From positions 620,001 through 684,000 of the forward strand of contig NZ_NIDE01000014.1 in the NCBI RefSeq assembly GCF_002197845.1: a stretch of DNA of 64,000 nucleotides, written 5' to 3'. Numbering within the stretch: position 1 is the first letter of the stretch; each line of letters opens with the position of its first letter. The notes below the pieces were generated by a model that was not told the origin of the DNA, searched no databases, and worked only from the letters and a program-made list of their open reading frames with translations. This document shows, in pieces, positions 1 through 64,000 of the stretch. This DNA comes from Fimbriiglobus ruber (GTDB lineage Bacteria; Planctomycetota; Planctomycetia; Gemmatales; Gemmataceae). A program made the position numbers and the translations under genes.

Positions 1-948
1 CGGCGAGAATCCGAGCCACCGGCTCGGCCGTGGCGTTCGTCAGGAAGTACTTGATCTCCCCGGTCGCGTCGTTGCGGGCGACCATCAGGGTGTGCTTGCG
101 GTCGGCCACCCAGACGATGGCGGTGGCCACCCGCCAGACCGACGGGCGGGTCGTCTGGCGGGTCAACCGGTACACTCGCCCCCGCTCGGCGTGACCCCCG
201 GTCAACCGCTCGTCGGCCCGCCGGGAGGGGCCCCCGGCCGCGTCCCGGACGGCGAAATTCGTCGGGATTTCACCCACGAACCGCTGTCCCATCACGCCCA
301 ACACGGTCAGGAGCGGGACGGCTGCCCCGTACCCTTCGTCGAACGTCGGCCCGTCGAACGTGATCCCGTTCGTGTTCGCCCGGAGGAGTTGGTCGAGGGC
401 CAGCCGCCACTTCGGGTGGTGCCGGACGGTGTCCGGGATGCCGGCCGCCTGACACCGCGCGCGGTCCACGTCCCACGACTCGGGTAGGAACAGGTCGGCG
501 TCCAACAGGGTGCGAAAGGTGCCGTGGGTGACCCCCACGTGGACGGTCACGATCCCATTGTCGACCTTGCCCACACACCCCAGGTACTGCCGTTGGACGC
601 CCGGAGTGTGATCCCCCACTTCCGGCTGCTCGTCTCGTCGATCACCCCGACCGTTCCGACGGGATCGGTCGGGAGATCGGCCAGCGTATCGGCCACGAAT
701 CGGTGCAACCGCGTCCGGGCCTCGTCGTACGACCACACCGAGGTCGTCACGAACAACTGGAGGGTACGGACCGTCGTCCCGCTCGCCAACGCGATCGGTT
801 CGATCGATTTCCGCGGCAGGTCGGATAACAGGCCCCGACAATACGTGTCGAAGTGGGCGGCCGTGCGGTCTTGCCGGAACACGTCCCGATACCGGCCCAG
901 ATACCGGGCGAACGCCGGGCCGACGCCCACGATTTCCTGCTCGGTCAT
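1..948 (-). pseudogene. IS701-type transposase, 3'-truncated by window edge and frameshifted
   Basis: DDE transposase of the IS701 type. The N-terminal part (948 to about 615) carries the conserved GVIDETS stretch. The downstream part continues in another frame with the family order GDHTPGVQRQYLGCVGKVDNG, then the DGPTFDEGYG and VADRKHTLMVARND regions, and runs off the left edge. The switch of frame falls on a run of five G (minus strand) at about 613-617. Adding one G would join the halves, so this is either a decayed gene or a one-base sequence error. The ATG at 948 is preceded by an AGGA-like site. The C-terminus and left end of the element lie outside the window. Confidence 0.8.
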
Positions 949-1044
949 GTGATTCCTCCTAAATCCTTCCCTCCCATCCTATTAAATTACTGCGCTGTAC
1001 TGTTAGGGGCTAGAACTCTGAACTCTGGGTTGGTTGGAACACTC

Positions 1045-1096
1045 AATGTCGGTGGGGGAGGGGCACGCAATTGCGTGCCCCTCCCCCACCGACATT
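1045..1096. repeat. perfect 52-bp palindrome
   Basis: Two 26-bp arms are exact reverse complements with no loop, centred between 1070 and 1071. The core is GGGCACGCAATTGCGTGCCC. The element lies in the gap next to the IS701-type transposase and shares its core with the palindrome at 1258-1313. It could be a strong hairpin, a repeat-family member or a protein-binding site. No coding role is apparent. Confidence 0.9.
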
Positions 1097-1180
1097 TTAT
1101 TTAGGGGTAGCTATTGCGGCCCTGACTACACGCCGCTCGGTCGGCAGGAAATCCGTTGTCCTTCCTTCGGGTGTGCCGGG

Positions 1181-1244
1181 CCCGTTCGGACTTCGTCCCG
1201 TAAGACTTCCCCAGACCCGTTCGGACCTCGTCCCGTAAAACTTC
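1181..1244. repeat. two 29-bp direct repeats
   Basis: Near-identical copies at 1181-1209 and 1216-1244 begin CCCGTTCGGAC and end CGTAAGACTTC or CGTAAAACTTC. They lie between two palindromes in the gene-free stretch 949-1562. No gene is supported in that stretch apart from these repeats and the start region of the EF-hand gene. Confidence 0.8.
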
Positions 1245-1257
1245 TCGGTTGTATCCG

Positions 1258-1313
1258 GGGTATTGGTGCGGCGTCGGGCACGCGATCGCGTGCCCGACGC
1301 CGCACCAATACCC
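1258..1313. repeat. perfect 56-bp palindrome
   Basis: Arms of 28 bp are centred between 1285 and 1286, with the core GGGCACGCGATCGCGTGCCC. This core differs from that of the palindrome at 1045-1096 only in the central bases (GATC in place of AATT). It lies in a non-coding gap. Confidence 0.9.
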
Positions 1314-1562
1314 ACCGATCGACCTCTCTCATTCGATGCCAAACACTTCCAAATAAAAGTACTAATTAGTCGTATTATGCAGCCCGTATCAGGCACACGT
1401 TCTGCACCTGTGTCAGACATCCCGGACGTTTGGTCGGCCTCTCGCCGGATGAGAAGGTCACGAACCGGGGTCGGATGAGTCTGTCGGCACCCCCCCCATT
1501 GCGAATGAATGTGTGGATGTTGGTTAGGCAACCATTTACTCGGTCGAAAAAGGAGTTCTCTC

Positions 1563-2276
1563 ATGCGTCTGATGATCCAAGGTGCGGCGCTGTTTGCGCT
1601 GTGCGGCGTCGGGTTAGTGGTGGCGATGGCCGACGACCCAAAAGCTCCGTCGCCATCGGGGGCCGCGGGAGCCCGGCCGGCAGACGCGGCCGGAAATAAT
1701 CGGCAGAACTCGCCCCAGTTCAACGCGGACCGGTTCATCAAGGACCATGACAAAAACGGCGACGGCAAGCTCAGCAAGGACGAGTTGCCTGCCGACATGC
1801 GGGACGAATTCGACAAGATCGACGCGAACAAGGACGGCTTCCTGACGGCGGACGAACTCACGAAACACGCGGCCATGATGTCGCAACAGGCGCCGCAACT
1901 AGTCGAGTTCGTCTTCTTCGCCATCGACTCGGGTGAAGACGAGCAGGTTACGCTTCAGGACCTGCAGCGGACCTACGACACCCTGCGGAAGATGGACAAG
2001 GACAACAGCGGGAAGTTGTCTGCCGAGGAGTTCAAGGCGTTCCGCCACCAGCGCAAAGAAGAGCGCATAAACAACTTCATTCAACGCCTCGACAAGAACG
2101 GCGACGGCAAGATCAGTCGCGACGAAGCCCGCGGCATGTGGGCCGACAACTTCTCGCAACTGGACAAGAACGGCGACGGATTCATCGACCGCCAGGAACT
2201 GGAAGCCGCGTTCTCGATGCACCAGAACCGGACCGGAACCCCGACTCCTCCGGCCCCGGTGCAACAGAATAAGTAG
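1563..2276 (+). CDS. secreted EF-hand calcium-binding protein
   Basis: A 237-residue protein with a hydrophobic N-terminal export signal (residues 4-22, MADD at the likely cleavage area), so it probably acts outside the cytoplasm. Canonical EF-hand loops lie at 63-74, 87-98, 145-156, 177-188 and 201-212, with D at position 1, D or N at 3 and 5, G at 6 and E at 12. A sixth loop at 122-133 is degenerate. The ATG at 1563 is preferred over an in-frame upstream ATG at 1509 because AAAAGGAG lies just upstream and the signal peptide then begins at residue 1. Multi-EF-hand secreted proteins are common in planctomycetes; the partner is unknown. Confidence 0.9.
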   Translation: MRLMIQGAALFALCGVGLVVAMADDPKAPSPSGAAGARPADAAGNNRQNSPQFNADRFIKDHDKNGDGKLSKDELPADMRDEFDKIDANKDGFLTADELTKHAAMMSQQAPQLVEFVFFAIDSGEDEQVTLQDLQRTYDTLRKMDKDNSGKLSAEEFKAFRHQRKEERINNFIQRLDKNGDGKISRDEARGMWADNFSQLDKNGDGFIDRQELEAAFSMHQNRTGTPTPPAPVQQNK

Positions 2277-2352
2277 TAAATGACGGCTTCTCGGCTGACT
2301 CGGCGGGTATGCGGAATACCCGTCATACAGCCGCATTCACGACCGCCGAACC

Positions 2353-2393
2353 GACCGCCTGGGTGGGACTGCCACCCCGGGCGGTCGCTTTTT
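2353..2393 (+). terminator. intrinsic terminator after the EF-hand gene
   Basis: A GC-rich stem (GACCGCC ... GGCGGTC, with an inner GGGTGG/CCACCC) is followed by CTTTTT. It lies 77 bp after the EF-hand stop and abuts the stop of the converging HD-GYP gene. Confidence 0.75.
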
Positions 2394-4054
2394 CAGCCGC
2401 CACTCCCGGCCACGGGCACGGCCACGGGAATGTTGTCCGCCGGGGCCGGCTTGGTGGTGAGACCGACGGCGGGGGGCGGTGTGACGCCCGCCGCCTGGCG
2501 CTGGAGTTCCCGCGCCGAGATCGTGTCGGTCGCGGTGTCCGCCTTGCGGCGGAACTCGCTCTCCCGATTGAGCAGGGCTTCGACCTTACCCCGGATGCGG
2601 AGGAAGGCCTCCGCGCACCGCGGGTCGAACTGGTTCCCGGCCGCGGCCCGGATCTCGGCGAACGCGGCGTCCGCCGGCATCCCCCGGCGGTACGGCCGGT
2701 CGGACGTCATGGCGTCGAACGCGTCGGCCACCGCGACCACCCGGGCGGTGAGCGGGATTTGCTCCCCCTTGAGCCGGTCCGGGTACCCCCGGCCGTCCCA
2801 CCGCTCGTGGTGGCTGCGGACCACCGGGAGCGCCCACGCCAGGCCGGGCACCGTCTCGATGATCTCCGCCCCGCGGGTCACGTGGGTCCGCATCTGGTGG
2901 AACTCGGCGTCCGACAGGCGGCCCGGCTTGCGCAGGATGTCGTCGTCGATGCCGATCTTCCCGATGTCGTGCAGGGCCGTCGCCGCCCGCAGGTTCTGCT
3001 TCTGGTCGTCCGGCAGGCCGAGTTCGTCGGCCAGCAGGAGGGCGTAGGCGGTCACCCGGCTGGTGTGGTTCCCGGTGTACGCGTCCCGCATCTCGACGGC
3101 CTGGGCGAGGGCCGTCACCACTTGCACCAACAGATCCTGCTGCCGCTCGATCATCCGGACCCGCTCGAGCCCGATCGCCAGGGCCGCGGCCAGGGAGTCG
3201 GCCATGTGCAGGTCGTCCTCGGTGAACGGCGCCTGGTGCAACCCGCGGTCCAGGTGGAGGACGCCGAACGCCTCGTCCGGCGAGCGGACGACGGCGCAGA
3301 TGACGGACGACAGCCCCCCGCGGGCGACGCTCTCCGCCGCACTGAGGTCGGCGGCGGCCCGGGCGTCCTGGAACAGGAGCGACTCTTTCCGGGAGAACGC
3401 CAGGGTGGCCGGCGTCATGCTCACCGTCTGGGGGAGCGAGCGCTGGTTGATGGACACGCTCACGCCCCGGACCGCGAGCGGTTGCGCCGGGTCGTTGACG
3501 AGCAGGATCGCGCCCCGCTGGGCCCCGAAGAACGAGACCGCGTCGTCCAGCACCCGCTGCCACTCCGCCCCGACGACCACGGCTTGCGACAGCCGGTACC
3601 CGGCCCGCATCAGCCGCAGGAGCGTCGCGGTGTCCTGGGGCTGGCGGTCGCTCGGCGTCCCGAACCCGTCCATCGCCTCGTCCCAGCTCCGGCGCGTGGC
3701 CGCGTCGACCTGAACCGCCCGGCTCCCGACCTGGACCGACAAGCCCCCGCCGCGGACCTTCTGGACCCGCAGGACCAGGGAACCGATTTTGAGGACGTCG
3801 CCCTGGCGGAGTCGCTGGTCGGTCCGGCCGAGCCGGGCGTCGTTCAGGTACGTCCCGTTCGAGCTGCCCAGGTCGCGGACGACCCAGCCCTCGTCGGCCA
3901 GAACGACCTCGGCGTGCCGGCGGCTGACCGACGTGTCGTCGAGCGCGACTTCGAGTTCCGCGAGTCGGCCGATCTGGAGGCGGGACGCCGAGGTCCAGGT
4001 CCGGGCGGCCGAGCCCGGCACTTCGGAAGCGAGCACAATACGCGGGGATTCCAT
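2393..4054 (-). CDS. FHA-GAF-HD-GYP signalling protein
   Basis: A 553-residue cytoplasmic protein. The FHA domain (about 25-100) has GR at 29-30, SRRH at 44-47 and SSNGT at 64-68, the residues that bind phosphothreonine. A GAF-type sensor domain follows (about 145-300). An HD-GYP domain covers about 310-490, with HD at 362-363 inside LHDIGKIG, the HHE motif near 415 and GYP at 423-425. HD-GYP domains are typically cyclic-di-GMP phosphodiesterases. The FHA domain suggests an input from Ser/Thr kinases, which this lineage has in number. The start MESPRIV at 4054 was chosen because the open frame upstream overlaps a separate gene (4135-4455) and lacks domain similarity. The low-complexity C-terminal tail (about 520-553) has no assigned role. 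Confidence 0.9.
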   Translation of the reverse strand: MESPRIVLASEVPGSAARTWTSASRLQIGRLAELEVALDDTSVSRRHAEVVLADEGWVVRDLGSSNGTYLNDARLGRTDQRLRQGDVLKIGSLVLRVQKVRGGGLSVQVGSRAVQVDAATRRSWDEAMDGFGTPSDRQPQDTATLLRLMRAGYRLSQAVVVGAEWQRVLDDAVSFFGAQRGAILLVNDPAQPLAVRGVSVSINQRSLPQTVSMTPATLAFSRKESLLFQDARAAADLSAAESVARGGLSSVICAVVRSPDEAFGVLHLDRGLHQAPFTEDDLHMADSLAAALAIGLERVRMIERQQDLLVQVVTALAQAVEMRDAYTGNHTSRVTAYALLLADELGLPDDQKQNLRAATALHDIGKIGIDDDILRKPGRLSDAEFHQMRTHVTRGAEIIETVPGLAWALPVVRSHHERWDGRGYPDRLKGEQIPLTARVVAVADAFDAMTSDRPYRRGMPADAAFAEIRAAAGNQFDPRCAEAFLRIRGKVEALLNRESEFRRKADTATDTISARELQRQAAGVTPPPAVGLTTKPAPADNIPVAVPVAGSGG

Positions 4055-4134
4055 GACTGGCAACCGTCTGATTGGTGGGGGAACGGGCGTGGCGGCGAAC
4101 GGTCGGGTACGCGGACCGCGGCGGCGGTCACTTG

Positions 4135-4455
4135 TTACGCCCACGGCGACTGGTAATCGTCCCAACAATCGCAGACCCGGTGCCGGGACACGAGTTCCCA
4201 CCCGGCTTGCGTCAATTCCGACACGGTCCGGAACTGGCGGAAGCGCATCGTGCCCGGCCACCGCCCGATGACCGGCCGGCCCGACGCGACCCCGCCGGTG
4301 CCCCCGAACCGCTCGCACGGGGGTAGCAAGTCGAGTTCCACCGGCTCCCCTTCGCGGTCCGGGGCGGGGTCTTTGCCGAGGAAGATGAGTACCGCGTCCC
4401 CGCCCTGGATTTCGACGACGAGGTAATAGCAAGTCGATTCAATCATCTGGTTCAC
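4135..4455 (-). CDS. conserved-looking hypothetical protein, 106 aa
   Basis: A small soluble protein, function not recognised. It begins MNQMIESTCYYLVVEIQGG, with an alternative ATG at 4446, and ends CDCWDDYQSPWA. It has mixed composition with several Cys and Trp residues, unlike the Arg/Pro-rich shadow frames nearby. It lies 80 bp upstream of the HD-GYP gene on the same strand and could be co-transcribed. No signal peptide or membrane segment is seen. Confidence 0.6.
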   Translation of the reverse strand: MNQMIESTCYYLVVEIQGGDAVLIFLGKDPAPDREGEPVELDLLPPCERFGGTGGVASGRPVIGRWPGTMRFRQFRTVSELTQAGWELVSRHRVCDCWDDYQSPWA

Positions 4456-4882
4456 GGTTGGGCGTCCGTAACGTTAGAGGTCTCATCCGGCGGGAATACT
4501 CTCCCGGGACTGGACAAACAAACCGGTTCCCCGTTCGGCCTCACGGCCCGGATACTCGTCTGGGAATCGCCGTTCATGCAACCCGGTCGGCGGGTCGGGA
4601 ACGGTCCGTCGTTGGAGAGGAGCGGCGAGCCTGCTTTGACGCACCCAAACGACAATTCGCACACCGGAAAAATACTAGAACACGAATATCGCGAATATCC
4701 TGCTCGTTGATGAGAAATCGGCTTCCCGTTCTGGAAAAATTGTGCTTGACAAACACAGGTTCGGCTCCGACCAAAATTGCCCCGACACCTCAATCGCCGT
4801 TACCGGCGCGAGTCGATCTCATACACGAACCGCTAACCATGTCGCGTCCTTGTTGATCCGGGGGTAAGCCGACCTATTCTGG
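4456..4882. other. intergenic, nothing recognised
   Basis: A gap upstream of the small hypothetical gene. Small open frames exist, but their composition and lack of ribosome sites do not support them. Promoters for the leftward genes probably lie here. Confidence 0.5.
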
Positions 4883-5009
4883 TCAGTCTGAAGGACTGAC
4901 GGTTCTCAGCCCAGGGCAACGCCCTGGGGACCGCCGGCCCTGGATATTCTGGCCGCCGTATGACCCAGGGCGCTGCCCTGGGCTGAGAACTGTCAGTCCT
5001 TCAGACTGA
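4883..5009. repeat. imperfect inverted repeat, 'CCCAGGGCAACGCCCTGGG' family
   Basis: Arms of about 46 bp (4883-4928 and 4962-5009) flank a 33-bp centre. The left arm runs TCAGTCTGAAGGACTGAC, then TTCTCAGCCCAGGGCAACG. The right arm is its reverse complement with a few changes. The same modules recur at 10135-10281, so this is a dispersed repeat family. Confidence 0.85.
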
Positions 5010-5193
5010 AAACCGCTCCATCTGTTCTCCCCGTCGTGAAGCGGCACACAGGTGGGACAATGATAGCGGGTTCGTGTACCAGGAGGGCATCAGGCAAAAC
5101 CACAATAGAAGCAGTTGGATATTAGAATTCGCTTGAATTTAATGGAAGACGGCAGCCGCCACATTTTTTCTGGTCGGAGTGCCAGTTCACTGG

Positions 5194-7905
5194 CTATTTC
5201 ACCGCCAGTCGGGCGAGGGCGGTCTTGGCTTCCTCGGTGAGGCGCGCCCCCGCCGCGCCACCGGCCCAGTGCGCGAGCAACTTCGCGGCGTCGGGCGCGT
5301 CGGCCCACTCGACGACTTCGAGTGCCCGGGTGACGACCGGCTGAGCGTTGCCCGGGGGTTGGTTGCCGATCCGGTGAACGAGCTCGTGGGCCCGGCGGGC
5401 GACTTCCGGCGACTCGGAGTGCGTGGCCGCTTTTTGTAGCGCCGGAATGACGAGCCGGCCGAGCCGTTCCAGTTCTTTCCCGGCCCGTTCCCGCTTGAGG
5501 AAGTCGTCCGCGTCGAGGTCGGCGACGAGCCGGCCCACGACAACGGGATCGGGCGGCGCGACCGGCGGGAGCTTCGCGCGGAGCAGCGGGAGCGACAGGT
5601 CCGGGAACTGCGCCAGCAGGCGGACCGCCCGGAAGGCGGCCACGGCGTCGTCCGAGGTAAGGTCGGCCCACGCCCGCGCGAGGCCCGCGGCGTCCGGCCG
5701 TTCCTGTGGCTCGGTGCGATCCCCGCGGAGGTCCCAGAGAACGTGGGGGATGCCGGGGTGGCGGCTGAGGAGGTAGCGGTCGCGGGGCAAGAAATTGAGT
5801 TCCACACCCGGCTCGTAGCAGACGAAGCGGTGGCGTTCGCGTCCGGATTCCGTTTCGTAAATCCGAAGCGGATAACTGCCGTCCTTGTCTTGCTCACCCC
5901 ACGCGGCCATCATTCGCCCGTTCGGGCTGATCGTCGGATGAAGTCGCCATGCGAGACTAACCTGCCGGGAACTCAGACACCCATAGACAACTTCCCAGTC
6001 TGCGATCTGGTGAATGACTTCTCTATTCGCGATCGGACTACGGTCTTGCGGCTTCAATGTCTGGATGACAAACCGGCTGCCGTCCGTCCACCGGAAATGC
6101 GCGGCCGGCTCCGTCCGAAAGTGCCGGACACTCTGCCAAGTGGCGGTGTCCAGGATCGTGCCGCTCCAGGATCTTTCCGTGAATTGCTCGGTGATGACGG
6201 CCAGGTAGCGGCCGTCCATTGAATCGTGGCAAAGGAGTTCCAGCCCCTTCCACTTGGGCGAGCGCGACGGCCCGGGGCCCAGGTTTTCAAGCATCTTCTT
6301 GGTGAACACGTCGTACACGCGGAGCGTGGACCAATCGGCCGTGCAGAGTTGTTTGCCGTTCGGGCTCAGGGCGACCGCCTGTTCCCGTGGGTCGGAGGTC
6401 GGCACCCGGGCTATTTCGCGCCCCGTAGTCGCGTCTCGCACGTGGATGACGTGCTGTTTCGGAGACGACTCTGTCAGCCGATTAACGGCGACCCGCCCGT
6501 CGGCAGAGCGGATCGTAAAATCCCGGTCCGACCCATACAATTTAGTCAGATAATTGTCCGTCTTTGGAGCCCGACTGATTACCTGCCCGGAGATCGCGTC
6601 CCGGGTCACGATCTCGCCGCGGTCGAATTCGATGACGCGTACCTGGAGATCGTCTTTCGTGAAGCTGGGGTATCTGTCCGCCTCCTGGCCGTTCTCCCAG
6701 GACGGTGGGGCCGATGTCTGCCCGCTCGCGGTGTCGTAGAGCGCAACTCTTTCGCCGCCCACGACAACGGTTTTCCCGTCCGGGGAGAATACGACGGGCG
6801 GGATTCGGCTTTCCCAACGGTCCCACTGGGGCGAAAATCCCTCGGGTCTCGGTAATCGCGACGAGCCGGTCTCGGGATCGAAGAGGTGGATGGAATTAAC
6901 GGGCGGGACGTTTCTCTCGTCTAAATTTTTCGTTGACCTGCCCCAAAGGGCGACGGTCTTGCCGTCCGGAGAAAAGAGCGGCGCGTGGAAAACGGACGAG
7001 TTGATGTCGAACAGCCGGCGGACGGCGAGCGGGTACAGGCTCCAGACGGCAACCCCCTTTCCCGGAACGGTCGTGCCGACGGCGATCGACTGGCTGTCGG
7101 GCGAGAACGCGGGGATTCCCGGCCCGCCTTCCCGGCCGGGGACCGCGAACCGCATCGTCCCGGTTTTCGTGTCGAGCAACCGCAGCCCCGCGTCCGGCCC
7201 GTGGGTGGTCAGCGCCACGACCCGCCCGTCCGGCGAAACGACGACGCCCCGGAGAAGCGTCGTCGGGTTCGGCTGATAGTTCCAGAGCGGGCGGCCGGTG
7301 GCGAGATCGTACTTGAACAGCGGCGTGTTTTCACAGCCCGCGTAGACCGCCGTCCCGTCCGGGCTGAACGCGGCGTGGATCTGCCCACTTTTCAGGTCCG
7401 GAAGCGGAATTCGGGCGACCTCCCGACCGGTCATAACGTCGTACCGGCGGATGGTCACTCGCGGATATTGCGGGACGGACGTGCTTTCCGACGACCAGGC
7501 CCAGGCCACGACGGAAAGCGTCCGGTTGTCCGGCGTGATCCCGACCCGGACGCATTGTGCCAGGTCGTCGCCGCCGAACCGCCGGACCAACCCACCCGTG
7601 CGGGCGTCCCAGATGCGGGCCTCTGCAAACTCCCCGCACCCGATCAGCCAGGCCCCGTCGGCCGCGAACGTCAGATCGATCACGCAGCCGCATGCCTCGA
7701 ATCGGGTGGTCCCGAACCGGATGATCGCGCCGGCCGGCAGGGGGTGTTCCTCGGGGGCCGGCCGGGGCGGCGGGGCGACCGCGATCCGGGGATCAGCAGT
7801 GTCCGCCGAACGGCCGCGAAGATCAGGCCGTTCGCGGGTCAAGCCGACGAGAGCGATGCCGGGGAGAAGACAGCAGACGACCAGGCGCGTTCGCGCGGCA
7901 GACAT
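5194..7905 (-). CDS. exported WD40-repeat protein
   Basis: A 903-residue protein. An N-terminal hydrophobic segment (about 8-22) suggests export or membrane anchoring. A long beta-propeller region (about 60-740) follows, with repeated FSPDG(K/R)TV, SPDGR and IWDA.TG blocks typical of WD40 or PQQ-like blades. The C-terminal 160 residues (from AWADLTSDDAVAAFRAVRLL) form a helical module with two clusters resembling HEAT repeats. The propeller start (LPAGAIIRFGTTRF) and the helical tail align by eye with the sigma-WD40 fusion protein at 25430-28654, so this looks like a paralogue lacking the sigma domain. Ligand and role are unknown. The preceding gap on its right (7906-8364) holds only repeats. 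Confidence 0.85.
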   Translation of the reverse strand: MSAARTRLVVCCLLPGIALVGLTRERPDLRGRSADTADPRIAVAPPPRPAPEEHPLPAGAIIRFGTTRFEACGCVIDLTFAADGAWLIGCGEFAEARIWDARTGGLVRRFGGDDLAQCVRVGITPDNRTLSVVAWAWSSESTSVPQYPRVTIRRYDVMTGREVARIPLPDLKSGQIHAAFSPDGTAVYAGCENTPLFKYDLATGRPLWNYQPNPTTLLRGVVVSPDGRVVALTTHGPDAGLRLLDTKTGTMRFAVPGREGGPGIPAFSPDSQSIAVGTTVPGKGVAVWSLYPLAVRRLFDINSSVFHAPLFSPDGKTVALWGRSTKNLDERNVPPVNSIHLFDPETGSSRLPRPEGFSPQWDRWESRIPPVVFSPDGKTVVVGGERVALYDTASGQTSAPPSWENGQEADRYPSFTKDDLQVRVIEFDRGEIVTRDAISGQVISRAPKTDNYLTKLYGSDRDFTIRSADGRVAVNRLTESSPKQHVIHVRDATTGREIARVPTSDPREQAVALSPNGKQLCTADWSTLRVYDVFTKKMLENLGPGPSRSPKWKGLELLCHDSMDGRYLAVITEQFTERSWSGTILDTATWQSVRHFRTEPAAHFRWTDGSRFVIQTLKPQDRSPIANREVIHQIADWEVVYGCLSSRQVSLAWRLHPTISPNGRMMAAWGEQDKDGSYPLRIYETESGRERHRFVCYEPGVELNFLPRDRYLLSRHPGIPHVLWDLRGDRTEPQERPDAAGLARAWADLTSDDAVAAFRAVRLLAQFPDLSLPLLRAKLPPVAPPDPVVVGRLVADLDADDFLKRERAGKELERLGRLVIPALQKAATHSESPEVARRAHELVHRIGNQPPGNAQPVVTRALEVVEWADAPDAAKLLAHWAGGAAGARLTEEAKTALARLAVK

Positions 7906-8212
7906 GAGAGGCCCCGCGGTTTCAGAATCGCCCCAGTATAACCGCGGCGAGCGACAAATGAATCGTTTCGCGGTTTGGCAACACGCCCGCTGAAGTCCTG
8001 TCGAGGACCAACATCGCGCACGCCGTTCCGGAATGAACCAGCGCGAATCGTGAGCCGTGCCAGATCGTTGGTGGTATCACGCGGTTTTCCAACGAGATAC
8101 GGTTATCCTGTAGGTGCAATCACGGAGCTTGTGGGCCACAGACTGGGTGGGAACCTGGGGCCAGATTCACCCACACCGATCCGGTTGAATGAGCCGTCAC
8201 CCGCCCCCGCGA

Positions 8213-8313
8213 AATTGGGTTCGTTTGGTAAAAACGGGTGCCGGACCATTGTGTATGGTCCGTCCAAGTGAATGCAAGTCGACGCAATTGGGTTCGTTTG
8301 GTAAAAACGGGTG
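8213..8313. repeat. two copies of a 28-bp direct repeat
   Basis: Identical copies at 8213-8240 and 8286-8313 contain TTCGTTTGGTAAAAACGGGT. Between them is a short hairpin (GGACCATT...ATGGTCC). The block sits in the 459-bp gap between holB and the WD40 gene and is non-coding. Read in reverse it would give spurious peptides such as FYQTNPIS. Confidence 0.85.
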
Positions 8314-8364
8314 TCGGGAGGACCATCCCGAGCTGATCATCGATAAGCATCGACCGGCCGTGCC

Positions 8365-9375
8365 TCACACCCCGGCCGGCGCCGGCCGGAACAGCTTGTC
8401 GACCAGCGACTCGATGACCAGCACCAGTTGCACCTTGCGCTCGATCAGGTAGTCCGCCTCGGAGCAGGCTTCCATCAGGTCGGCGAGGTGGTCGGCTCCG
8501 GTGCGCAAGGCGAACCCGCGGACCGCGTCCGGCGTACCATCCGCGTCGGCGCCGAGGGCGGTGCGGACGGCCGCGTGGAGCAGGTCCGTCAGCAGCCGGA
8601 TGACGAGCGACGCCCGCTGCCGCTGGGCCGCCGACTCTTTCCCCGCTTCCTCCACGAACCGCATCCACTCGGCCGCGAACCCGACCGGGTCCGGCCGCTG
8701 TGCCGTCACCGCCCCGACGAGCGTTTCGCGGAACGCCCACAATGCGTCGTCGTTTAGGGCAAGCGCCTGGCCGGGGCTGCCGCCCGCGAGCCGGACGAGC
8801 TGGTCCACCCGCGGCGGGTCAGTGACTTCGTGGTCGGCGAGGACGGCTCGCAGGTCGTCCGGCTTGAGCGGGTGGAAGCGGACGACCTGGGCGCGAGAGA
8901 GAATCGTCGGCAGCTGCCGCTCGGTCCCGGTGGCGAGCAGGATCAGGAGCGCCCCCGCGGGCGGCTCCTCCAGCGTCTTGAGGAAGCAGTTGGCCGACTC
9001 CTCGTTGAAGTCGTCCGCGTCCTCGACGACACCGATCTTGTGCGGCCCGCGGGCCGGCTTCAGGCCGAGGTGACTGCAAAACTCGCGGACCACGTCGATC
9101 GGCAACTCGTGCTTGTCTTCGGGCTTGCGGGCAGTGAAGAAGTCGGGGTGGGTGCCCGCCACCACCTGGGCGCAGGCCGGACAGTGGTCGCAGGCCGTCA
9201 ACGGGGCGGGCGGGTGTTCGCACAGGAGCGCCTTGGCGAACTCGACGGCGAACAGGTTCTTGCCCACCCCCGGCGGCCCGGCGAACAGGTAGGCGTGGGC
9301 CAGCCGCCCGCGGCGGTGGGCGGTGAAGAGTTGCTCCCGCGCGGCGGCGTGCCCGCGAATCCGGTCCCAGCCCAT
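8365..9375 (-). CDS. holB: DNA polymerase III subunit delta'
   Basis: A 336-residue clamp-loader subunit (AAA+) that helps load the sliding clamp at the replication fork. The P-loop GPPGVGKN is at 33-40. A zinc module uses Cys52, Cys62, Cys65 and Cys68. The NCFLKTLEEPP motif and the sensor region LPTILSRAQ are clear. The gene begins 27 bp after the tmk stop on the same strand, the tmk-holB order known in many bacteria. Length is normal for HolB. Confidence 0.93.
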   Translation of the reverse strand: MGWDRIRGHAAAREQLFTAHRRGRLAHAYLFAGPPGVGKNLFAVEFAKALLCEHPPAPLTACDHCPACAQVVAGTHPDFFTARKPEDKHELPIDVVREFCSHLGLKPARGPHKIGVVEDADDFNEESANCFLKTLEEPPAGALLILLATGTERQLPTILSRAQVVRFHPLKPDDLRAVLADHEVTDPPRVDQLVRLAGGSPGQALALNDDALWAFRETLVGAVTAQRPDPVGFAAEWMRFVEEAGKESAAQRQRASLVIRLLTDLLHAAVRTALGADADGTPDAVRGFALRTGADHLADLMEACSEADYLIERKVQLVLVIESLVDKLFRPAPAGV

Positions 9376-9402
9376 GAAACGATACCCGGTTTGGTTGGCC
9401 GC

Positions 9403-10032
9403 TCACACCTGGGGCGACCGGAGGAGGCCGACGACGAGGTCGCAAACCCGCCCGTGTACGGTGTCGATCGAGGCGTCCGCGTTGACGACGCGGTGCGTTT
9501 CCGGCTTCCGGCGGGCGGTGGCCAGGAACCCGTCGCGGACGCGGTTGTGGAAGTCTTCGCCGCGGGTGTCGATGCGGGTCGCGTTCGACCGCCGCCGGGT
9601 CTTGGCGATCTCGACCGACATGTCGAGGATGATCGTGAGGTCCGATTCCAGACCGCCGGTCGACAACTGCCCGGCCTGCCACAACAACTCCGGGTCGAGT
9701 TTGCCGGCGTAGCCCTGGTAAACGATGTTGGACAGTAAGAACCGATCCGAGATGACGACCTCACCGCGGCCGATCGCGGGGCGGATGATCTGGTCGACCA
9801 TTTCCGCCCGGCTGGCCATGAACAGCAGGGCCTCGGTCTGCAAGCTGATCGCGTGCTGCCGGCCGAACTGCAGAACCTCGCGTAATTTGAGGGCCAGTTC
9901 GGTGCCGCCGGGGTCGGCGCAGGCCGTGACGGTCGCGCCCTGCCCCCGGAGCCACTCGGCCAGTTTCAGACACTGGGTCGATTTGCCCGTGCCGTCGTAC
10001 CCCTCGAAGACGACAAACGCTCCCTGCTTCAT
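9403..10032 (-). CDS. tmk: thymidylate kinase
   Basis: A 209-residue enzyme that phosphorylates dTMP to dTDP with ATP, an essential step of dTTP supply. The P-loop GYDGTGKS is at 11-18. The DPGGT motif (EPGGT in most relatives) and DRFLLSNIVYQGY, the nucleotide-binding DR motif, are present, and an Arg-rich lid (KTRRRSNATR) follows. It is upstream of holB in the same operon. A second, diverged kinase-like gene begins 281 bp away on the other strand. Confidence 0.92.
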   Translation of the reverse strand: MKQGAFVVFEGYDGTGKSTQCLKLAEWLRGQGATVTACADPGGTELALKLREVLQFGRQHAISLQTEALLFMASRAEMVDQIIRPAIGRGEVVISDRFLLSNIVYQGYAGKLDPELLWQAGQLSTGGLESDLTIILDMSVEIAKTRRRSNATRIDTRGEDFHNRVRDGFLATARRKPETHRVVNADASIDTVHGRVCDLVVGLLRSPQV

Positions 10033-10134
10033 TGATTAGCCTAAATCCTGTCGGGTACGTCGATTATGGGGCGAAGTCTGGGCCAGAAAATGAGTATAGT
10101 GGAAAATAGCGGAAGTCGGCCGGTTGGTAAAGGG

Positions 10135-10281
10135 CTCCCCAGGGCGTTGCCCTGGGCTGGGAACCACCAGTCCTTCGGACTGAAAACCGCCGCGGCCGCT
10201 GAAGTGTTTTCACCCCGAAAGGGTGAGGGTTCTCAGCCCAGGGCAACGCCCTGGGTGTCTCAGGGCAACGCCCTGGGTGTC
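10135..10281. repeat. repeat cluster of the 'CCCAGGGCAACGCCCTGGG' family
   Basis: The gap between the two kinase genes holds one reversed module (10135-10188, with CCAGTCCTTCGGACTGAAAA) and one forward module (10228-10281), the latter with two tandem copies of CAGGGCAACGCCCTGGGTGTC. The same modules form the inverted repeat at 4883-5009. Confidence 0.85.
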
Positions 10282-10313
10282 CCCGAAATATCGGGCCTCC
10301 GACGAAAATCCGT

Positions 10314-10937
10314 ATGGAACACCGCTGCGGCAAGTTCATCGTCTTCGAAGGAATCGACGGCGCGGGCAAGACGACGCAAGTCGTCTTGCTGGCAGAGTAC
10401 CTCGCGAAAATCGGCCGCCCCTTCGTTCGCTCGAAGGAGCCCACCGACGGCCAGTGGGGGCGACTCCTGCGGCAGTCCGCCGCGACGGGCCGGCTGTCGC
10501 TCGGGGAAGAGCTGGACCTGTTAACCCGGGACCGGCAGGAGCACGTTACCCAACTGATCAATCCTGCCCTCGACCGCGGCGACGTGGTGATTCTCGATCG
10601 CTACTTCTATTCCACCATCGCCTACCAGGGCTCGCGGGGTGGCGACGTCGAAGAGATCACCGACCGGATGGCGACCCGCTTTCCCATCCCCGACGTAGTC
10701 TTTCTGATCGACGTACCGGCGGAAGTCGGGATCGCGCGGATCAAGGAAGGCCGCGGCGAGGCGCCCAACGCGTTCGAGCAACTGGACACGCTGCGAGCCG
10801 TGCGCGAGGTGTTCTTAAATCAAGTGGCCCGGCACGCCAACATCGTGCTGCTGGACGGCAGCCGGGACATCAAGACGCTGCACGAACAGATTTTGCAAAT
10901 CGTGAACGAGCGATGTTTGGCCGGTCACACCGCCTGA
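10314..10937 (+). CDS. second thymidylate-kinase-like protein
   Basis: A 207-residue P-loop kinase with [11 protein letters not shown] at 9-19 and [12 protein letters not shown] at about 100-111, both typical of dTMP kinase. The motif after the P-loop reads [15 protein letters not shown] rather than EPGGT, which sets it apart from the tmk at 9403-10032. It may act on a different nucleotide or serve as a second dTMP kinase; sequence alone does not decide. It is divergent from tmk, and its 3' end overlaps the converging queC by 13 bp. Confidence 0.85.
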
Positions 10938-11614
10938 TACTCCGTCGGGTCCGGCACGCCGGCTTCCGCGAAACCTTTCCGCCGTAACTGGCACGAGTCG
11001 CAGTGGCCGCAGGCGCGTCCGGCCGCGTCCGGGTCATAGCAACTCAGCGTCTGGCTGTAGTCGACGCCCAGGGCGGCGCCGGCGCGGATGATCTCGGCCT
11101 TGGTCATCTGGATCAGTGGGGCGCGAACGCGATACCGGCCCGCGCCCTCGACGCCGGCCTTGGTGGCGACGTTGGCCAGCGCCTCGAACGCCTCCAGGAA
11201 CGCCGGCCGACAGTCCGGGTAGCCGGAGTAGTCGAGGATGTTCGCACCAATGAAGAGGTCGAACGCGCCGACCGTCTCCGCGTAGCCGAGTGCGACGCCG
11301 AGCAGGATGGTGTTCCGCGCCGGCACGTAGGTGACGGGCACGCCGTGGCCCATCTCGTCCGCCCCGCGGTCCTTTGGGACCGCGATGTCGGCCGTCAGCG
11401 CGGACCCGCCGATAGCCCGGAGGTCGAGTGTGACGGTGCGATGCTCGGCCACGCCCAGCGACTTCGCGACCGCGGTGGCCCGAACCAGTTCGACCTTGTG
11501 CCGCTGGCCGTAATCCACGCTCAGTGCGAAGACGTCGAACCCCTGAGACTTCGCCAGGGCCAGGGTCGTGGTGCTATCGAGTCCGCCACTGAGTAGTACA
11601 ACGGCACGGGGCAA
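10925..11614 (-). CDS. queC: 7-cyano-7-deazaguanine synthase
   Basis: A 229-residue enzyme that converts 7-carboxy-7-deazaguanine to preQ0 using ATP and ammonia, in queuosine biosynthesis. The PP-loop SGGLDSTT is at 9-16. The zinc site is formed by Cys192, Cys202, Cys205 and Cys208. The start is TTG at 11614, chosen for the GGAG 7 bp upstream and because it places the PP-loop correctly. It is divergent from queF (203-bp gap), and queG lies 20 kb away in this window. Confidence 0.93.
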
Positions 11615-11817
11615 GTCGGAATCTCCGAAGGAAAATCGTCACCGAAACTGAAGTACCGTGGGCAAACTCTCGGGTTCGATAATCGCATTCCCACGATAGA
11701 GAAACCGTGCGGCGTCCGCAACCACCCATTCCTACCATGAACGCAGTCCTACTGGAACTGCCCGGCCGGGTTAACTATCAACACATATAGGGACAGCACA
11801 CACCAGGTACGCTTCTG

Positions 11818-12192
11818 ATGGAATTCACCGAAACGCCGGCCGCCGACCAGTTGGAAACGTTCCCGAACCCGCGGCCAGGCCGGGACTTCACGATCGAAAT
11901 CGTCTGCCCCGAGTTCACGAGCGTCTGCCCGAAGACGGGCCAGCCCGATTTCGGGACCATCACGTTCAGCTACACGCCCGGCGACACCTGTGTCGAACTG
12001 AAGTCGTTAAAGCTGTACCTGCAACGCTTTCGCAACCAGGGCATCTTCTACGAGCAAGTCACCAACCAACTGCTCGACGACTTCGTGGCCGCCTGCAAGC
12101 CGGTCCGCTGCAAGGTCGTGTCCGCGTGGACGCCGCGGGGGGGCATTACAACGAATGTGACCTGTACTTATGTGGCCGAGAAGGCGGCCTAA
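11818..12192 (+). CDS. queF: preQ0 reductase (NADPH-dependent)
   Basis: A 124-residue member of the short, unimodular QueF class, which reduces the nitrile of preQ0 to preQ1. The CPEFTSVCPKTGQPDFG signature is at 30-46, with the catalytic Cys37 and Asp44, and the SLKLYLQRFRN motif at about 63-73. The residue after F in GIFYE is Tyr where the Bacillus enzyme has a catalytic-site His; this may be a subfamily trait. AGGT lies 9 bp before the ATG. It pairs functionally with the adjacent queC. Confidence 0.92.
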   Translation: MEFTETPAADQLETFPNPRPGRDFTIEIVCPEFTSVCPKTGQPDFGTITFSYTPGDTCVELKSLKLYLQRFRNQGIFYEQVTNQLLDDFVAACKPVRCKVVSAWTPRGGITTNVTCTYVAEKAA

Positions 12193-12259
12193 AAATGCAA
12201 AACAGGCACCGGCACGGGACACCCGTGCCGAACGCATTCAATCGTTGCCGGTCAACACG

Positions 12260-12478
12260 TTACGCCACGACGATGGCGTTCTGGAGCGGGTTTTGCGGGA
12301 GTACGTCGCGCACACCTTGTTGGGCCAGTTGCTTGACGTAGTAAGATCCCGTTCGGCCGCGGAGAACGACCGTTTCCTGAACGAGTTCGACGGCCAGTCC
12401 CGTGACCCGGCGGCCGGTCCGTTGGTGAACGCTTTCCTTGAGGAGTTCGTCGAGGCGTTGCGAAATCGCACCCATCAT
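12260..12478 (-). CDS. small BON-domain-like protein
   Basis: A 72-residue protein (ATG at 12478, or 12475). The middle (RTGRRVTGLAVELVQETVVLRGRTGSYYVKQLAQQGV) shows the alternating helix-strand-glycine pattern of a BON domain (about 20-72). There is no signal peptide and no clear ribosome site. It converges with queF, and its start region meets the next rightward gene. The assignment is tentative. Confidence 0.5.
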   Translation of the reverse strand: MMGAISQRLDELLKESVHQRTGRRVTGLAVELVQETVVLRGRTGSYYVKQLAQQGVRDVLPQNPLQNAIVVA

Positions 12479-12611
12479 GGATACACTCGTAAGCGACTTG
12501 GACTGCTTGCCTAAATCGCAGGCGACTGTTGCCTACGATAGACTCCCAACCGCGATTTTAGACTCGCTATTTCGGCTGGTAATGGATTATTTGCAATTCG
12601 CGGACCAATTT

Positions 12612-12953
12612 ATGTCATCTTCACAATTCCTGATCGACAGCACGACCCACTATTCCGCGCCCGAATTACTTGCACGGATCAAAAGTGGTAGCCGATGTGT
12701 TCGCTTTGAGTACTGTGCATCGGTTGTCCTGGCGAGTTTTTGCGTTCAATCTGACGTCTACCTGACGGACTCCTGGCAGCTGCGTTTTTTCTGGGGACTT
12801 CCGTTCAGTCTGTTGAGCCTGATCGCGGGTCCGTGGGGGGTGCCGTGGGGGCCGATTTTGACGGCCCGTGCCGTCTGGACGAACCTCTGTGGCGGCATCG
12901 ACGTGACGGCCGAAATCGAGGCGTCATTGAGCGAGGAGAAGATCGCCGCATGA
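12612..12953 (+). CDS. hypothetical membrane-associated protein
   Basis: About 113 residues from the ATG at 12612; in-frame starts at 12582 and 12477 are also possible. The start was placed where base composition turns coding-like. There is one hydrophobic stretch (LRFFWGLPFSLLSLIAGPWG) in the middle and a charged C-terminus (IEASLSEEKIAA). The family is not recognised. Confidence 0.5.
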   Translation: MSSSQFLIDSTTHYSAPELLARIKSGSRCVRFEYCASVVLASFCVQSDVYLTDSWQLRFFWGLPFSLLSLIAGPWGVPWGPILTARAVWTNLCGGIDVTAEIEASLSEEKIAA

Positions 12954-13055
12954 CGATGCGCACGACCCCGCACATCTTGCCCGACCGGGATAGTTTAGCT
13001 CGGCTTCGTGCTCAGACAATCATTTGACTGATAACTCGTTCGTGGCCGCTCATGC

Positions 13056-13264
13056 GCTCGGCGCGGGTCTCCGACCCCGCCGCTCTGCTCGGCGCGGGTC
13101 TCCGACCCCGCCGCTCTGCTCGGCGCGGGTCTCCGACCCCGTCGCTCTTCGCGACCGCAGGTCTCCCACGCCAGCCGGGCGCAGGCGGCGGTGTCCGAGG
13201 GAGTGAGCGTCGGAAGACCTGCGGTCCGAAGAGCGGCGGGGTCGGAGACCCGCGCCGAGCAGAG
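13056..13264. repeat. three tandem 31-bp repeats plus an inverted copy
   Basis: Copies at 13056-13086, 13087-13117 and 13118-13148 read GCTCGGCGCGGGTCTCCGAC and on to CGCTCT. An inverted copy follows at about 13231-13264, and the arms between also pair (GACCGCAGGTC/GACCTGCGGTC). This fills the gap 12954-13296 between the hypothetical gene and the IS element. There are no spacers, so it is not a CRISPR array. Confidence 0.9.
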
Positions 13265-13296
13265 TACGGGATGTGGCGGGAGTGGCGCGACACTTC

Positions 13297-14830
13297 GGGT
13301 CTGGCAAATCTTTATGGCGTCGTTAAGTCGTTTGCGACAATTGGGTTTGCCAATACGTCTTCCACAAGTTGCTTTCGCGCAATGATCCCAGTGCCATGAT
13401 CGCTTCGGCGTTGTCGGCGTCCCACCGCATCCCCGAGCCCTTGAGCCTCTGCGTCAGGGTTTTGCAGCACGATTCCGTGGGACCGCTGCCGATTTGCCAA
13501 CCCTTCGCCGCGAACTCCGGATACAAGATCATCTCCCGACGCTCGCGCACGTAGTTCATCAACGCGTCGGCCGCCGCCCGCTTCGGCCCACGCCACAAGG
13601 CCCGCCACGTGACCAGCTTCTCCCACGTGAGGTCGTACCCGTCGTGCTTGAACGCGTGCAAGATGTCCCCCGCCCAGACCATGCCCGCCGAGTCCGATTC
13701 CCCGTACACCACCCGCCGGGCCTTATGCACGTTCTCCGCCAGGTGGTAGAAATCGAGCCCCAATGCGTCCAGCGGCAGACACCGCCCCTCGACCTGCCCG
13801 CGAATCCACGGCGCCCCATCCACGTTGCCCACCTTTTCCGCCGCCGCCGCCAAGTCGATCCGACCCGCCAACCGACGCATGATCCGACCTGCCTCCTGGC
13901 CGTTCCCCTTCGTACCCAGTACCAACCGGTGCTTCTTCGGCTCGTCGTAATACGTGACGAGCTTGAACTCCTTATACTTCTGATCCGCTCCCGCCTTGGC
14001 TCGGGGCAACGGGCGGCACGTCCGCCCACGCCGTTTCGCCTTGATGTTCTGACGCCGTTTCGCCTTCTCCCCTTCCGTGACCATCGGTGCCATCACCCCG
14101 TCGCACCCGAAGTACACCCGCGTCGGCCCGGCCGTCCCGGGTTCGACCACACAGTCCTTCGCGGTCCAGGTGATCGGCAAGGTCCCTTCGCGGAACGCTT
14201 TCACCACCTTGCGGCCCTCGTCTTCGATCAACGTCCGCAGTGTTTCCCCGCTCGCGCTGACCTGCGCCACCTGCGCCAAATTCTCGGCCGTTCGGTCGAA
14301 GTTCGTCCCCCCGCCGTTCAACCGGCAGGCCATCTCCCGGACCCCCACACTAATGGTCCGCTCGGCCCGGTCGAGATAACCGTCGACCACCGTGCGACTG
14401 CCGTCCGAACCGTGCCAGCGAATCCGCGTCACACACACCCGGCCGTTCACCGTCAGCACCGTGTAGTCTTGACGGCCCTTATTCCGCAGCTTCTTCTGGG
14501 ACCCGACTTCCTGCGGAGGGGGAAAAAGCGGCTTCCGCCGCATCCGTTCGCATCTGGAGTCCGACCTCAAAGGCCTTCCGTCGGAGAGTACCGAAGAGAT
14601 CGCGGACCGGACATTCGCTGCCGGCGATGATCTCCCCGTCCTTGGCGTTGTTGATGGCGTCGGCGACTGGTCCGCGCATCGCTTCCATCTGCTGGCGCAT
14701 CGTCGCGATGTACGCGTCACGGTCGAGTCGGGGCATCGGTTCCATTACGGGCCTCGGTCAAGGGTTGCGGCATTTGTCCCCCCATTCTGGCACCCCTCGT
14801 ACCCTAGCGCCAGAAAGATTTGCCAGACCC
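13297..14830 (-). mobile_element. ISKra4-type insertion sequence
   Basis: The ends are inverted repeats, GGGTCTGGCAAATCTTT at 13297-13313 and its reverse complement at 14814-14830, extending to 23 bp with one mismatch. Inside is a single two-frame transposase. No target duplication is evident at the flanks (CACTTC and CTCCAA). The element entered the 3' end of the small gene at 14745-15038. Confidence 0.85.
13323..14745 (-). pseudogene. ISKra4-type transposase split between two frames
   Basis: The first frame (14745-14479) starts MEPMPRLDRDAYIATMRQQM. The second frame (about 14520-13323) carries the bulk of the protein: GGTNFDRTAENLAQ, FGCDGVMAPMV, DFYHLAENVHKA and the C-terminal SGPTESCCKTLTQRLKGSGMRW signature. 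The junction is GCT TTT TCC CCC TCC at about 14515-14525; a +1 shift at CCC-T, or loss of one base, joins the frames. This could be recoding, a mutation or an indel error. Its ATG overlaps the TAA of the preceding frame (TAATG). Confidence 0.8.
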
Positions 14831-15038
14831 CTCCAATAATCTGGTTGACACTCTCGTGGTCGAACCAAATCGGCACGCCGCCCGGGGCGAGAAACACGGC
14901 AACGCCGTCGCGGACGACGAGCGCTCCCGGGTGGTCTACCTCGAACCGCCGGCCACCATTCAATTCCACAGTGAACACACGAAACGGATTGAGCCGTTGG
15001 AGGCCGGAGAGGGTGCTGGCGAAGTTATCAGCTGTCAT
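14745..15038 (-). CDS. small conserved-type hypothetical, 3' end replaced by IS sequence
   Basis: A 97-residue reading frame. Residues 1 to about 69 (MTADNFASTLSGLQRLNPFR, VDHPGALVV, FLAPGGVPIWFDHESVNQIIG) look like a compact beta-rich small protein of planctomycete type. The last 28 residues are translated from the IS end, starting at GGGTCTGG (14830). The stop overlaps the transposase ATG, so read-through could couple the two. AAGG precedes the ATG at 15038. Function unknown. Confidence 0.65.
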   Translation of the reverse strand: MTADNFASTLSGLQRLNPFRVFTVELNGGRRFEVDHPGALVVRDGVAVFLAPGGVPIWFDHESVNQIIGGVWQIFLALGYEGCQNGGTNAATLDRGP

Positions 15039-15278
15039 GACAAGACCTTCGTGAAACGATCCGGTGAATGAATGGTCCCGGCTTCCAACTTGATGTACTG
15101 AAGTATCGTACCTCGGAGGAAGAAGATGAACAAGACGATGGGCGCTGGCTGTCGCCCCGTTTTGGAACCCCTGTAATGGATCGGATGAATGTTGCCAGAT
15201 CCAGCTGTAACTTCAGATACTGGAAATCGACATCGCGGCCGTCTCAGCCCGTGATGTCGGCCGCGCCCACGCTCCCGG

Positions 15279-16010
15279 ATGCACCCGCTTATGCCAGTCA
15301 GCCACTTCTCGTCCACCCACTGGAGCATCGTACTTCGGGCTCGTCGGGCCGGGGACGACGATGACGCGCGGGCGGCCCTGGCGGTGCTGTGCCAGCGATA
15401 CTGGTACCCGCTGTATGTCTTCGTCCGGCGCAAGGGCATCGCCCCCGAGCGAGCGGAAGACGTGACGCAGGGGTTTTTCGCCCGGCTCATTGAGAGGCAC
15501 GCCCTCGACCAGGCAGCGCCGGCCCGCGGCCGGTTCCGGTCGTTCCTCCTCGCGGCGATGCAAAACTTCCTGGCCAACGAGTGGGACCGGGAGACCGCCC
15601 AAAAGCGCGGCGGCGGGCGCGCCGTCGTGTCGCTCGACGTCGCGGCCGGGGAATCAAAACTCGGGGTCGAACCGGCCCACGAACTGACGCCCGAAAAGTT
15701 GTTCGACCGGGCGTGGGCCTTGCAACTCCTCGAAATCGTCCTCGGCCGCCTGCGGGCCGAATTCACCGACAAAGGCAAGACCGCGGAGTTCGACGCCCTG
15801 CAGCCGTTCCTGGCCGGTGCCCACGCGGACGCGGCTTATGCGCCGGCGGCCGATGCGTTGGGGCTATCGCGGGACGCCGTCCGGCAGGCCGCCCGCCGGC
15901 TGCGGGGCCGCTACCGCGAGTTGCTCCGGGCGGAAGTCGCGGACACGGTCGGCGGGCCCGACGAGGTCGACGACGAGATCCGCGGGCTGTTCGCGGCCCT
16001 CGGGGACTGA
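15279..16010 (+). CDS. ECF-type RNA polymerase sigma factor
   Basis: A 243-residue sigma factor. Region 2 (about 15-110) contains RYWYPLYVFVRRKG and AEDVTQGFFARLIER, and a long linker follows. Region 4 has a helix-turn-helix at about 195-225 (ALGLSRDAVRQAARRLRGRY). The start is 15279 or the in-frame ATG at 15291; neither has a strong ribosome site. The gene is followed after 79 bp by a Ser/Thr kinase, a pairing typical of planctomycete kinase-linked ECF groups, which suggests that the kinase controls this sigma factor. Confidence 0.88.
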   Translation: MHPLMPVSHFSSTHWSIVLRARRAGDDDDARAALAVLCQRYWYPLYVFVRRKGIAPERAEDVTQGFFARLIERHALDQAAPARGRFRSFLLAAMQNFLANEWDRETAQKRGGGRAVVSLDVAAGESKLGVEPAHELTPEKLFDRAWALQLLEIVLGRLRAEFTDKGKTAEFDALQPFLAGAHADAAYAPAADALGLSRDAVRQAARRLRGRYRELLRAEVADTVGGPDEVDDEIRGLFAALGD

Positions 16011-16089
16011 TTCGGAAAAATTTCCGTCACGAAACGCGCGGTTCGCTTTAGTAGCGGGTGACACCCCTCGCCACCCGAAGGTATCCGCC

Positions 16090-17736
16090 ATGTCCGACGC
16101 CCGCCACTGCCCCGCCTGCGGCCGCGAACTGCCGGCCGACGCGCCGGCCGGCCCGTGCCCTCAATGTCTGCTCAAGGCCGGGTTCGAGGGGGCGTCCCGG
16201 GTCGAGTCGGAACAGCCGACGGCCGCGGCTCCCGAGCCCACGCCTACCGGAGGCGGGTTCGTCCCCCCCACCCCGGCCGCCCTGGCCGACCTGATCCCGC
16301 AGATCGAAATCCTCGAACTGCTCGGGGCCGGCGGCATGGGGGCGGTCTACAAGGGCCGGCAGAAGTCGCTCGACCGGCTCGTGGCCGTCAAAATCCTCCG
16401 GACCGACGTCGGCCAAAACGGAGGATTCGCCGAGCGGTTCACCCGCGAGGCCCACGCCCTCGGCCGACTCAACCACCCCAACATCGTGGCCGTGTACGAC
16501 TCGGGGCACGCGAACGGGCTGTACTATTTCGTGATGGAGTACGTCGACGGGACCAACCTCCGGCGGCTGGTACTCGACCACGCGCTGGCGCCGAAGGACG
16601 TGCTCGCCATCGTCCCGAAGGTGTGCGAGGCTCTGCAGTTCGCCCACGACGAGGGGATCGTCCACCGGGACATCAAGCCCGAGAACATCCTGGTCGACAA
16701 GAAGGGCCGGGTGAAGATCGCCGACTTCGGCCTCGCCAAGTTGCTCGGCATGAACCGCCTGGAAGACCAGCTCACGGCTACCCACCAGGTCATGGGCACG
16801 ATCCGGTACATGGCCCCCGAGCAAATGGAAGGGGCCAAGGACATCGATCACCGGGCCGACATCTATTCGCTGGGCGTGGTGTTCTACGAGCTGCTGACGG
16901 GCGAACTCCCGCTCGGCCGGTTCGCCCCGCCGTCGAAGAAGGTGCAGATCGACGTCCGGCTCGACGAGATCGTGTTGCGGACCCTGGAGAAAGAGCCCGA
17001 GCAGCGGTATCAACAGGCCGGGGAGATCAAGACCGAGGTCGAGACGGTCGTGCGGACGCCGGGCGGACCACCGCCGCCGGCCGACAAACCCGCCGGTACG
17101 CCCGGCGGCCCACTGGACGGCGAACTGACCCGCCGCCTCATCCGTCTGGGGGCCGACTTCGATGAGATCGACCACCCGTACATCCGCGGGGTGGTGCTGC
17201 CGTTCGTGGGCTTTCTGGGGTTCTACGTTTACGCGGCCGTGTTGATCATGATCGGGCCGATCATGACCACGCGGATGAACCTCCAGGAGCTGACCGTCCT
17301 GGGCGTGGCGTGGGGGGTCGTGGTGTTCGTCCTCCTGAACGTCCTCTGGCTCGTCCGCCGGGAGATCTGGCCGCGCCCCACACAGGTGCCCGGGCCGTGG
17401 ACACCGGAACAGACTGCCGAGCAACTCCGCCTGGTAGCCCGGCGGCTGCGCACGACGGCCGTGCTGACGTTCGTGGGGTGGTTCGTGCTGGCCCCGTTCT
17501 GCGGCATCGCCTTATTATTGTCCCTTGTTTGGGCCGTGGTCGCGGGGGTGATTCTGTGGCGGAGCGCGCGGCCGCTCGACCGGCGCCGGTTCCCCGGGGC
17601 GGCGCCACTCATCCTGGCGATGCTGCCGTTCTCGCCAGCTGTAATGCTCGGATTGCCCACGAGCCTGGGGTTCGTGCGGATGCTCGCCCGGTCGGAAGTG
17701 CGGGCGGTGTTCGAGGAGCGCGGGAAAGTGGCCTGA
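16090..17736 (+). CDS. membrane-bound Ser/Thr protein kinase
   Basis: A 548-residue Hanks-type kinase. An N-terminal zinc ribbon (CPAC at 7-10, CPQC at 23-26) is followed by a kinase domain at about 72-345. It has the glycine loop GAGGMG at 79-84, Lys101, HRDIKPEN at 192-199, DFG at 212-214 and APE at 242-244. After a Pro-rich linker come four to five membrane segments (about 385-545). The start at 16090 was chosen because the zinc ribbon begins there; the frame upstream overlaps the sigma gene. It forms a unit with the ECF gene upstream. Confidence 0.93.
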   Translation: MSDARHCPACGRELPADAPAGPCPQCLLKAGFEGASRVESEQPTAAAPEPTPTGGGFVPPTPAALADLIPQIEILELLGAGGMGAVYKGRQKSLDRLVAVKILRTDVGQNGGFAERFTREAHALGRLNHPNIVAVYDSGHANGLYYFVMEYVDGTNLRRLVLDHALAPKDVLAIVPKVCEALQFAHDEGIVHRDIKPENILVDKKGRVKIADFGLAKLLGMNRLEDQLTATHQVMGTIRYMAPEQMEGAKDIDHRADIYSLGVVFYELLTGELPLGRFAPPSKKVQIDVRLDEIVLRTLEKEPEQRYQQAGEIKTEVETVVRTPGGPPPPADKPAGTPGGPLDGELTRRLIRLGADFDEIDHPYIRGVVLPFVGFLGFYVYAAVLIMIGPIMTTRMNLQELTVLGVAWGVVVFVLLNVLWLVRREIWPRPTQVPGPWTPEQTAEQLRLVARRLRTTAVLTFVGWFVLAPFCGIALLLSLVWAVVAGVILWRSARPLDRRRFPGAAPLILAMLPFSPAVMLGLPTSLGFVRMLARSEVRAVFEERGKVA

Positions 17737-17745
17737 AGAGCGTTG

Positions 17746-17877
17746 TTACTTCCGCTGTCGCCAGATCGACGGGTCTCTCGCCGTATGGAAGACGGCGACG
17801 ACCTCCACACGAACCGTCGTTCCACGCGACCGCAGCAGCAAATTCGGCCGCGCGGCCGGGCGAAAGACCAGTGGCAA
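17746..17877 (-). pseudogene. internally deleted ParE/RelE-type toxin remnant
   Basis: Directly after the antitoxin stop, a 43-codon frame (TTG at 17877) reads LPLVFRPAAR and then VRVEVVAVFHTARDPSIWRQ before its stop. The first part matches the beginning and the second the end of ParE/RelE toxins (the VLAVFH..RDP..W ending); the roughly 50 central residues are missing. It is too short to be an active toxin. This reading is inferred from motif memory, not from a search. Confidence 0.6.
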
Positions 17878-17879
17878 GC

Positions 17880-18110
17880 TCACGGCTTCAACCGAGCCAG
17901 AGCGTGTGCCTTGACCTGCTCCCACGGCACGACGTCGTCCGGGCTGGCGTCATCTTCCGCGGCACGGCGCCGCAATTCTTGGCGTTGGGACTCGTTGAGT
18001 AAAGGAGGAGTGGGCTCGGCCGCGATGGTGTCCCAAATCTCTTGAACGAGTGCGATGCGCTGCCCGCGACTCAGCCGGTCGATGCCCAGGGATTGAACCA
18101 TCGGCGCCAT
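17880..18110 (-). CDS. addiction-module antitoxin component
   Basis: A 76-residue protein of the addiction-module (TIGR02574-like) type: LSRGQRIALVQEIWDTIAAE near the N-terminus, then acidic, helical sequence with SQRQELRRRAAEDDASPDDVVPWEQVKA. GGGAGGTG lies just before the ATG at 18110. The partner toxin downstream (17746-17877) is reduced to a remnant, so this is probably an orphan antitoxin. Confidence 0.8.
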   Translation of the reverse strand: MAPMVQSLGIDRLSRGQRIALVQEIWDTIAAEPTPPLLNESQRQELRRRAAEDDASPDDVVPWEQVKAHALARLKP

Positions 18111-18297
18111 GACACCTCCCGGGTTTGAACCACGTGTCCCCTATACCAGAACCAGAGCGATCTCACGAAGTCGGTGCCAAGATTGTCGCGCCAGATCACT
18201 TGTCACTTGATCACTTCTCGGACAACGTATACCAATCCGCGAATGGCTTCACATCGGCGACAAGAGCTGTCCTGGATTATGTCTTTGGGGTTCGTAC

Positions 18298-18342
18298 AGC
18301 CCATTGCCCGGGGTTCGCGTAGCGTACCCCGGGCAATGGGCT
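18298..18342. repeat. hairpin with 17-bp perfect arms
   Basis: AGCCCATTGCCCGGGGT at 18298-18314 pairs with its exact reverse complement at 18326-18342, with an 11-base loop. It is part of the repeat cluster in the gap 18111-18781. Confidence 0.85.
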
Positions 18343-18436
18343 AGAGCACTTTTACTCTCAGTCTGGCGGCCCAACCTTGATCTTAAAGGCCAACGATCAC
18401 GGGTCAGCCGCCAGATTGGAGGTAAAAATGTTCTAA

Positions 18437-18599
18437 TCTTTACGCCGGAGGCGTTGCAGCGATTAGCCGGTGGTTGAGCGCAGCGACACCACCGGTTCGC
18501 GATGGCCACAACCCACGACTCCGGTCGGGGTCGCAGTGAACCGGTGGTGTCGCTGCGCTCAACCACCGGCTAATCCCTGCAACGCCTCCGGCGTAAAGA
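18437..18599. repeat. large inverted repeat, about 62-bp arms
   Basis: The left arm (18437-18498) starts TCTTTACGCCGGAGGCGTTG and continues through TTGAGCGCAGCGACACCACC. The right arm (18538-18599) is its near-perfect reverse complement. It is flanked by related copies of a roughly 30-bp unit (GCCGCCAGA.TGGA.GT.AAAATG.TCTAAT) at about 18408-18436 and 18650-18680, plus an inverted copy at 18344-18372. No coding role is seen. Confidence 0.88.
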
Positions 18600-18781
18600 C
18601 CTATAGCAAGCGGGGTCGGCCGTAACGCTTGAAAACCAACAATCATGGGTCCGCCGCCAGACTGGAAGTGAAAATGCTCTAATACCCGTTCGCGCGACCG
18701 AAAAACCCACGCACGGTCTGTCGCGTGGGTCGAGAACTCTCGTATCCGGACGGGTATCGCGGGCACATCATGTCGCTCTTA

Positions 18782-20194
18782 TCAGCGACCGCCCGCGGGC
18801 TGGTTCTGTTCGTTCGCCGTCACCGGCGTCCCTTCTTCGACCGACCCGGTCGTCCGCACGATCACCTGATCGGTCGGGCTGAGGCCGCTGATGACCTCGA
18901 CTTCGAGCCCGTTGTCGGTCCCGAACCGAATAGGCGCAATGTGGACTTTGTCGTCCCGGACGATCCGGATCGATCCGCGCCCGCCCTCGGCCTTCTCGAC
19001 CAGGGCGGCCGACGGCACCCGCAGGGCGTTCGGCGTGCCCGGGCTGAGAATGAGGGTCGCCCGCCCGTACATGCCGTGCCGCAAGAGGGAATTCGGGTTC
19101 TTGACGTCGACCTCGGTCCGCATCGTCCGGGTGGCCGGGTCTTCGGCGTCCGCCCACCGGGACACGACCACCTTGTCGTCCCCCTTGGTCTCGAACACCG
19201 TCCCCGGTAGGGCGTCGATCTCGACCACCGCCGGGCCGCCTTTGTGGACATAGGGCACGTCCCGGTCGGGCACCTGGATCACGACCCGCATCACGTCCGT
19301 CCGCTCGACGGTCAGGAGCGGCACGAGACCGCCCTGGTCGGCCGCCTTGATGAAGTCGCCGGGGTGAAAGCTCCGCCTGGTAATGACGCCCGTGTACGGC
19401 GATTTGATGACCGTGTAGTTGAGTAGCACCCGCGCCTTCTCCAACTCGGCCTGCGCCACCCCGACGTCGGCCTTCGCTTCATCGACGTCGGCCGCGGCCT
19501 GGGTAATCTTGGCGTGGGCCGCGGCCGCCCGCTCCTGGGCCGTGTTGACCCCCTCCCGGGCCGCGTTCTCGGCTTCCAAAGCCGACAGGTAGTAATCCTC
19601 CTGTTCGTCCTCCAGCCGCGCGTCCAGCGCCTTCGCCCGGACCAGTTCCTTGATCCGCTTGAGTTGCTTGTCCCGGTACTGGTAAAAGGCGGTCTTGGCC
19701 CGGACCATCACCTTGGCCAACGTGACGGATGCGTCGGCCGCCCGGGCGTCGGCTTTCGCGGCCGTCAGGTGGGCTTCCATTTGCTTGACCCGGGCGTCGG
19801 CGTCCCGGACTTTCGCCTCGTCGCGGGCGACCTGCTTCTCGTACTCGGGGACCGAGATGCGGGCGAGAACGTCGCCCTTTTTCACGCGGCTGCCGATGTC
19901 GACGGATTGCTCGGCCAGGAAGCCCGACGCCTTGGCGTACAGGTCGGCCGCCTCGAACGGCTCGACGGTGCCGGGCTGCGTCGAGACTCGCTGGATGCCG
20001 CCGGCCTTCGGGTGAACCACCTCGACGCCCACCCGGCCTGGTGGCTTCGTGCTGTCGTCCTGGCCGGCCTCGCGGGAAAAAGACGCTCTGGCCCGTTCAA
20101 ACGCATAAATGCCGCCGCCCGCAAGTACCACGACCACGAAAAGACCGATCACCCACAACGCCCACTTCGGGACGCCCGTTGGTTGCGTATCCAT
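18782..20194 (-). CDS. HlyD/RND-type membrane fusion protein
   Basis: A 470-residue periplasmic adaptor of an efflux or secretion system. It has an N-terminal membrane anchor (about 11-31). The first lipoyl half (GTVEPFEAADLYAKASG) is followed by a long coiled-coil hairpin (about 110-255). The second lipoyl half is SPYTGVITRRSFHPGDFI, and beta-barrel and membrane-proximal domains follow, ending at about 450. Its pump and outer-membrane partners are not in the window on this side; the next genes are unrelated. Confidence 0.9.
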   Translation of the reverse strand: MDTQPTGVPKWALWVIGLFVVVVLAGGGIYAFERARASFSREAGQDDSTKPPGRVGVEVVHPKAGGIQRVSTQPGTVEPFEAADLYAKASGFLAEQSVDIGSRVKKGDVLARISVPEYEKQVARDEAKVRDADARVKQMEAHLTAAKADARAADASVTLAKVMVRAKTAFYQYRDKQLKRIKELVRAKALDARLEDEQEDYYLSALEAENAAREGVNTAQERAAAAHAKITQAAADVDEAKADVGVAQAELEKARVLLNYTVIKSPYTGVITRRSFHPGDFIKAADQGGLVPLLTVERTDVMRVVIQVPDRDVPYVHKGGPAVVEIDALPGTVFETKGDDKVVVSRWADAEDPATRTMRTEVDVKNPNSLLRHGMYGRATLILSPGTPNALRVPSAALVEKAEGGRGSIRIVRDDKVHIAPIRFGTDNGLEVEVISGLSPTDQVIVRTTGSVEEGTPVTANEQNQPAGGR

Positions 20195-20355
20195 AGCCCC
20201 GCCATTTGGAAATAACGTCAGAAAGGGTATTCGACTAACCGCGATCCTTTACGGCCACGTTACGCCCGAAGCACATCTGGTGCCGCAGGGACGCGTACCC
20301 AACTCTCTTCGCCTCCACGACGACTCTGACATGCGCGAGTCTTCCGCCCGCGATC

Positions 20356-20874
20356 TCACGTTCTTCGCCTCGGCTTCGGTACCTCGAACGCGCGGAGGAG
20401 GGCATCGAGTTCGTCCGACGAGGCGGGGCCGTCCGGTTTCTCGGGGGGCTGGTATTGGGGCGCCCCGGGCGTCCGCCGCTCGACCTGGATGAGCCAGTCC
20501 AGGAACGCCTCGCACCCCCACCCGCGGGCCCCGGCGTGCCGCGCGGACTCGTGGAGCCGCATGTCGTTGGACACGACCGTGACCTGTTTGGGGTTCGACT
20601 CGGCGTCGAGCAAGTCTTCGATCTCGTCGTCGGCCGTGCGCCGGTACGCGTACCGGACCCAGACGCCCCGCCGGTTCTGCTCCAGGCTCGGCGCCGACCC
20701 GCGTTGGGCGTCGAACACCACGCGGAACCGCCCCGCACCGGTCGTGTGGGCGGGGGACGTGGCCAGCCAGTCGATCAACTTCCCCCGCGCGGCTTCGAGC
20801 GCGCCCGCCCGCATTCGGGGGGTTGCCCACCCGACGGCGTGCAGCAGGTTGTACCCGTCGATCAAAAACGTCAC
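20356..20874 (-). CDS. NYN (YacP-like) domain ribonuclease
   Basis: A 172-residue PIN-like nuclease-family protein. It starts with FLIDGYNLLHAVGW (the catalytic Asp in IDGYN). Later come VVFDAQRG, the acidic ADDEIEDLLDAE stretch and VVSNDMRLHESARHAG, all as in YacP/Rae1 proteins, which act on RNA. The start appears to be GTG at 20874. The C-terminal 35 residues are charged and probably disordered. No operon partner is evident. Confidence 0.85.
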   Translation of the reverse strand: MTFLIDGYNLLHAVGWATPRMRAGALEAARGKLIDWLATSPAHTTGAGRFRVVFDAQRGSAPSLEQNRRGVWVRYAYRRTADDEIEDLLDAESNPKQVTVVSNDMRLHESARHAGARGWGCEAFLDWLIQVERRTPGAPQYQPPEKPDGPASSDELDALLRAFEVPKPRRRT

Positions 20875-21136
20875 ACGGCACCGCGGGAGAATGAGACGGC
20901 TGTGCTATTGTACCACCCGCCACAGCGGAGTACGGTCTCGCCCGTATTGATTTGCCCGGTGGGACCGCCGGGAGGGCGGTCTTTTCAGGCGAGACGCCGC
21001 AGGCAGCCTCGGTCGGGTCGCAATTGGGAACGATTTCTCGTGGACAATCGGGAGCCGGGAAGAGTATAAGTAACTTCCCCCCACAAGCTGCCTCTCCGCC
21101 TACGTCCACCCCGCCGACCGACCGCGGAACCCGCCG

Positions 21137-23806
21137 ATGAAGCACTTTGCCTCTGTTTTGGCGTTGTTGGCTCTGTCCTACCCGCTCCGCGCCGGCAGTC
21201 CGGTGCCGGCCGACCCCACGTTTGAAGCGCACGTCCGCCCGCTGTTCAAGGCGTACTGTTTCGAGTGCCACGGCGAGGCGGACAAGCCAAAAGCCGGGCT
21301 CGACCTGCGCCTCCGCCGGCTGATTGTCGCGGGCGGCGAGAACGGGCCGGCACTCGCGCCGGGTAAGCCGGACGCAAGCCCTTTGTTTACGAAAGTCCGC
21401 GACCGCGAAATGCCGCCCGGCAAAAAGAAGCTCAGTAAAGACGAGGTCGAAACCCTCCGCCGGTGGATTGCCGCCGGGGCCAAGACGGAAAAAACCGAGC
21501 CGGCGGCGCTCGCGGTCGGCATGCCGATCACCGACGAAGATCGCGCGTGGTGGGCGTTCCAACCGATCAAGAAACAGACCCCGCCCACGGCGAAGCCCGA
21601 TGAGCGGGCGCGGACGCCGATCGACGCCTGGCTGCTCGCCGGGTTGCGTGCGAAGGGCTTCGGCTTCAACGCCGACGCGGACAGCCGCACGCTCGTTCGC
21701 CGCGTGACCATCGACCTGACCGGCCTGCCGCCCACGCCCGAAGACGTGGAAGCCTTCCTCAATGACAAGTCGGCCGACGCTTACGAAAAGCTCGTCGATC
21801 GTCTGCTGGCATCGCCCGCTTACGGCGAACGCTGGGGCCGGCACTGGCTCGACGTGGCCGGGTACGCCGACAGCGAGGGGTACGACCAGGCCGACCCGGT
21901 GCGGGCGACCGCGTGGAAATACCGCGACTACGTCATCCGGAGCTTCAACGCGGACGTGCCGTTCGATCGGTTCATCCGCGAACAGATCGCCGGCGACGAG
22001 ATGGTGAAACGGCCGTTCGCCGACCTGGCCCCGGCCGACCAGGACCGGCTCACCGCCACCGGCTTCCTGCGGATGGCCCCGGACGGCACCGGCAACCCGG
22101 GCGTCGACCTCAAACTGGCCAAGAATCAGGTCGTGGCCGACACGATCAAGATCGTCAGCGGGTCGCTGCTCGGACTGACGGTCGGATGCGCCCAGTGCCA
22201 CAACCACCGCTACGACCCGATCCCGCAAACCGATTACTACCGCCTGCGGGCGATCCTGGAGCCGGGATACGACCCGACCGCGTGGAAGCTCCCGGCCGCC
22301 CGGCAGGTGTCGCTCTACACGGCCGCCGACCGCAAGTCGGCCGCGGCACTGGAGGCGGATGCGAAAAAGATCGACGCCGACCGGCAGAAGAAGCTGGACG
22401 AGTACATCGCGGCCACGCTGGAGAAAGAGTTCGCCAAGCTCGTGGAGGACGTGCGGGCCAAGGCCCGCGAGGCCAAGAAAACGCCGGCCGCGAAACGGAC
22501 GGCCGAGCAAAAGGACCTGCTCGCCAAGTACCCGAGTCTGAACGTCGATTCCGGGTCGCTGTACCTCTACGACAGTGCCGCCGCCGCCGCGCTCAAGAAA
22601 CTGGCCGACGAAGCGGCGGCCGTCCGCGCGAAGAAGCCGAAGGAAGAATTCATCCGGGCGCTGACCGAGGAGCCGGGGAAAGTCCCGCCGACCGTCCTGT
22701 TCCACCGCGGCGACCCCGACCAGCCCAAGCAGGCGCTTCAGCCCGGCACGCTCGCGGTTCTGGATGAACGCCTGCCTCTGGCCGTGAGCAAGCCGGCCGG
22801 CGTCACGACCAGCGGCCGTCGGCTGGCGTTCGCCGGGTGGCTGACCGACCCGAAGAACCCGCTCACCGCCCGCGTGCTGGTCAACCGCATTTGGCTGAAC
22901 CATTTCGGCCGCGGGATCGTCGGCACGCCCGGCGACTTCGGCCGGCTCGGCGAGAAGCCGACGCACCCGGAACTGCTCGACTGGCTCGCGGCCGAGTTCG
23001 CGGGCAACGGGTGGAGTCTCAAGAAACTGCACAAGCTGATCCTGACTTCGACTGCGTACCGCCAGTCGTCGGTCCGCCAGAAGGACAAGGACGTGGCCGA
23101 CCCGGACAACCGGCTCTACGGCCGCTTCCCCCTTCGGCGGCTGGACGCCGAGAGCGTTCGCGACGGCATGTTGGCGGTGAGCGGGAAGCTGAACCGGAAG
23201 ACGTTCGGCTCCCCGGTCCCGGTGATGGAAGACGACGTGGGCCAGGTCGTCCTCGGCATGGTCAACCGCGACGGCGCGGGCTACAAGCTGGGCGACGAGA
23301 GCGTGGCCGCGGGCGAGGAGTACCGCCGCAGCGTGTACGTCCAGGTCCGCCGGTCGCGGCCGCTGGCCGTCCTCGACACGTTCGACTGGGCCACGGCCGA
23401 GCCGAACTGCGAGGCCCGCATCAGTTCGACCGTCACCCCGCAAGCGCTGCTGCTCATGAACAACGGCTTCGTCCTGTCGCGGGCCGAAGACATGGCCGGC
23501 CGCCTGAAGACCGACGCCGGCTCCGACCTCCCCCGCCAGATCGCCCGCGGCTGGCGCCTCGCTTACGGCACCGAGCCGACGAAGACGGAAGTGGACAAGG
23601 CGGCCGCCTTCGTGGCCGAGATGACCGAGTATTTCGAGGAACACCCCGTTGCGGCACCGGCCGCCGGCGAGTCCAAGGCGCCGACCAAGGTGAAGAAGAC
23701 CGCCGCGAAGACGCCGACCCTATCAAGCCTGACTCCCGAGGAACGTGCCCTGGCCGCGTTCTGCCAGGCGCTGCTGATGAGCAACCGCTTCCTGTACGTG
23801 GAATGA
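21137..23806 (+). CDS. planctomycete cytochrome c / DUF1549 / DUF1553 protein
   Basis: An 889-residue exported protein. It has a signal peptide (1-20), then a cytochrome-type haem site CFECH at 41-45 in a PSCyt1-type domain (about 30-120), a DUF1549 region (about 150-350, with the [13 protein letters not shown] and [13 protein letters not shown] motifs), a Lys/Ala-rich coiled segment (about 400-520), and a DUF1553 region (about 560-830, with [13 protein letters not shown] and the [14 protein letters not shown] stretch). Function is not established. These proteins occur in large numbers in planctomycetes and are regularly followed by a DUF1501 gene, as here (144 bp downstream). Confidence 0.93.
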
Positions 23807-23829
23807 GGCCGATTGCCCAACGGGAGGCA

Positions 23830-23879
23830 GTCGGCGCCCGGTGTCCCCGGGCTCCCGCCCGGGGACACCGGGCGCCGAC
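23830..23879. repeat. perfect hairpin, 23-bp arms, 4-base loop
   Basis: GTCGGCGCCCGGTGTCCCCG and three more bases pair exactly with 23857-23879 across a TCCC loop. It lies between the DUF1549/1553 and DUF1501 genes. It has no T-run, so it may attenuate or protect the transcript rather than end it, or it may be a dispersed repeat. Confidence 0.85.
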
Positions 23880-23950
23880 TTCACCCCCACCCGTTTGACA
23901 TCCGTTTTAGCCGATTCCCACCCCACCCGCCTTTCCGCCCGGAACTCCCG

Positions 23951-25390
23951 ATGCACCGCTTCCCGACCCGCCGCGACATGCTGCACTCCGGCACCTTCGG
24001 CGTCGGCACCGTCGCGCTCGCGTGGCTCCTGAACCGCGACAAGCTACTCGCGGCGCCGGTCAAGCCGGAACTGGAACGCAAGCAGTTCGACCTGACGCCG
24101 AAGGTGCCGCACTTCGCGCCGAAGGCCAAGGCGATGATCTCCCTGTTCATGCAGGGCGGGCCGAGCCACATGGACTTACTCGACCCGAAACCGGCCCTCG
24201 AAAAATACGACGGCAAGCCGTTCCCCGGCACGATCAAGTACGACAACGCGGCCCAGGCCAGCTCCAAAGTCCTCGCGTCGCCGTGGAAGTTCAAGAAGCA
24301 CGGCAAGAGTGGCATAGACGTAAGCGAACTCTTGCCGCACACGGCCGGCGTCATCGACGACGTCTGCGTCGTGCGGTCGATGCACACGGGCGTGAACAAC
24401 CACGTCCAGGGCATCCACGCGCTGAACACCGGCCGGACCGTCAGCGGCCACCCGGTCCTCGGCAGCTGGATTTGTTACGCCCTCGGGTCGGAAGCGCAAA
24501 ACCTGCCGGCGTTCGTGGCCCTGCCGGACCCCGTGAGCCTGCCGGTCAGCACGACCGAACACTGGGCGAACGGCTGGCTGCCGGCCGTGTACCAGGGGAC
24601 GTCGGTCCGCCCGCGGGAGCCGCGCATCCTGAACCTCGACCCGCCCCCGCATTACCAGGGCGAGCCGCAGCAGAAGTTGCTCGGGTACCTCAACGACCTG
24701 AACCGCGACCACCGCGCCGGCCACCCGGGCGAACTCGACCTCGACGCGCGGATCGGCACCTACGCCCTCGCCGCCCGCATGCAGACGGCCGCCAAGGAAG
24801 CCCTCGACCTGTCGAAGGAGACGACGGCCACGAAGACGATGTACGGCCTCGACGATCCCGCCACGGCCGACTACGGCACCCGCTGTCTGATCGCCCGCCG
24901 GATGGTCGAGCGGGGCGTGCGCTTCGTCCAGGTGTTCACCCAGAACCAATTCTGGGACCACCACGGCTCGATCCGCACAGGTCTCCCGGCCGCGTGCAAG
25001 AAGACCGACCAACCGGCCGCCGCCCTCGTCAAAGACCTCAAACAGCGGGGCCTGCTCGATTCGACGCTGGTGATGTGGGGCGGGGAGATGGGTCGGCTGC
25101 CGGTCATCCAGAACGACGCCGGGGCGGCCAAGGTAGGCCGGGACCATAATACCTACGGCTTCACGCTCTGGTTCGCGGGCGGCGGGTTCAAAGCCGGCCA
25201 CGTCCACGGGGCGACCGACGAGTTCGGCCACCACGCGGTTGAAAACGTGGTGACGCAGCACGACCTCCACGCCACCCTCCTGCACCTCTTCGGCCTCGAC
25301 GCCAAGAAGCTCACCTACGCCCGCAACGGCGCCGAACTGAACCTGCTCGACGGACACGAAGGCAAGGTGGTGAAGGCCGTGCTGCGGTAA
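23951..25390 (+). CDS. DUF1501 protein with twin-arginine signal
   Basis: A 479-residue protein of the DUF1501 family (alkaline-phosphatase/sulfatase-like fold). It has a Tat-type signal with RR at 7-8 (TRRDMLHSG, followed by a hydrophobic stretch). The MISLFMQGGPSHMDLLDPKP motif near 60, VCVVRSMHTGVNNH, HHGSIRTGLP, MWGGEMGR and GRDHNTYGFTLWFAGGGFK are typical. The start at 23951 was chosen because the signal peptide begins there. It pairs with the upstream DUF1549/1553 gene and is probably co-exported and functionally linked. Confidence 0.93.
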   Translation: MHRFPTRRDMLHSGTFGVGTVALAWLLNRDKLLAAPVKPELERKQFDLTPKVPHFAPKAKAMISLFMQGGPSHMDLLDPKPALEKYDGKPFPGTIKYDNAAQASSKVLASPWKFKKHGKSGIDVSELLPHTAGVIDDVCVVRSMHTGVNNHVQGIHALNTGRTVSGHPVLGSWICYALGSEAQNLPAFVALPDPVSLPVSTTEHWANGWLPAVYQGTSVRPREPRILNLDPPPHYQGEPQQKLLGYLNDLNRDHRAGHPGELDLDARIGTYALAARMQTAAKEALDLSKETTATKTMYGLDDPATADYGTRCLIARRMVERGVRFVQVFTQNQFWDHHGSIRTGLPAACKKTDQPAAALVKDLKQRGLLDSTLVMWGGEMGRLPVIQNDAGAAKVGRDHNTYGFTLWFAGGGFKAGHVHGATDEFGHHAVENVVTQHDLHATLLHLFGLDAKKLTYARNGAELNLLDGHEGKVVKAVLR

Positions 25391-25429
25391 GGGTGGCCCG
25401 GTGGATTGTCCTCAACTCCGCGAACGACT

Positions 25430-28400
25430 CTACCGCTCACTCGGCAGCCCGAAGCGGTCCAACGCGACGGCCGCCTCCGCCGCCAGCCGCGGGCGTCGAG
25501 TCTGGTCCCGCCATCGGGCCAGCAGCGCCCGGGCGGCCGGGGTGCCGGTCCGCTCCAACACTTCGATCGCCCGCACGCCCCGGAGGACGTCGCCGGACAC
25601 CGGAATTTCCGGGGCGTCTGACCGCTCGCCGGCTGGTTGAACGCCCTCCGGCGGGGCGAACTTCGTTCCCAGGATGGCGTCAGCCGCGTCCGGATGGTCG
25701 ACCAGTCGCTCGACCATCGCCCGGGCCGTCCGCAGGTCGGCAGAGACGAGGTCGGCCCACGCCGCTTCGGCCGCGGGGGCGGGGTCGGTCCTGGCGGCGT
25801 GCGGGACGGCCCACTCGATCACTGACCCGTCGACGTGCCCGGTCACGAACGCCCGCCCGGACGGGCTGAACCCGATCGGCTGCGACTGGCGGTAGTCGTA
25901 TCCCGTGGTGAGGTCGCGCCGCGGGAGCCGAAGGCTCGTACCGGCGAACAGGTCGCGGACGGTGATTCCCTGGATGCCGCCGTCGACCAGCGTCCGCCCG
26001 CCCGGGGACACCGCCGCGTCGTGATAGCCGTGGACCGGGACAGCCGGAAACGCCCGACCGGACGCCAGTTCCCAGACCGCGACCATGCGGACGCCGGGCA
26101 GGGTGCCGTCCTGCCAGGCGAGAGTACCGGCGAGAAACCGGTCGTCCGGCGAAAACCACACCCGCTCGAATCGGTTCGGGTCGGTCGCCAATCGCGCCGC
26201 CCGCCCGCCGACCCCTGGGGCTTCTGGGGCGAGTAACTCACTCCCGGTCGCCGTCGAGTAAACTTTTCCATCGAGGACGATCCACCGGCCGCACGGCGAC
26301 ACCGGGTGGGTGGGTACCGCCCGCGTCCACGGCAACACGACCGATGTCGTCTGTTCGTCGGGGGCCGTCGTCGACCGGATGAGCCTCAAGGCATCCGTGT
26401 CTTCCGTGGACACATCCATCAATTTCAGCGTCCACCGGCCGTCGGCGGTCGGTACAGTCAGTAGCGTCCGACCGGGGAGACCGAGCCGAAATTGCGAGTT
26501 CGCTCTTGGGACCTGATCGGGGGCTGGCGCGGCGGACGCGAACCGGTCGAACACCATCATTGTGCGACCAGCCCGAAATACGCTTCCCAAATTGTTGTAA
26601 CCCATGTAACCCATACCCGCAAATTCTCGGCCTTTCGCCTCGCCGGTTGCCAGCAACCGGCTGTCGGCCGCCCACCTCCCGAACAATTGGTCCGTCCCGA
26701 TCGAATACACTTCCCGGCAGTCCGTCGAGTATCGGACCCCGATGACAGGGACGTTGTGCCCGTAACCCGGATCAACCGAGTCGAGTGGTGCCCCGGTCGC
26801 CGTGTCCCACCGCCGGAGTCGGTCGATCGAGGTGAACAGGGTCTTTCCGTCGTGTGAAAACGCGACTCCGCGACGTCGATAATCGAAGTCGCGAAAGAAT
26901 CCCGGGGCGATGTGTTTTTCGCGGTCCGTTGGGATTACCCAGAGTTTCTTCCCGATCCGGTAGTCCCACAGGGTCGATCTTGGTGCATCGACTTCCAAGA
27001 CCGTTCGGCCGTCTGGTGACGAGAGCAGTGGGGGACCGAACCTGAAGCCGTCGTTCGGTAGCGTGATTCCGTCCGCCGGCTTCCCGGAGCGAGCGTCGAG
27101 AATCAACGGTGTGCGTGTGTATTCACCGAGATTGGCGAATAAAAGGGTGCCATTGGACGAGAACCCGGCCAGTTGGCCGGATTGATCCGCGGTCCAGAGC
27201 TTCGCGCCGGTGTCAATGTCCAGGCAGGATGGGAGTTCCCCACCGCCCATGTTGGCCACAACCGCCAACCGTTTTCCGTCCTGCGACAAACACATCTGTT
27301 GAACCGGCCCGGTCAACTCGACCACCACCCACGTTCGACCAGTGCCGAGGTCGACGCCGCGTACCGTCGACCGCTTCCAGTCGGCCGACGGCTCAACCAC
27401 CACGAGCCGCCGGCCGTCGGCCGAGAGGGCGGCGTAGTCGGTCTTGCCGCCATTCTTTGCCGTCAGGGTCCAAAGCGGTTTGCGCGAGTGTAGGTTCCAC
27501 GCGGTGAGGGTGTTCCCGGTCGCGTCGGCGTTAAACACGCTGGTCACGGCGGTGGAGCCGTCGGCCGAGAGGAGCGCGTGCGAATCGGTGTAGAACGCCT
27601 TCGCGGGCATCGGCAGAAGGTACTCGGCCGTGACGCGGCCGGTGGCACTGTCGAGGACGCGGACCGCTCCCGCGGGTGACACCGAGACGACCGACGCGCC
27701 GTCCGGAGTCACGGCAATCGGCCCGTCCCCGATCCGGAAGCGGGCGGTGCCGAATCGGCGGATCGCACCGTCCGGGAGAAGCACCTCGTCGGGCTCGACC
27801 ACGCTTTCGATCGGGGGAGCGGACACGTGTTCGGTCGGATGCGGTAGTCGACCAGGGATCAGGCCGGTGAGCCCGACCGCCGCCAACCCGAGGAGCAAGA
27901 TAGCGACCGTGTAGACCGGCACCGTCCGACCAACCGCTGCCGCTGCCAGCGCGACGACCACCCGTGAAGCCGTCGCCCGCCCAGTGGCGACCAGGACAGC
28001 GGCGTCTCGCAGCCCGGCGGTCACGATCGGCGCCGGGGCCAGAAGGAGGACCCCGCCCGCGGCGAGGGCGAGCCCGCGGCGGGCGAGCCGGTCCTGGAGC
28101 CGCCGGCGGCCGCGTTCGAGCCGGCCGCGAACTTGCCCGGGCGTCCAGCCGAGCAGTCGGGCCGCCTCGTCCTGGGATCGGCCCTCCAAGCCGCAGGTGA
28201 CTACCGCCGACCTGAGGGGTGCGGGCAGCCGCCGGATCTCGTCATCGACGGCGGCGAGCAGTTCCCGGGCAGTGAGGGTGTCGAGTGGGTCGGCGGTGGG
28301 CGCCGGCGGGTCAATGACGAGCGAGTCCGGCCGCCGGGCGCGGGCGTGTTTAACCGCTGCCCGGACGGCGGTCCGGTGGAGCCAGGCCGGGAGTCCGCCG

Positions 28401-28654
28401 GACCTGTGGATGGCGGACGCCGACCGGGCGAGCGCGAGGAACGTGGCCTGGAACACGTCGTCGGCCGCGTCGGGGTCGCGCAGCACCCGGCGGGCGACTC
28501 CCAGGACCATCGGCCCGTGCCGGTCCACGATCGCGGCGAACGCCGCCTCGTCGCGGTCGCGGACGAACTGTGACAACAGTTCCAGGTCCGACCCGGCGGG
28601 GGGAGAGCCGGATACGGAGGCGAGGCGGAACAGGGTACGAATGACGTGGCGCAC
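25430..28654 (-). CDS. ECF sigma factor fused to membrane segment and WD40 propeller
   Basis: A protein of about 1074 residues. Sigma region 2 lies at about 20-110 (ELLSQFVRDRDEAAFAAIV, ADDVFQATFLALAR) and sigma region 4 at about 125-195 (LPAPLRSAVVTCGLEGRSQ, TPGQVRGRLERGRRRL). One to three hydrophobic segments follow (about 200-280), then a WD40-type propeller from about 300 to 960 with SPDGRTV/LSADGR blades, and a helical tail. The GTG at 28654 (GGAG upstream) is preferred; in-frame ATGs at 28741 and 28714 are alternatives. By inference, the cytoplasmic sigma domain is tied to an extracytoplasmic sensor. The WD40 protein at 5194-7905 is its sigma-less paralogue. Confidence 0.88.
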   Translation of the reverse strand: MRHVIRTLFRLASVSGSPPAGSDLELLSQFVRDRDEAAFAAIVDRHGPMVLGVARRVLRDPDAADDVFQATFLALARSASAIHRSGGLPAWLHRTAVRAAVKHARARRPDSLVIDPPAPTADPLDTLTARELLAAVDDEIRRLPAPLRSAVVTCGLEGRSQDEAARLLGWTPGQVRGRLERGRRRLQDRLARRGLALAAGGVLLLAPAPIVTAGLRDAAVLVATGRATASRVVVALAAAAVGRTVPVYTVAILLLGLAAVGLTGLIPGRLPHPTEHVSAPPIESVVEPDEVLLPDGAIRRFGTARFRIGDGPIAVTPDGASVVSVSPAGAVRVLDSATGRVTAEYLLPMPAKAFYTDSHALLSADGSTAVTSVFNADATGNTLTAWNLHSRKPLWTLTAKNGGKTDYAALSADGRRLVVVEPSADWKRSTVRGVDLGTGRTWVVVELTGPVQQMCLSQDGKRLAVVANMGGGELPSCLDIDTGAKLWTADQSGQLAGFSSNGTLLFANLGEYTRTPLILDARSGKPADGITLPNDGFRFGPPLLSSPDGRTVLEVDAPRSTLWDYRIGKKLWVIPTDREKHIAPGFFRDFDYRRRGVAFSHDGKTLFTSIDRLRRWDTATGAPLDSVDPGYGHNVPVIGVRYSTDCREVYSIGTDQLFGRWAADSRLLATGEAKGREFAGMGYMGYNNLGSVFRAGRTMMVFDRFASAAPAPDQVPRANSQFRLGLPGRTLLTVPTADGRWTLKLMDVSTEDTDALRLIRSTTAPDEQTTSVVLPWTRAVPTHPVSPCGRWIVLDGKVYSTATGSELLAPEAPGVGGRAARLATDPNRFERVWFSPDDRFLAGTLAWQDGTLPGVRMVAVWELASGRAFPAVPVHGYHDAAVSPGGRTLVDGGIQGITVRDLFAGTSLRLPRRDLTTGYDYRQSQPIGFSPSGRAFVTGHVDGSVIEWAVPHAARTDPAPAAEAAWADLVSADLRTARAMVERLVDHPDAADAILGTKFAPPEGVQPAGERSDAPEIPVSGDVLRGVRAIEVLERTGTPAARALLARWRDQTRRPRLAAEAAVALDRFGLPSER

Positions 28655-28868
28655 GCGAGTCTCCGGTCGGGGTTCACCCGGATAGAGCCCGACCGCGGCG
28701 AAACCGCATGACATTTTCCGCGACTTTGCCCGGAATCGCAACCAACCAGATTGAGACAGGCAATGTGAAAAGCAAAAGTGACGGGGAATGAAAGCGGATG
28801 TTTCTCGAAGCCGGTGCCGATAACAGCAATGCGTTTGTTTTATTTTTCAAAATCTCCCCGCGCAAACG

Positions 28869-29361
28869 TCACTTCGGCAGCAGCCCCTTCTTTCGCAATT
28901 CCGAAATCAGCCCGCGCAGCGTGGGATTCGCGCTCCTCAGTTTCAGAGCCTGCTGCTCAGCCCGGCCGGCGCTGGGGGTACCGGCGAGAGCTTCGCGCAG
29001 GTCAGCCAACAGTTCCGCGATTTTTACGTAGGCTTTCAGGCTCCGCTGGGAAGCCAGCCGTTCGGTCTCCTGCATCGTTGGTAGCGGGTCGGCCGCCAGG
29101 GCGGCGAGCCGCTTCGAACGTTCGGCGGCAGCTTTTGTGGCGGCCTTTGCCTGGGAATCTTTCTGAACGAGTTCGGCCGCCGTTTCGAGTTCCGCGAGGG
29201 TGCGCCCCAGGTTCGCCGTCGGCCAACTCGGTACCGTGGTCGTCTTCTGGAATTCGGCGAGAATGTCCCGGCGGACCGTCGAACGGGGGTCGGCCAGCAG
29301 GTCGGTCAGCCAGGCATTTTTCGCGTCAACCGGCTGCTTCGCCAGCCATTTGCCGTAATTC
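28869..29361 (-). pseudogene. 3' fragment of gene split by the ISH3-type element
   Basis: The C-terminal part (about 163 residues from NYGKWLAKQPVDAKNAWLTD to LRKKGLLPK) of a 377-codon gene whose 5' part lies at 30642-31287. It is helical, with a Lys/Ala/Glu-rich coiled region (about residues 55-100 of the fragment). Removing the IS and one copy of AATTC restores one continuous frame (646 + 488 = 1134 bp). Function not recognised. A short ATG-led frame (29372) starts inside the IS end and might still express the fragment. Confidence 0.85.
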
Positions 29362-30641
29362 CAGTAGTTCAAAATCCCCGTGAGTGAAACCCTTTATTCT
29401 TTAAACAGTTATGTTCGCGTATCAGAAAGCGTTTCGTTGTCGTTATTTCCTTGAGCAAGTACGGCCAACATCCACCTGAACTGGAATCGTTTCGATGCCG
29501 CTTGCACTCGCGGGTGCCTGTCCTCCCCGAACCAGAGCGCCTGAAACCACACCCAAAGGTTTCGCAGCAACAGGGCCAGACCCACGAAGAACGATCGCAG
29601 GATCGGGTTCCGGGTACTGGTCCGGATTCGCGCCTGACCGAGTTGCCGATAGCTGCTTTCGATCCCGAACCGTGTGCGATACGCGTCACGCACGTCCCTC
29701 GGTGCACCCGACACACGCCAGCTGGCGAATACCAACGTCTTGGCCCGCCGCTTGTTCGTCCGGTGGTGGCGGTAGCTCTTGTAACTCACACAGACCCTCA
29801 CGGTCACCTCCTCACCCTTGTGACGGTGCGTGTGACGATACCAGCCGGCGGGCTTGCGCCGGAACATCCGCCATCCCGTGGACTTCTTCCCGCGACGCGG
29901 CTTCCGCCCGCGCATCACCACGGGCATCAGGAAGGGACAGTTGCGCTCCTGGAGAAACTGCATCACGGCGACGCTGAAAAACCCCCGATCCAGAAGCAGT
30001 TTGCGAATCCTCACGCCGCTGTTCCCGACCTCGGTCAGGAGTCGTTGCAGAACCTCGACCGTCGAGTCTTCCGCCCGGACCCACGTGTACGCCAGGGTAT
30101 ACCTGTGCCCATGATGAATCAGACAGGCGGTGGCGTAGGTAAAAAACGTGGTCGTCCCCGAGCGTGGCTTGTTGCCCCGGACGTGATTCTTGGGACCGTG
30201 TCCGTGATACGGAATTTCGTGGTAATCGATCGCCAGATCCCGAGACCGGCGGCGCGTGTTCGGCGGCAGCGGTTCGCGCAAGGCGTGGTTCAGCTTGGCT
30301 TCGAGCGGCTTGCGCTGTTTGGGCAGACGCGACTTCAATTCGCTGCGCGCCGTCTGATCGGAGATCGTACCCAGACGAAGGCAGGCCCCGAACAACGAGA
30401 TGATGTTGGCCGCAGCCGTCAACACGACCTGGAGCAGAACCGGCGCAGAACATTTGCGCGAACTCGATGGTCTGAAGATCGGAGAGATCAGTTCCGCAGC
30501 CCGATCTTGAATTTGCCGGGAACACAGTTTAGGCTTCTTGGCAGAACGCATGTTTCGCCACTCCATGGCTAGGTCGTGCTAACCCACTATGGAGCCGAAA
30601 CATGCGTTTTTTTCAAGACCACCTCCAATTTTGAACTACTG
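29362..30641 (-). mobile_element. ISH3-type insertion sequence with 5-bp target duplication
   Basis: 1280 bp. The terminal inverted repeats are CAGTAGTTCAAAAT (29362-29375) and its reverse complement (30628-30641). The flanking duplication is AATTC (29357-29361 and 30642-30646). It carries one complete transposase gene, so it may still be mobile. Confidence 0.93.
29409..30566 (-). CDS. ISH3-type transposase
   Basis: A 385-residue DDE transposase with an intact frame. The first catalytic region is DLAIDYHEIPYHG, the second KLLLDRGFFSVAVMQFL, and the third is the YRTRFGIESSYRQLGQARIR motif with the catalytic Glu, followed by NPILRSFFVGLALLLRNLWVW. It is basic overall. The ATG at 30566 lies 75 bp inside the element's right end; an internal ATG six codons later is possible. 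Confidence 0.9.
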   Translation of the reverse strand: MEWRNMRSAKKPKLCSRQIQDRAAELISPIFRPSSSRKCSAPVLLQVVLTAAANIISLFGACLRLGTISDQTARSELKSRLPKQRKPLEAKLNHALREPLPPNTRRRSRDLAIDYHEIPYHGHGPKNHVRGNKPRSGTTTFFTYATACLIHHGHRYTLAYTWVRAEDSTVEVLQRLLTEVGNSGVRIRKLLLDRGFFSVAVMQFLQERNCPFLMPVVMRGRKPRRGKKSTGWRMFRRKPAGWYRHTHRHKGEEVTVRVCVSYKSYRHHRTNKRRAKTLVFASWRVSGAPRDVRDAYRTRFGIESSYRQLGQARIRTSTRNPILRSFFVGLALLLRNLWVWFQALWFGEDRHPRVQAASKRFQFRWMLAVLAQGNNDNETLSDTRT

Positions 30642-31287
30642 AATTCGACCTGGGATCAGACGACCCGGTCAGCGGAGGAGCCTTCGCGGCCGCTGCCGCG
30701 AGCAGACTGTCGTCGAGGCCGTAGAGTTTCGCCAGCGCCTGCTGGGCGTCGGTCAGCTTGTCGAGCCCGCCGGGGACCGGGCCTTCAGTCGTTTCCTCGG
30801 GATCGTGGTTGCTGTCCCGGGAGACTGCCAGGTGGGCCAGGTAGAGCGGGCGCAAATCGCCCTCAAGGATTTCAGCCCGGAGGGGCGCGAGTTCGTCAAC
30901 GAGGTCGTCAATGTCCCACAACTCCTCCAGGTCGTCAGATTCAGAACACGGCTCGATACAGAGATTGCCGCCCGGACCGCGTTCGTCCTTCACAAAGGAC
31001 AACTCGTTCTCGACGAGGTACGGCGCTGCCGCTTTTGCGTCCGGGAAACCGTTCGGCAGCCGGATCATGACCTTGCGGACGCCGAAGTTGGCGTAGTGCA
31101 GGTGTAGGTCGTACCCGCGGCGCAACATCTCGGCCGCGTTGCCGCGGAAGCCGCCGTAGTGGTACTCGTTGTCGAACGCCCAGGGCGTGATCTCGGCCCG
31201 CGACGACTGTTGCTCCATGTATCGCAGGTTTTCTTCGCTCACCGGGTCGTCGATCGCGCGGAACGCGATCCGCTGAAACTCGCTCAT
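30642..31287 (-). pseudogene. 5' fragment of gene split by the ISH3-type element
   Basis: The N-terminal 215 codons (MSEFQRIAFRAIDDPVSEEN onward) of the interrupted gene. It contains EITPWAFDNEYHYGGFRG, LHYANFGVRKVMIRLP and a LRPLYLAHLAVSRDSNHDPEE stretch typical of a planctomycete conserved hypothetical family. AAGGA lies 8 bp before the ATG at 31287. After the insertion point it would run a few codons into the IS. Function unknown; the original protein would have 377 residues. Confidence 0.85.
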
Positions 31288-31391
31288 CTTCCCGTTCCTT
31301 GAAATGGCCAACTCGGCGACAGATTGGCTCGTCAGTGCGGCGCTAGACAACCGCACAAGTCAGATATTTACAGACAGGAGAATTCTATCGA

Positions 31392-32045
31392 TCACCGGGC
31401 CGCCTCTCCCACAAACGGGTTCGTCCGCTTCTCCTCGCCGGTCGTCGTCGCGGGGCCGTGGCCGGGGAAGACGCGGGTCGTGTCGGGGAGCGGCCAGAGC
31501 TTTGCGCGGATGCCGGCCGCGAGGGTTTTGAAGTTCCCGCCCGGGAAGTCGGTGCGGCCGACGCTGCCGGAAAACAACACGTCCCCGCCCAGCACGACCG
31601 GCGGCTCCGCGGCGTGGACGACGTAGACCACGTGCCCCGGCGAGTGGCCCGGGATCTCCCGTACTTCCAGCTCGATGCCGGCCACGGTGAGCGTTTCGCC
31701 GTCCGCGACGAGGCGGTCGGCAGGCGGGCTGGTGACGTTGAACCCGAACAGGCCGCTGAGGTTCAGCATCGGGTCGGTGAGCATGGCCGCGTCGCCGGCG
31801 CCGATGATCAGGGGCGCGTCCGGGACCGCGGACTTGAGCGCCCGGTTCCCGGCGATGTGGTCGATGTGCCCGTGCGTGTTCACGATCGCCGCGAGGGTCA
31901 GCCGCTTCTTGCGGATGACATCGAGAATCAGGTCCGGCTCGAACCCGGGGTCGATCACGAACGCCTCGTGACTGCCCTCGGCCCAGACGACGTAGGAGTT
32001 TTCCGCGAACGGTTCGGACTCGATCCGGTGAACGTGGACCTGCAC
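31392..32045 (-). CDS. MBL-fold metallo-hydrolase (glyoxalase II-like)
   Basis: A 217-residue metallo-beta-lactamase fold hydrolase. The metal motif THGHIDH is at 57-63, followed by GHSPGH, the bridging Asp in GGDVLFSGSVGRTDF, and the FPGHGP ending. The start is GTG at 32045 with GGAG 7 bp upstream. The likely substrates are thioesters such as S-lactoylglutathione-type compounds, but specificity cannot be read from the sequence. It follows queG on the same strand after 22 bp, so they are probably co-transcribed. Confidence 0.9.
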   Translation of the reverse strand: MQVHVHRIESEPFAENSYVVWAEGSHEAFVIDPGFEPDLILDVIRKKRLTLAAIVNTHGHIDHIAGNRALKSAVPDAPLIIGAGDAAMLTDPMLNLSGLFGFNVTSPPADRLVADGETLTVAGIELEVREIPGHSPGHVVYVVHAAEPPVVLGGDVLFSGSVGRTDFPGGNFKTLAAGIRAKLWPLPDTTRVFPGHGPATTTGEEKRTNPFVGEAAR

Positions 32046-32067
32046 GGTCGATCTCCGGTAGGTGGGC

Positions 32068-33183
32068 TCAGGCTGTTGTATCGACCCGGCCCGCTGCCCG
32101 CGCCCGGATCTGGCCCAGCGCCCACGCGGCCGCCTCGCGGATCACCTCGTCCGCACCGCCGGCCGCCCGCTCCAGCGCCGGGATCGCCCGCTCGTCGCCG
32201 ACGTTCCCGAGTACGAGGGCCGCACTGCGGAGCAGGCCGACCCGCCGGGCCCGGGACAGCGACGTGCCCTCGAACCGCTTGCGGAACTGGGCTGTGTTGA
32301 GCGACAACAGTTCGATCGGGTCGAGCGTGGCGAGGGCAGGGTCGGCGGGGAACGCAGGCGGCCCGGCGGTTCCACGGGCGGCCCGCCGGTTCCACGGGCA
32401 GACGTCCTGGCACACGTCGCACCCGAACACCCAATCACCGAGGCCGGGCCGCAGTTCTTCCGGCACCGCGCCGCGCAATTCGATGGTCAGGTAACTGATG
32501 CACCGCCGGGCGTCGAGGACGCCGGGGGCCGGGAACGCGGCGGTCGGGCAGGCGTCCAGGCAGGCGGTACACGTCCCGCAGTGCGAGTTGGCTTGCGGCG
32601 GGTCCGGGGCGAGGTCGAGGTTGGTGAGCAAGGCGGCCAGGAAGAAGAAACTCCCCCGCGCGGTGTTAATCAGCATTGTGTTTTTGCCGACCCACCCCAG
32701 GCCCGCGCGGCGGGCGAAGTCGCGTTCGAGGAGTGGGGCCGAGTCGGTGACGCCGTGGGCCGCCGCCCCGGGGACTTCGGCCCGCAGCCAGTCGCGGAGG
32801 TCGTTGAGCTTGTCCCAGATCAGCCGGTGATAGTCCGGGCCGCGGGCGTACGCGGCGACGCGGCCGCGCGGGGTGTCGGTCGACGGGAGTGGGAGTACAG
32901 GCGGGCCGTATTCCAACCCGAGCATCAATACGCTGCGGACGGGCGCGAAGACGGCGCGGGGGTGCTGGCGCTCGTCGCGCAGGTCGTGGAGGTATTGCAA
33001 CTCCCCGGCGTACCCCGCGTCCAGCCACGCGGCGAACCGGCCGAAGCCGTCCGCGTCCGCCGCCGGGGCCACGCCGGCCAGCGTGAACCCCCGGGCGCGG
33101 GCTTCCGCTTTGAGCCGGTCTTTGAGGAGTGGGTCGGGCGGGTCCGGGGCGACGAGGGGCAGGGAACGGGCTGCTGTCTCCAT
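32068..33183 (-). CDS. queG: epoxyqueuosine reductase
   Basis: A 371-residue enzyme for the last step of queuosine synthesis, reducing epoxyqueuosine in tRNA with a cobalamin cofactor and two [4Fe-4S] clusters. The cluster motifs are CGTCTACLDACP and CDVCQDVCPWN, with a further Cys in RCISYLTIELRG. The N-terminal cobalamin-binding region includes YARGPDYHRLIWDKL and the GWVGKNTMLI motif. The C-terminal 60 residues are HEAT-like (RAIPALERAAGG). It complements queC and queF at 10.9-12.2 kb. Confidence 0.94.
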   Translation of the reverse strand: METAARSLPLVAPDPPDPLLKDRLKAEARARGFTLAGVAPAADADGFGRFAAWLDAGYAGELQYLHDLRDERQHPRAVFAPVRSVLMLGLEYGPPVLPLPSTDTPRGRVAAYARGPDYHRLIWDKLNDLRDWLRAEVPGAAAHGVTDSAPLLERDFARRAGLGWVGKNTMLINTARGSFFFLAALLTNLDLAPDPPQANSHCGTCTACLDACPTAAFPAPGVLDARRCISYLTIELRGAVPEELRPGLGDWVFGCDVCQDVCPWNRRAARGTAGPPAFPADPALATLDPIELLSLNTAQFRKRFEGTSLSRARRVGLLRSAALVLGNVGDERAIPALERAAGGADEVIREAAAWALGQIRARAAGRVDTTA

Positions 33184-33211
33184 GGCGGCCCGATTGATGT
33201 GCGGTGCGGGT

Positions 33212-33418
33212 TTGGCGAGCGGGGGACTTCAGTCCCCTGATTCTCAACCCCGAAGAAACTACCCAATTTATTCGATCTGACGACTGGCTAATGAGTATAC
33301 GGTTCAGGATCAGTCTGTGTCTGCTGGTGTCTGTCCCATCCATAACTCAGTAGACACGACCCGGCAGTCAGTTTTTTCCGGGTTGAGAATCAGGGGACTA
33401 ACGTCCCCCGCTCGCCCA
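33212..33418. repeat. inverted repeat pair, about 40-bp arms
   Basis: The left arm at 33212-33251 (GGCGAGCGGGGGACTTCAGT, then CCCCTGATTCTCAACCC) and the right arm at 33379-33418 are near-exact reverse complements. They sit on either side of about 125 bp between queG and yidC. A related hairpin lies at 36005-36043. Confidence 0.85.
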
Positions 33419-33436
33419 AATTGGAACCCACCAGTC

Positions 33437-35869
33437 TCACCGCTTCCGCTTCTTCTTCTTGTCGCGGTCGTTGCGGATCGGGTTCCGCGGCGCCCCGTTG
33501 CCGTCGTCGTTGCGGATCTGCCGGGTCGCCTGGTTGTCGGCCTGCTGCTGCATCTCTTCGAGCTTCGCCCGCAACTTCCCCATAAACCCGCCGCCGCCCG
33601 TGGGTGCAGCGGTGCCAGCCGCGGGAGCGTTGGGGGCCGCCGGGCCGCCGGGGGTGGGCTCGACCGCGTCGGCGGCGGGGGCCGACTTCGCCTTCGGGAT
33701 CAGCTTGCGCTCGGCCAGCGCCCACGCCGTGCTGCAAATGAAGTACAGGCAGAGGCCGGACGGCACCTTGTAGAAGAACACGGCCATGAATAGGACCATG
33801 AACTTCATCATCTTCTGCTGCATCTCCTGCTGCTCGTCCGTCGGCGGCGGCATCGTCAGCTTCTGCTGAATGAAGATCAGCGTGACGGACAGGATCGGCA
33901 GGATGTTTAGGAACGGCCCCAGGTAGGTCGTCCCACCCATGTTGTCCGGGGTACTGACCCACGGGATCGACTCGGTCCACCAGACCAGCATGTCCGGGGC
34001 GGCCAGGTTTTGGAACCAGAGGAACGGCTGGAGCCGGAAGAACACGCTCTCCTGCAGGCAGAAGTACAGGCCCATGAACACCGGCATCTGGGCGAACAGC
34101 AAGAGGCACCCGCTCATCGTCGAGAGCGGGTTGACCCCGTGCTTGAACATCAGCTTGGTCTTCTCCTGCTGCAGTGCCTGCGGGTCGTCTTTGTACTTCT
34201 CCTGGAGCTTGTCCATCTCCGGCTTCATCTTGGCCATCTTCTCCTGCATCCGGGCCATCGTGGCCTGCTGCTTGCGGCTCGGGAAGACGAGGATGAGGCG
34301 GACGCAGACGGTCAAGAGCATGATGCAGACGCCCCACGGCAGGCCCGTCGAGTGTAGGCCGCCGAGGACGCCGTGCATCAGGTTGGTGAACGTGATGACG
34401 ATGTCCGACCACCAGATCGCGTTGGCCAGCCGGCCGAAGAAGTTCGGCGAGTGGTAGTCGGTCAGGGTGCGGAGGCTCAGGTTGTCCAGGTACCGGTCAA
34501 CGAGGGCCGGGTCGACCGTCTCGTCCCGGCCGTGCTGCTGGCCGAGTTGTTTCAGCAGGCGGACCTTGAGCGGCCCGTTGTAAATCAGGTACTTGTGGAC
34601 GACCGCGTCCTCGGCCTTGTCGCCGACGTCCATGAGCTTGGAGACGGCCCGGACGGTCACGTCCGCGAGGAAAAGTTGGTTCGGGTCTTCCCACCCTCCC
34701 GGCTCGCGGGTCGGACGGACGTAGTCCCACGCCCCGAGGCGGGCGTCCGCCGGCTGGTCGTCGTCGATGGCGATCGCGCTGGTGAAGTACTGGCTCGCGA
34801 CGGCCGCGTAGGCGAACTGGTTCTCGCCGCGGTCGACGCGGTCGCCGCCGTGCTTGGTGTTGATCGTCAGCGCGTCTTCGATCGTCCGCTTGGCCCCGGA
34901 GCCGGACCGGTTCGTCCACCCGATCATCACGTTCCGGTAAATCTGGGTGTACCACTCGCCTTCGACGGGTAGCCCGCGGGCGCCGGCGATTTGGTACCGG
35001 AATTTCCCCTTACCCTTTGTGCGGCCGGGCAGCGGCTCGATCCGCAGCTCGAAGCCGACGTGGTAGTCCCGCGGGGCGAGGGTGAATGTTTTGCGGAGCT
35101 TGAGGAAGTACGGGGCGCCGAGTTCGGTCTCGAACACCACCTTGTGCGGGCCGCCGTCCGTCGGGGCTTGCCGCTCGACCATCGTCCACATCGCGTCCCG
35201 GAGTTTGGTGGACGGCGTCTTGTCGTCCGGCCCCTCCCCGCCGACCCCTCGCTCGGGGTCGTCGTCGGACGGGTAGTGCAGGACGACGTAGGACGGCTCC
35301 GATAGCCTCGCCCGGGTGTCGATCTCGGTCACTTTTCCGGGAACGAGCGTGGGGAACGGCGCTTCGATCTTGAGGCTGGTCTTGTCCCGCGGGCGGATGA
35401 CGCCGGGGATCAATCGGAGCGGTTGCGGCTTCCCGTCCGCCTGTTTCACTTCCAGGCCGAGTCGGTTCGCCTCGTCGAAGTGGTTCAGGGTGAGCTGTTG
35501 GACCGACCCGCCCTGGGTGGTGAGCAGCGCCTGGGTGGCGAACGACTCATCCCCGATCGCGACCAACTCGGGATCGAGCCGCGGTGTAACCTTGGGTGGC
35601 TCGACCGGCTTCGGCTTGTCCTTGGGCGGTTCCTTCGCCGCGTCGTCCGCCTTCAAGTCGACCCGGGTCGCGGGCCACTCCAGCGCCGGGAACGACTGCC
35701 CGACGACTGCGCCGGCGAGTGCCTCGATCGCTTCGCGGGCCGGCCTGGACGGTTCGGGCACTTTCGGCGCCGGCTTGGGGAAGTACGTCTTGTCAACGTA
35801 CCACCACCCCGCGGCGATGCCGCCGGCGATGAGGACGAACAGGGCGTTGGTAAAGATTTTCTGGCGCAT
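33437..35869 (-). CDS. yidC: membrane protein insertase YidC
   Basis: An 810-residue insertase that places proteins in the inner membrane. It has an N-terminal membrane anchor (about 5-22), then a Pro/Lys-rich linker and a large periplasmic domain (about 100-500, DUF/YidC_peri type). The conserved C-terminal core (about 510-740) contains LPWGVCIMLLTVCVRLILVFP, the KMKPEMDKLQEKYKDDPQAL segment and the later hydrophobic helices. The C-terminal tail is low complexity and ends in basic KKKKRKR. The periplasmic domain is longer than in E. coli, as in other Gram-negative-type planctomycetes. Confidence 0.94.
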   Translation of the reverse strand: MRQKIFTNALFVLIAGGIAAGWWYVDKTYFPKPAPKVPEPSRPAREAIEALAGAVVGQSFPALEWPATRVDLKADDAAKEPPKDKPKPVEPPKVTPRLDPELVAIGDESFATQALLTTQGGSVQQLTLNHFDEANRLGLEVKQADGKPQPLRLIPGVIRPRDKTSLKIEAPFPTLVPGKVTEIDTRARLSEPSYVVLHYPSDDDPERGVGGEGPDDKTPSTKLRDAMWTMVERQAPTDGGPHKVVFETELGAPYFLKLRKTFTLAPRDYHVGFELRIEPLPGRTKGKGKFRYQIAGARGLPVEGEWYTQIYRNVMIGWTNRSGSGAKRTIEDALTINTKHGGDRVDRGENQFAYAAVASQYFTSAIAIDDDQPADARLGAWDYVRPTREPGGWEDPNQLFLADVTVRAVSKLMDVGDKAEDAVVHKYLIYNGPLKVRLLKQLGQQHGRDETVDPALVDRYLDNLSLRTLTDYHSPNFFGRLANAIWWSDIVITFTNLMHGVLGGLHSTGLPWGVCIMLLTVCVRLILVFPSRKQQATMARMQEKMAKMKPEMDKLQEKYKDDPQALQQEKTKLMFKHGVNPLSTMSGCLLLFAQMPVFMGLYFCLQESVFFRLQPFLWFQNLAAPDMLVWWTESIPWVSTPDNMGGTTYLGPFLNILPILSVTLIFIQQKLTMPPPTDEQQEMQQKMMKFMVLFMAVFFYKVPSGLCLYFICSTAWALAERKLIPKAKSAPAADAVEPTPGGPAAPNAPAAGTAAPTGGGGFMGKLRAKLEEMQQQADNQATRQIRNDDGNGAPRNPIRNDRDKKKKRKR

Positions 35870-36004
35870 GGTTCTCGGCCGCGGCGGCCGCCCGGCGGAA
35901 TCAAAACGGGCGAGGGCGGCACGAGGTTATCGTATCGACCACACGGAAAGACAGAAGCCCACGGAACAGACTGGCAGGTTATTCGCCGGTCGCGGGGCGG
36001 GATT

Positions 36005-36043
36005 TAGGCGAGCAGGGGACGTCAGTCCCGTCCCCCGCTCGCC
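36005..36043. repeat. hairpin related to the 33.2-kb repeat
   Basis: GGCGAGCAGGGGAC pairs with GTCCCCCGCTCGCC around CAGTCCC. It belongs to the same family as the arms at 33212-33251 and 33379-33418. It sits in the 468-bp gap between yidC and the sigma gene; nothing else is recognised in that gap. Confidence 0.75.
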
Positions 36044-36337
36044 GTTGAGAGAGAACTCGTTCCCGACCGCGTAGAGGGTATTCTTGAGTAATGAAAGGGC
36101 ATCGTTCGCGTCCGCCGGGTGTCGACCGAAAACGCGTTCTGGTGGAAAAAGGAAATTAATTCGCCGGCTGGAATGACGCAAAACCTGAGTGATCGTGTGC
36201 TCGTAACTGGGCGGCAAACGGGACGTGTCAGTCAGCCTTGATCGGGGCGGGTCAGCCGCTGTGGGGCGAGCGCGTTCGCTCTGCGGCTTTCCCGTTGCCC
36301 GCGAGTATAAGACGTGAATAAGTGCGATTCGTCGCCG

Positions 36338-37114
36338 TCAGTTGCTGAACTCGGGCCGCCGCTTGGCCAGCTGCGATTGGAGACGCGCGACGATGCTGGA
36401 GTGCATCTGGCTCACCCGCGATTCGCTCAGGTTGAGCGTCGCCCCGATCTCCTTCATCGTCATCTCTTCATAGTAGTAGAGGATGACGATCAGCCGCTCG
36501 TTCCGGTTCAGGCCGCGGGTCACGAGCCGCATCAAGTCGCGGTTCTGCAGCCGGCCGGTCGGGTCTTCGGCCTTCTTGTCCTCGAGAATGTCAATCTCGC
36601 GGACGTCTTTATAACTATCTGTTTCGTACCACTTCTTGTTCAGGCTCACCAGGTTGACCGCGTTCGCCTCCCCAACGAACGCCTGCACCTGCTCGAGCGG
36701 GATGCCCAGCTTGCCCGCCAGTTCCTCGTGCGTCGGCTTGCGGCCCAGGGCCGTTTCGAGCGCCTTGGACGCCGCGTCCACTTTGCTCTGCTTGGACCGG
36801 ACCAGCCGCGGCACCCAGTCCATCGTCCGCAACTCGTCGAGCATCGCGCCGCGGATGCGGGGGACGCAGTACGTCTCGAATTTGACCCCGCGGGTCAGGT
36901 CGAACGCGTCGATCGCGTCCATCAGGCCGAACACGCCCGCGCTGATTAAATCGTCCAGGTCGACGCCGTCCGGCAACCGGGCCCAGATGCGTTCGGCGTT
37001 GTACCGGACCAACGAGAGGTAATTCTCGATCAGGCGGTTGCGGAGCTCGGTCGTCGGCTCGGCCCGGTAGTCTTTCCAGACTTGCTGGATGTCCGTCTCG
37101 ACTCGGGTCACCAT
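36338..37114 (-). CDS. FliA/WhiG-type alternative sigma factor
   Basis: A 258-residue sigma-70 of the FliA/WhiG group. Region 2 is AERIWARLPDGVDLDDLISAG and FGLMDAIDAFDLTRGVKFETYCVPRIRGAMLDELR. Region 3 follows (KVDAASKALETALGRKPTHEELAGKLG). Region 4 has a helix-turn-helix (MTMKEIGATLNLSESRVSQMHSS). The start at 37114 has GGAGG 5 bp upstream; the longer upstream frame is not supported. It would direct motility, development or stress genes; the target is not visible here. Confidence 0.92.
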   Translation of the reverse strand: MVTRVETDIQQVWKDYRAEPTTELRNRLIENYLSLVRYNAERIWARLPDGVDLDDLISAGVFGLMDAIDAFDLTRGVKFETYCVPRIRGAMLDELRTMDWVPRLVRSKQSKVDAASKALETALGRKPTHEELAGKLGIPLEQVQAFVGEANAVNLVSLNKKWYETDSYKDVREIDILEDKKAEDPTGRLQNRDLMRLVTRGLNRNERLIVILYYYEEMTMKEIGATLNLSESRVSQMHSSIVARLQSQLAKRRPEFSN

Positions 37115-37708
37115 CGGATCCTCCCTGATGATTGCACAGGTGACCGCCCCGCGGCCAAGGTCGAGCGGGCCGTGGCGCGCCCGACCTCCCCCGGTGGCCG
37201 GATTCGTCGGTGGGACAACCTCGGCCCGCGAGCGGATGAGGTGCGTGGTCGGGTTCCCAGGCCCGGCCGGTCGCATCCGCTCGCCATCACTGGGCCGTTC
37301 GTGCCCGCCGACGGTGGGACGGCGTACCTGCCAATTCCCCCGTGGCCCCAGGCGGGAAGCACCCGGAGCCGCTTCGCATTTATCGACCGGGATTTCTGCT
37401 CACATCACTCAAACCCCGGAATCCCGCGGCGTGTCGCGCCGCCCTCCCAGTCCACGCGGTGCCGGCGGCGCGGCTGTGGCAACCGCGATCTCCGGCACGG
37501 TCGAAACGACGCCACCCGGGGCCCGCGGATTCCCCAACCCGCGGCGGGGAGCGAGTCCCAAACCGTGTGTGAACGAGAGGGCGGGCTGATACCCCGGTTC
37601 GCGCGCCCTGTCGAGAGGAAAGTCCGGTTTTTGGCCGGCTATCTTTCGCCCCGCGCGGCCGGTAAGATGGGGTCAATCCCGCCACCCGGCGGGACCGGAG
37701 GATCCGCG

Positions 37709-38803
37709 ATGACTCGTACGATCGGGGTGGCGGCGGCGGCCGCGGTTCTGGCGGCCGCCGTCCTGGCCGGCGGGTGGTATACTGGCGCGCGGCCGGCGGC
37801 CGAGGACCCGCCGCGGGACAAGTTCGCCGGCGACCGCGCGCCGACTAGGCCCGACGGGGACGGCGGCCTCAAGCGCGACAAATTCGGTGAGGACCGCGTG
37901 CCGACCAAACCCGACTTCAAGACCTTCCCACTCGATCCGGACCGGGCGGTGAAATACGTCCAGCAGCTTTGCGACATCGGCCCCCGGATCAGCGGCACCC
38001 CCGGGATGGTCAAGCAGCAGGAAGTCCTCACCAAGCACTTCGAGGGGCTCGGGGCGAAGGTGGTCCGACAGGAGTTCAAGGTCCGCCAGCGGAGTCAGCG
38101 GGGCGCGGTGGACATGACAAACCTGATCGCCTCGTGGTTCCCGGACCGCAAGGCGCGGCTGATCGTGTGTAGCCACTACGACACCCGCCCGGCCGCCCAC
38201 CAGGAGACGGACACCCAGAACTGGCGGAAGCCGTTCGCCAGCGCGAACGACGGCACCGCCGGGGCCGCCCTGATGATGGAACTCGCCCACCATATGAAGG
38301 GCGTCCCGTCGAACGTGGGCGTGGACTTCGTCCTGTTCGACGGCGAGGAGTACATCCTCGACCCCGGCGTCCCGGGCCTTCAAGAAGGGGACAAATACTT
38401 CTTCGGGTCCGAACACTTCGCCAACGGGTACACCAAGGCCAAGGCCGGGCTGCCGTACCGGTACACGGGGGCCGTCCTCCTCGACCTGTTCGCCCACGAC
38501 GGCGCCCGGCTCGCGATGGAGGGGTACTCGCTCCGCGGCGCGCCGAACCTGGTCGCCGAACTGTGGCGGGTGGCCGGGTGGGTCGGGGCCAAGTCGTTCG
38601 TGAACGAGCGGGGCTTCGACCGGGCGACGGACGTCCTCGACGACCACATCGCGCTGAACGAAGCCGGCATCCCGGCCGTGGACGTCATCGACTTCGACTA
38701 CAAGCACTGGCACCTGCTGTCGGACACGCCGGACAAGATCTCCGGCAAACAAATGGTCGACGTGGGCAACGTCTTGTTGGGGTGGATTCAAATCCAGAAG
38801 TGA
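37709..38803 (+). CDS. exported M28-family peptidase / glutaminyl-cyclase-like protein
   Basis: A 364-residue exported protein. The signal peptide (1-24) is followed by a linker with two copies of an RDKF..DR.PT.PD unit (about 36-69), then an M28 zinc-peptidase fold. The metal-site regions are CSHYDTRP, SANDGTAGAALMMELA, LFDGEEY, LLDLFAHDGA and VIDFDYKHWH. The last motif, with its HWH, is typical of the glutaminyl-peptide cyclotransferase branch, so cyclisation of N-terminal Gln is as likely as aminopeptidase activity. The ATG at 37709 has GGAGG 7 bp upstream and leads straight into the signal peptide. Confidence 0.9.
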   Translation: MTRTIGVAAAAAVLAAAVLAGGWYTGARPAAEDPPRDKFAGDRAPTRPDGDGGLKRDKFGEDRVPTKPDFKTFPLDPDRAVKYVQQLCDIGPRISGTPGMVKQQEVLTKHFEGLGAKVVRQEFKVRQRSQRGAVDMTNLIASWFPDRKARLIVCSHYDTRPAAHQETDTQNWRKPFASANDGTAGAALMMELAHHMKGVPSNVGVDFVLFDGEEYILDPGVPGLQEGDKYFFGSEHFANGYTKAKAGLPYRYTGAVLLDLFAHDGARLAMEGYSLRGAPNLVAELWRVAGWVGAKSFVNERGFDRATDVLDDHIALNEAGIPAVDVIDFDYKHWHLLSDTPDKISGKQMVDVGNVLLGWIQIQK

Positions 38804-38815
38804 AAGACAAAACAT

Positions 38816-38932
38816 TTCACCGCAGAGGGCGCAGAGGACACGAGAGAGAAGATAAAGAAGAGGATGAGTTTTAAGAATATCTATGGTTATTGGTGTTTTC
38901 TCTGCGCCCTCTCGTGCCCTCTGCGGTGAAAT
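38816..38932. repeat. inverted repeat, about 25-bp arms
   Basis: TTCACCGCAGAGGGCGCAGA on the left and its near reverse complement (CTCTGCGCCCTCTCGTGCCC, then TCTGCGGTGAA) on the right flank an AT-rich 65-bp centre. It lies between the M28 peptidase gene and the next membrane protein. This 'CACCGCAGAG' repeat is widespread in many genomes. Confidence 0.85.
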
Positions 38933-38965
38933 AATCTTCTGTGCGCCGAAACTCGGGGTAAGCGC

Positions 38966-39535
38966 GTGAACGATCCCACGGCCACCGCGACCGCACTCGC
39001 GGTCGGCCTGATCCTGCTCGGCTGCCTGACCGGGGGCCTGCAAGTCCTCGGGCTGCGGCGGTTGGCCGCGCGGGCGCACGTGCCGAGCGACGAGCGGGCG
39101 TACCTCCGCGGGCGGTACCGCCGGCGCCTGCTCACCGCCGCCGTCCTGATCGTCACAGGGGCCATGATCGGCGGCGCGTACCTGTCCGGGATGGAAGAGC
39201 GGGCGCTTCAACTCGGTGAACACCACGACCCGGCTGTCGCCCCGGACGAAGCCGCGGACAAGCCGGGTATGACCGACGCGCAAAAACAGTTCGTGCGGAT
39301 CTGGAGCGTGTACTGGATCGTGGTCGTCGTCCTCGTGTTCGTACTCATATCGTTGGCCCTCGTCGACGCGACCGCCAGCCGCCGGTACTGGCTGGCGCAG
39401 TACCGGGCGATCCGCGAGGACCACCAGACGAAGCTCCGCCGCGACCTGGCCGTGTACAAACAGCACATGGACCAGACCCGCGGCGGGCGGTTCGGGAACC
39501 GCCTCGGCGGCGACGCGGGCGGCGGCGGGGCCTGA
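38966..39535 (+). CDS. hypothetical protein with two membrane segments
   Basis: 189 residues. Membrane segments lie at about 7-28 and 110-133, with a further hydrophobic stretch at about 56-72 (LLTAAVLIVTGAMIGGAYLSG). Arg-rich cytoplasmic loops and a Gly-rich tail follow. The start is GTG at 38966. The family is not recognised. It is probably separate from the M28 gene because of the repeat between them. Confidence 0.7.
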   Translation: MNDPTATATALAVGLILLGCLTGGLQVLGLRRLAARAHVPSDERAYLRGRYRRRLLTAAVLIVTGAMIGGAYLSGMEERALQLGEHHDPAVAPDEAADKPGMTDAQKQFVRIWSVYWIVVVVLVFVLISLALVDATASRRYWLAQYRAIREDHQTKLRRDLAVYKQHMDQTRGGRFGNRLGGDAGGGGA

Positions 39536-39642
39536 CGCGGGGCGGGTGGTTCCAACCGCGGCGCCTTGCTCTTTGCGGCCCGACCGCATACCTTTCCCGC
39601 GGGGCCTCTCGGCCCCGCGCACCTCACTTCACGGAGAGATTC

Positions 39643-40065
39643 ATGATCCGGTTCTGCGCGGGCATGGTGGCGGCGGTGGCGGTCGTTCTGGGCGCCGGCG
39701 CCGCGGTGGCGGACGACAAGAAGGACGACGCGGCACTCAAAGGCGCGTGGGTCAAGGAAGCCGACGGCGTCGTCCTCAAGTTCGAGTTCAAGACGAATAA
39801 AGAACTCATCGCGTCCGTCACGAGCGGGGACAACGGCGTGATCCTGACCTGTGAGTACACGGCGGACAAGGACGGCAAGGTGTCGGCGACGGTCACCGAC
39901 TCCAAGGAAAAAGGCGAGTTCCCGGCCAAGCCGCCCAAGGGGTTCGCGTTCAAGTTCACGTTCAAGATCGACAAGGAAAAGGCCACGCTCTCCAACTACG
40001 AAGGCGAGAACGCCGACCAGGCGAAAGACGTCGTGGAAGGGGAATACAAGTCGGCCGCGAAGTAG
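39643..40065 (+). CDS. small exported hypothetical protein
   Basis: 140 residues. The signal peptide is 1-23 (MIRFCAGMVAAVAVVLG, cleavage after AVADD or earlier). The mature part is Lys/Asp-rich and beta-rich, with ALKGAWVKEADGVVLKFEF at its start, in the style of planctomycete TIGR03067-like exported proteins. CGGAGAG lies upstream of the ATG. Role unknown. Confidence 0.75.
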   Translation: MIRFCAGMVAAVAVVLGAGAAVADDKKDDAALKGAWVKEADGVVLKFEFKTNKELIASVTSGDNGVILTCEYTADKDGKVSATVTDSKEKGEFPAKPPKGFAFKFTFKIDKEKATLSNYEGENADQAKDVVEGEYKSAAK

Positions 40066-40259
40066 TCCGCGCCGGAGGAACTTGGCCCGCGTCTTGGAGC
40101 TGCGGTCCGGGTGCGGCACACGGTCACAGTCCACGGGTTGACACCGGGGGCCACCTCGTGCCGTACCTCCGAAACTCAAAAAATCGCCCAGGGGAAGCGA
40201 CGGGTCGGAGCCCCGCTAAAGGCGGCAGAAAGTAGCCGCGGGTGCCGCGAACGAACAGA

Positions 40260-40622
40260 TCAAAACGGACGAAAGAATGTCCTGATAAAGACGGCGACCC
40301 ACCACACTACGACAACCGGGCTGACCAAGTTCGACAGCACGATCGTCAGCGGCAGCCGGACGATGATGTGGCTACGCATGCAGCGCGGACATTTCGTCAT
40401 CGGATCGAGTCGGAAAAGGACCATGAACGGCAGCAGGATCACGGTGGGGAGTGAGTAACTCCGGACGGATTGGGACGGTACCTCGCACCCCTCACACTCA
40501 TACAAATAGACGACCTGGGTCACCTCTCCGGTGGGGGAGCGATAGCTCCCGAAAGTAGGCAACCCCGCAAAGGGAGACGATTCGGGCGGTCGCTCGCCCT
40601 GTTCATCGCCTGGAGTCGCCAT
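40260..40622 (-). CDS. hypothetical zinc-ribbon membrane protein
   Basis: 120 residues. Two CxxC pairs (CEGC near 44-47 and CPRC near 78-81) surround one hydrophobic helix (TVILLPFMVLFRL). A second helix follows at about 90-113 (LTIVLSNLVSPVVVVWWVAVF). GAGGTG lies just before the ATG at 40622. A treble of zinc ribbon and membrane helix occurs in many small planctomycete proteins; no function is assigned. Confidence 0.7.
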   Translation of the reverse strand: MATPGDEQGERPPESSPFAGLPTFGSYRSPTGEVTQVVYLYECEGCEVPSQSVRSYSLPTVILLPFMVLFRLDPMTKCPRCMRSHIIVRLPLTIVLSNLVSPVVVVWWVAVFIRTFFRPF

Positions 40623-40713
40623 TCAGCACCTCACTGCCCGACATCAGGGATTCCCTTCACCCACGTCCCGGCTCAAGTCGGTTAAACCCCGCTCGTAACA
40701 GGTCGCACGTCAC

Positions 40714-41379
40714 TCACGCGAGCCGTTCTCCGTCGAGGCGGCCGAACTCGGCGGCGTCGATCCGCGCGAACCGCACCGTGTCCCCGACCCGGAGCGGGAA
40801 GTAGCCGGCCGCCACGTCGACCAGGGTCAGCGGTGTCCGCCCGACGATGTTCCACCCGCCCGGCCGGGGAAGCGGGTAAACGCCCGTCTGTCGGCCCGTG
40901 AGCCCGACGCTGCCCGGTTCCACCCGCACCCGCGGGCTCGGTAGCCGGCCGACGCCCTGAAGCGGTTCCGGGAGATACCCCAGGTACGGAAACCCGGGCA
41001 CGAACCCGATCGCGTACACGGTGTACTCGGCCCCAGTGTGGAGGGCGATCACCTGCTCCGCGGTCAACCCCGTCTGCCCGGCAACGCGGGGCAGGTCGAG
41101 GTGCATTTCGTAGCAGACGGGAATGACGTGAACCGCCGGCCCGTCCGCGGCAGGCTGCGTATCGCTTTCGACTGTTCCCAGACCGGTCAAGTACGTGACG
41201 ACGTCGCGGGGTCTGATGTGGTCGGCGTCGAAGTAGACGCCGACGCTGGCGTATGCCGGAACCACGTCTGTTATCCAGGGGGCTGCCGCCGCCCGGACGG
41301 CGGCCGCGAACCGGACGGCCGCCGCCTCGTCCGATAGGTACGCCAGCACCGCCTGGTCGCCGAGTGGGGTGAGCTTCAT
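40714..41379 (-). CDS. pxpB: 5-oxoprolinase subunit B / KipI-type protein
   Basis: 221 residues from the ATG at 41379; a TTG four codons upstream is possible. It has the conserved LTPLGDQAVL start, the GFVPGFPYLGYLPEPLQGVGRLPSPRVRVEPGSVGLTGRQTGVYPLPRPGGWNIVGRTP core and the FARIDAAEF ending. With PxpA and PxpC this subunit opens 5-oxoproline. Neither partner is adjacent here, which is unusual. Confidence 0.9.
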   Translation of the reverse strand: MKLTPLGDQAVLAYLSDEAAAVRFAAAVRAAAAPWITDVVPAYASVGVYFDADHIRPRDVVTYLTGLGTVESDTQPAADGPAVHVIPVCYEMHLDLPRVAGQTGLTAEQVIALHTGAEYTVYAIGFVPGFPYLGYLPEPLQGVGRLPSPRVRVEPGSVGLTGRQTGVYPLPRPGGWNIVGRTPLTLVDVAAGYFPLRVGDTVRFARIDAAEFGRLDGERLA

Positions 41380-41440
41380 AGCCGTCTGCAAGTAGGCCCA
41401 CGACCGGTTCGTTCAGGAAAGTCCCACGGGCCGGAGACAG

Positions 41441-42031
41441 TTACCCGCGGCGGTCCAGCTTCGCCCGCAGGTGCGCGACCTGGCGGAGGCGGACGTCGTC
41501 GGCCGCGTTGGCCTGGAACTCGAGTTGCTCGCCGGTCACGGATTCGAGGAGCCGGTGGGCGAGGTGCCGGATCTCCATCTCGCGCCGTTCCAGGGCTTCC
41601 AGCAGAACGGGGACAGCCGTGTCTCCACGGCTCGCGAGTTCGTGCCACGCGTTCGGCATCTGCGCGCGGTCCGAAAGCTGGTCGATCATCCGCCGCAACA
41701 TCTCCTGTTCGAGAACTTTATGTGCGCCGGCACTCAGGCGGGTCGGGGGCGCGGCGGGGGCGGCCGGCGGGGGGACCGCGGCCGGCGGCGGTGGCACGCG
41801 GGGCGGGGCGGGCGGACTCGGGGCGCGCGCCGGCGGAATCGTGTCGTTGACGATCAACGGCTGGGCGGCTGGTTTGGGCGGCGGTGGGGCGGCGGCGGCC
41901 GGTTTGGGGGCGGGCGGTGCGGACGCTTGGGGTGGGGGCGGGCTCGGCGCGACCCCGTGAGTCGGCGTCGGCCCCAGTGGGAGCGGTGGCAGGGGCGCGG
42001 GGCCCGCTCCTTCCAGGGAAGAGACAGAGAC
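41441..42031 (-). CDS. frameshifted 3' tail of the lptB-like gene, Pro-rich plus HEAT-like
   Basis: Read in the frame that is lost at the C9 run (42032-42040 as G9 on the plus strand), this stretch gives VSVSSLEGAGPAPLPPLPLG, then a long Pro/Ala linker (PPPPQASAPPAPKPAAAAPP). After it comes a folded segment of about 95 residues with HEAT-like helices (HKVLEQEMLRRMIDQLSDR, VPVLLEALERREMEIRHLAH). It has no good start codon of its own apart from a TTG at 41857. Adding one C to the run fuses it to the ATPase. It could be a true C-terminal extension or a separate gene. Confidence 0.6.
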   Translation of the reverse strand, partial: VSVSSLEGAGPAPLPPLPLGPTPTHGVAPSPPPPQASAPPAPKPAAAAPPPPKPAAQPLIVNDTIPPARAPSPPAPPRVPPPPAAVPPPAAPAAPPTRLSAGAHKVLEQEMLRRMIDQLSDRAQMPNAWHELASRGDTAVPVLLEALERREMEIRHLAHRLLESVTGEQLEFQANAADDVRLRQVAHLRAKLDRRG

Positions 42032-42942
42032 GGGGGGGGGCGCAGGCGCTCCACCGGGGCGGGTAGAGGCGTTTCTTTCGCTTGCGGGGCCGGTTCTTCG
42101 GCCGGCCGAGACGGGGGCGACGGGCGGGCGACCGGGACCGGGACAGCCGGAGCCGAGCCGGAGCCGGCGAACCCGGCCACGCGGGCCATCAGGGCGTCGT
42201 CCTCGAACGTCGACCCGAGGTAGGCGTCGATGGCGATCGGGTCGCGGATGAGTTCTTCCGGCGTCCCGTGGCAGACGACCTTGCCCGCGACGATCAGGTA
42301 AATCCGATCGGCCGTCTTCACGACCTCGCGGACGTTGTGGTCGGTCAGGAGAATCCCGATCCCGGTGTTGGCCAGGTCGCGGATGTTCTTGCGGATGTCT
42401 TCCGTGGTCTTCGGGTCGACCGCCGCGAACGGCTCGTCCAGGAGGATCAGGAGTGGCTCGCAGACGAGGCAGCGGGCGATTTCCAGCCGCCGCTTTTCGC
42501 CCCCCGAGCAGCGGGCGGCCGAGTTGTGGCGGACTTGCAGCAGGTTAAACCGCGAGAGGGCGGCCTCGGTCCGCTCCCGCCGCTCGGCGCCGGTCAGCCG
42601 CCGGCCCAGGCTCCGGCTCCGGGGCAACGCTTCCAGGATGGCGAGTAGGTTCTTTTCGACCGTCAGTTTGCGGAAAATGCTTTGTTCTTGCGAAAGATAC
42701 CCCATCCCGAGGCGGGCCCGGCGGTACATGGGGAGCGTGGTCACGTCCTCCCCGTTGAACACCACGTTCCCGCCGTTCGGGACGATCTGCCCGGTGGCCA
42801 TGCGGAAACTGGTCGTCTTCCCGGCCCCGTTCGGGCCGAGCAGCCCGACCACCTCGCCCGGGTTGACGTCGAAGGTGACGCCGTCCACGACTTTCCGGCG
42901 GCCGTATTTCTTTTCCAACCCGAAGACTTCGAGTAGCGCCAT
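41854..42942 (-). CDS. lptB: LptB-type ABC transporter ATPase with Pro-rich tail
   Basis: 362 residues as read. The ATPase domain (1-245) has Walker A GPNGAGKT at 36-43, the Q-loop LSQEQSIFR, the signature CSGGEKRRLEIAR, Walker B LLILLDEP and the switch LLTDHNVRE. It powers lipopolysaccharide export with LptFG, which are not present here. From about residue 300 the read protein becomes Arg/His/Pro-rich, because a C9 run shifts the frame (see the tail at 41441-42031). GGAG lies before the ATG. The intact ATPase part is probably functional. Confidence 0.88.
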   Translation of the reverse strand: MALLEVFGLEKKYGRRKVVDGVTFDVNPGEVVGLLGPNGAGKTTSFRMATGQIVPNGGNVVFNGEDVTTLPMYRRARLGMGYLSQEQSIFRKLTVEKNLLAILEALPRSRSLGRRLTGAERRERTEAALSRFNLLQVRHNSAARCSGGEKRRLEIARCLVCEPLLILLDEPFAAVDPKTTEDIRKNIRDLANTGIGILLTDHNVREVVKTADRIYLIVAGKVVCHGTPEELIRDPIAIDAYLGSTFEDDALMARVAGFAGSGSAPAVPVPVARPSPPSRPAEEPAPQAKETPLPAPVERLRPPPSLSLPWKERAPRPCHRSHWGRRRLTGSRRARPHPKRPHRPPPNRPPPPHRRPNQPPSR

Positions 42943-43064
42943 CGCGGGGTGCTCCTTCAGGGCCGCGGCGCCGGCGGATCTCCCCGGCGCGCGCGGTCAT
43001 TGCGCTTCGTACCCGAAGGATACGGGTGGGGCAAGGGCAGGGAGGGGCGGGAAAAAAGAAATCC

Positions 43065-44316
43065 CAGGGCCTTTCCTTGTTTCATCTTGTTGAATCGACC
43101 TGGGCTGGGTAAACGGGGCACCTTCCGATTCCCAGGAGCTGCCCATGCCCGCGTGTACGCTGTACGAGGCCCTCGCCACCCTCCCCGATCCCCGCAGCCG
43201 CCACGGTCGCATTCATCCCCTCCCGGCGGTCATGGGACTGGTCGCTCTGGCCATGCTGAGTGGCCGCAAGAGCTTGGCCGGGATCTCCCGGTTCGGACGG
43301 CAGCACGGGGCTCCGCTGGCTCACGCCCTGGGCTTCCGGCGGGGCAAAACGCCGACCGTCTCGACCCTCTCCCGAACCCTCCGCCGCTTCGACCCCCAGG
43401 ACCTCGAAGCGGCCCTGTCCCGGTGGGTGACCGGCCGGTTCGACCCCCACGCGTTCGAGCACATCGCGATCGACGGCAAGACGTTGCGAGGCAGCCGCCA
43501 CGGGGACGTGCCCGGCCACCACTTGGTGGCCGCCTACGCACCCGCCGTCCAGGCCGTCCTCGCTCAGGTCCGGGTCGATGCCAAAACGAACGAACACAAG
43601 GCCGCCCTCGAACTCCTCGGTATCCTCCCCGTGCGGGGCAAAGTGGTCACCGGGGACGCCATGTTCTGTCAGCGCGATCTGGCCACCCAGGTGATCGATT
43701 CCGGGGGCGACTACGTCCTCGTGGCCAAGGACAACCAACCGGCCTTGGTCGCCGATATCCGAGCCGGATTCGCCTTCGCGACCGCCGCCCGATCGATCGC
43801 GGCGGCCACTTCCCCCTGAGGACCTGCCAACGGCACCCGATCCCGACCGGGTGGCCACGTCGGTCGACAAGGGACATGGGCGGATCGAGAAGCGAACCCT
43901 CCACACGACGACGATTCTGACCGCCGAGGGGAAGTGGAAGGGGGCCAAGCAAGGGTTCCACGTCACCCGCGAGCGGACGGTCAAAGGGAAGAAGACGATC
44001 GAGGATGTGTACGGAATCACCAGTCTGTCGATCCAACAGGCGAATGCGGCGACACTTCTGTCCATCCTCCGGGATCACTGGCAGATCGAGAACGGATTGC
44101 ATTGGGTCCGGGATGAGACCCTGGGCGAGGACCGCTGCCGGGTGCGGATGGGTGCGGCTCCGCAGGTCCTGGCCGCCATCCGGAACGCCGTCGTCCATCT
44201 GTTGGCCGATGTCGACACCGAGAACCGTCCGGAGGCCATCGAGTGGCTGCAAATCCACCACGATGAAGCCCGGGCGCTGATTGGGATCCCACAAAGTGAA
44301 TAAAGGAAAGGCCCTG
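43065..44316 (+). mobile_element. ISAs1-type insertion sequence with 10-bp target duplication
   Basis: 1252 bp. The terminal inverted repeats are CAGGGCCTTTCCTT (43065-43078) and its reverse complement (44303-44316). The flanks are AAAGAAATCC on both sides (43055-43064 and 44317-44326), a 10-bp duplication as expected for this family. It carries a transposase in two frames. Confidence 0.9.
43145..44303 (+). pseudogene. ISAs1-type transposase split by a +1 frame break
   Basis: The first frame (43145-43819) begins MPACTLYEALATLPDPR and contains ISRFGRQHGAPLAHALGF, HIAIDGKTLRGSRHGD and VVTGDAMFCQRDLA. It stops at TCC CCC TGA. The second frame continues EDLPTAPDPDRVATSVDKGH, then TVKGKKTIEDVYGITSLS and LRDHWQIENGLHWVRD with the last catalytic Glu. 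A +1 shift at CCC-TGA, or loss of one C, joins them. CCC-TGA is a known shift-prone context, so recoding is possible. Confidence 0.82.
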
Positions 44317-44387
44317 AAAGAAATCCCGCCCGCGATCGGATGTCGGGGGCGGGCCGCGGGGTAAAATCGGAACCGGCGGGAGCTATT

Positions 44388-44609
44388 TCACGTGCCGACC
44401 GACAGCGGCTCGGCGAACATGTCGTTGATCATCTTCCGCAGCAGTTGGCCCGTTGTTTTCCCCCGGGCCCGGGCTTCCGCTTCCAGTGCCGACGCCTGCC
44501 ACATGGGAAGCAGCAACTGCACCTCGACCACCTCCTGACTCGACCGCGCGTGGTCGTGAGGTGCGAACTCGGAAACGGACGGTTCGGGCCAGGATGTGAA
44601 CGGGGTCAT
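44388..44609 (-). CDS. small hypothetical protein, possible ribbon-helix-helix
   Basis: 73 residues. The C-terminal half (VVEVQLLLPMWQASALEAEARARGKTTGQLLRKMINDMF) has the strand-helix-helix pattern of small ribbon-helix-helix regulators. No ribosome site is clear at the ATG (44609). It lies 72 bp from the ISAs1-type element. It is plausible but unproven. Confidence 0.5.
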   Translation of the reverse strand: MTPFTSWPEPSVSEFAPHDHARSSQEVVEVQLLLPMWQASALEAEARARGKTTGQLLRKMINDMFAEPLSVGT

Positions 44610-45051
44610 GGACGGGGGTATCCCACTTAGACGCTTCGCCTATTAAAGGTCGCGGCTCTGTTAAGCCCACCTCGGGCCGCACCGATCGAGGTTCGGAGAG
44701 CGTTAGTATACTGCTGTTAGCAAACACAGCGCCGATTTCGGATCAAAATCCATCAATTGATCACGGGACGTTCAAAATCAGGGTTTTTGCACCGGGCAAG
44801 ATCCTGCCCGATTGTACAGACGCACAAACTCTCCGCATTGTTTGCGCAGTTGTAGGAATGGTGACGTGGGGCTCGTCTCGGGATTGGCGTCCGTTTGCAA
44901 GGTCGGCCCGGGTGGTAAACTGGGAAAAATATTCCCTCGTGTGTCGAATTTGCAAGTTTTACACGATAGCCTTAACGGAACAGTCAGCGCCGCCGGGCCG
45001 GTGAGACCACTCGATAGGTCCGCGACATCCGGCGAACCCCTGGAGTTCCCG
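44610..45051. other. intergenic, nothing recognised
   Basis: A 440-bp, moderately AT-rich gap that probably holds the promoter of the large gene at 45052. No RNA gene or repeat was recognised. Confidence 0.4.
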
Positions 45052-48000
45052 ATGGCCACCGAAAACCCCTTCGGCTCTCCGACCCCGGACGAACCCAACC
45101 CCCGGTCGAAACCGCCCGCGGCGACTCCTCATTCCGGCGCGACACCCGACACCTCGCACGGCACGGAGGGCGAAGAGGATTTCGTGTTTCTGGAGCCGGA
45201 CGAGGCAGCCGGGCCGACTTATCCTCCGGATCTTCCTGCCCACCCTTCGACGTTATCCACGTCGGAGATTGAACTTCCGGAATTTGAACCGGCGGACGAC
45301 GATCTGGAGTTTCTCAAGACGATCGACACCCACCCACCCGTGCCGGTCGTCCCGCCTGGGGGGTGGTCGCCGGCCGACGACGACGATGACGCGATCGACC
45401 TTGGGGCGTCACTCCCGCCGGACGCGCACGCGTCGTCGGTATCGTTCGCCGGGAAATTTCCGCGCGGTAATGCCAACCCACCGGCTCCGTCCGGAACCGG
45501 CGACGACATCCCGGTGGCCCTTCCGGTCGATCCGGTGGAAGCCCTTAACAGTCTTCCACTTCTGAATCCGACCGGGCCGGGCTCCGGGTGGTTCGACCCG
45601 ACCGACGAGACGACCCACCCCCCGGGTTCTTCCCAGGCCACAAATCAGGGTCCCGGGTCGTCGAACGTGTTCGGTGCCCTCCCGCGGGCCGACGAGGGAT
45701 CCGACGTCGTCTCCAACCTTCACCCGGCGTCCCCGAGCAGCTCCAACATCTTCGACAGTCCGGCCGCCCGCCATTCCGGCATCGAGAGTTCGGCGGCCAG
45801 CAGTTCAAACATTTTCGACCCGTCGCTGCCGGGGTCGAGCCGGTTCTCGAACCCGGCCGAGGCGACCGACCGCGAACGCCAGGACATTCCGACCGCCCTC
45901 CCGGTCGACAGTTCGGTGGCTTCCGGGGACGACGTCTCTGTCGACCAGGACGCCACCCTGGAGCCGTTGAGCGCACTGTACGCGGACATGGACGACGTAA
46001 TTCCCTTCGCCAGTCCCGTGGCCGAGACCCCGGCGGCCCCGGCGGCGACTCACGGGGCCGAGCCCCGGCTCCCGGGCGACGCCCCCGGCTTCCTCATCCC
46101 CGGCGACTCCGAGGCCGACCTCTTCCGCGACGCCACCATCGCCGACTTGAACCTGGAGTCCGTCGGCGCGTCCGCGGTCAACATCCTGCGCCCGGACGCG
46201 GACCCGGGGACCGGCGAACACGACGCCGGCGGGTCGAGCATTTTTGGGGGCCGGACGACCGACCCCGATTCCCTGGTCAACCCCGGCGACCTCCCGCCCG
46301 CGGGGCCGGGCGACGACCGTACCGAGAACATGTTGTACCTGGGGACGACGTGCCCCCGATGGAACAGGCCTCGACGATTTTCGACGAGCCCCCGGCGGGC
46401 ATGGAGTCGCGCGGCGACATTTCGTTCGACCTGCCCGATCGCTCGGCGGCGCAGGCAACGAACAGCAACCCCGACAGCCAACAACTGGACTGGACGCTCC
46501 CGAGCCCGGACAGCGATCTGCAAGTTTCGCAGCGCATGGCCATACCGGACATGGACGAGCCCGACTTCATGGCTCTCGCTGAGCTGGAAGCCGCAGGCGC
46601 GGCGGCCCAACCGCCCGCCCCCAAATCGCGGAACCCGCGGCAACCGCTGTCGGAAACCGCGGGCATCGTCTTCGCCCCGCCCGAAGATCCGGCGGAACCG
46701 ACCTCGGCCGACTACGGACTATCCCCGGACCCCGAACCGGTCGCCCCCAAGGCGGGCAAGAAGGTACGGAAAAAGGCACCCGTCGATGACGCCCCGGTAA
46801 CCCCGGCCGAACCTCGCCAGGGCCGCGGCGGAGCCCTCGTAGGCGGTCTGGCCGGCCTGGTCGCCGGGGTCGGGACGTGTGCCGCGGTCTATTTCAGCGG
46901 TGTCGTACCCAACGCCGAGCCGTCGACTGCGCAAACGCGGTCAGTTTCATCGGTTACGCCGCTCGGTCCTCCGCTCGCGGGCGGCCCCGTCGGACCCGCG
47001 CCGGCTCCGGCGGGCGCCCTCGACGCCCACGCACTCCTGGCCGCAGGCGACCCGGCCGGGGCACTCAAAGTGTTCGACGCGGCCGGCGACGCCGCCACGC
47101 CGGCGGTGAAAGCCGCCCGCGGGCGGGCACGGTGGCTGACCCACGTCCGCGAACTGGCGGACGCGGGCACCGGGGCCGCTCAACCGGGCGACCAGCAACT
47201 GGCCAAGGCCGAAGCCGACCTGAAAGCGGCGGCCGCCGCGACCGGGACGCCCGAAGAGAAGCAGGCCGCCGCCGAGGCCGCCCTGCACCTCGGCCTCATC
47301 AAGGAAGCGACCGGCGACGTCGACGCCGCCCTGGCGATCTACGCCGATGCGGCGACCAGGTTCCCCGAGCGGAAGCAGTGGTTCGAGGCCGCGATCCGTC
47401 GGGCGAAAGCGATGCGGGCCGGGTCGAACAAGACCGCCCGGCTCACTCCGCAACAGGCAGATATCCTCGCCCGCGGCGTCGTCTTCGCGCTCGTCCTCGT
47501 GCAGGCAGACGCGAAACCGGCCGACCCGAAGGCGGCGGCCGACAAACCAGCGGACGACGAGCCGGGCTTCCTGTTCTGGGAGGCGGTGTCGCTGGCGGCC
47601 GACAAGAAATACCCCGAGGCCGTCGAGGCGATCGGCAAGGCCCGGGCGATCCACGACAAGCGCCGGCTCAAGCTCGCCGGCCGCGGCCTGAACCCGCTCT
47701 CCGACCCGCTCGAACAGATCTTCCTCCGCAGCTGCGACGAGATGAAGGCGGCGTGGACACTCGATAACCAGCTCTACGGCGACCCGACCCTCGGCACCAC
47801 CCTGGCCAAGGTCGGCGTGCCCAAGTTCCTCGCCGATTACACAGCCCTGGTCGAGGGACAGAAGAAATACGCTCTTGAACTCAAGGACAAGACCGACAAG
47901 CTCGCCGCGCAGGAAGCCAAGACCGAAGAGGTTACCGCGAAGCTGGGTGAGGCGGACAAGAAGTTAGGCGAAGTCGATAAGAAGTTGCTGGAAACCGACA

Positions 48001-49004
48001 AGAAGCTGAAGGCCGCGACGGACGATCTGGCGAAAGCCGTCGCGGACAAAGACGGCACAGCCAAGGACCTGACCGACGCCAAGAAGGCCCTCACCGACGC
48101 CGACGCCAAAGCCGCGGACGCGCTGAAGAAGGCCAAGGACGCCGACGACCGGTTCGCGGCCGTGGTCAAGGAACTCAAGTCGAACAAGTTGCTCGACGAG
48201 AAGGACGACACCGCGGCTGTACTCGCGAAACTGCCGGACGTACTCCGGAAGGCGGCCGCCACGGCCGTTTCGGGCGACGCGAAGAAGGCGGCCGAGGCGC
48301 TGCTGGCGGCGAAGAAGGAGGCCGACACCCTGCGGGCCGACGCGGAGAAAGCCCGCGAGGCCGTCGCCAAGGCCGAAGTCATGGCGACGAAAGCGATGGA
48401 CGACGCGGCCAAGGCCGTCGACGCGGCCCGGGGCGAGACGAAGGACGCCCTCGCCAAGACGGCTGCCGAGGTCAAGAAAGCGGTCGACACGACCAAGGCG
48501 GCCGCCGCCAGTGAGCAAGCCGCGCTGAAACTGAAGGCTGACGAGGCGACCCAGGCCGCGGCGAAAGCGCAAACCGAGACGGCCCAGAGGGTCGCGCAGG
48601 CCGAGAAGGACGCCGCCCTCAAGCTGGCGCAGCGCGACGAGGAAACCCGCCGCCTACTCGCCGACGCCCGCGCCGGCATCGTCGTCCCGCTGACGTCCGC
48701 CGAGTTGGAAGCGAAGGTACGGGCGGGTCAGATCTACGGGGCGGGCGTCGAACTCTACTTCGAGAGCCGATACGCCGAGGCCGAGACCGCGCTCGCCCGG
48801 GCCACCCAGACGGACGGGACGGACGCGCGGTTCTGGTACTTCCTGGGTCTGGCCCAGTCGGCGCAAGGGAAGTCGCCGGAGGCGGCGTTCAAGCGCGGCG
48901 TGGAACTGGAAAACCGGAACCAGCCGGTGGCCAAGCTCATCGCCGCCGACCTGGAGCGCGTCCAGGGGCCGGCCCGCCAGGCGCTGGCCGCATACCGGCG
49001 GTAG
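45052..49004 (+). CDS. large membrane-anchored TPR/coiled-coil protein with a frameshift
   Basis: The N-terminal frame (45052 to about 46340) gives 430 residues of disordered, Pro/Asp/Ser-rich sequence with repeated SSNIFD motifs. The downstream frame (from about 46345) continues MEQASTIFDEPPAG, reaches a membrane segment (GGALVGGLAGLVAGVGTCAAVYF), then a TPR-like helical region, a long Lys/Ala/Glu coiled coil (about 47860-48660) and a final TPR pair (AGVELYFESRYAEAETALARA). The frames meet at GGGG (46341-46344); adding one G joins them. SSNIFD and STIFDEP on both sides show it is one gene. TGGAG precedes the ATG. Role unknown. Confidence 0.8.
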
Positions 49005-49017
49005 TGGCAGCGGGCGG

Positions 49018-49584
49018 TCAGCGCGGGGGAGCCACGATGGGTCCCTCGGCGATCCCAAACACGATGCGGTTATCTGACGGCCGGTCCCCTTCCAATAGGG
49101 AGACGGTGGCGTACGCCCGGCCGTCGGCCCGGAGTTTGTTTTGGATCGCCTCGGCCGCCCGCTGGTTCGCGTCCGGGTCGAGCGGGCTGCCCTTGCGGAG
49201 CTTGGTGAGGTTCTGGAGTTCTCGCTCGGACAGGTGTTTGTTCCCTAGATACATGACATCACCCACGGTATTACTCAACTCGGCCACGTGGACGAACACG
49301 CACACTTTGCCGTCGGCCGTCAGGACGGTGCTGACGCGCACGCCACTCGGCTTGAACCATCGTGTACTCTTTAACCGGTAGACATCGACCCGCATCGTGA
49401 GCGGGTCGTACTTACTTCCGGCCCGCGTTTTCATCTGGCTGAGAATACTTGCCCTGTCGTGGACCTGGTTGTTGACTGGGATGATGTCGGCCACGATTTT
49501 CCCAGCCAGATCCCGGTCTACAGACGGGTCGGCGATCGCGGCGATTGCGAGGGCGTAGCCAAGGAGTGTGCAGGGGACAATCAT
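49018..49584 (-). CDS. exported POTRA-like protein
   Basis: 188 residues. The signal peptide (MIVPCTLLGYALAIAAIADP) is followed by two POTRA-like beta-alpha units: VADIIPVNNQVHDRASILSQM through DPLTMRVDVYRLKST, then VMYLGNKHLSERELQNLTKL through RADGRAYATVSLLEGDRPSDNRIVFGIAEGP, as in BamA-type or FtsQ-type periplasmic domains. It has no beta-barrel, so it is not BamA itself. The start at 49584 has GGAGG 7 bp upstream. It converges with the large gene at 45052-49004. Confidence 0.8.
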   Translation of the reverse strand: MIVPCTLLGYALAIAAIADPSVDRDLAGKIVADIIPVNNQVHDRASILSQMKTRAGSKYDPLTMRVDVYRLKSTRWFKPSGVRVSTVLTADGKVCVFVHVAELSNTVGDVMYLGNKHLSERELQNLTKLRKGSPLDPDANQRAAEAIQNKLRADGRAYATVSLLEGDRPSDNRIVFGIAEGPIVAPPR

Positions 49585-49898
49585 TCGTCGCCTCCCGAGA
49601 TGAGTCAGCGGCACGGACCGTGTGCCCGACGGAGCCTGATATTCGTCCGCGAAATTGGTGTCAAGTCCACCGCCTCCGCTACCGACAGAGCCCCCTGGTG
49701 TGAAACTGGGTCGTTACCAGTAATCGGAATCGGTCGGTCGGCACGCTCGTCGCCGTCGCCTCGGAGTGTGGCTGGTCGTCCGAGTTTGACGGCAAATCCT
49801 CTCACGAGCCGCGGGCCGACGGTCGCCCGCGCCGCGGTGTTTGGTATGGTAACGGCGTGTTCGCGCGATTTCCGTTCCACGATAAGGGAACCCGACCG

Positions 49899-50678
49899 AT
49901 GTTGCCCGGGATCAAACTGTTCGACCTGACCGGCCGGGTGGCGATCGTCACCGGCGGCTCGAAGGGGTTGGGGCTGGCGATGGCCGCGGGGCTGGCGTCC
50001 GCCGGGGCCGACGTGGCCTTGGTCAGCCGGCACGAGGACGAGGCCCGCGCCGCCGCGGCCGAGTTGGCCCGCGACTTCGGCCGCCGGGCCATCGGCCTCC
50101 GCGCCGACGTGGCGACCCCGGCCGACGTGGACGCGGTCGTCGCCCGGGTACTGGCCGACCTCGGCCGTATCGACATCCTGGTGAACAACGCGGGCATCAA
50201 CATCCGCGGCCCGATCGAGTCGCTGACCCTGGAGCAGTTCCGGCAGGTCCAGCAGGTGAACGTCGAGGGCGTCTGGCTGGCGAGTCGGGCGGTGGTCCCG
50301 CACATGAAGGAGCGGAAGAGCGGCCGGATCATCAACCTCGCGAGTACGCTCGGCCTGGTCGGCCTGAGCGAGCGGACGCCGTACACGGCCAGCAAGGGTG
50401 CGGTCGTCCAGATGACCCGGGCGCTGGCGCTCGAACTGGCCCCGTTCGGCATCACGGTCAACGCCATCTGCCCCGGCCCGTTCCTGACCGAGATGAACCT
50501 CGAAGGTATGAAACAGTACGAATCACAATTCGCCGAAAAAATCGTCGGTGCGACGGCTTTAAAACGCTGGGGAGAACTGTCCGAAATCCAGGGAGCGGCA
50601 ATCTACTTGGCAAGTGATGCGAGCAGCTATACGACGGGAAGTTTGCTCACGGTTGACGGGGGGTGGACGGCTCAATAG
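49899..50678 (+). CDS. SDR-family oxidoreductase with atypical 3' end
   Basis: 259 residues. The Rossmann-fold NAD(P) site TGGSKGLG is at about 18-25, NNAG at about 96-99, the catalytic Ser near STLGLVG and YTASK with the catalytic Tyr and Lys; VDGGW sits at the end. It probably acts on an alcohol or 3-oxo substrate; the exact one is unknown. The start at 49899 was chosen because the Rossmann fold begins shortly after. The last 57 codons (from about 50505) have 25 A/T-ending codons against about 5 in the 57 before, a sign that the end was replaced by integrated DNA. Confidence 0.9.
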   Translation: MLPGIKLFDLTGRVAIVTGGSKGLGLAMAAGLASAGADVALVSRHEDEARAAAAELARDFGRRAIGLRADVATPADVDAVVARVLADLGRIDILVNNAGINIRGPIESLTLEQFRQVQQVNVEGVWLASRAVVPHMKERKSGRIINLASTLGLVGLSERTPYTASKGAVVQMTRALALELAPFGITVNAICPGPFLTEMNLEGMKQYESQFAEKIVGATALKRWGELSEIQGAAIYLASDASSYTTGSLLTVDGGWTAQ

Positions 50679-50745
50679 TTCCGACCTATTTTCTTTTAAA
50701 GTGGGAAGTGGATTGATCTAACCGACCAAGCAGGTGAACAAAACA

Positions 50746-50976
50746 ATGTCTACAGGAACAGATTTTGGGCATGGTGCGAAAGTCCAAACAAAAATTGACG
50801 TCGAGACAAACGTAAGAGGCAAGGCGATAACAATTTCAAAAGGGGCAGTGGGCAAAGTAAGTCAACCTCCCGAATGGGGAACAGGGCAAGATGTATTCGG
50901 CAGATGGGTGGATTTCGGTGATGGTAACGGGCCAGTCCAGATAAAAATTCACGACATTAAAGAAATCAGCGAGTAA
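50746..50976 (+). CDS. small hypothetical protein at the prophage edge
   Basis: 76 residues from the ATG at 50746 (AGGTG upstream); an in-frame GTG at 50734 is possible. It is beta-rich (VQTKIDVETNVRGKAITISK, WVDFGDGNGPVQIKIHDIKE) with no membrane segment. Its low GC resembles that of the next gene. Function unknown. Confidence 0.6.
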   Translation: MSTGTDFGHGAKVQTKIDVETNVRGKAITISKGAVGKVSQPPEWGTGQDVFGRWVDFGDGNGPVQIKIHDIKEISE

Positions 50977-51063
50977 GTAGGTTTCGCATGAACCAAACTT
51001 GCTTTCGGACTGTCATTGTGAAGAATGCTGTCCCCTCTGTTTTATCAGATTGGTTGAATTTCG

Positions 51064-51789
51064 ATGGAAAACCAGCAACAGGCACCTTCTTTTTTGAATC
51101 GAATTGCCGAACGGCAACGGCAAATGGGAGTCATTGCAGATGTGCCCACGTTCTTGGCACAAGCATTTCCCTGTCCTTTTTGTGGTGTGAATGCACATCA
51201 GACTTGGTTCTCGGTTCGTGGTACAGGCTTGACAGACGGGCGTCCTTTATACGGGCCGTTGCCAGAACTTGATACGGCGAACTTTATGTTCTGCTATTGT
51301 GGCACTTGCTCCGGAAAGTCCATTTGGGTTAATGAAAAACTCATCTATCCCTATACTTCGACAGCTCCGATGCCCTCTGGAGATATGCCAGTCGATGTAA
51401 AAACTGATTACATGGAAGCCCGGAATATTTTCGCACAATCTCCGAGAGCCGCCGGAGGCTTGTTGCGGATTGCCTTTGAGAAATTATTACCGTATCTCGG
51501 TGTAACAAAAAACAATCCGCATGATGCGATTGGCGAACTTGTCAAAAAAGGATTAGCGCTCGGGACACATCAGCAAGCGCTGGACGTACTACGGGTTTTT
51601 TCAAATCAAACAGTACACAACGGTTTTGTAAAACTGGAAGATCAGCCCGAGACAGTTGCATTCCTGTTCAGATTGATGAATTATATTATCGAGCAGATGA
51701 TAACACGTCCAAAGGAAATTCAAGCCCTTTACACTAGCATGCCCGCTGACAAATTGGCGGGGATTGATAAGCGGGATAATAAAACTTGA
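51064..51789 (+). CDS. DUF4145-containing protein
   Basis: 241 residues. The N-terminal zinc ribbon (CPFCG near 37-41, CYCGTCSG near 77-84) is followed by a DUF4145 domain (about 120-225: ARNIFAQSPRAAGGLLRIAFEKLL, IGELVKKGLALG, LRVFSNQTVHNG). DUF4145 occurs in restriction and other defence-linked proteins as well as in phage-borne genes, so a defence role at the prophage edge is possible but not shown. It is AT-rich compared with the chromosome. Its 3' end overlaps the converging phage gene by 61 bp. Confidence 0.8.
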   Translation: MENQQQAPSFLNRIAERQRQMGVIADVPTFLAQAFPCPFCGVNAHQTWFSVRGTGLTDGRPLYGPLPELDTANFMFCYCGTCSGKSIWVNEKLIYPYTSTAPMPSGDMPVDVKTDYMEARNIFAQSPRAAGGLLRIAFEKLLPYLGVTKNNPHDAIGELVKKGLALGTHQQALDVLRVFSNQTVHNGFVKLEDQPETVAFLFRLMNYIIEQMITRPKEIQALYTSMPADKLAGIDKRDNKT

Positions 51790-53270
51790 TAACCGGAAGT
51801 CATAATTCGCCACCCCTGGCAAATGAGCCAGGGAACCGCCTTCGCACCCTTCCCACGCCATCCGCCCGCCCAAGTCGTGTCATCGATCAAGACGAGCGAA
51901 TCCGGCCCGAGTAGCCGATACGCTGCCTGAATCTCCGCAAGACAATGTTCCTGGTGTCCGGGCTGGTCGGCGTCCAAGCTGTCGAGATACAACACGTCAA
52001 TCGGTTCGGCTCGACCAGAGAGGTACGCCACCGAATCCGCACCCACAAGATTCAAATGATCAGACCAATCTTTACAGTGGAATCGGGCGGTCTCACAATT
52101 CGCCCGGTCGAGGTCCACGGACGTAAGACACCCTGCGCCACGTCCTTCTAAATAACATCCAAATAAGTACGAACTGTAACCGGCGCTCCAGTCCTCGGCG
52201 CTGCGGACGCATCCGGTCTCGGCGACTTGCGGATTTTTAAATTTTTTCATCTCTCGGAATAGTACGTCGAACGTCTTGTCACGGTCGGCGGTCGGATGGC
52301 CCGGCGGCGTTGCCCTGGCCCGATCCCGCACGAGATGTTGTAAGAGTGCATCTCTGCCCGCCGGGAGTCCGTAGCGTGGTCCTGCGAGCATTCGGAGGGC
52401 ATGGCGTGCGATGTCTTCGGCGGTCGGCATGTCGGCCGCATACTCAATCGTCCCCCATCGCTTGCGCCGCCACACGTTCACACCGCCGTACCGCTTCGGC
52501 ACCATGACGGCGTTCTTGCGTGAGGCACGGGGTAGGGAAACGCACGACGGGTAGAACTGGTGGAAGACACCCAACGCAGGAAGACGAGTCATCGAGGCAA
52601 GGTGATAAGGTCCGCTATCGATCCCGCAAAGCAAACTCGCCCGCTCGTACAGTGCGGCCAGTTCCAAAATGTCCAAGTGCCCAAAGTCAGGTTTCAAATA
52701 CCGAACTCTACCCGATTCGTATTTGACCGTAGGGCAGTCCCAATTCAAAACCACGATGGAACAATCGGACTGATCCAGTAACAGTTTGATTAATTGCTTT
52801 TGAACGTCCTCGGGGATAGATTTTTGCTGCCAGAAATTCACACCCCTCGGGTGAAGCAACAGGATCGGTCCGGGAAGGTCGGCAAGCCATCCATCTACCT
52901 TCTGCCGCATCGCTGGTGTAATCATCGAGTCGAAAGAACTTTCCATGTCGAGGGCTGCCATTTCCTCCCAGAGTTCGGCGGGTGTGCCAAGGTAGGGCAG
53001 TGGCGACAGGTTGAGATTTGAAAACGTCTTGTTCCCGCTGTAATCCTGATCGTCAATCGGGAAATTAAAACCCGCATGATAATCAAACGGATGGTAGTGG
53101 TCTGGTTCGGGATCGTACTCGACGCCGACCGCATCCCAGATGGGTTTCTTGTTCTGTTCGTAGTGGACTTTGAATTCGTAGCCCCGGGCTTGGTACAGCT
53201 TCAGAACATGGGCGATATGAACAACGTCGCCGCAACCGTGATCGAACCACAATTTTAAAATTTTTGACAT
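51729..53270 (-). CDS. glycosyltransferase-9-like plus methyltransferase fusion, phage late operon
   Basis: 513 residues. The N-terminal half (about 1-300) looks like a GT9 (heptosyltransferase-like) glycosyltransferase: the GCGDVVHIAHVLKLY start, LLLHPRGVNFW and the donor-site CGIDSGPYHLASMTRLPALG. The C-terminal half (about 325-495) is a class I methyltransferase-like domain (TSVDLDRANCETARFHCKDW, IDVLYLDSLD, VLIDDTTW). It starts 8 bp after the stop of the cysteine-rich tail-end gene, so it belongs to the late operon. Inferred job: adding and methylating a sugar on the virion or a cell-surface molecule. Confidence 0.8.
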   Translation of the reverse strand: MSKILKLWFDHGCGDVVHIAHVLKLYQARGYEFKVHYEQNKKPIWDAVGVEYDPEPDHYHPFDYHAGFNFPIDDQDYSGNKTFSNLNLSPLPYLGTPAELWEEMAALDMESSFDSMITPAMRQKVDGWLADLPGPILLLHPRGVNFWQQKSIPEDVQKQLIKLLLDQSDCSIVVLNWDCPTVKYESGRVRYLKPDFGHLDILELAALYERASLLCGIDSGPYHLASMTRLPALGVFHQFYPSCVSLPRASRKNAVMVPKRYGGVNVWRRKRWGTIEYAADMPTAEDIARHALRMLAGPRYGLPAGRDALLQHLVRDRARATPPGHPTADRDKTFDVLFREMKKFKNPQVAETGCVRSAEDWSAGYSSYLFGCYLEGRGAGCLTSVDLDRANCETARFHCKDWSDHLNLVGADSVAYLSGRAEPIDVLYLDSLDADQPGHQEHCLAEIQAAYRLLGPDSLVLIDDTTWAGGWRGKGAKAVPWLICQGWRIMTSGYQVLLSRLSIPANLSAGMLV

Positions 53271-53278
53271 ACGGATAT

Positions 53279-53728
53279 TTAGAGTTCAGTGATGGTAAAC
53301 GATACGCTCTGCGGCGGGTCGCAACACTGGTTCACGCCGACGTAGGTGCCCGACAAAAAGAACGGATCGAACGAGGGGAAAACCTGCGTCAAGGGCGGGT
53401 GGGTGTATAGGTCGCCGTTAAAACAACCCGGCCCAATCTTCCAGACTCCCGTCGAGGGATCGTACAAAAGTGAGAAGCCTACCCCGGGCGGGCCGCCTTC
53501 ATCGGGATCACACGGGCAGGAACCACATCCACCAGAGATCGACCAGCAACATGAACCCGAACTAAAAATTGCCGTCTGCGTGAACGTGCCCGGGTTCCCT
53601 TCGGGTAACGACAGAGCGCAGAGTGATCCCGATATTGAGATTGAGAGCGAGAGGTCCGACGGACAAGCCGGAGGCGTTCCGCAGCACGAACACGGCCCGT
53701 AGTTAACCGTCTCGGTCCACGTCGCCAT
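53279..53728 (-). CDS. cysteine-rich phage tail-end protein
   Basis: 149 residues with about 15 Cys, in clusters CSCCGTPPAC, SCCWSISGGCGSCPC and QCCDPPQ. It is Gly/Ser/Pro-rich with beta-strand patterns (SLSISISGSLCALSL, FLSGTYVG). Its start codon overlaps the stop of the Ser-repeat gene, so translation is coupled. By position it is probably a tail-tip or decoration protein; no homology is recognised. Confidence 0.65.
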   Translation of the reverse strand: MATWTETVNYGPCSCCGTPPACPSDLSLSISISGSLCALSLPEGNPGTFTQTAIFSSGSCCWSISGGCGSCPCDPDEGGPPGVGFSLLYDPSTGVWKIGPGCFNGDLYTHPPLTQVFPSFDPFFLSGTYVGVNQCCDPPQSVSFTITEL

Positions 53729-54381
53729 CAGCTACCCCCACAGCTTGTACAGATTTGCGTATAAGTTTTCGTCAGTACGATGTCACCGCCGACGCAAGAC
53801 GCACTGACATCGGTCAAAACAGTTACCATCGTTCCCGCACACGCACACGAACTGCCCGAGCTTGACGACTGCGAACTACTCGATTTGCTTGAACTGGAAT
53901 TACTCGAACTGCTCCCACTCGATGAACTGGATTCACTCGATGAACTGTCCGAGCTTGAACTGTTCGAGGATTGTGAACTGTTGGAACTGTTCGATTCCGA
54001 CGAACCGGACGACGAACTAGACGACCCGGTAGAACATGGCAAACCATCGCTGGCGTGATCGGTAGCGAATACCTGCGTACCGTCGGCCGCCGTCCCGTAC
54101 CTCACGGCCAGATACCGTTGTCCCCGGTTGAGGTCCATGCCGTTCGGGTCAATGGCGTAGATCGTCGTGGAACTGTCGGAAATGGTCGTCCACGCACTAC
54201 CGCTGTACGCCTGCGTGACGCACGGGAAATACCCGTTCGACAGTCGGCAACCAGTAATAAGAACGTGAATAATAAACCGGCCGCCGGTGGGCATACGGGC
54301 GGCCCCGCTTTGCCCCTCGGTCTGGTTTATGACCCGTTGCAAATCGTTATAGGTTTCGTCAGATAAATAATAATTTGGCAT
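53728..54381 (-). CDS. serine-repeat phage tail-end protein
   Basis: 217 residues. The N-terminal domain (1-115, YYLSDETYNDLQRVINQ and FIIHVLITGCRLSNG) is folded-looking. A low-complexity tract follows at about 117-178, built on 4-Ser units spaced by single G, E, N, Q, D or K. A Cys-containing C-terminal end closes it (CACAG, ASCVGG, ICTSCGG). It overlaps both neighbours by 1 bp. The tract is a candidate O-glycosylation site for the adjacent glycosyltransferase; this is inference. Confidence 0.7.
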   Translation of the reverse strand: MPNYYLSDETYNDLQRVINQTEGQSGAARMPTGGRFIIHVLITGCRLSNGYFPCVTQAYSGSAWTTISDSSTTIYAIDPNGMDLNRGQRYLAVRYGTAADGTQVFATDHASDGLPCSTGSSSSSSGSSESNSSNSSQSSNSSSSDSSSSESSSSSGSSSSNSSSSKSSSSQSSSSGSSCACAGTMVTVLTDVSASCVGGDIVLTKTYTQICTSCGGS

Positions 54382-55283
54382 TAGCTTAACAGTCCGGCAA
54401 AATCAACTTCTTGATAACCTTTGAAGTCGATGTACTGGAGAGTACCGCCCGCATTCAAAGGCAGTCCCATCCCGTTCAACGGCACCGGGCTTGTCACCTG
54501 CGCCCCGTTCTTGTCGAGGATCGGTTGAGGCGGAAGCCCTGCGGATGCGATCTGAAGCGTGCCCGCATCGAGTACGGAAACGGGATTCCAGAACGCCAGT
54601 TTGATTTCGAGTTCGATTTTGACTTCCCAGAAGTACGCATTGTTTTCGCAGTGGGTTGAGCAAGCGTACTTGGTGCAACGGACAGTTTTTGCTGGGAACG
54701 TGGTCGAGGCACCCGGACAAATGACCATCACGAACGCAGCGCTGTTGATGCTGTCTTGAAACGTGTTGATCTTGGCAATCGGGTCGAAGCCCGAAATGTC
54801 CTTGTAACTCGTGATCGTACACGTTGCGTTGTGGGACGGGATTTCAATAGGCGGGTCGAACACTTGACCGGCGGAATTGACGACGGCTTTTCCCGCTTGG
54901 TCCTTCGGCCCAAGTAATCTTGTCGTCGCTACGGAACCCCACTCGAAAGTCGGTGGTCGAGAAGGTGGGTCAACGGACTGGTCGGTCTGCGTGGGCGAAA
55001 GGGTCGAGCCGTTGCCGCTGTTGCCAAAGTCGAACGGTCGGCTTGAGTAGTCGTAGGTCAGGGTCCAGAGTCCGAGTTGTTCGCTGTCCCGCTCGGCGGA
55101 TACCTTGATAGCCAACGCTTCCAAGTCGTCCGGGTACGACGAATACCGCAGGATGCCGACGGTTGACCACACATCGGGCGCACGGTCGGCGTAGTCCATA
55201 AACACCCGGAAAATCCGTTGATACGTCCTTACGCCTTTCTGGTCCTGTTCCCCCCGTGAACTGATTTCTTGATACGTTCCCAT
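54381..55283 (-). CDS. phage tail protein after the tape measure
   Basis: 300 residues, mixed alpha/beta, no membrane segment. Motifs seen are TYQRIFRVFMDYADRAPDVWS, FEWGSVATTRLLG and a two-Cys segment (CTKYACSTHC). It follows the tape measure by 7 bp, the place of a distal tail or baseplate protein in siphoviruses. No specific family was recognised. Confidence 0.65.
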   Translation of the reverse strand: MGTYQEISSRGEQDQKGVRTYQRIFRVFMDYADRAPDVWSTVGILRYSSYPDDLEALAIKVSAERDSEQLGLWTLTYDYSSRPFDFGNSGNGSTLSPTQTDQSVDPPSRPPTFEWGSVATTRLLGPKDQAGKAVVNSAGQVFDPPIEIPSHNATCTITSYKDISGFDPIAKINTFQDSINSAAFVMVICPGASTTFPAKTVRCTKYACSTHCENNAYFWEVKIELEIKLAFWNPVSVLDAGTLQIASAGLPPQPILDKNGAQVTSPVPLNGMGLPLNAGGTLQYIDFKGYQEVDFAGLLS

Positions 55284-55290
55284 GCCGTAT

Positions 55291-56955
55291 TTAGCCCGCC
55301 TGTAGCGGGATTGCCACGCCCCAGATACGAATAATACCGTTCAACTTGTCATTGATCTTTTTGAGTTCTTCGTTGTTCTTCTCGTCGGCCTTTTTCTGAA
55401 TGCCGAACTTCGAGTCGTAATTAAACTTGGCTTCGATGCTGAAGGCTTCTTTACTGCCTTTCAGGGCAGCGCTCAACGGCTTGTAATCGACCGCATCCCG
55501 GACATCCTTCCCGAGTTGTTTGGCGGCGTCCTGTTCGGTCTTCCGGCGGTTGGCAAGTGCATCGAACCACGCCCCGATTTTCGCTGCGGAATCGCCCCAA
55601 GTGTTCAGTGCGCCTTTGCCCCAATCACGCATTTTGTCCCCGGCCGCACGCAGGCTGTTACCCCATGCGTCCACGCCCGGAATAGCGTCCCGGAACGCCT
55701 TTCCACCCAAGCTGTCAGGAAGACTACCGGCAATACCAAGCAGGTCTTTTATTGTGGATTTAAAGGCATCTACGAGATGGCCGAATCCTTCCACAACGAA
55801 CGAGGTCACATACGAAATGGCCCCGGCCCCGGCCTTGATCGAATCCCACACATAGCCCGCCCCTTGGCCCAAAGTTTTAAACACGTTCAAGACAACGGAC
55901 TCGACAGACGGCCAACTCGACCCGTAGGCGAATACCGCATTCCCAAGTTGCTTGATTTCGGTAATGGCTATGTCGATCCACTCGGCGAATACCTCACCGA
56001 CCGCAACCAGAATTTCACTCGTCTTGGAAATGGCTCGCCCAAGCCAGTCGAACACGGGCGTGAACAGGGCAAATCCTTTCGAGATCACGCCAGCGAATAG
56101 CTTGATGACTGGCGCTGCGATGAGCGTGGCCCGATTCACGAGTCCGTCCCATACTGCGGAGATTTGTTTCTTGCTCTCGGTCCATGCCTTACTTGCTTCG
56201 GCCGCCATCCTCAGTTCATTGTTCGAGAGAATGGCCCCGCTCTTTTTCTGCGTCTCGATGAAGTCGTCTATTCCCTTGCGACCTTTTTGCAGGACCGGCA
56301 AAAGCTGGTCGCCGGACTTGCCGAACAATGTGAGCGCCGCCGCCGCTTGTTCCGAACCGGGAGGAAGTTTGCTGATCCCTTCGGCGATGGATTTAAATTG
56401 TTCTTCGTAATCCTGACCCTTCAGCGTGTTCAGGCTCAGACCCAGGCGGTTCAAAGTTTCGGCTTCCGTTGCCCCGCCGCCTTGAATGTTCTTTCCCATG
56501 ATGGCGAAGACGTGCCCAACTTGGTCGGCCTCCACCCCGACCCGCCCGAGTAGCTGTTGCATGCCTTGCAACTTGACCGGATCGACGCCAAGCTGGGTCG
56601 CCGTCTTCACCACGTTCCCGAATTCTTTCAGCTTGTCGAACGGGGCGGAAATAGCGTCGTACAACGTCTCGACCACACCGCCCGCAGCGCCGCCCACTGC
56701 CCCGCCGATGGCAGCGCCAATCGGCCCGCCCAGAGCGAAGCCCAGAGCGGAACCCGCACCCGCAAGTATGCCTTTGGCGTTCGACAGGAAGTTACTGGCA
56801 CCTTTCGCAGCGCCGACGAATGCTCCTGCTATCCGGGCCTGCGTCTGGTCACTCCATTTCTTGATTGATCCGGCGGCGTTCGACAGTCCGGCCGTGAGGG
56901 GGGCGCTGTTGGTCGAGAGCGTGAGCGATGCGTTACCGATTGAGTTTGCGGCCAC
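55291..56955 (-). CDS. phage tail tape measure protein
   Basis: 554 residues. It is Ala/Gly-rich, with predicted helices and hydrophobic segments (GSALGFALGGPIGAAIGGAVGGAAGG, APVIKLFAGVISKG). The order after the two chaperones and the length fit a tape measure of a short-tailed siphovirus. The GTG start (56955) overlaps the stop of the preceding frame by 1 bp (TAGTG). It sets tail length and helps DNA passage. Confidence 0.8.
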   Translation of the reverse strand: MAANSIGNASLTLSTNSAPLTAGLSNAAGSIKKWSDQTQARIAGAFVGAAKGASNFLSNAKGILAGAGSALGFALGGPIGAAIGGAVGGAAGGVVETLYDAISAPFDKLKEFGNVVKTATQLGVDPVKLQGMQQLLGRVGVEADQVGHVFAIMGKNIQGGGATEAETLNRLGLSLNTLKGQDYEEQFKSIAEGISKLPPGSEQAAAALTLFGKSGDQLLPVLQKGRKGIDDFIETQKKSGAILSNNELRMAAEASKAWTESKKQISAVWDGLVNRATLIAAPVIKLFAGVISKGFALFTPVFDWLGRAISKTSEILVAVGEVFAEWIDIAITEIKQLGNAVFAYGSSWPSVESVVLNVFKTLGQGAGYVWDSIKAGAGAISYVTSFVVEGFGHLVDAFKSTIKDLLGIAGSLPDSLGGKAFRDAIPGVDAWGNSLRAAGDKMRDWGKGALNTWGDSAAKIGAWFDALANRRKTEQDAAKQLGKDVRDAVDYKPLSAALKGSKEAFSIEAKFNYDSKFGIQKKADEKNNEELKKINDKLNGIIRIWGVAIPLQAG

Positions 56956-57263
56956 TATGTTCCTTTCTTCGCTGCCCTGGCAAGATACCCTTCAATCCGT
57001 GCTTCCTGGCTGATTTCGGGCTTGTCCCACTCAACCATAAGATCACTCGGCCTGACTTTGTTGCTGGCGAAACAACCGACCGTTGCGGCCCCGATCACCG
57101 CCGCCCGCACGTCCTCCCGGTACTCGCCCCACGGGTCGAGTTGATAAGCGGCGTACCAGTGGACGAATTCCGCATAGGTCAAAGTGGACCGCAGTTCGGA
57201 AACCGTGCGGCCCAGAGTCCGAGCCAGTAAAAACTCAAACTTGAGTTCGGGGTTCGCCCTCAA
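56955..57263 (-). CDS. tail assembly chaperone, T-type (second frame)
   Basis: 102 residues if started at the TTG 57263, but more likely made as the -1 frameshift product of the preceding frame. It contains LLARTLGRTVSELRSTLTYAEFVHWYAAYQLDPWGEYREDVRAAV, a pattern seen in DUF4035-type phage proteins. The position between the G-type chaperone and the tape measure is classical. See the slippery site at 57266-57272. Confidence 0.8.
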   Translation of the reverse strand: MRANPELKFEFLLARTLGRTVSELRSTLTYAEFVHWYAAYQLDPWGEYREDVRAAVIGAATVGCFASNKVRPSDLMVEWDKPEISQEARIEGYLARAAKKGT

Positions 57264-57574
57264 CCTTTTTTTGCGTCGTCCACCGCCCCGCCGTCGAGCT
57301 TGTTCGCCTTCACGGCGGCGAGTGCCAGGGCGGCGACCAGTACGGCCGATTTCTTTTTCAGTGCGGCGATGTCTTCCAACTTGAAAAGCGGGTTCCCGTG
57401 TTCGTCGCAGGCCGAGTAGACCAGGGCTTCAATGTCAGGGTCGCTGGACACACGGCATTTTTGCAACTCGTCGTAAGAGACCTGGCGCATGTAGACCGCC
57501 TTCCCGAGTTCCGGAATGTCGGCCTTTTGCGGGGCGATGGTAAAATTTAAAAAGTCTTCTCGTGATAGAGACAT
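57260..57574 (-). CDS. tail assembly chaperone, G-type (first frame)
   Basis: 104 residues, ending DDAKKG. It begins MSLSREDFLNFTIAPQK with AAAGGT 5 bp before the ATG. It is soluble and helical. Immediately before its TGA lies a slippery A AAA AAA run (57266-57272 as T7 on the plus strand), which would shift some ribosomes into the next frame to give a fusion of about 205 residues, as in the lambda G/GT system. Confidence 0.82.
   Translation of the reverse strand: MSLSREDFLNFTIAPQKADIPELGKAVYMRQVSYDELQKCRVSSDPDIEALVYSACDEHGNPLFKLEDIAALKKKSAVLVAALALAAVKANKLDGGAVDDAKKG
57266..57272 (-). promoter_or_regulatory. predicted programmed -1 frameshift site
   Basis: The minus strand reads GCA AAA AAA GGT TGA. 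The heptamer A AAA AAA is a strong -1 slippery site, and the downstream chaperone frame lies in the -1 frame. After slipping, the next codons are AGG TTG AGG GCG. This mirrors the conserved tail-chaperone frameshift of long-tailed phages. Confidence 0.82.
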
Positions 57575-57583
57575 GGGTTACCT

Positions 57584-58015
57584 TTAGGATGCGGTAGTAA
57601 TGGTGATGTCGTCGGTGAGTTTGATGGAAAACTTGTACTCGACATCCTTATCGGGCGTCACGTCGATGGTGCCGATCTTGTCGAGGAAGCCGGGCGCAGT
57701 GGCGATCTTGGCCGCAACCCCGGTGGACGGGAATTGAACCTGCCAGTTCTTGACGAGTCCCTTGACGGCGATCAGGCGGGCGTAGTCGGCGGCGTTGTAG
57801 TACATCGTGCATTCCCAGGTCGCACACTCTTGCATGCCCGGCGCACGGGTTTTCATGTTGCTGGACTGACCCAGGAAATAAGTCGGGATTTCTGTTACTT
57901 CGCCGTGATCGACGGTCAGACTGGTAGGACTGACGAACTGAACTTGTGCCCCACTTGTACCATCACCCAGAGAGAGCGTTGCGGACTTACCAATAACAAC
58001 AACTTCTGTAGTCAT
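57584..58015 (-). CDS. phage major tail protein
   Basis: 143 residues, beta-rich (ATLSLGDGTSGAQVQFVSPTS, DVEYKFSIKLTDDITITTAS), with GGAG 5 bp before the ATG. It lies directly before the tail chaperones, the usual place of the tube protein. It is shorter than many tube proteins but of that type. Confidence 0.75.
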   Translation of the reverse strand: MTTEVVVIGKSATLSLGDGTSGAQVQFVSPTSLTVDHGEVTEIPTYFLGQSSNMKTRAPGMQECATWECTMYYNAADYARLIAVKGLVKNWQVQFPSTGVAAKIATAPGFLDKIGTIDVTPDKDVEYKFSIKLTDDITITTAS

Positions 58016-58061
58016 CTAAACTCCTTATCAATATTGACAAGGTATTTAGATATGATGGCGA

Positions 58062-58505
58062 TTATTTTAAGATCGAAGATATGCGACGGTCGATTGCTTT
58101 ACACAGTGCAGACCAGTAACTTTCCTTGGTCGTTTCCATTGCGGCGGCCAGAAACGGTTTCGGTTTGATGTGCTTCCCGCCCCGCTCGACCAAGTGTGCG
58201 TACTGGCTCGGGCGGACTATCCTCGGTTGGCCTTTCTGCTTGCCTCTCGTGTAGTCGCCTCTCGTCTTGATGTACTTGCTTCTCGGGCCGATGATGGCAA
58301 CCGCAACGCTCGTGTACGTTTTAATTTTGCTGCCGATGGACTTCGCCAGGAATCCGTAGCGTGCGAGTCCGTAGGCGTTGTTTTTTACGGCCGTCTTAAC
58401 GATCTTGCTGGCCTCGGCCTGGCTCTGCCTCAATACCTTGTTCACAACGCCACGTTTCAACCCTTCCATCTTGGACAAGTCGATCACCATTTTTCCGTCG
58501 ATCAC
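58062..58505 (-). CDS. HK97 gp10-type tail-completion protein
   Basis: About 148 residues from the GTG at 58505 (GGAGGG upstream); an ATG follows five codons later. It is a basic, mixed fold with HLVERGGKHIKPKPFLAAAM near the end, the typical 'E.G......P.PFL.PA' signature of HK97 gp10-like proteins. It acts at the head-tail interface. The start overlaps the stop of the glycosyltransferase-like gene by 4 bp. Confidence 0.85.
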   Translation of the reverse strand: MIDGKMVIDLSKMEGLKRGVVNKVLRQSQAEASKIVKTAVKNNAYGLARYGFLAKSIGSKIKTYTSVAVAIIGPRSKYIKTRGDYTRGKQKGQPRIVRPSQYAHLVERGGKHIKPKPFLAAAMETTKESYWSALCKAIDRRISSILK

Positions 58506-59413
58506 AACAGCCCTCCGGTCCTGAAATGATAAATCTGTTGAATCACGTCCGCAGGTCGAATCATGTCCATACACTGCGGGACGAATTCGCCGTCTTTATT
58601 TAGGACCGGTAGGGCGCATAATGATTTGTTGTGGTGTTCGCCGTCGGGGAGTGCGACGACACGGCTTTTCCAGCAGGCGTTCGGCGAGCAGCATTTCAAC
58701 CGCCCTTGCATCGCCAAGAACGCTTGCGTCGGATACCAGATGAACGAGATCGGTTCCCGGCCGCCGAGCAAGCAGACATACGGCTTGTCGAACGCTGCGA
58801 AGATGTGCTGAAGAAAGGTGACGCCCCCGATCCCGGCCGCAGCGTTGTAGACGAGCGAAAACAGTTCCCTCGGACTGGTCTTACCAATCAAGTCGATTGC
58901 GCCCTTTAACGGCCGGTGCAAGTGATGGCGTTCACCGATTTGCACAATCTTAAATTCGCCACTGAGTCGGTCGCAAACTTCCTGGTAGTTTGCGTGACCC
59001 CATCCCTTGCAGGTGTAATCTTGCTTTACGCCGGAGTTCACGACGATGTATTTCCCGTCAATAATTTTATTATTCTTCTCGGCGTCCGTGAGATAGAGAG
59101 ACGGACGGTTGACTTGCAACTTGAGCGGGCGGTTGATCTGCCCGGCGAGGTAGTCGGTGAAGCACGTCATGAAATGGCCCGTGCGGATCATGTGGCTTTC
59201 GTGGATGCCGGGATAGTGCATCGCCACGGCTTGCCCCTCATCGCTGGCCGGAACGATATGGGGATTGTTTTCCCAAATCTCTTGGCAGGTCGTGTGAACG
59301 CTCGTTTCGTATTCGCCGGGGAACTGGCGATGTAGGGATTCGACCGCCGCCGTCATTACAAGCACGTCGCCGGGACTGAGGAAGTGCGTGAGGTGAAGTT
59401 TACTTTTCCCCAC
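58502..59413 (-). CDS. glycosyltransferase-9-like protein within the phage head-tail module
   Basis: About 303 residues from a GTG at 59413. The start LHLTHFLSPGDVLVMTAAVESLHRQFP is typical of GT9-type enzymes, as is the later GKTSPRELFSLVYNAAAGIGGVTFLQHIFAAFDKPYVCLLGG donor region. The Cys cluster CCSPNACW comes near the end. A longer frame to 59626 exists but is a shadow of the upstream small gene. It lies between connector genes and gp10, an unusual place; overlaps on both sides suggest it is an integral late gene. Confidence 0.78.
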   Translation of the reverse strand: MGKSKLHLTHFLSPGDVLVMTAAVESLHRQFPGEYETSVHTTCQEIWENNPHIVPASDEGQAVAMHYPGIHESHMIRTGHFMTCFTDYLAGQINRPLKLQVNRPSLYLTDAEKNNKIIDGKYIVVNSGVKQDYTCKGWGHANYQEVCDRLSGEFKIVQIGERHHLHRPLKGAIDLIGKTSPRELFSLVYNAAAGIGGVTFLQHIFAAFDKPYVCLLGGREPISFIWYPTQAFLAMQGRLKCCSPNACWKSRVVALPDGEHHNKSLCALPVLNKDGEFVPQCMDMIRPADVIQQIYHFRTGGLL

Positions 59414-59630
59414 AGTTACAGGGCTTGGGCGGGAGTTGTCTTTGAAGTTGTGGAAGTGACTCCTTCGGCACTTGTGGCAGGTTCGCCATTCTGCGCCATT
59501 TGGTCCGGTACTTCTCTTGCTTGGTCTTGTCCATCGTGATCGGTGTGCCCGAATCGTCGTGACCCCGCCAGATGTCGAGTTGTCGGCCCCAAAGGATTTG
59601 CCCCAATTCCGGAATGTATGCTTCACCCAT
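59400..59630 (-). CDS. small phage protein
   Basis: 76 residues (MGEAYIPELGQILWGRQLDI...). It has a basic middle and ends CNCGEK. It overlaps the head-closure gene by 8 bp and the glycosyltransferase-like gene by 14 bp, so it is translationally coupled. No function is recognised. Confidence 0.65.
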   Translation of the reverse strand: MGEAYIPELGQILWGRQLDIWRGHDDSGTPITMDKTKQEKYRTKWRRMANLPQVPKESLPQLQRQLPPKPCNCGEK

Positions 59631-59979
59631 TGCTCGTGTTTACGCTCTCCACGTCGAGTACGGTTTCGTAGTTCTCAAAGTCCCGGCGCACCCCGGTCAC
59701 GTCGTAGGTTTCGCCAAAATTAAAATAGTACAATCGGTCCTCGGCCGAGATGTTCGGGAATCCCCGGACTCGTACCTCCCCCTGCGTGACGGTGCGAATT
59801 GCCCCGTACTTGTCCTGTTCGTTGGACGACTGCGCCGAGTAGTTGCCCCAAAGGTAGTTACCCGTGGAAGGGTACGATTTGGGATTGTCGCCCGTCACGC
59901 CGTCCGGGGTGCGGACGCAGACGAGCCATTCAAACCGCCAGCGATATTCGCCCGCCCCCGGCTTACCTGTTCCAGTCAC
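59623..59979 (-). CDS. phage head-closure (head-tail joining) protein
   Basis: 118 residues. It is a beta-rich protein with the RRDFENYETVLDVESVN ending and the VRVRGFPNISAEDRLYYFNFGETYDVTGV stretch typical of head-tail joining adaptors. It overlaps the preceding connector gene by 17 bp. Order and size fit. Confidence 0.78.
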   Translation of the reverse strand: MTGTGKPGAGEYRWRFEWLVCVRTPDGVTGDNPKSYPSTGNYLWGNYSAQSSNEQDKYGAIRTVTQGEVRVRGFPNISAEDRLYYFNFGETYDVTGVRRDFENYETVLDVESVNTSNG

Positions 59980-60631
59980 CAGACACCCCCGTAGAAAATC
60001 GTTTGCAGACAGACAGCCATCCGGCCGGTAGTTCCTTCATCTCGTTTCCAAACGCCTCCCGGTTCGTGTACCAGTGTGCGGCCAACAGGCGGACGGCTTG
60101 GACCGCCATGCTCGGCGGGTCGGCGTACCCGGCCGTGAACGTGACTCTGACCGTGGGCTTGGTCGTCTGGTTCACGAGCGGAAGCGTCGGCGGAAGGATC
60201 ACACGGGCCGGGTAGCCGGTCGTGTCGGCCGCCCAGGTCGAGCCGTCGAGAGCCTGCCACGTTCCCGATTGGTCGAGGTATTCGACGGTTGATATTTCTG
60301 TGACCGGCCGCCGGGCGATGAAGATGCACGGTACGACAAGGTTCGGCAGGGTCGAGAACGGCGAGTACGGGAACGGCACGGCCCACGGGGAATAGTTTGG
60401 CTGGTCTCGGTAGTCGTAATAGACGGTCGGCCAGTGGTCGAGGTAGAGCTTAAAGATGGTGCTTCCGAGTACGGCCCCGCCACTGTCTACGGTGAACTTG
60501 TCTTGGGCGGCGTCGATCAGGTCCGCAAGTAGATCGTCCTCGGACGTGTCGCTCGTCCGCAACCAGTCCCGCAGGTCTGAAGCGGCCAAAGGTGGATCGG
60601 TCGGCGGCGTGACAATCTGATAGCTGTACAT
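59963..60631 (-). CDS. phage head-tail connector, gp6-type
   Basis: 222 residues. The N-terminal helices (ASDLRDWLRTSDTSEDDLLADLIDAAQDKF) match the HK97 gp6-like connector pattern. The middle and C-terminal parts (PVTEISTVEYLDQSGTWQAL, VRVTFTAGYADPPSMAVQAVRLLAAHWYTNREAF) are also typical. It forms the ring under the portal. It follows the capsid gene after a terminator. Confidence 0.88.
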   Translation of the reverse strand: MYSYQIVTPPTDPPLAASDLRDWLRTSDTSEDDLLADLIDAAQDKFTVDSGGAVLGSTIFKLYLDHWPTVYYDYRDQPNYSPWAVPFPYSPFSTLPNLVVPCIFIARRPVTEISTVEYLDQSGTWQALDGSTWAADTTGYPARVILPPTLPLVNQTTKPTVRVTFTAGYADPPSMAVQAVRLLAAHWYTNREAFGNEMKELPAGWLSVCKRFSTGVSGDWNR

Positions 60632-60654
60632 GCCTTTATTTAGCGTTCGACCAA

Positions 60655-60690
60655 TAAAAAACCCGCCGGGTTAAGTCGGCGGGTTTCTTG
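60655..60690 (-). terminator. terminator between capsid and connector genes
   Basis: The stem ACCCGCCG/CGGCGGGT (60661-60668 with 60677-60684) has A/T-rich tails on both sides. On the minus strand it reads AACCCGGCGGGTTTTTTATT, so it can end leftward transcripts. It would lower tail-gene expression relative to capsid. Confidence 0.8.
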
Positions 60691-60714
60691 GCATCAAACA
60701 AGAGAGGGAATCGT

Positions 60715-62019
60715 TTAACTTGCGGGCGTGGCGGCTCGGGCGATGGAGGAAGCGTGCCCGACGTAGTTACAGTCGAACCGCATCAACACTTCAAACCCGA
60801 TCATCCCGTTAGCCCGGTAGAGTTCGTTCAGACGAGTGATCTTGACCCCATCGACCATGCGGACGACGTGACGGGATAGGTTGGCGAATACGGCGATGTT
60901 CTTGCTGAACGAGCCGGAGGCGTCGATACTGTTCGAGATCAGATAGTTGAACCCGGCAATCTTGTCCGGTTGCATGTTCTGTACAAGCGTGTTGTTTACG
61001 TCCCAAATGTAGCGGTTCTGCCCGTCCTTGATCCGCCGCAAGTCCCAGACGGACGAGTCTGCCAGGACCAGCGTATTCGTCGGCCGGTAGGCGAGATCGA
61101 CGGACGAGAACAGCGTCATCAGGTCATCGAACGTGTAAAAATTCTTGTGCGTTGCGGCGAGTGTTACCGCCGGTGTTCCGCCGTCGGCCGAAGTACAGGC
61201 CGCAATCAAGCCGGTCGGCTGGCTGGAGCCGGTGCCCGAGACGATATACTTTTCGAGCGTTCTTGCGCCACGTTCTGCGAGACGGGAGACGAGCCAGGAT
61301 TCGACATCGAAAACGGCATCCTCAAGCATCTCATAGGTGACTTGGACAATCGTCCTGAAGTAGTACCCACCCAGCGTCACTTTGTCGAACGTCGGGTCCA
61401 CGTTCGTCGGACTGGCGGACGTTTGGCCGATGATGGACATGGTGTTCGCCACGTCGCTACCACGGGGCAGGGTAAAGTTGTTGCCGTCGCTCGTGACCTG
61501 TACGTCTACCTGCCCGATGATGGGCGAGTAGTATTTCATCTCGGTTTGCAGGTCCGGGTACGTCGTGGTGAAGGTCGTGTTACCGCCCGCCGTGCTGGTG
61601 CCGGTGTTGATCGACCGCATCGTGATCGTGTGGTTGTTGAGGTGATACCCGAGATCGTTGGCCCGCTGGATCGTGTCACCGGATACAGACACGTCTCGAC
61701 CACTCCCGTAAGCCATCCACGCTTTGAGCGCCTTGTTACGCTCTTGCTTGGTGTGGTTCTTGGGGATCGGGGCGCTTGCGGAAGGGCTTACCTTGCGGCC
61801 CTGACTCCGGTTCATGTCGGATTCGAGGGCTTCGAGCTTTTCCTTACGTTCGGCGGCCTTGATTTGGTTTTCGAGCTTGTCCACGTCCCGCATCCGGGTT
61901 GCCCACTGCTCCTCTTCCTCGGAGGTCAGTTCCCGGCCTTCGGCTTCCGCCCGCTCGTATAATTTGCGGGAGTCGGTCACCAGTGCCGCCCGCTGCTCTC
62001 TGAGTTCAAGTGAATTCAT
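60715..62019 (-). CDS. HK97-type major capsid protein
   Basis: 434 residues. The N-terminal coiled-coil scaffold region (about 1-75: LRKLYERAEAEGRELTSEEEEQW...) is followed by a capsid fold beginning near GSGRDVSVS. Typical motifs are AAGGNTTFTTTYPDLQTEM, PTFDKVTLGGYYFRTIVQVTYEML, GTGSSQPTGLI and MIGFEVLMRFDC. It is cleaved by the adjacent protease and assembles the shell. GGAG lies before the ATG. Confidence 0.93.
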   Translation of the reverse strand: MNSLELREQRAALVTDSRKLYERAEAEGRELTSEEEEQWATRMRDVDKLENQIKAAERKEKLEALESDMNRSQGRKVSPSASAPIPKNHTKQERNKALKAWMAYGSGRDVSVSGDTIQRANDLGYHLNNHTITMRSINTGTSTAGGNTTFTTTYPDLQTEMKYYSPIIGQVDVQVTSDGNNFTLPRGSDVANTMSIIGQTSASPTNVDPTFDKVTLGGYYFRTIVQVTYEMLEDAVFDVESWLVSRLAERGARTLEKYIVSGTGSSQPTGLIAACTSADGGTPAVTLAATHKNFYTFDDLMTLFSSVDLAYRPTNTLVLADSSVWDLRRIKDGQNRYIWDVNNTLVQNMQPDKIAGFNYLISNSIDASGSFSKNIAVFANLSRHVVRMVDGVKITRLNELYRANGMIGFEVLMRFDCNYVGHASSIARAATPAS

Positions 62020-62080
62020 AATTCTCCGTAAGGAATGATCTTGTTAGACAACGCAATATTTATTCATCACGTCAACAAAT

Positions 62081-62599
62081 TTAAAATCTCTCTCTGAGGT
62101 CGAGTTCCATTTTGCGGAACTGTTGTTTACTTCGCAGTGCGAGAGATGTAGCGGTGTAAGCTGGCATGGCGACCGGCCCGAGTTCGTACAGGAATAAGTT
62201 TGTTAACTCTCTGGTGTCGCCGTTCCAATTGTCACCGCCCGCCTTCGGCCGAAACGTGAAGCTCGCCCCGTTCAGGTCTCCACGGTCTACCATTTCTTTG
62301 ATGTCGCTGGCGTGGTCCGGCAGGTCGATTTCAAACCGTAGTCCCCGGTCGTCCTCGTGCAAGCGAAGCGTTCCGGCGGACGTGCGGCCCAGCAACCTTG
62401 ACGGATCGTGATTGAAGGTCGCAATAATATCGGCCTTGCTCTCGACCGCCGACCGGAACGCACCCCGGCGGACGACTTCGGTAAAGCTGCGCCCGCCTTC
62501 GGTGATCCGTGTGGGCGAGTCCCAAACGGCGGCGTACCCCGTGAGCATGCGCCCGCTCACGGAATAACTTGCTGTCAGTGATCGTTTCTCGATGGTCAT
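62081..62599 (-). CDS. HK97-type prohead protease
   Basis: 172 residues. It begins MTIEKRSLTASYSVSGRMLTGYAAVWD, followed by FTEVVRRGAFRSAV and the catalytic FNHDPSRLLGRTSAG segment with its His, then GASFTFRP with the Ser. It matures the capsid. Its start overlaps the portal stop by 4 bp. Confidence 0.92.
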   Translation of the reverse strand: MTIEKRSLTASYSVSGRMLTGYAAVWDSPTRITEGGRSFTEVVRRGAFRSAVESKADIIATFNHDPSRLLGRTSAGTLRLHEDDRGLRFEIDLPDHASDIKEMVDRGDLNGASFTFRPKAGGDNWNGDTRELTNLFLYELGPVAMPAYTATSLALRSKQQFRKMELDLRERF

Positions 62600-63873
62600 T
62601 CGTCCCCCTGGTTTGCGTCCTGCTCGTCGTCGCCCTGGTCATCCTCGGGTTGGTCCTCCGGTTCTGGTTGCGATCCCGGCAGTACGTCGCCCCCGTCAAT
62701 CGGTGGTAGGTTCTCGGACTGCCGTATCTCGTTCACCGTCATCCAGGCGGCGTTGCCGGATGCGACGGCGTAGGCGGCGTACCGTGTGGCGTCGTCGGTG
62801 CGGAGAAGGCAGCTTGTATCAAACTCGATTTCGTATTTGCCCTTCTCGGACGGGAGTAGAAGTTTCCGCTCCATCTCGGCTTCCCATTTCTCAAGCCACG
62901 GTCTGAGAGTCGTATTGAGAAAATCCCGATTCAACTCGGTGAGGTTTCCCCACGTCGCTTTCTGGAGGTCGAAAAGTTTGCTGGGTTGGATGTTGAGCAG
63001 ACGGGCGACTTCGTAGACGAAAAACTCAAGTAACTCCTTGTACTGCGTCTGTTCGTTCGTCGCCATCGTCAGCGGGTTGAACGTGTAGCCCTGTTCCATC
63101 AGTGCGACCGTGCCGACGTTCTCCCCGCCGGTGTCTTGCCGCCAGGACCGTTTTAAATTTTCTCGGGCCTCGTCGTCGTGAACCACGTTGGGCGGACTGT
63201 TAATAATCCCCGCAGGTCGGCCCATGTTGCGAAAGAGTGAGCAACCGTAACGCTGGGCGGCCAGCGCAAAGCCCATCGTCTCACGGGCGACCAGCAACAG
63301 CCGGTAGCCGTAGGAGCCGTCAGGACTCAGACCGGGAACGTGCAGTACATCTTCCATCTGGAGCGTGCGTTGCGAACCGGGAGCGCCGGGCGGCCCGCCG
63401 GTCGTGGCGTAATTGATAACGTAAATGAGTTTCCCGGTATCACTGTCCCTGCCGACACGAACGTGAGACGGGTGGATCGGCCAGACGGCGAGCGGTCGGC
63501 CCCCTCCGTCCCGCTCGACTTCGGCGAAGCCGTTGCCGTAGATCAGGGCGTGCGCCTGGAGTGTTTCCCAGAACACGGGCCGGGTCTGCTCGACGTTCGG
63601 TTCGTGGTGGAGGACGTGATACAGGGGATGACTGCGGGCCGGTGTCTTGAACCCTTTGGCGTTGACCTGGTAGAGCGTCGGCGGGAGTGATCCGACCGCC
63701 TCGGCGATCACCTTGACCCCACACCAGAACGCAGAAATACCAAGCGAGGTATGCTCGTTGACCGGCATTCCCGAGTAGGACGGGGCGGGGATCAGTCCGG
63801 CGGCCTGTCCCTGTGCGTAGGTGATGGCCCGGGTGAACCGCCCTCTTCGGTCACGTTGTTTGAATTTGCTCAC
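62596..63873 (-). CDS. phage portal protein
   Basis: 425 residues. Motifs of the HK97 portal family are HTSLGISAFWCGVKVIAEAVGSLP, HPLYHVLHHEPN, WETLQAHALIYGNGFAEVERD and ARLLNIQPSKLFDLQKATWGN. An acidic tail ends it. It forms the DNA-entry ring and sits between terminase and protease as expected. Confidence 0.94.
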   Translation of the reverse strand: MSKFKQRDRRGRFTRAITYAQGQAAGLIPAPSYSGMPVNEHTSLGISAFWCGVKVIAEAVGSLPPTLYQVNAKGFKTPARSHPLYHVLHHEPNVEQTRPVFWETLQAHALIYGNGFAEVERDGGGRPLAVWPIHPSHVRVGRDSDTGKLIYVINYATTGGPPGAPGSQRTLQMEDVLHVPGLSPDGSYGYRLLLVARETMGFALAAQRYGCSLFRNMGRPAGIINSPPNVVHDDEARENLKRSWRQDTGGENVGTVALMEQGYTFNPLTMATNEQTQYKELLEFFVYEVARLLNIQPSKLFDLQKATWGNLTELNRDFLNTTLRPWLEKWEAEMERKLLLPSEKGKYEIEFDTSCLLRTDDATRYAAYAVASGNAAWMTVNEIRQSENLPPIDGGDVLPGSQPEPEDQPEDDQGDDEQDANQGDE

Positions 63874-63887
63874 ACCGTATATAGGGG

Positions 63888-64000
63888 TTAGAAACGCAGA
63901 ATTGGGCGGGACGAATAGACGGACTTCACGGGGATCGTCTCGGCGGCGTTCTGGCTGGACCGGGCGAACGCCATGACAGAACTTATTACCGGGTCGATCT
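63888..64000 (-). CDS. terminase large subunit, C-terminal end (partial)
   Basis: The last 37 codons before a TAA at 63888-63890 read IDPVISSVMAFARSSQNAAE, then TIPVKSVYSSRPILRF. This resembles the terminal part of phage terminase large subunits (DP...A..MA). It lies 14 bp from the portal ATG and is cut by the window edge. The assignment rests mainly on position. Confidence 0.65.
   Translation of the reverse strand, partial: IDPVISSVMAFARSSQNAAETIPVKSVYSSRPILRF

Follow-up and report, generated by a model that had tools for sequence, protein, structure and literature searches.

The 64,000-nucleotide stretch of Fimbriiglobus ruber DNA analysed here (the window) contains a prophage whose late operon bears two genes of the GT9 fold, one standing by itself (GT9a) and one (GT9b) fused to a methyltransferase (Table 1). 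The structural neighbours recognised by PHROG are head closure (phrog_25), head-tail adaptor (phrog_442), major head protein (phrog_10) and portal (phrog_12), with terminase (phrog_9), Neck1 (phrog_5) and a serine-type integrase (phrog_95) as further phage genes; an assembly chaperone, tail T and a tape measure are also found around the cassette. The coordinates and gene order given for both GT9 genes in the initial annotation are correct: the fusion starts 8 bp past the 149-aa gene, and the end of GT9a overlaps the gp10-like gene, which has 19.3 bits with Pfam HK97-gp10_like, below the cut-off of 21.4. GT9a indeed lies between head closure and gp10, where a 76-aa ORF separating it from head closure had been overlooked, while the serine-repeat protein described as next door is present and yet does not adjoin the fusion, as the 149-aa Cys-rich gene, with no Pfam or PHROG match, intervenes.

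Table 1. Features of the glycosyltransferase cassette and its surroundings in the window
Feature	Position	Strand	Basis
GT9b-methyltransferase fusion, 513 aa	51729..53270	-	phrog_24975 E 1.2e-164; Pfam
Cys-rich 149-aa protein	53279..53728	-	ORF between Ser-run protein and fusion
Ser-run tail protein, 217 aa, candidate acceptor	53728..54381	-	sequence, Ser count
Minor tail protein, 300 aa, syntenic marker	54381..55283	-	29-43% identity in L263-L267
Tape measure protein	55291..56955	-	phrog_2854 E 4.6e-18
gp10-like neck/tail completion protein	58062..58574	-	phrog_5 E 4.6e-9
GT9a, 303-aa reading	58502..59413	-	Pfam GT9; structure model
Small ORF, 76 aa, ends CNCGEK	59400..59630	-	overlaps head closure end and GT9a start
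Head closure protein	59623..59979	-	phrog_25 E 1.1e-5
Major head protein	60715..62019	-	phrog_10 E 3.9e-60

The 303-aa reading of GT9a starts at GTG and the frame stays open up to a GTG at 59626; the longer 374-aa reading scores 24.7 bits with Pfam GT9 (PF01075) against a cut-off of 22. Its predicted structure (pLDDT 96.1, pTM 0.94) has the GT9/WaaC/TibC fold, in agreement with the initial annotation: ranks 1-20 in Foldseek are all TibC (best E 3.9e-11), and VIA gives Z scores of 24.1 for 3tov (an uncharacterised GT9), 21.8 for WaaF, 20.7 for TibC and 20.1 for WaaC. In a 79-row alignment the residues D16, K130, K136, R182, G217, R219 and E220 are invariant, and so are C241, C247, W248, C266 and C281 in the finger region, where four cysteines near the C-terminus are spaced C-x5-C-x18-C-x14-C (P0003). 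A motif scan finds the four-Cys finger in 155 of the 160 GT9a relatives listed, by a loose regular expression of which at least one match (L103) begins at the wrong Cys.

The enzymes with which GT9a is best compared are the bacterial autotransporter heptosyltransferases (BAHT: TibC, AAH; TIGR04414), which share the GT-B/GT9 catalytic fold and have an iron finger of four Cys ahead of the C-terminal helix, ADP-heptose as donor, Ser as acceptor and a dodecameric assembly. The finger alone is no proof of BAHT kinship, since G075, an ordinary GT9, also shows a tight group of Cys on inspection by eye. In hhalign global mode GT9a and a true planctomycete BAHT align with E 1.7e-6 and a probability of 90.8% (E 1.2e-5 and 80.6% under another column rule), a score that stands without an ordinary GT9 as comparison. 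In register are the GD with the Asp base, K136 and the last three of its four finger Cys, of which one also has its Trp in line, while the first finger Cys is out; the TibC residues are those given in PMC4358343. However, TIGR04414 matches neither GT9a nor the fusion when scanned to E 10 and has no match at E 1e-3 in the whole Fimbriiglobus ruber genome, whereas a true BAHT in G363 scores 574 bits; moreover GT9a is without the N-terminal barrel, residues 1-97 of TibC in the same source, as residue 1 of the model aligns with TibC residue 93. The finger loops are also longer than the C-x2-C-x15-C-x11-C of BAHT, and a metal in GT9a is putative. BAHT genes often precede the gene of their acceptor, according to PMC4358343, and the acceptor is an autotransporter, whereas the partner of GT9a is a Ser-run tail protein and its cassette includes a second GT9 with an attached methyltransferase. 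As judged from the model, GT9a is probably a TibC-like GT9 enzyme with a predicted activity as protein O-heptosyltransferase, and none of the libraries searched has a dedicated model for its family. With WaaC and WaaF, the GT9 heptosyltransferases of LPS, it shares the fold and differs in its Ser-run neighbours and extended finger.

To the eye, the 76-aa ORF before GT9a is similar to an extension that the GT9a of C1, a second prophage in this genome, has at its N-terminus, and a similar ORF or extension precedes GT9a in C1, G010/L133, L136/L137 and L144. A motif pattern composed after inspection of the window, C1, L136 and L144 finds it in 5 of 160 listed loci, one being the window phage itself, and in 0 of 228 control windows.

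The fusion consists of a GT9 domain (about residues 1-300) and an O-methyltransferase-like domain (about 305-502), and it is not a chance product, because phrog_24975, annotated as 'unknown function', matches it nearly end to end; the copy in G010 scores 1164 bits with the same PHROG. Pfam Methyltransf_24 gives 31.1 bits, above its cut-off of 26.3, while Pfam GT9 gives 21.0 bits by hmmscan, just below 22, and 23.3 in the six-frame search, above it. In the structure model (pLDDT 89.3), the GT9 domain has VIA Z scores of 20.1 with 3tov, 18.5 with WaaC and 17.4 with TibC, and the C-terminal half, predicted to be a class I SAM O-methyltransferase fold, has 17.2 with MeT1, 16.7 with COMT, 16.5 with MycF and 16.1 with SpnH. 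The GT9-methyltransferase fusion first read from the letters is borne out as genuine. A 14-row alignment keeps H11 G12 G14 D15 and D218 S G P H223 invariant in the GT9 domain, and E351 T G, D386, D430, D463 and D464 in the methyltransferase. The sugar O-methyltransferases MeT1, MycF, SpnH and NovP (Z 15.9-17.2) are alike in fold and differ in that their entries name no GT9 domain; the fold gives no proof of a sugar acceptor, since catechol O-methyltransferases score alike.

The two GT9 genes belong together, as they adjoin in C1, G010 and the viral loci L210 and L185/L212, and as both enzymes form one ORF in five Planctomycetota loci (L072, L074, L077, L085, L100). The order Ser-rich/GT9a/GT9b-methyltransferase is common to C1, G010 and L210, which all belong to a single phage type other than that of the window. 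The adjacency and the single ORFs bear out the pairing of the two genes as a functional unit, and the single-ORF fusions rule out that they are unrelated neighbours.

The Ser-run protein has an N-terminal domain, a Ser run at about residues 120-178 (25 Ser in 30) and a C-terminal segment, and its residues 177-210 are 59% identical in C1. The codons in the run are mixed (TCG16 AGT14 TCA6 TCC5 AGC4 TCT1), which rules out a DNA slippage repeat. In fact Ser-run neighbours are frequent for GT9a relatives in other phages and in bacteria, chromosomal relatives included. Among the matches listed (the best 80 of 167 genome and the best 80 of 95 viral relatives, 'viral' being an IMG/VR contig, with gene lists read for 18), a very Ser-rich ORF lies within 3 kb of a GT9a relative in 48 of 129 non-redundant loci at our chosen threshold of 18 Ser in 30 (50/129 at 15 and 42/129 at 21). 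The density is 0.088 per kb in the first kb and 0.084 in the second, against 0.0053 per kb (2 clusters in 380 kb) in the control, so that within 2 kb it is about 16 times that of a small control from three Gemmataceae genomes, while the GT9a loci span several phyla. The only control stretch with Ser-rich ORFs, L224, has two on the minus strand, kept in the count; one or both may be spurious. In the other 81 of the 129 groups, partly short contigs, no such ORF lies within 3 kb at the same threshold among the matches listed, and therefore other acceptors may exist. The link of the cassette to the serine-repeat protein thus holds up by this density and by the gene order in C1, G010 and L210. The target, proposed as 'virion or receptor', is narrowed: given the Ser-rich linkage, a protein of the virion is a likelier target than a receptor of the host.

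Five of nine fetched head-protein relatives (L263-L267) form the syntenic set; L268 ends in the tape measure, and the more distant L269-L271 were gene-called outside the glycosyltransferase scan, with no Ser-rich ORF found. In all five syntenic prophages GT9a is absent after head closure; by tblastn gp10 follows directly in four of them, while L266 has an unmatched 224-aa gene instead. No GT9a match at E 1e-3 is found in four of the five genomes, and in the G033 genome one lies on another contig. An ancestral place of GT9a in this operon is therefore rejected on the prophages examined, GT9a is by ancestry an insertion, and the view that the genes are integral to the operon and not cargo is not supported. 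Each of the five, however, bears another glycosyltransferase, of GT25 or GT8-like type, which either adjoins the tail protein in the equivalent position or is part of it. In G020 and G022 one polypeptide combines a GT25 domain with a Ser run, a case counted once because the two are close relatives. In the other three a GT8-like enzyme is coupled to a tail protein without Ser run, fused in G053 and G033 and adjacent in G051, with Pfam GT8 scores of 18.7 (G053, below the cut-off of 24.3), 24.1 (G051, just below) and 25.2 (G033, above). The N-terminus of the Ser-run protein has tblastn matches in L263, L264 and L265, and MAFFT aligns L266 and L267 too; as tblastn with the 217-aa protein finds no match in these two, their kinship rests on position and alignment. 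Thus the syntenic prophages do lack the genes, which counts against the first reading of them, while the idea of tail glycosylation survives, because other glycosyltransferases are on or beside the tail protein, and the partnership of tail protein and glycosyltransferase, as read from the sequences, is a recurrent one although GT9a was inserted.

Gram-positive serine-rich-repeat glycoprotein systems use a glycosyltransferase pair, GtfA-GtfB. For mycobacteriophage virion glycosylation the primary paper is reportedly that of Freeman et al. 2023. As described in passages of PMC12363180, glycosyltransferases of mycobacteriophages Che8, Corndog and Myrna modify the phages' own capsid and tail tube proteins. 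The window resembles this in the genomic coupling of phage-encoded glycosyltransferases with a virion protein, whose modification is predicted; the targets differ, and those passages name neither a GT9 nor an acceptor with a Ser run nor a methyltransferase fusion. The annotation of TibC-like genes in phages is not new, since BFVD has viral proteins called 'Aah/TibC' (A0A6J5SVC1) and 'RfaF'. In phage records tblastn found no GT9a relative, and with the fusion only the methyltransferase half (Synechococcus phage S-EIV1, 33%). PDB sequence searches with the single proteins gave no significant match, and profile searches brought up heptosyltransferases of GT9, with E between 0.01 and 1.4, mixed with unrelated entries. 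None of 10 tail or Ser-rich proteins of related phages matched PHROG at E 0.01. No title on Ser-run heptosylation or such a phage cassette was found in literature covered in part, with few subscription journals.

We hold, with moderate confidence, that the cassette O-heptosylates and sugar-methylates the phage's own Ser-run tail protein. GT9a would start by moving a sugar onto Ser residues in the run; this is most likely heptose, with ADP-heptose made by the host as donor. The GT9b domain would attach a further sugar, which the C-terminal domain of the fusion would O-methylate, and the tail tip would so come to bear a mucin-like stretch with methyl caps. The computed support is the folds, the conserved active-site and finger residues, the pairing and fusion, the Ser-run clustering and the syntenic glycosyltransferases; donor, acceptor residues, step order and effect on infection are what we infer from it. 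It is rather unlikely that both enzymes use another nucleotide sugar on the same acceptor, so that the run is glycosylated and not heptosylated. ADP-heptose use is known for only some GT9 members, His203 of GT9a stands at one BAHT Trp, which may be the sugar-contacting Trp-305 of TibC, and the nucleotidyltransferase beside L142 matches CTP_transf_like broadly; against this, TibC is the best Foldseek match, HldE-kinase-like sequence is near 14 of 129 listed groups, and the Fimbriiglobus ruber genome itself has a heptose kinase above cut-off with an adjoining adenylyltransferase below it. Two donor-gene matches (L044, HldE E 1.2e-119; L043, rfaE_dom_II E 6.2e-47) are below the model cut-offs. 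A nucleotidyltransferase is near 20 of the 129 listed groups, the query's own locus being included in both counts, and these nucleotidyltransferases could serve another sugar.

That the enzymes would instead alter a surface glycan or protein of the lysogen, such as a phage receptor, and came into the late operon by chance, agrees with the insertion of GT9a and with Kapi1, a temperate phage modifying the host O-antigen (PMC8787464). We consider this improbable given the Ser-rich/GT9a/GT9b-methyltransferase order in C1, G010 and L210, the glycosyltransferases fused to the tail protein itself in syntenic phages, and the late-operon position, which would imply lytic expression. Glycosyltransferase domains within the tail polypeptide in G053, G020, G022 and G033 might also act from the virion, for example at adsorption, instead of modifying the tail protein; for the window this is highly improbable, as its enzymes are separate and without a tail domain, activated donors would not be expected outside cells, and chromosomal relatives adjoin Ser-run proteins as well.

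If heptosylation of the Ser-run tail protein is true, protein O-heptosylation would take in phage virions and the poly-serine proteins of several phyla besides enterobacterial autotransporters, which would suggest a reason for the long Ser runs in some planctomycete and phage proteins. A role is thereby proposed for the fusion of the phrog_24975 type, and GT9a with the 217-aa protein would make a testable enzyme-substrate pair. Still more tentatively, TibC-like O-heptosyltransferases could be widespread builders of methyl-capped mucin-like poly-Ser stalks, and the planctomycete phage tail tip a hub with interchangeable GT9 plus GT9-methyltransferase, GT25 or GT8 modules, some welded to the tail protein, which would then glycosylate itself. 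The swap of unrelated glycosyltransferases at one tail-protein locus suggests selection for a decorated tail tip as such, and the benefit might lie in stability, in escape from defences at the host surface or in attachment.

The initial annotation had described as GT9-like both GT9a, the TibC-like gene between the head closure and gp10 genes, and the fusion of a second GT9 domain (GT9b) with a methyltransferase, and this was borne out by structure models matching GT9, WaaC and TibC, in Foldseek for GT9a and for both in VIA, a structure comparison giving Z. The Pfam GT9 match of GT9a is weak (24.7 bits, cut-off 22); its model, with a 79-row alignment as input, has pLDDT 96.1 and pTM 0.94. In Foldseek the first 20 ranks are all taken by TibC chains, at E 3.9e-11 for the best, with WaaC and WaaF after them; in VIA the top is 3tov, an uncharacterised GT9 (Z 24.1, rmsd 2.6, 260 aligned), then WaaF (21.8, 2.8, 250), TibC (20.7, 2.8, 257) and WaaC (20.1, 3.1, 245). 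The fusion is matched by phrog_24975 across residues 3-498, with an N half that is GT9 (Z 20.1 to 3tov, 18.5 WaaC, 17.4 TibC) and a C half resembling MeT1 (17.2), COMT (16.7), MycF (16.5), SpnH (16.1) and NovP (15.9). BFVD already holds viral proteins named 'Aah/TibC' or 'RfaF'.

Across the 79 rows, G15, D16, P51, Y67, G128, K130, K136, G160, R182, G217, R219, E220, C241, C247, W248, C266 and C281 of GT9a are invariant. In TibC, according to PMC4358343, the candidate base is Asp-110, the donor is served by Lys-230 and Arg-286, and the iron is bound by Cys-339, 342, 358 and 370. Of 294 genomes from the phylum, one gave a true bacterial autotransporter heptosyltransferase (BAHT), and when GT9a is aligned with it by hhalign in global mode (E 1.7e-6), the GD, K136, the Cys247-Trp248 pair, C266 and C281 are in register, the first finger Cys being opposite a gap; in our own reading of the sequences, an Arg of GT9a may be equivalent to the donor-contacting Arg of TibC. 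Among 160 relatives (the best 80 of 167 from genomes and the best 80 of 95 viral), the matched stretches are stop-free in all, a loose regular expression for the four-Cys pattern matches 155, GGR[ED] occurs in 154 and CWKSR in 117.

Features of the window and of its rightward continuation L024
Feature	Position	Strand	Remark
Two neighbouring ORFs	43145-44303	+	left of prophage; look like transposase halves by eye
Short-chain-dehydrogenase-like gene	49857-50678	+	named by eye; adjoins prophage on left
11-bp direct repeat	50661 and 73455		flanks prophage
Prophage	about 50.7 kb to 73.3 kb		carried on into L024
Fusion	51729-53270	-	GT9b + methyltransferase
GT9a	58502-59413	-	
Small ORF, 76 aa	59400-59630	-	joins closure and GT9a
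59-aa fragment	L024 13293-13472	+	right side; resembles 3' end of dehydrogenase-like gene

The proposed acceptor, a 217-aa tail protein, contains a stretch of 30 residues of which 25 are Ser, encoded by mixed codons. With Ser-rich ORFs defined by 18 Ser of 30, and the 160 best loci merged into 129 groups free of redundancy, with G010 and the window phage among them, such an ORF lies within 3 kb of GT9a in 48 groups and within 5 kb in 58, being absent within 3 kb in 81. Their density per kb is 0.088 and 0.084 in the first two kb, then 0.036, 0.048, 0.030 and 0.037 over kb three to six, and about 0.006 at 6-8 kb; 19 random 20-kb stretches from three Gemmataceae genomes gave 0.0053 (2 clusters), a control narrower than the phylum spread of the loci, and the fall-off within loci is the better one. 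Chromosomal relatives in L044 (14359-19998), L046 (3-2921), L066 and L071 adjoin ORFs of great length that contain poly-Ser stretches and in the first two look Rhs-like by eye; in L046 the GT9a frame continues into this sequence and looks like a broken gene. The only such neighbour scanned, in L100, gave RHS_repeat at 18.5 bits, under cut-off.

The head protein of the window is matched in 21 of 95 family genomes, and five prophages (L263-L267) have much of the head-to-tail gene order in common with the window prophage. The earlier view of GT9a as an integral operon gene found no support here. GT9a was found in none of the five, where closure is directly followed by gp10 in four and by an unmatched 224-aa gene in L266, and an ancestral place in the operon is therefore disfavoured. 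What recurs is the coupling of the tail protein to a glycosyltransferase, seen in all five with two kinds, neither GT9. The gene after the minor tail gene encodes a protein that resembles the 217-aa protein's N-terminal part; tblastn recognises it in L263-L265, and its identification in L266 and L267 relies on position and a MAFFT alignment. In L264 and L265 this protein carries GT25 (43.5 and 33.7 bits, cut-off 24) and a Ser run (26 and 27 of 30). It has a GT8-like domain and no Ser run in L267 (25.2 bits against a cut-off of 24.3) and in L263 (18.7, under cut-off, yet aligning with those of L266 and L267); L266 has its GT8-like sequence (24.1 bits) in a gene of its own immediately 3'. Such coupling favours a tail-directed function; glycosylation of Ser runs does not follow from it alone, since three of the five have no run.

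In C1, another prophage in the window's genome, and in G010, the late operon carries at its 3' end GT9a and the fusion side by side, directly after Ser-rich proteins, and viral contig L210 has this order with 16 Ser of 30; the three look like one phage type. L185/L212 has both genes, with no Ser-rich ORF found at the locus. Single ORFs join GT9a, GT9b and methyltransferase in L072 (886 aa), L074 (883), L077 (890), L085 (916) and L100 (1199). Compared by tblastn, the window phage has in common with C1 and G010 just the cassette and a few further pieces, in C1 a fibre-like gene (65%) and the Ser protein's end, in G010 an integrase (31%) and a portal that matches weakly; the set is therefore found in different phage types. 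Phage contig L212 (7425-9560) also has a 711-aa fusion of TylF-type methyltransferase, GT9b and Methyltransf_24, a GT9 domain flanked by two methyltransferases.

In a 130-row tree the window GT9a pairs with that of L130 (61% identity) at support 98; C1 and G010/L133 join next (support 96), all within 26 rows, 22 of them viral and 4 chromosomal (support 99). Viral and chromosomal labels change 10 times vs 43 in shuffles, so exchange has been limited but repeated. L130, bearing the closest of the best-listed relatives, is a 430-kb viral contig of jumbo-phage size, with a Pro-rich 604-aa protein ending in a short Ser run nearby. The small ORF is by eye like the N-terminal extension of C1 GT9a and like ORFs 5' of GT9a in G010/L133, L136/L137 and L144; its motif, drawn up after viewing the window, C1, L136 and L144, occurs in 5 of 160 loci (one being the window phage) and 0 of 228 control windows, a descriptive scan. 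The small ORF ends in CNCGEK, one form of a short motif of Cys-x-Cys then Lys (others being CGCK and CGCGKK) that is also seen within or at the end of the glycosyltransferase-bearing tail proteins, at L263 10344-12452, L264 9212-11629, L265 9542-11800, L266 7413-8357 and L267 15016-17052; the motif may act as a tag for docking or for metal.

The prophage, in a 12.4-Mb genome, has integrase, terminase, portal, protease, major head protein, connector and tail genes. Because the dehydrogenase-like gene is on its left, the 3'-end fragment on its right and a direct repeat flanks it, the 3' end of that gene is likely the attachment site.

As for the donor, tblastn hits near GT9a, counted over the 129 groups, comprise HldE-kinase-like sequence (14 groups, 1 viral), a nucleotidyltransferase (20, 8 viral), FkbM methyltransferase (19) and a Mannosyl_trans3 protein (24); the query's own locus and some weak matches are part of each count. 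Two neighbours were identified, one as HldE (E 1.2e-119; 400 bits, below a cut-off of 521), the other as rfaE_dom_II (159, under 181.5); the genome of the window has a heptose kinase (376, over 345) adjoined by an adenylyltransferase (165.8, under 181.5).

Ser heptosylation is known in autotransporters. Literature searches found no description of the GT9a family or its Ser-run partners, of GT9-GT9-methyltransferase fusions, or of glycosyltransferase swapping on one tail protein. Mycobacteriophages are known to have their virions glycosylated by phage-encoded enzymes (PMC12363180). We consider it quite probable that the Ser-run tail protein is the acceptor, and somewhat better than even that the transferred sugar is heptose. 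The best reading overall, in which our confidence is a little above even, is that GT9a would prime Ser residues with heptose, GT9b would extend the glycan and the methyltransferase domain would cap it, giving a mucin-like tail segment.
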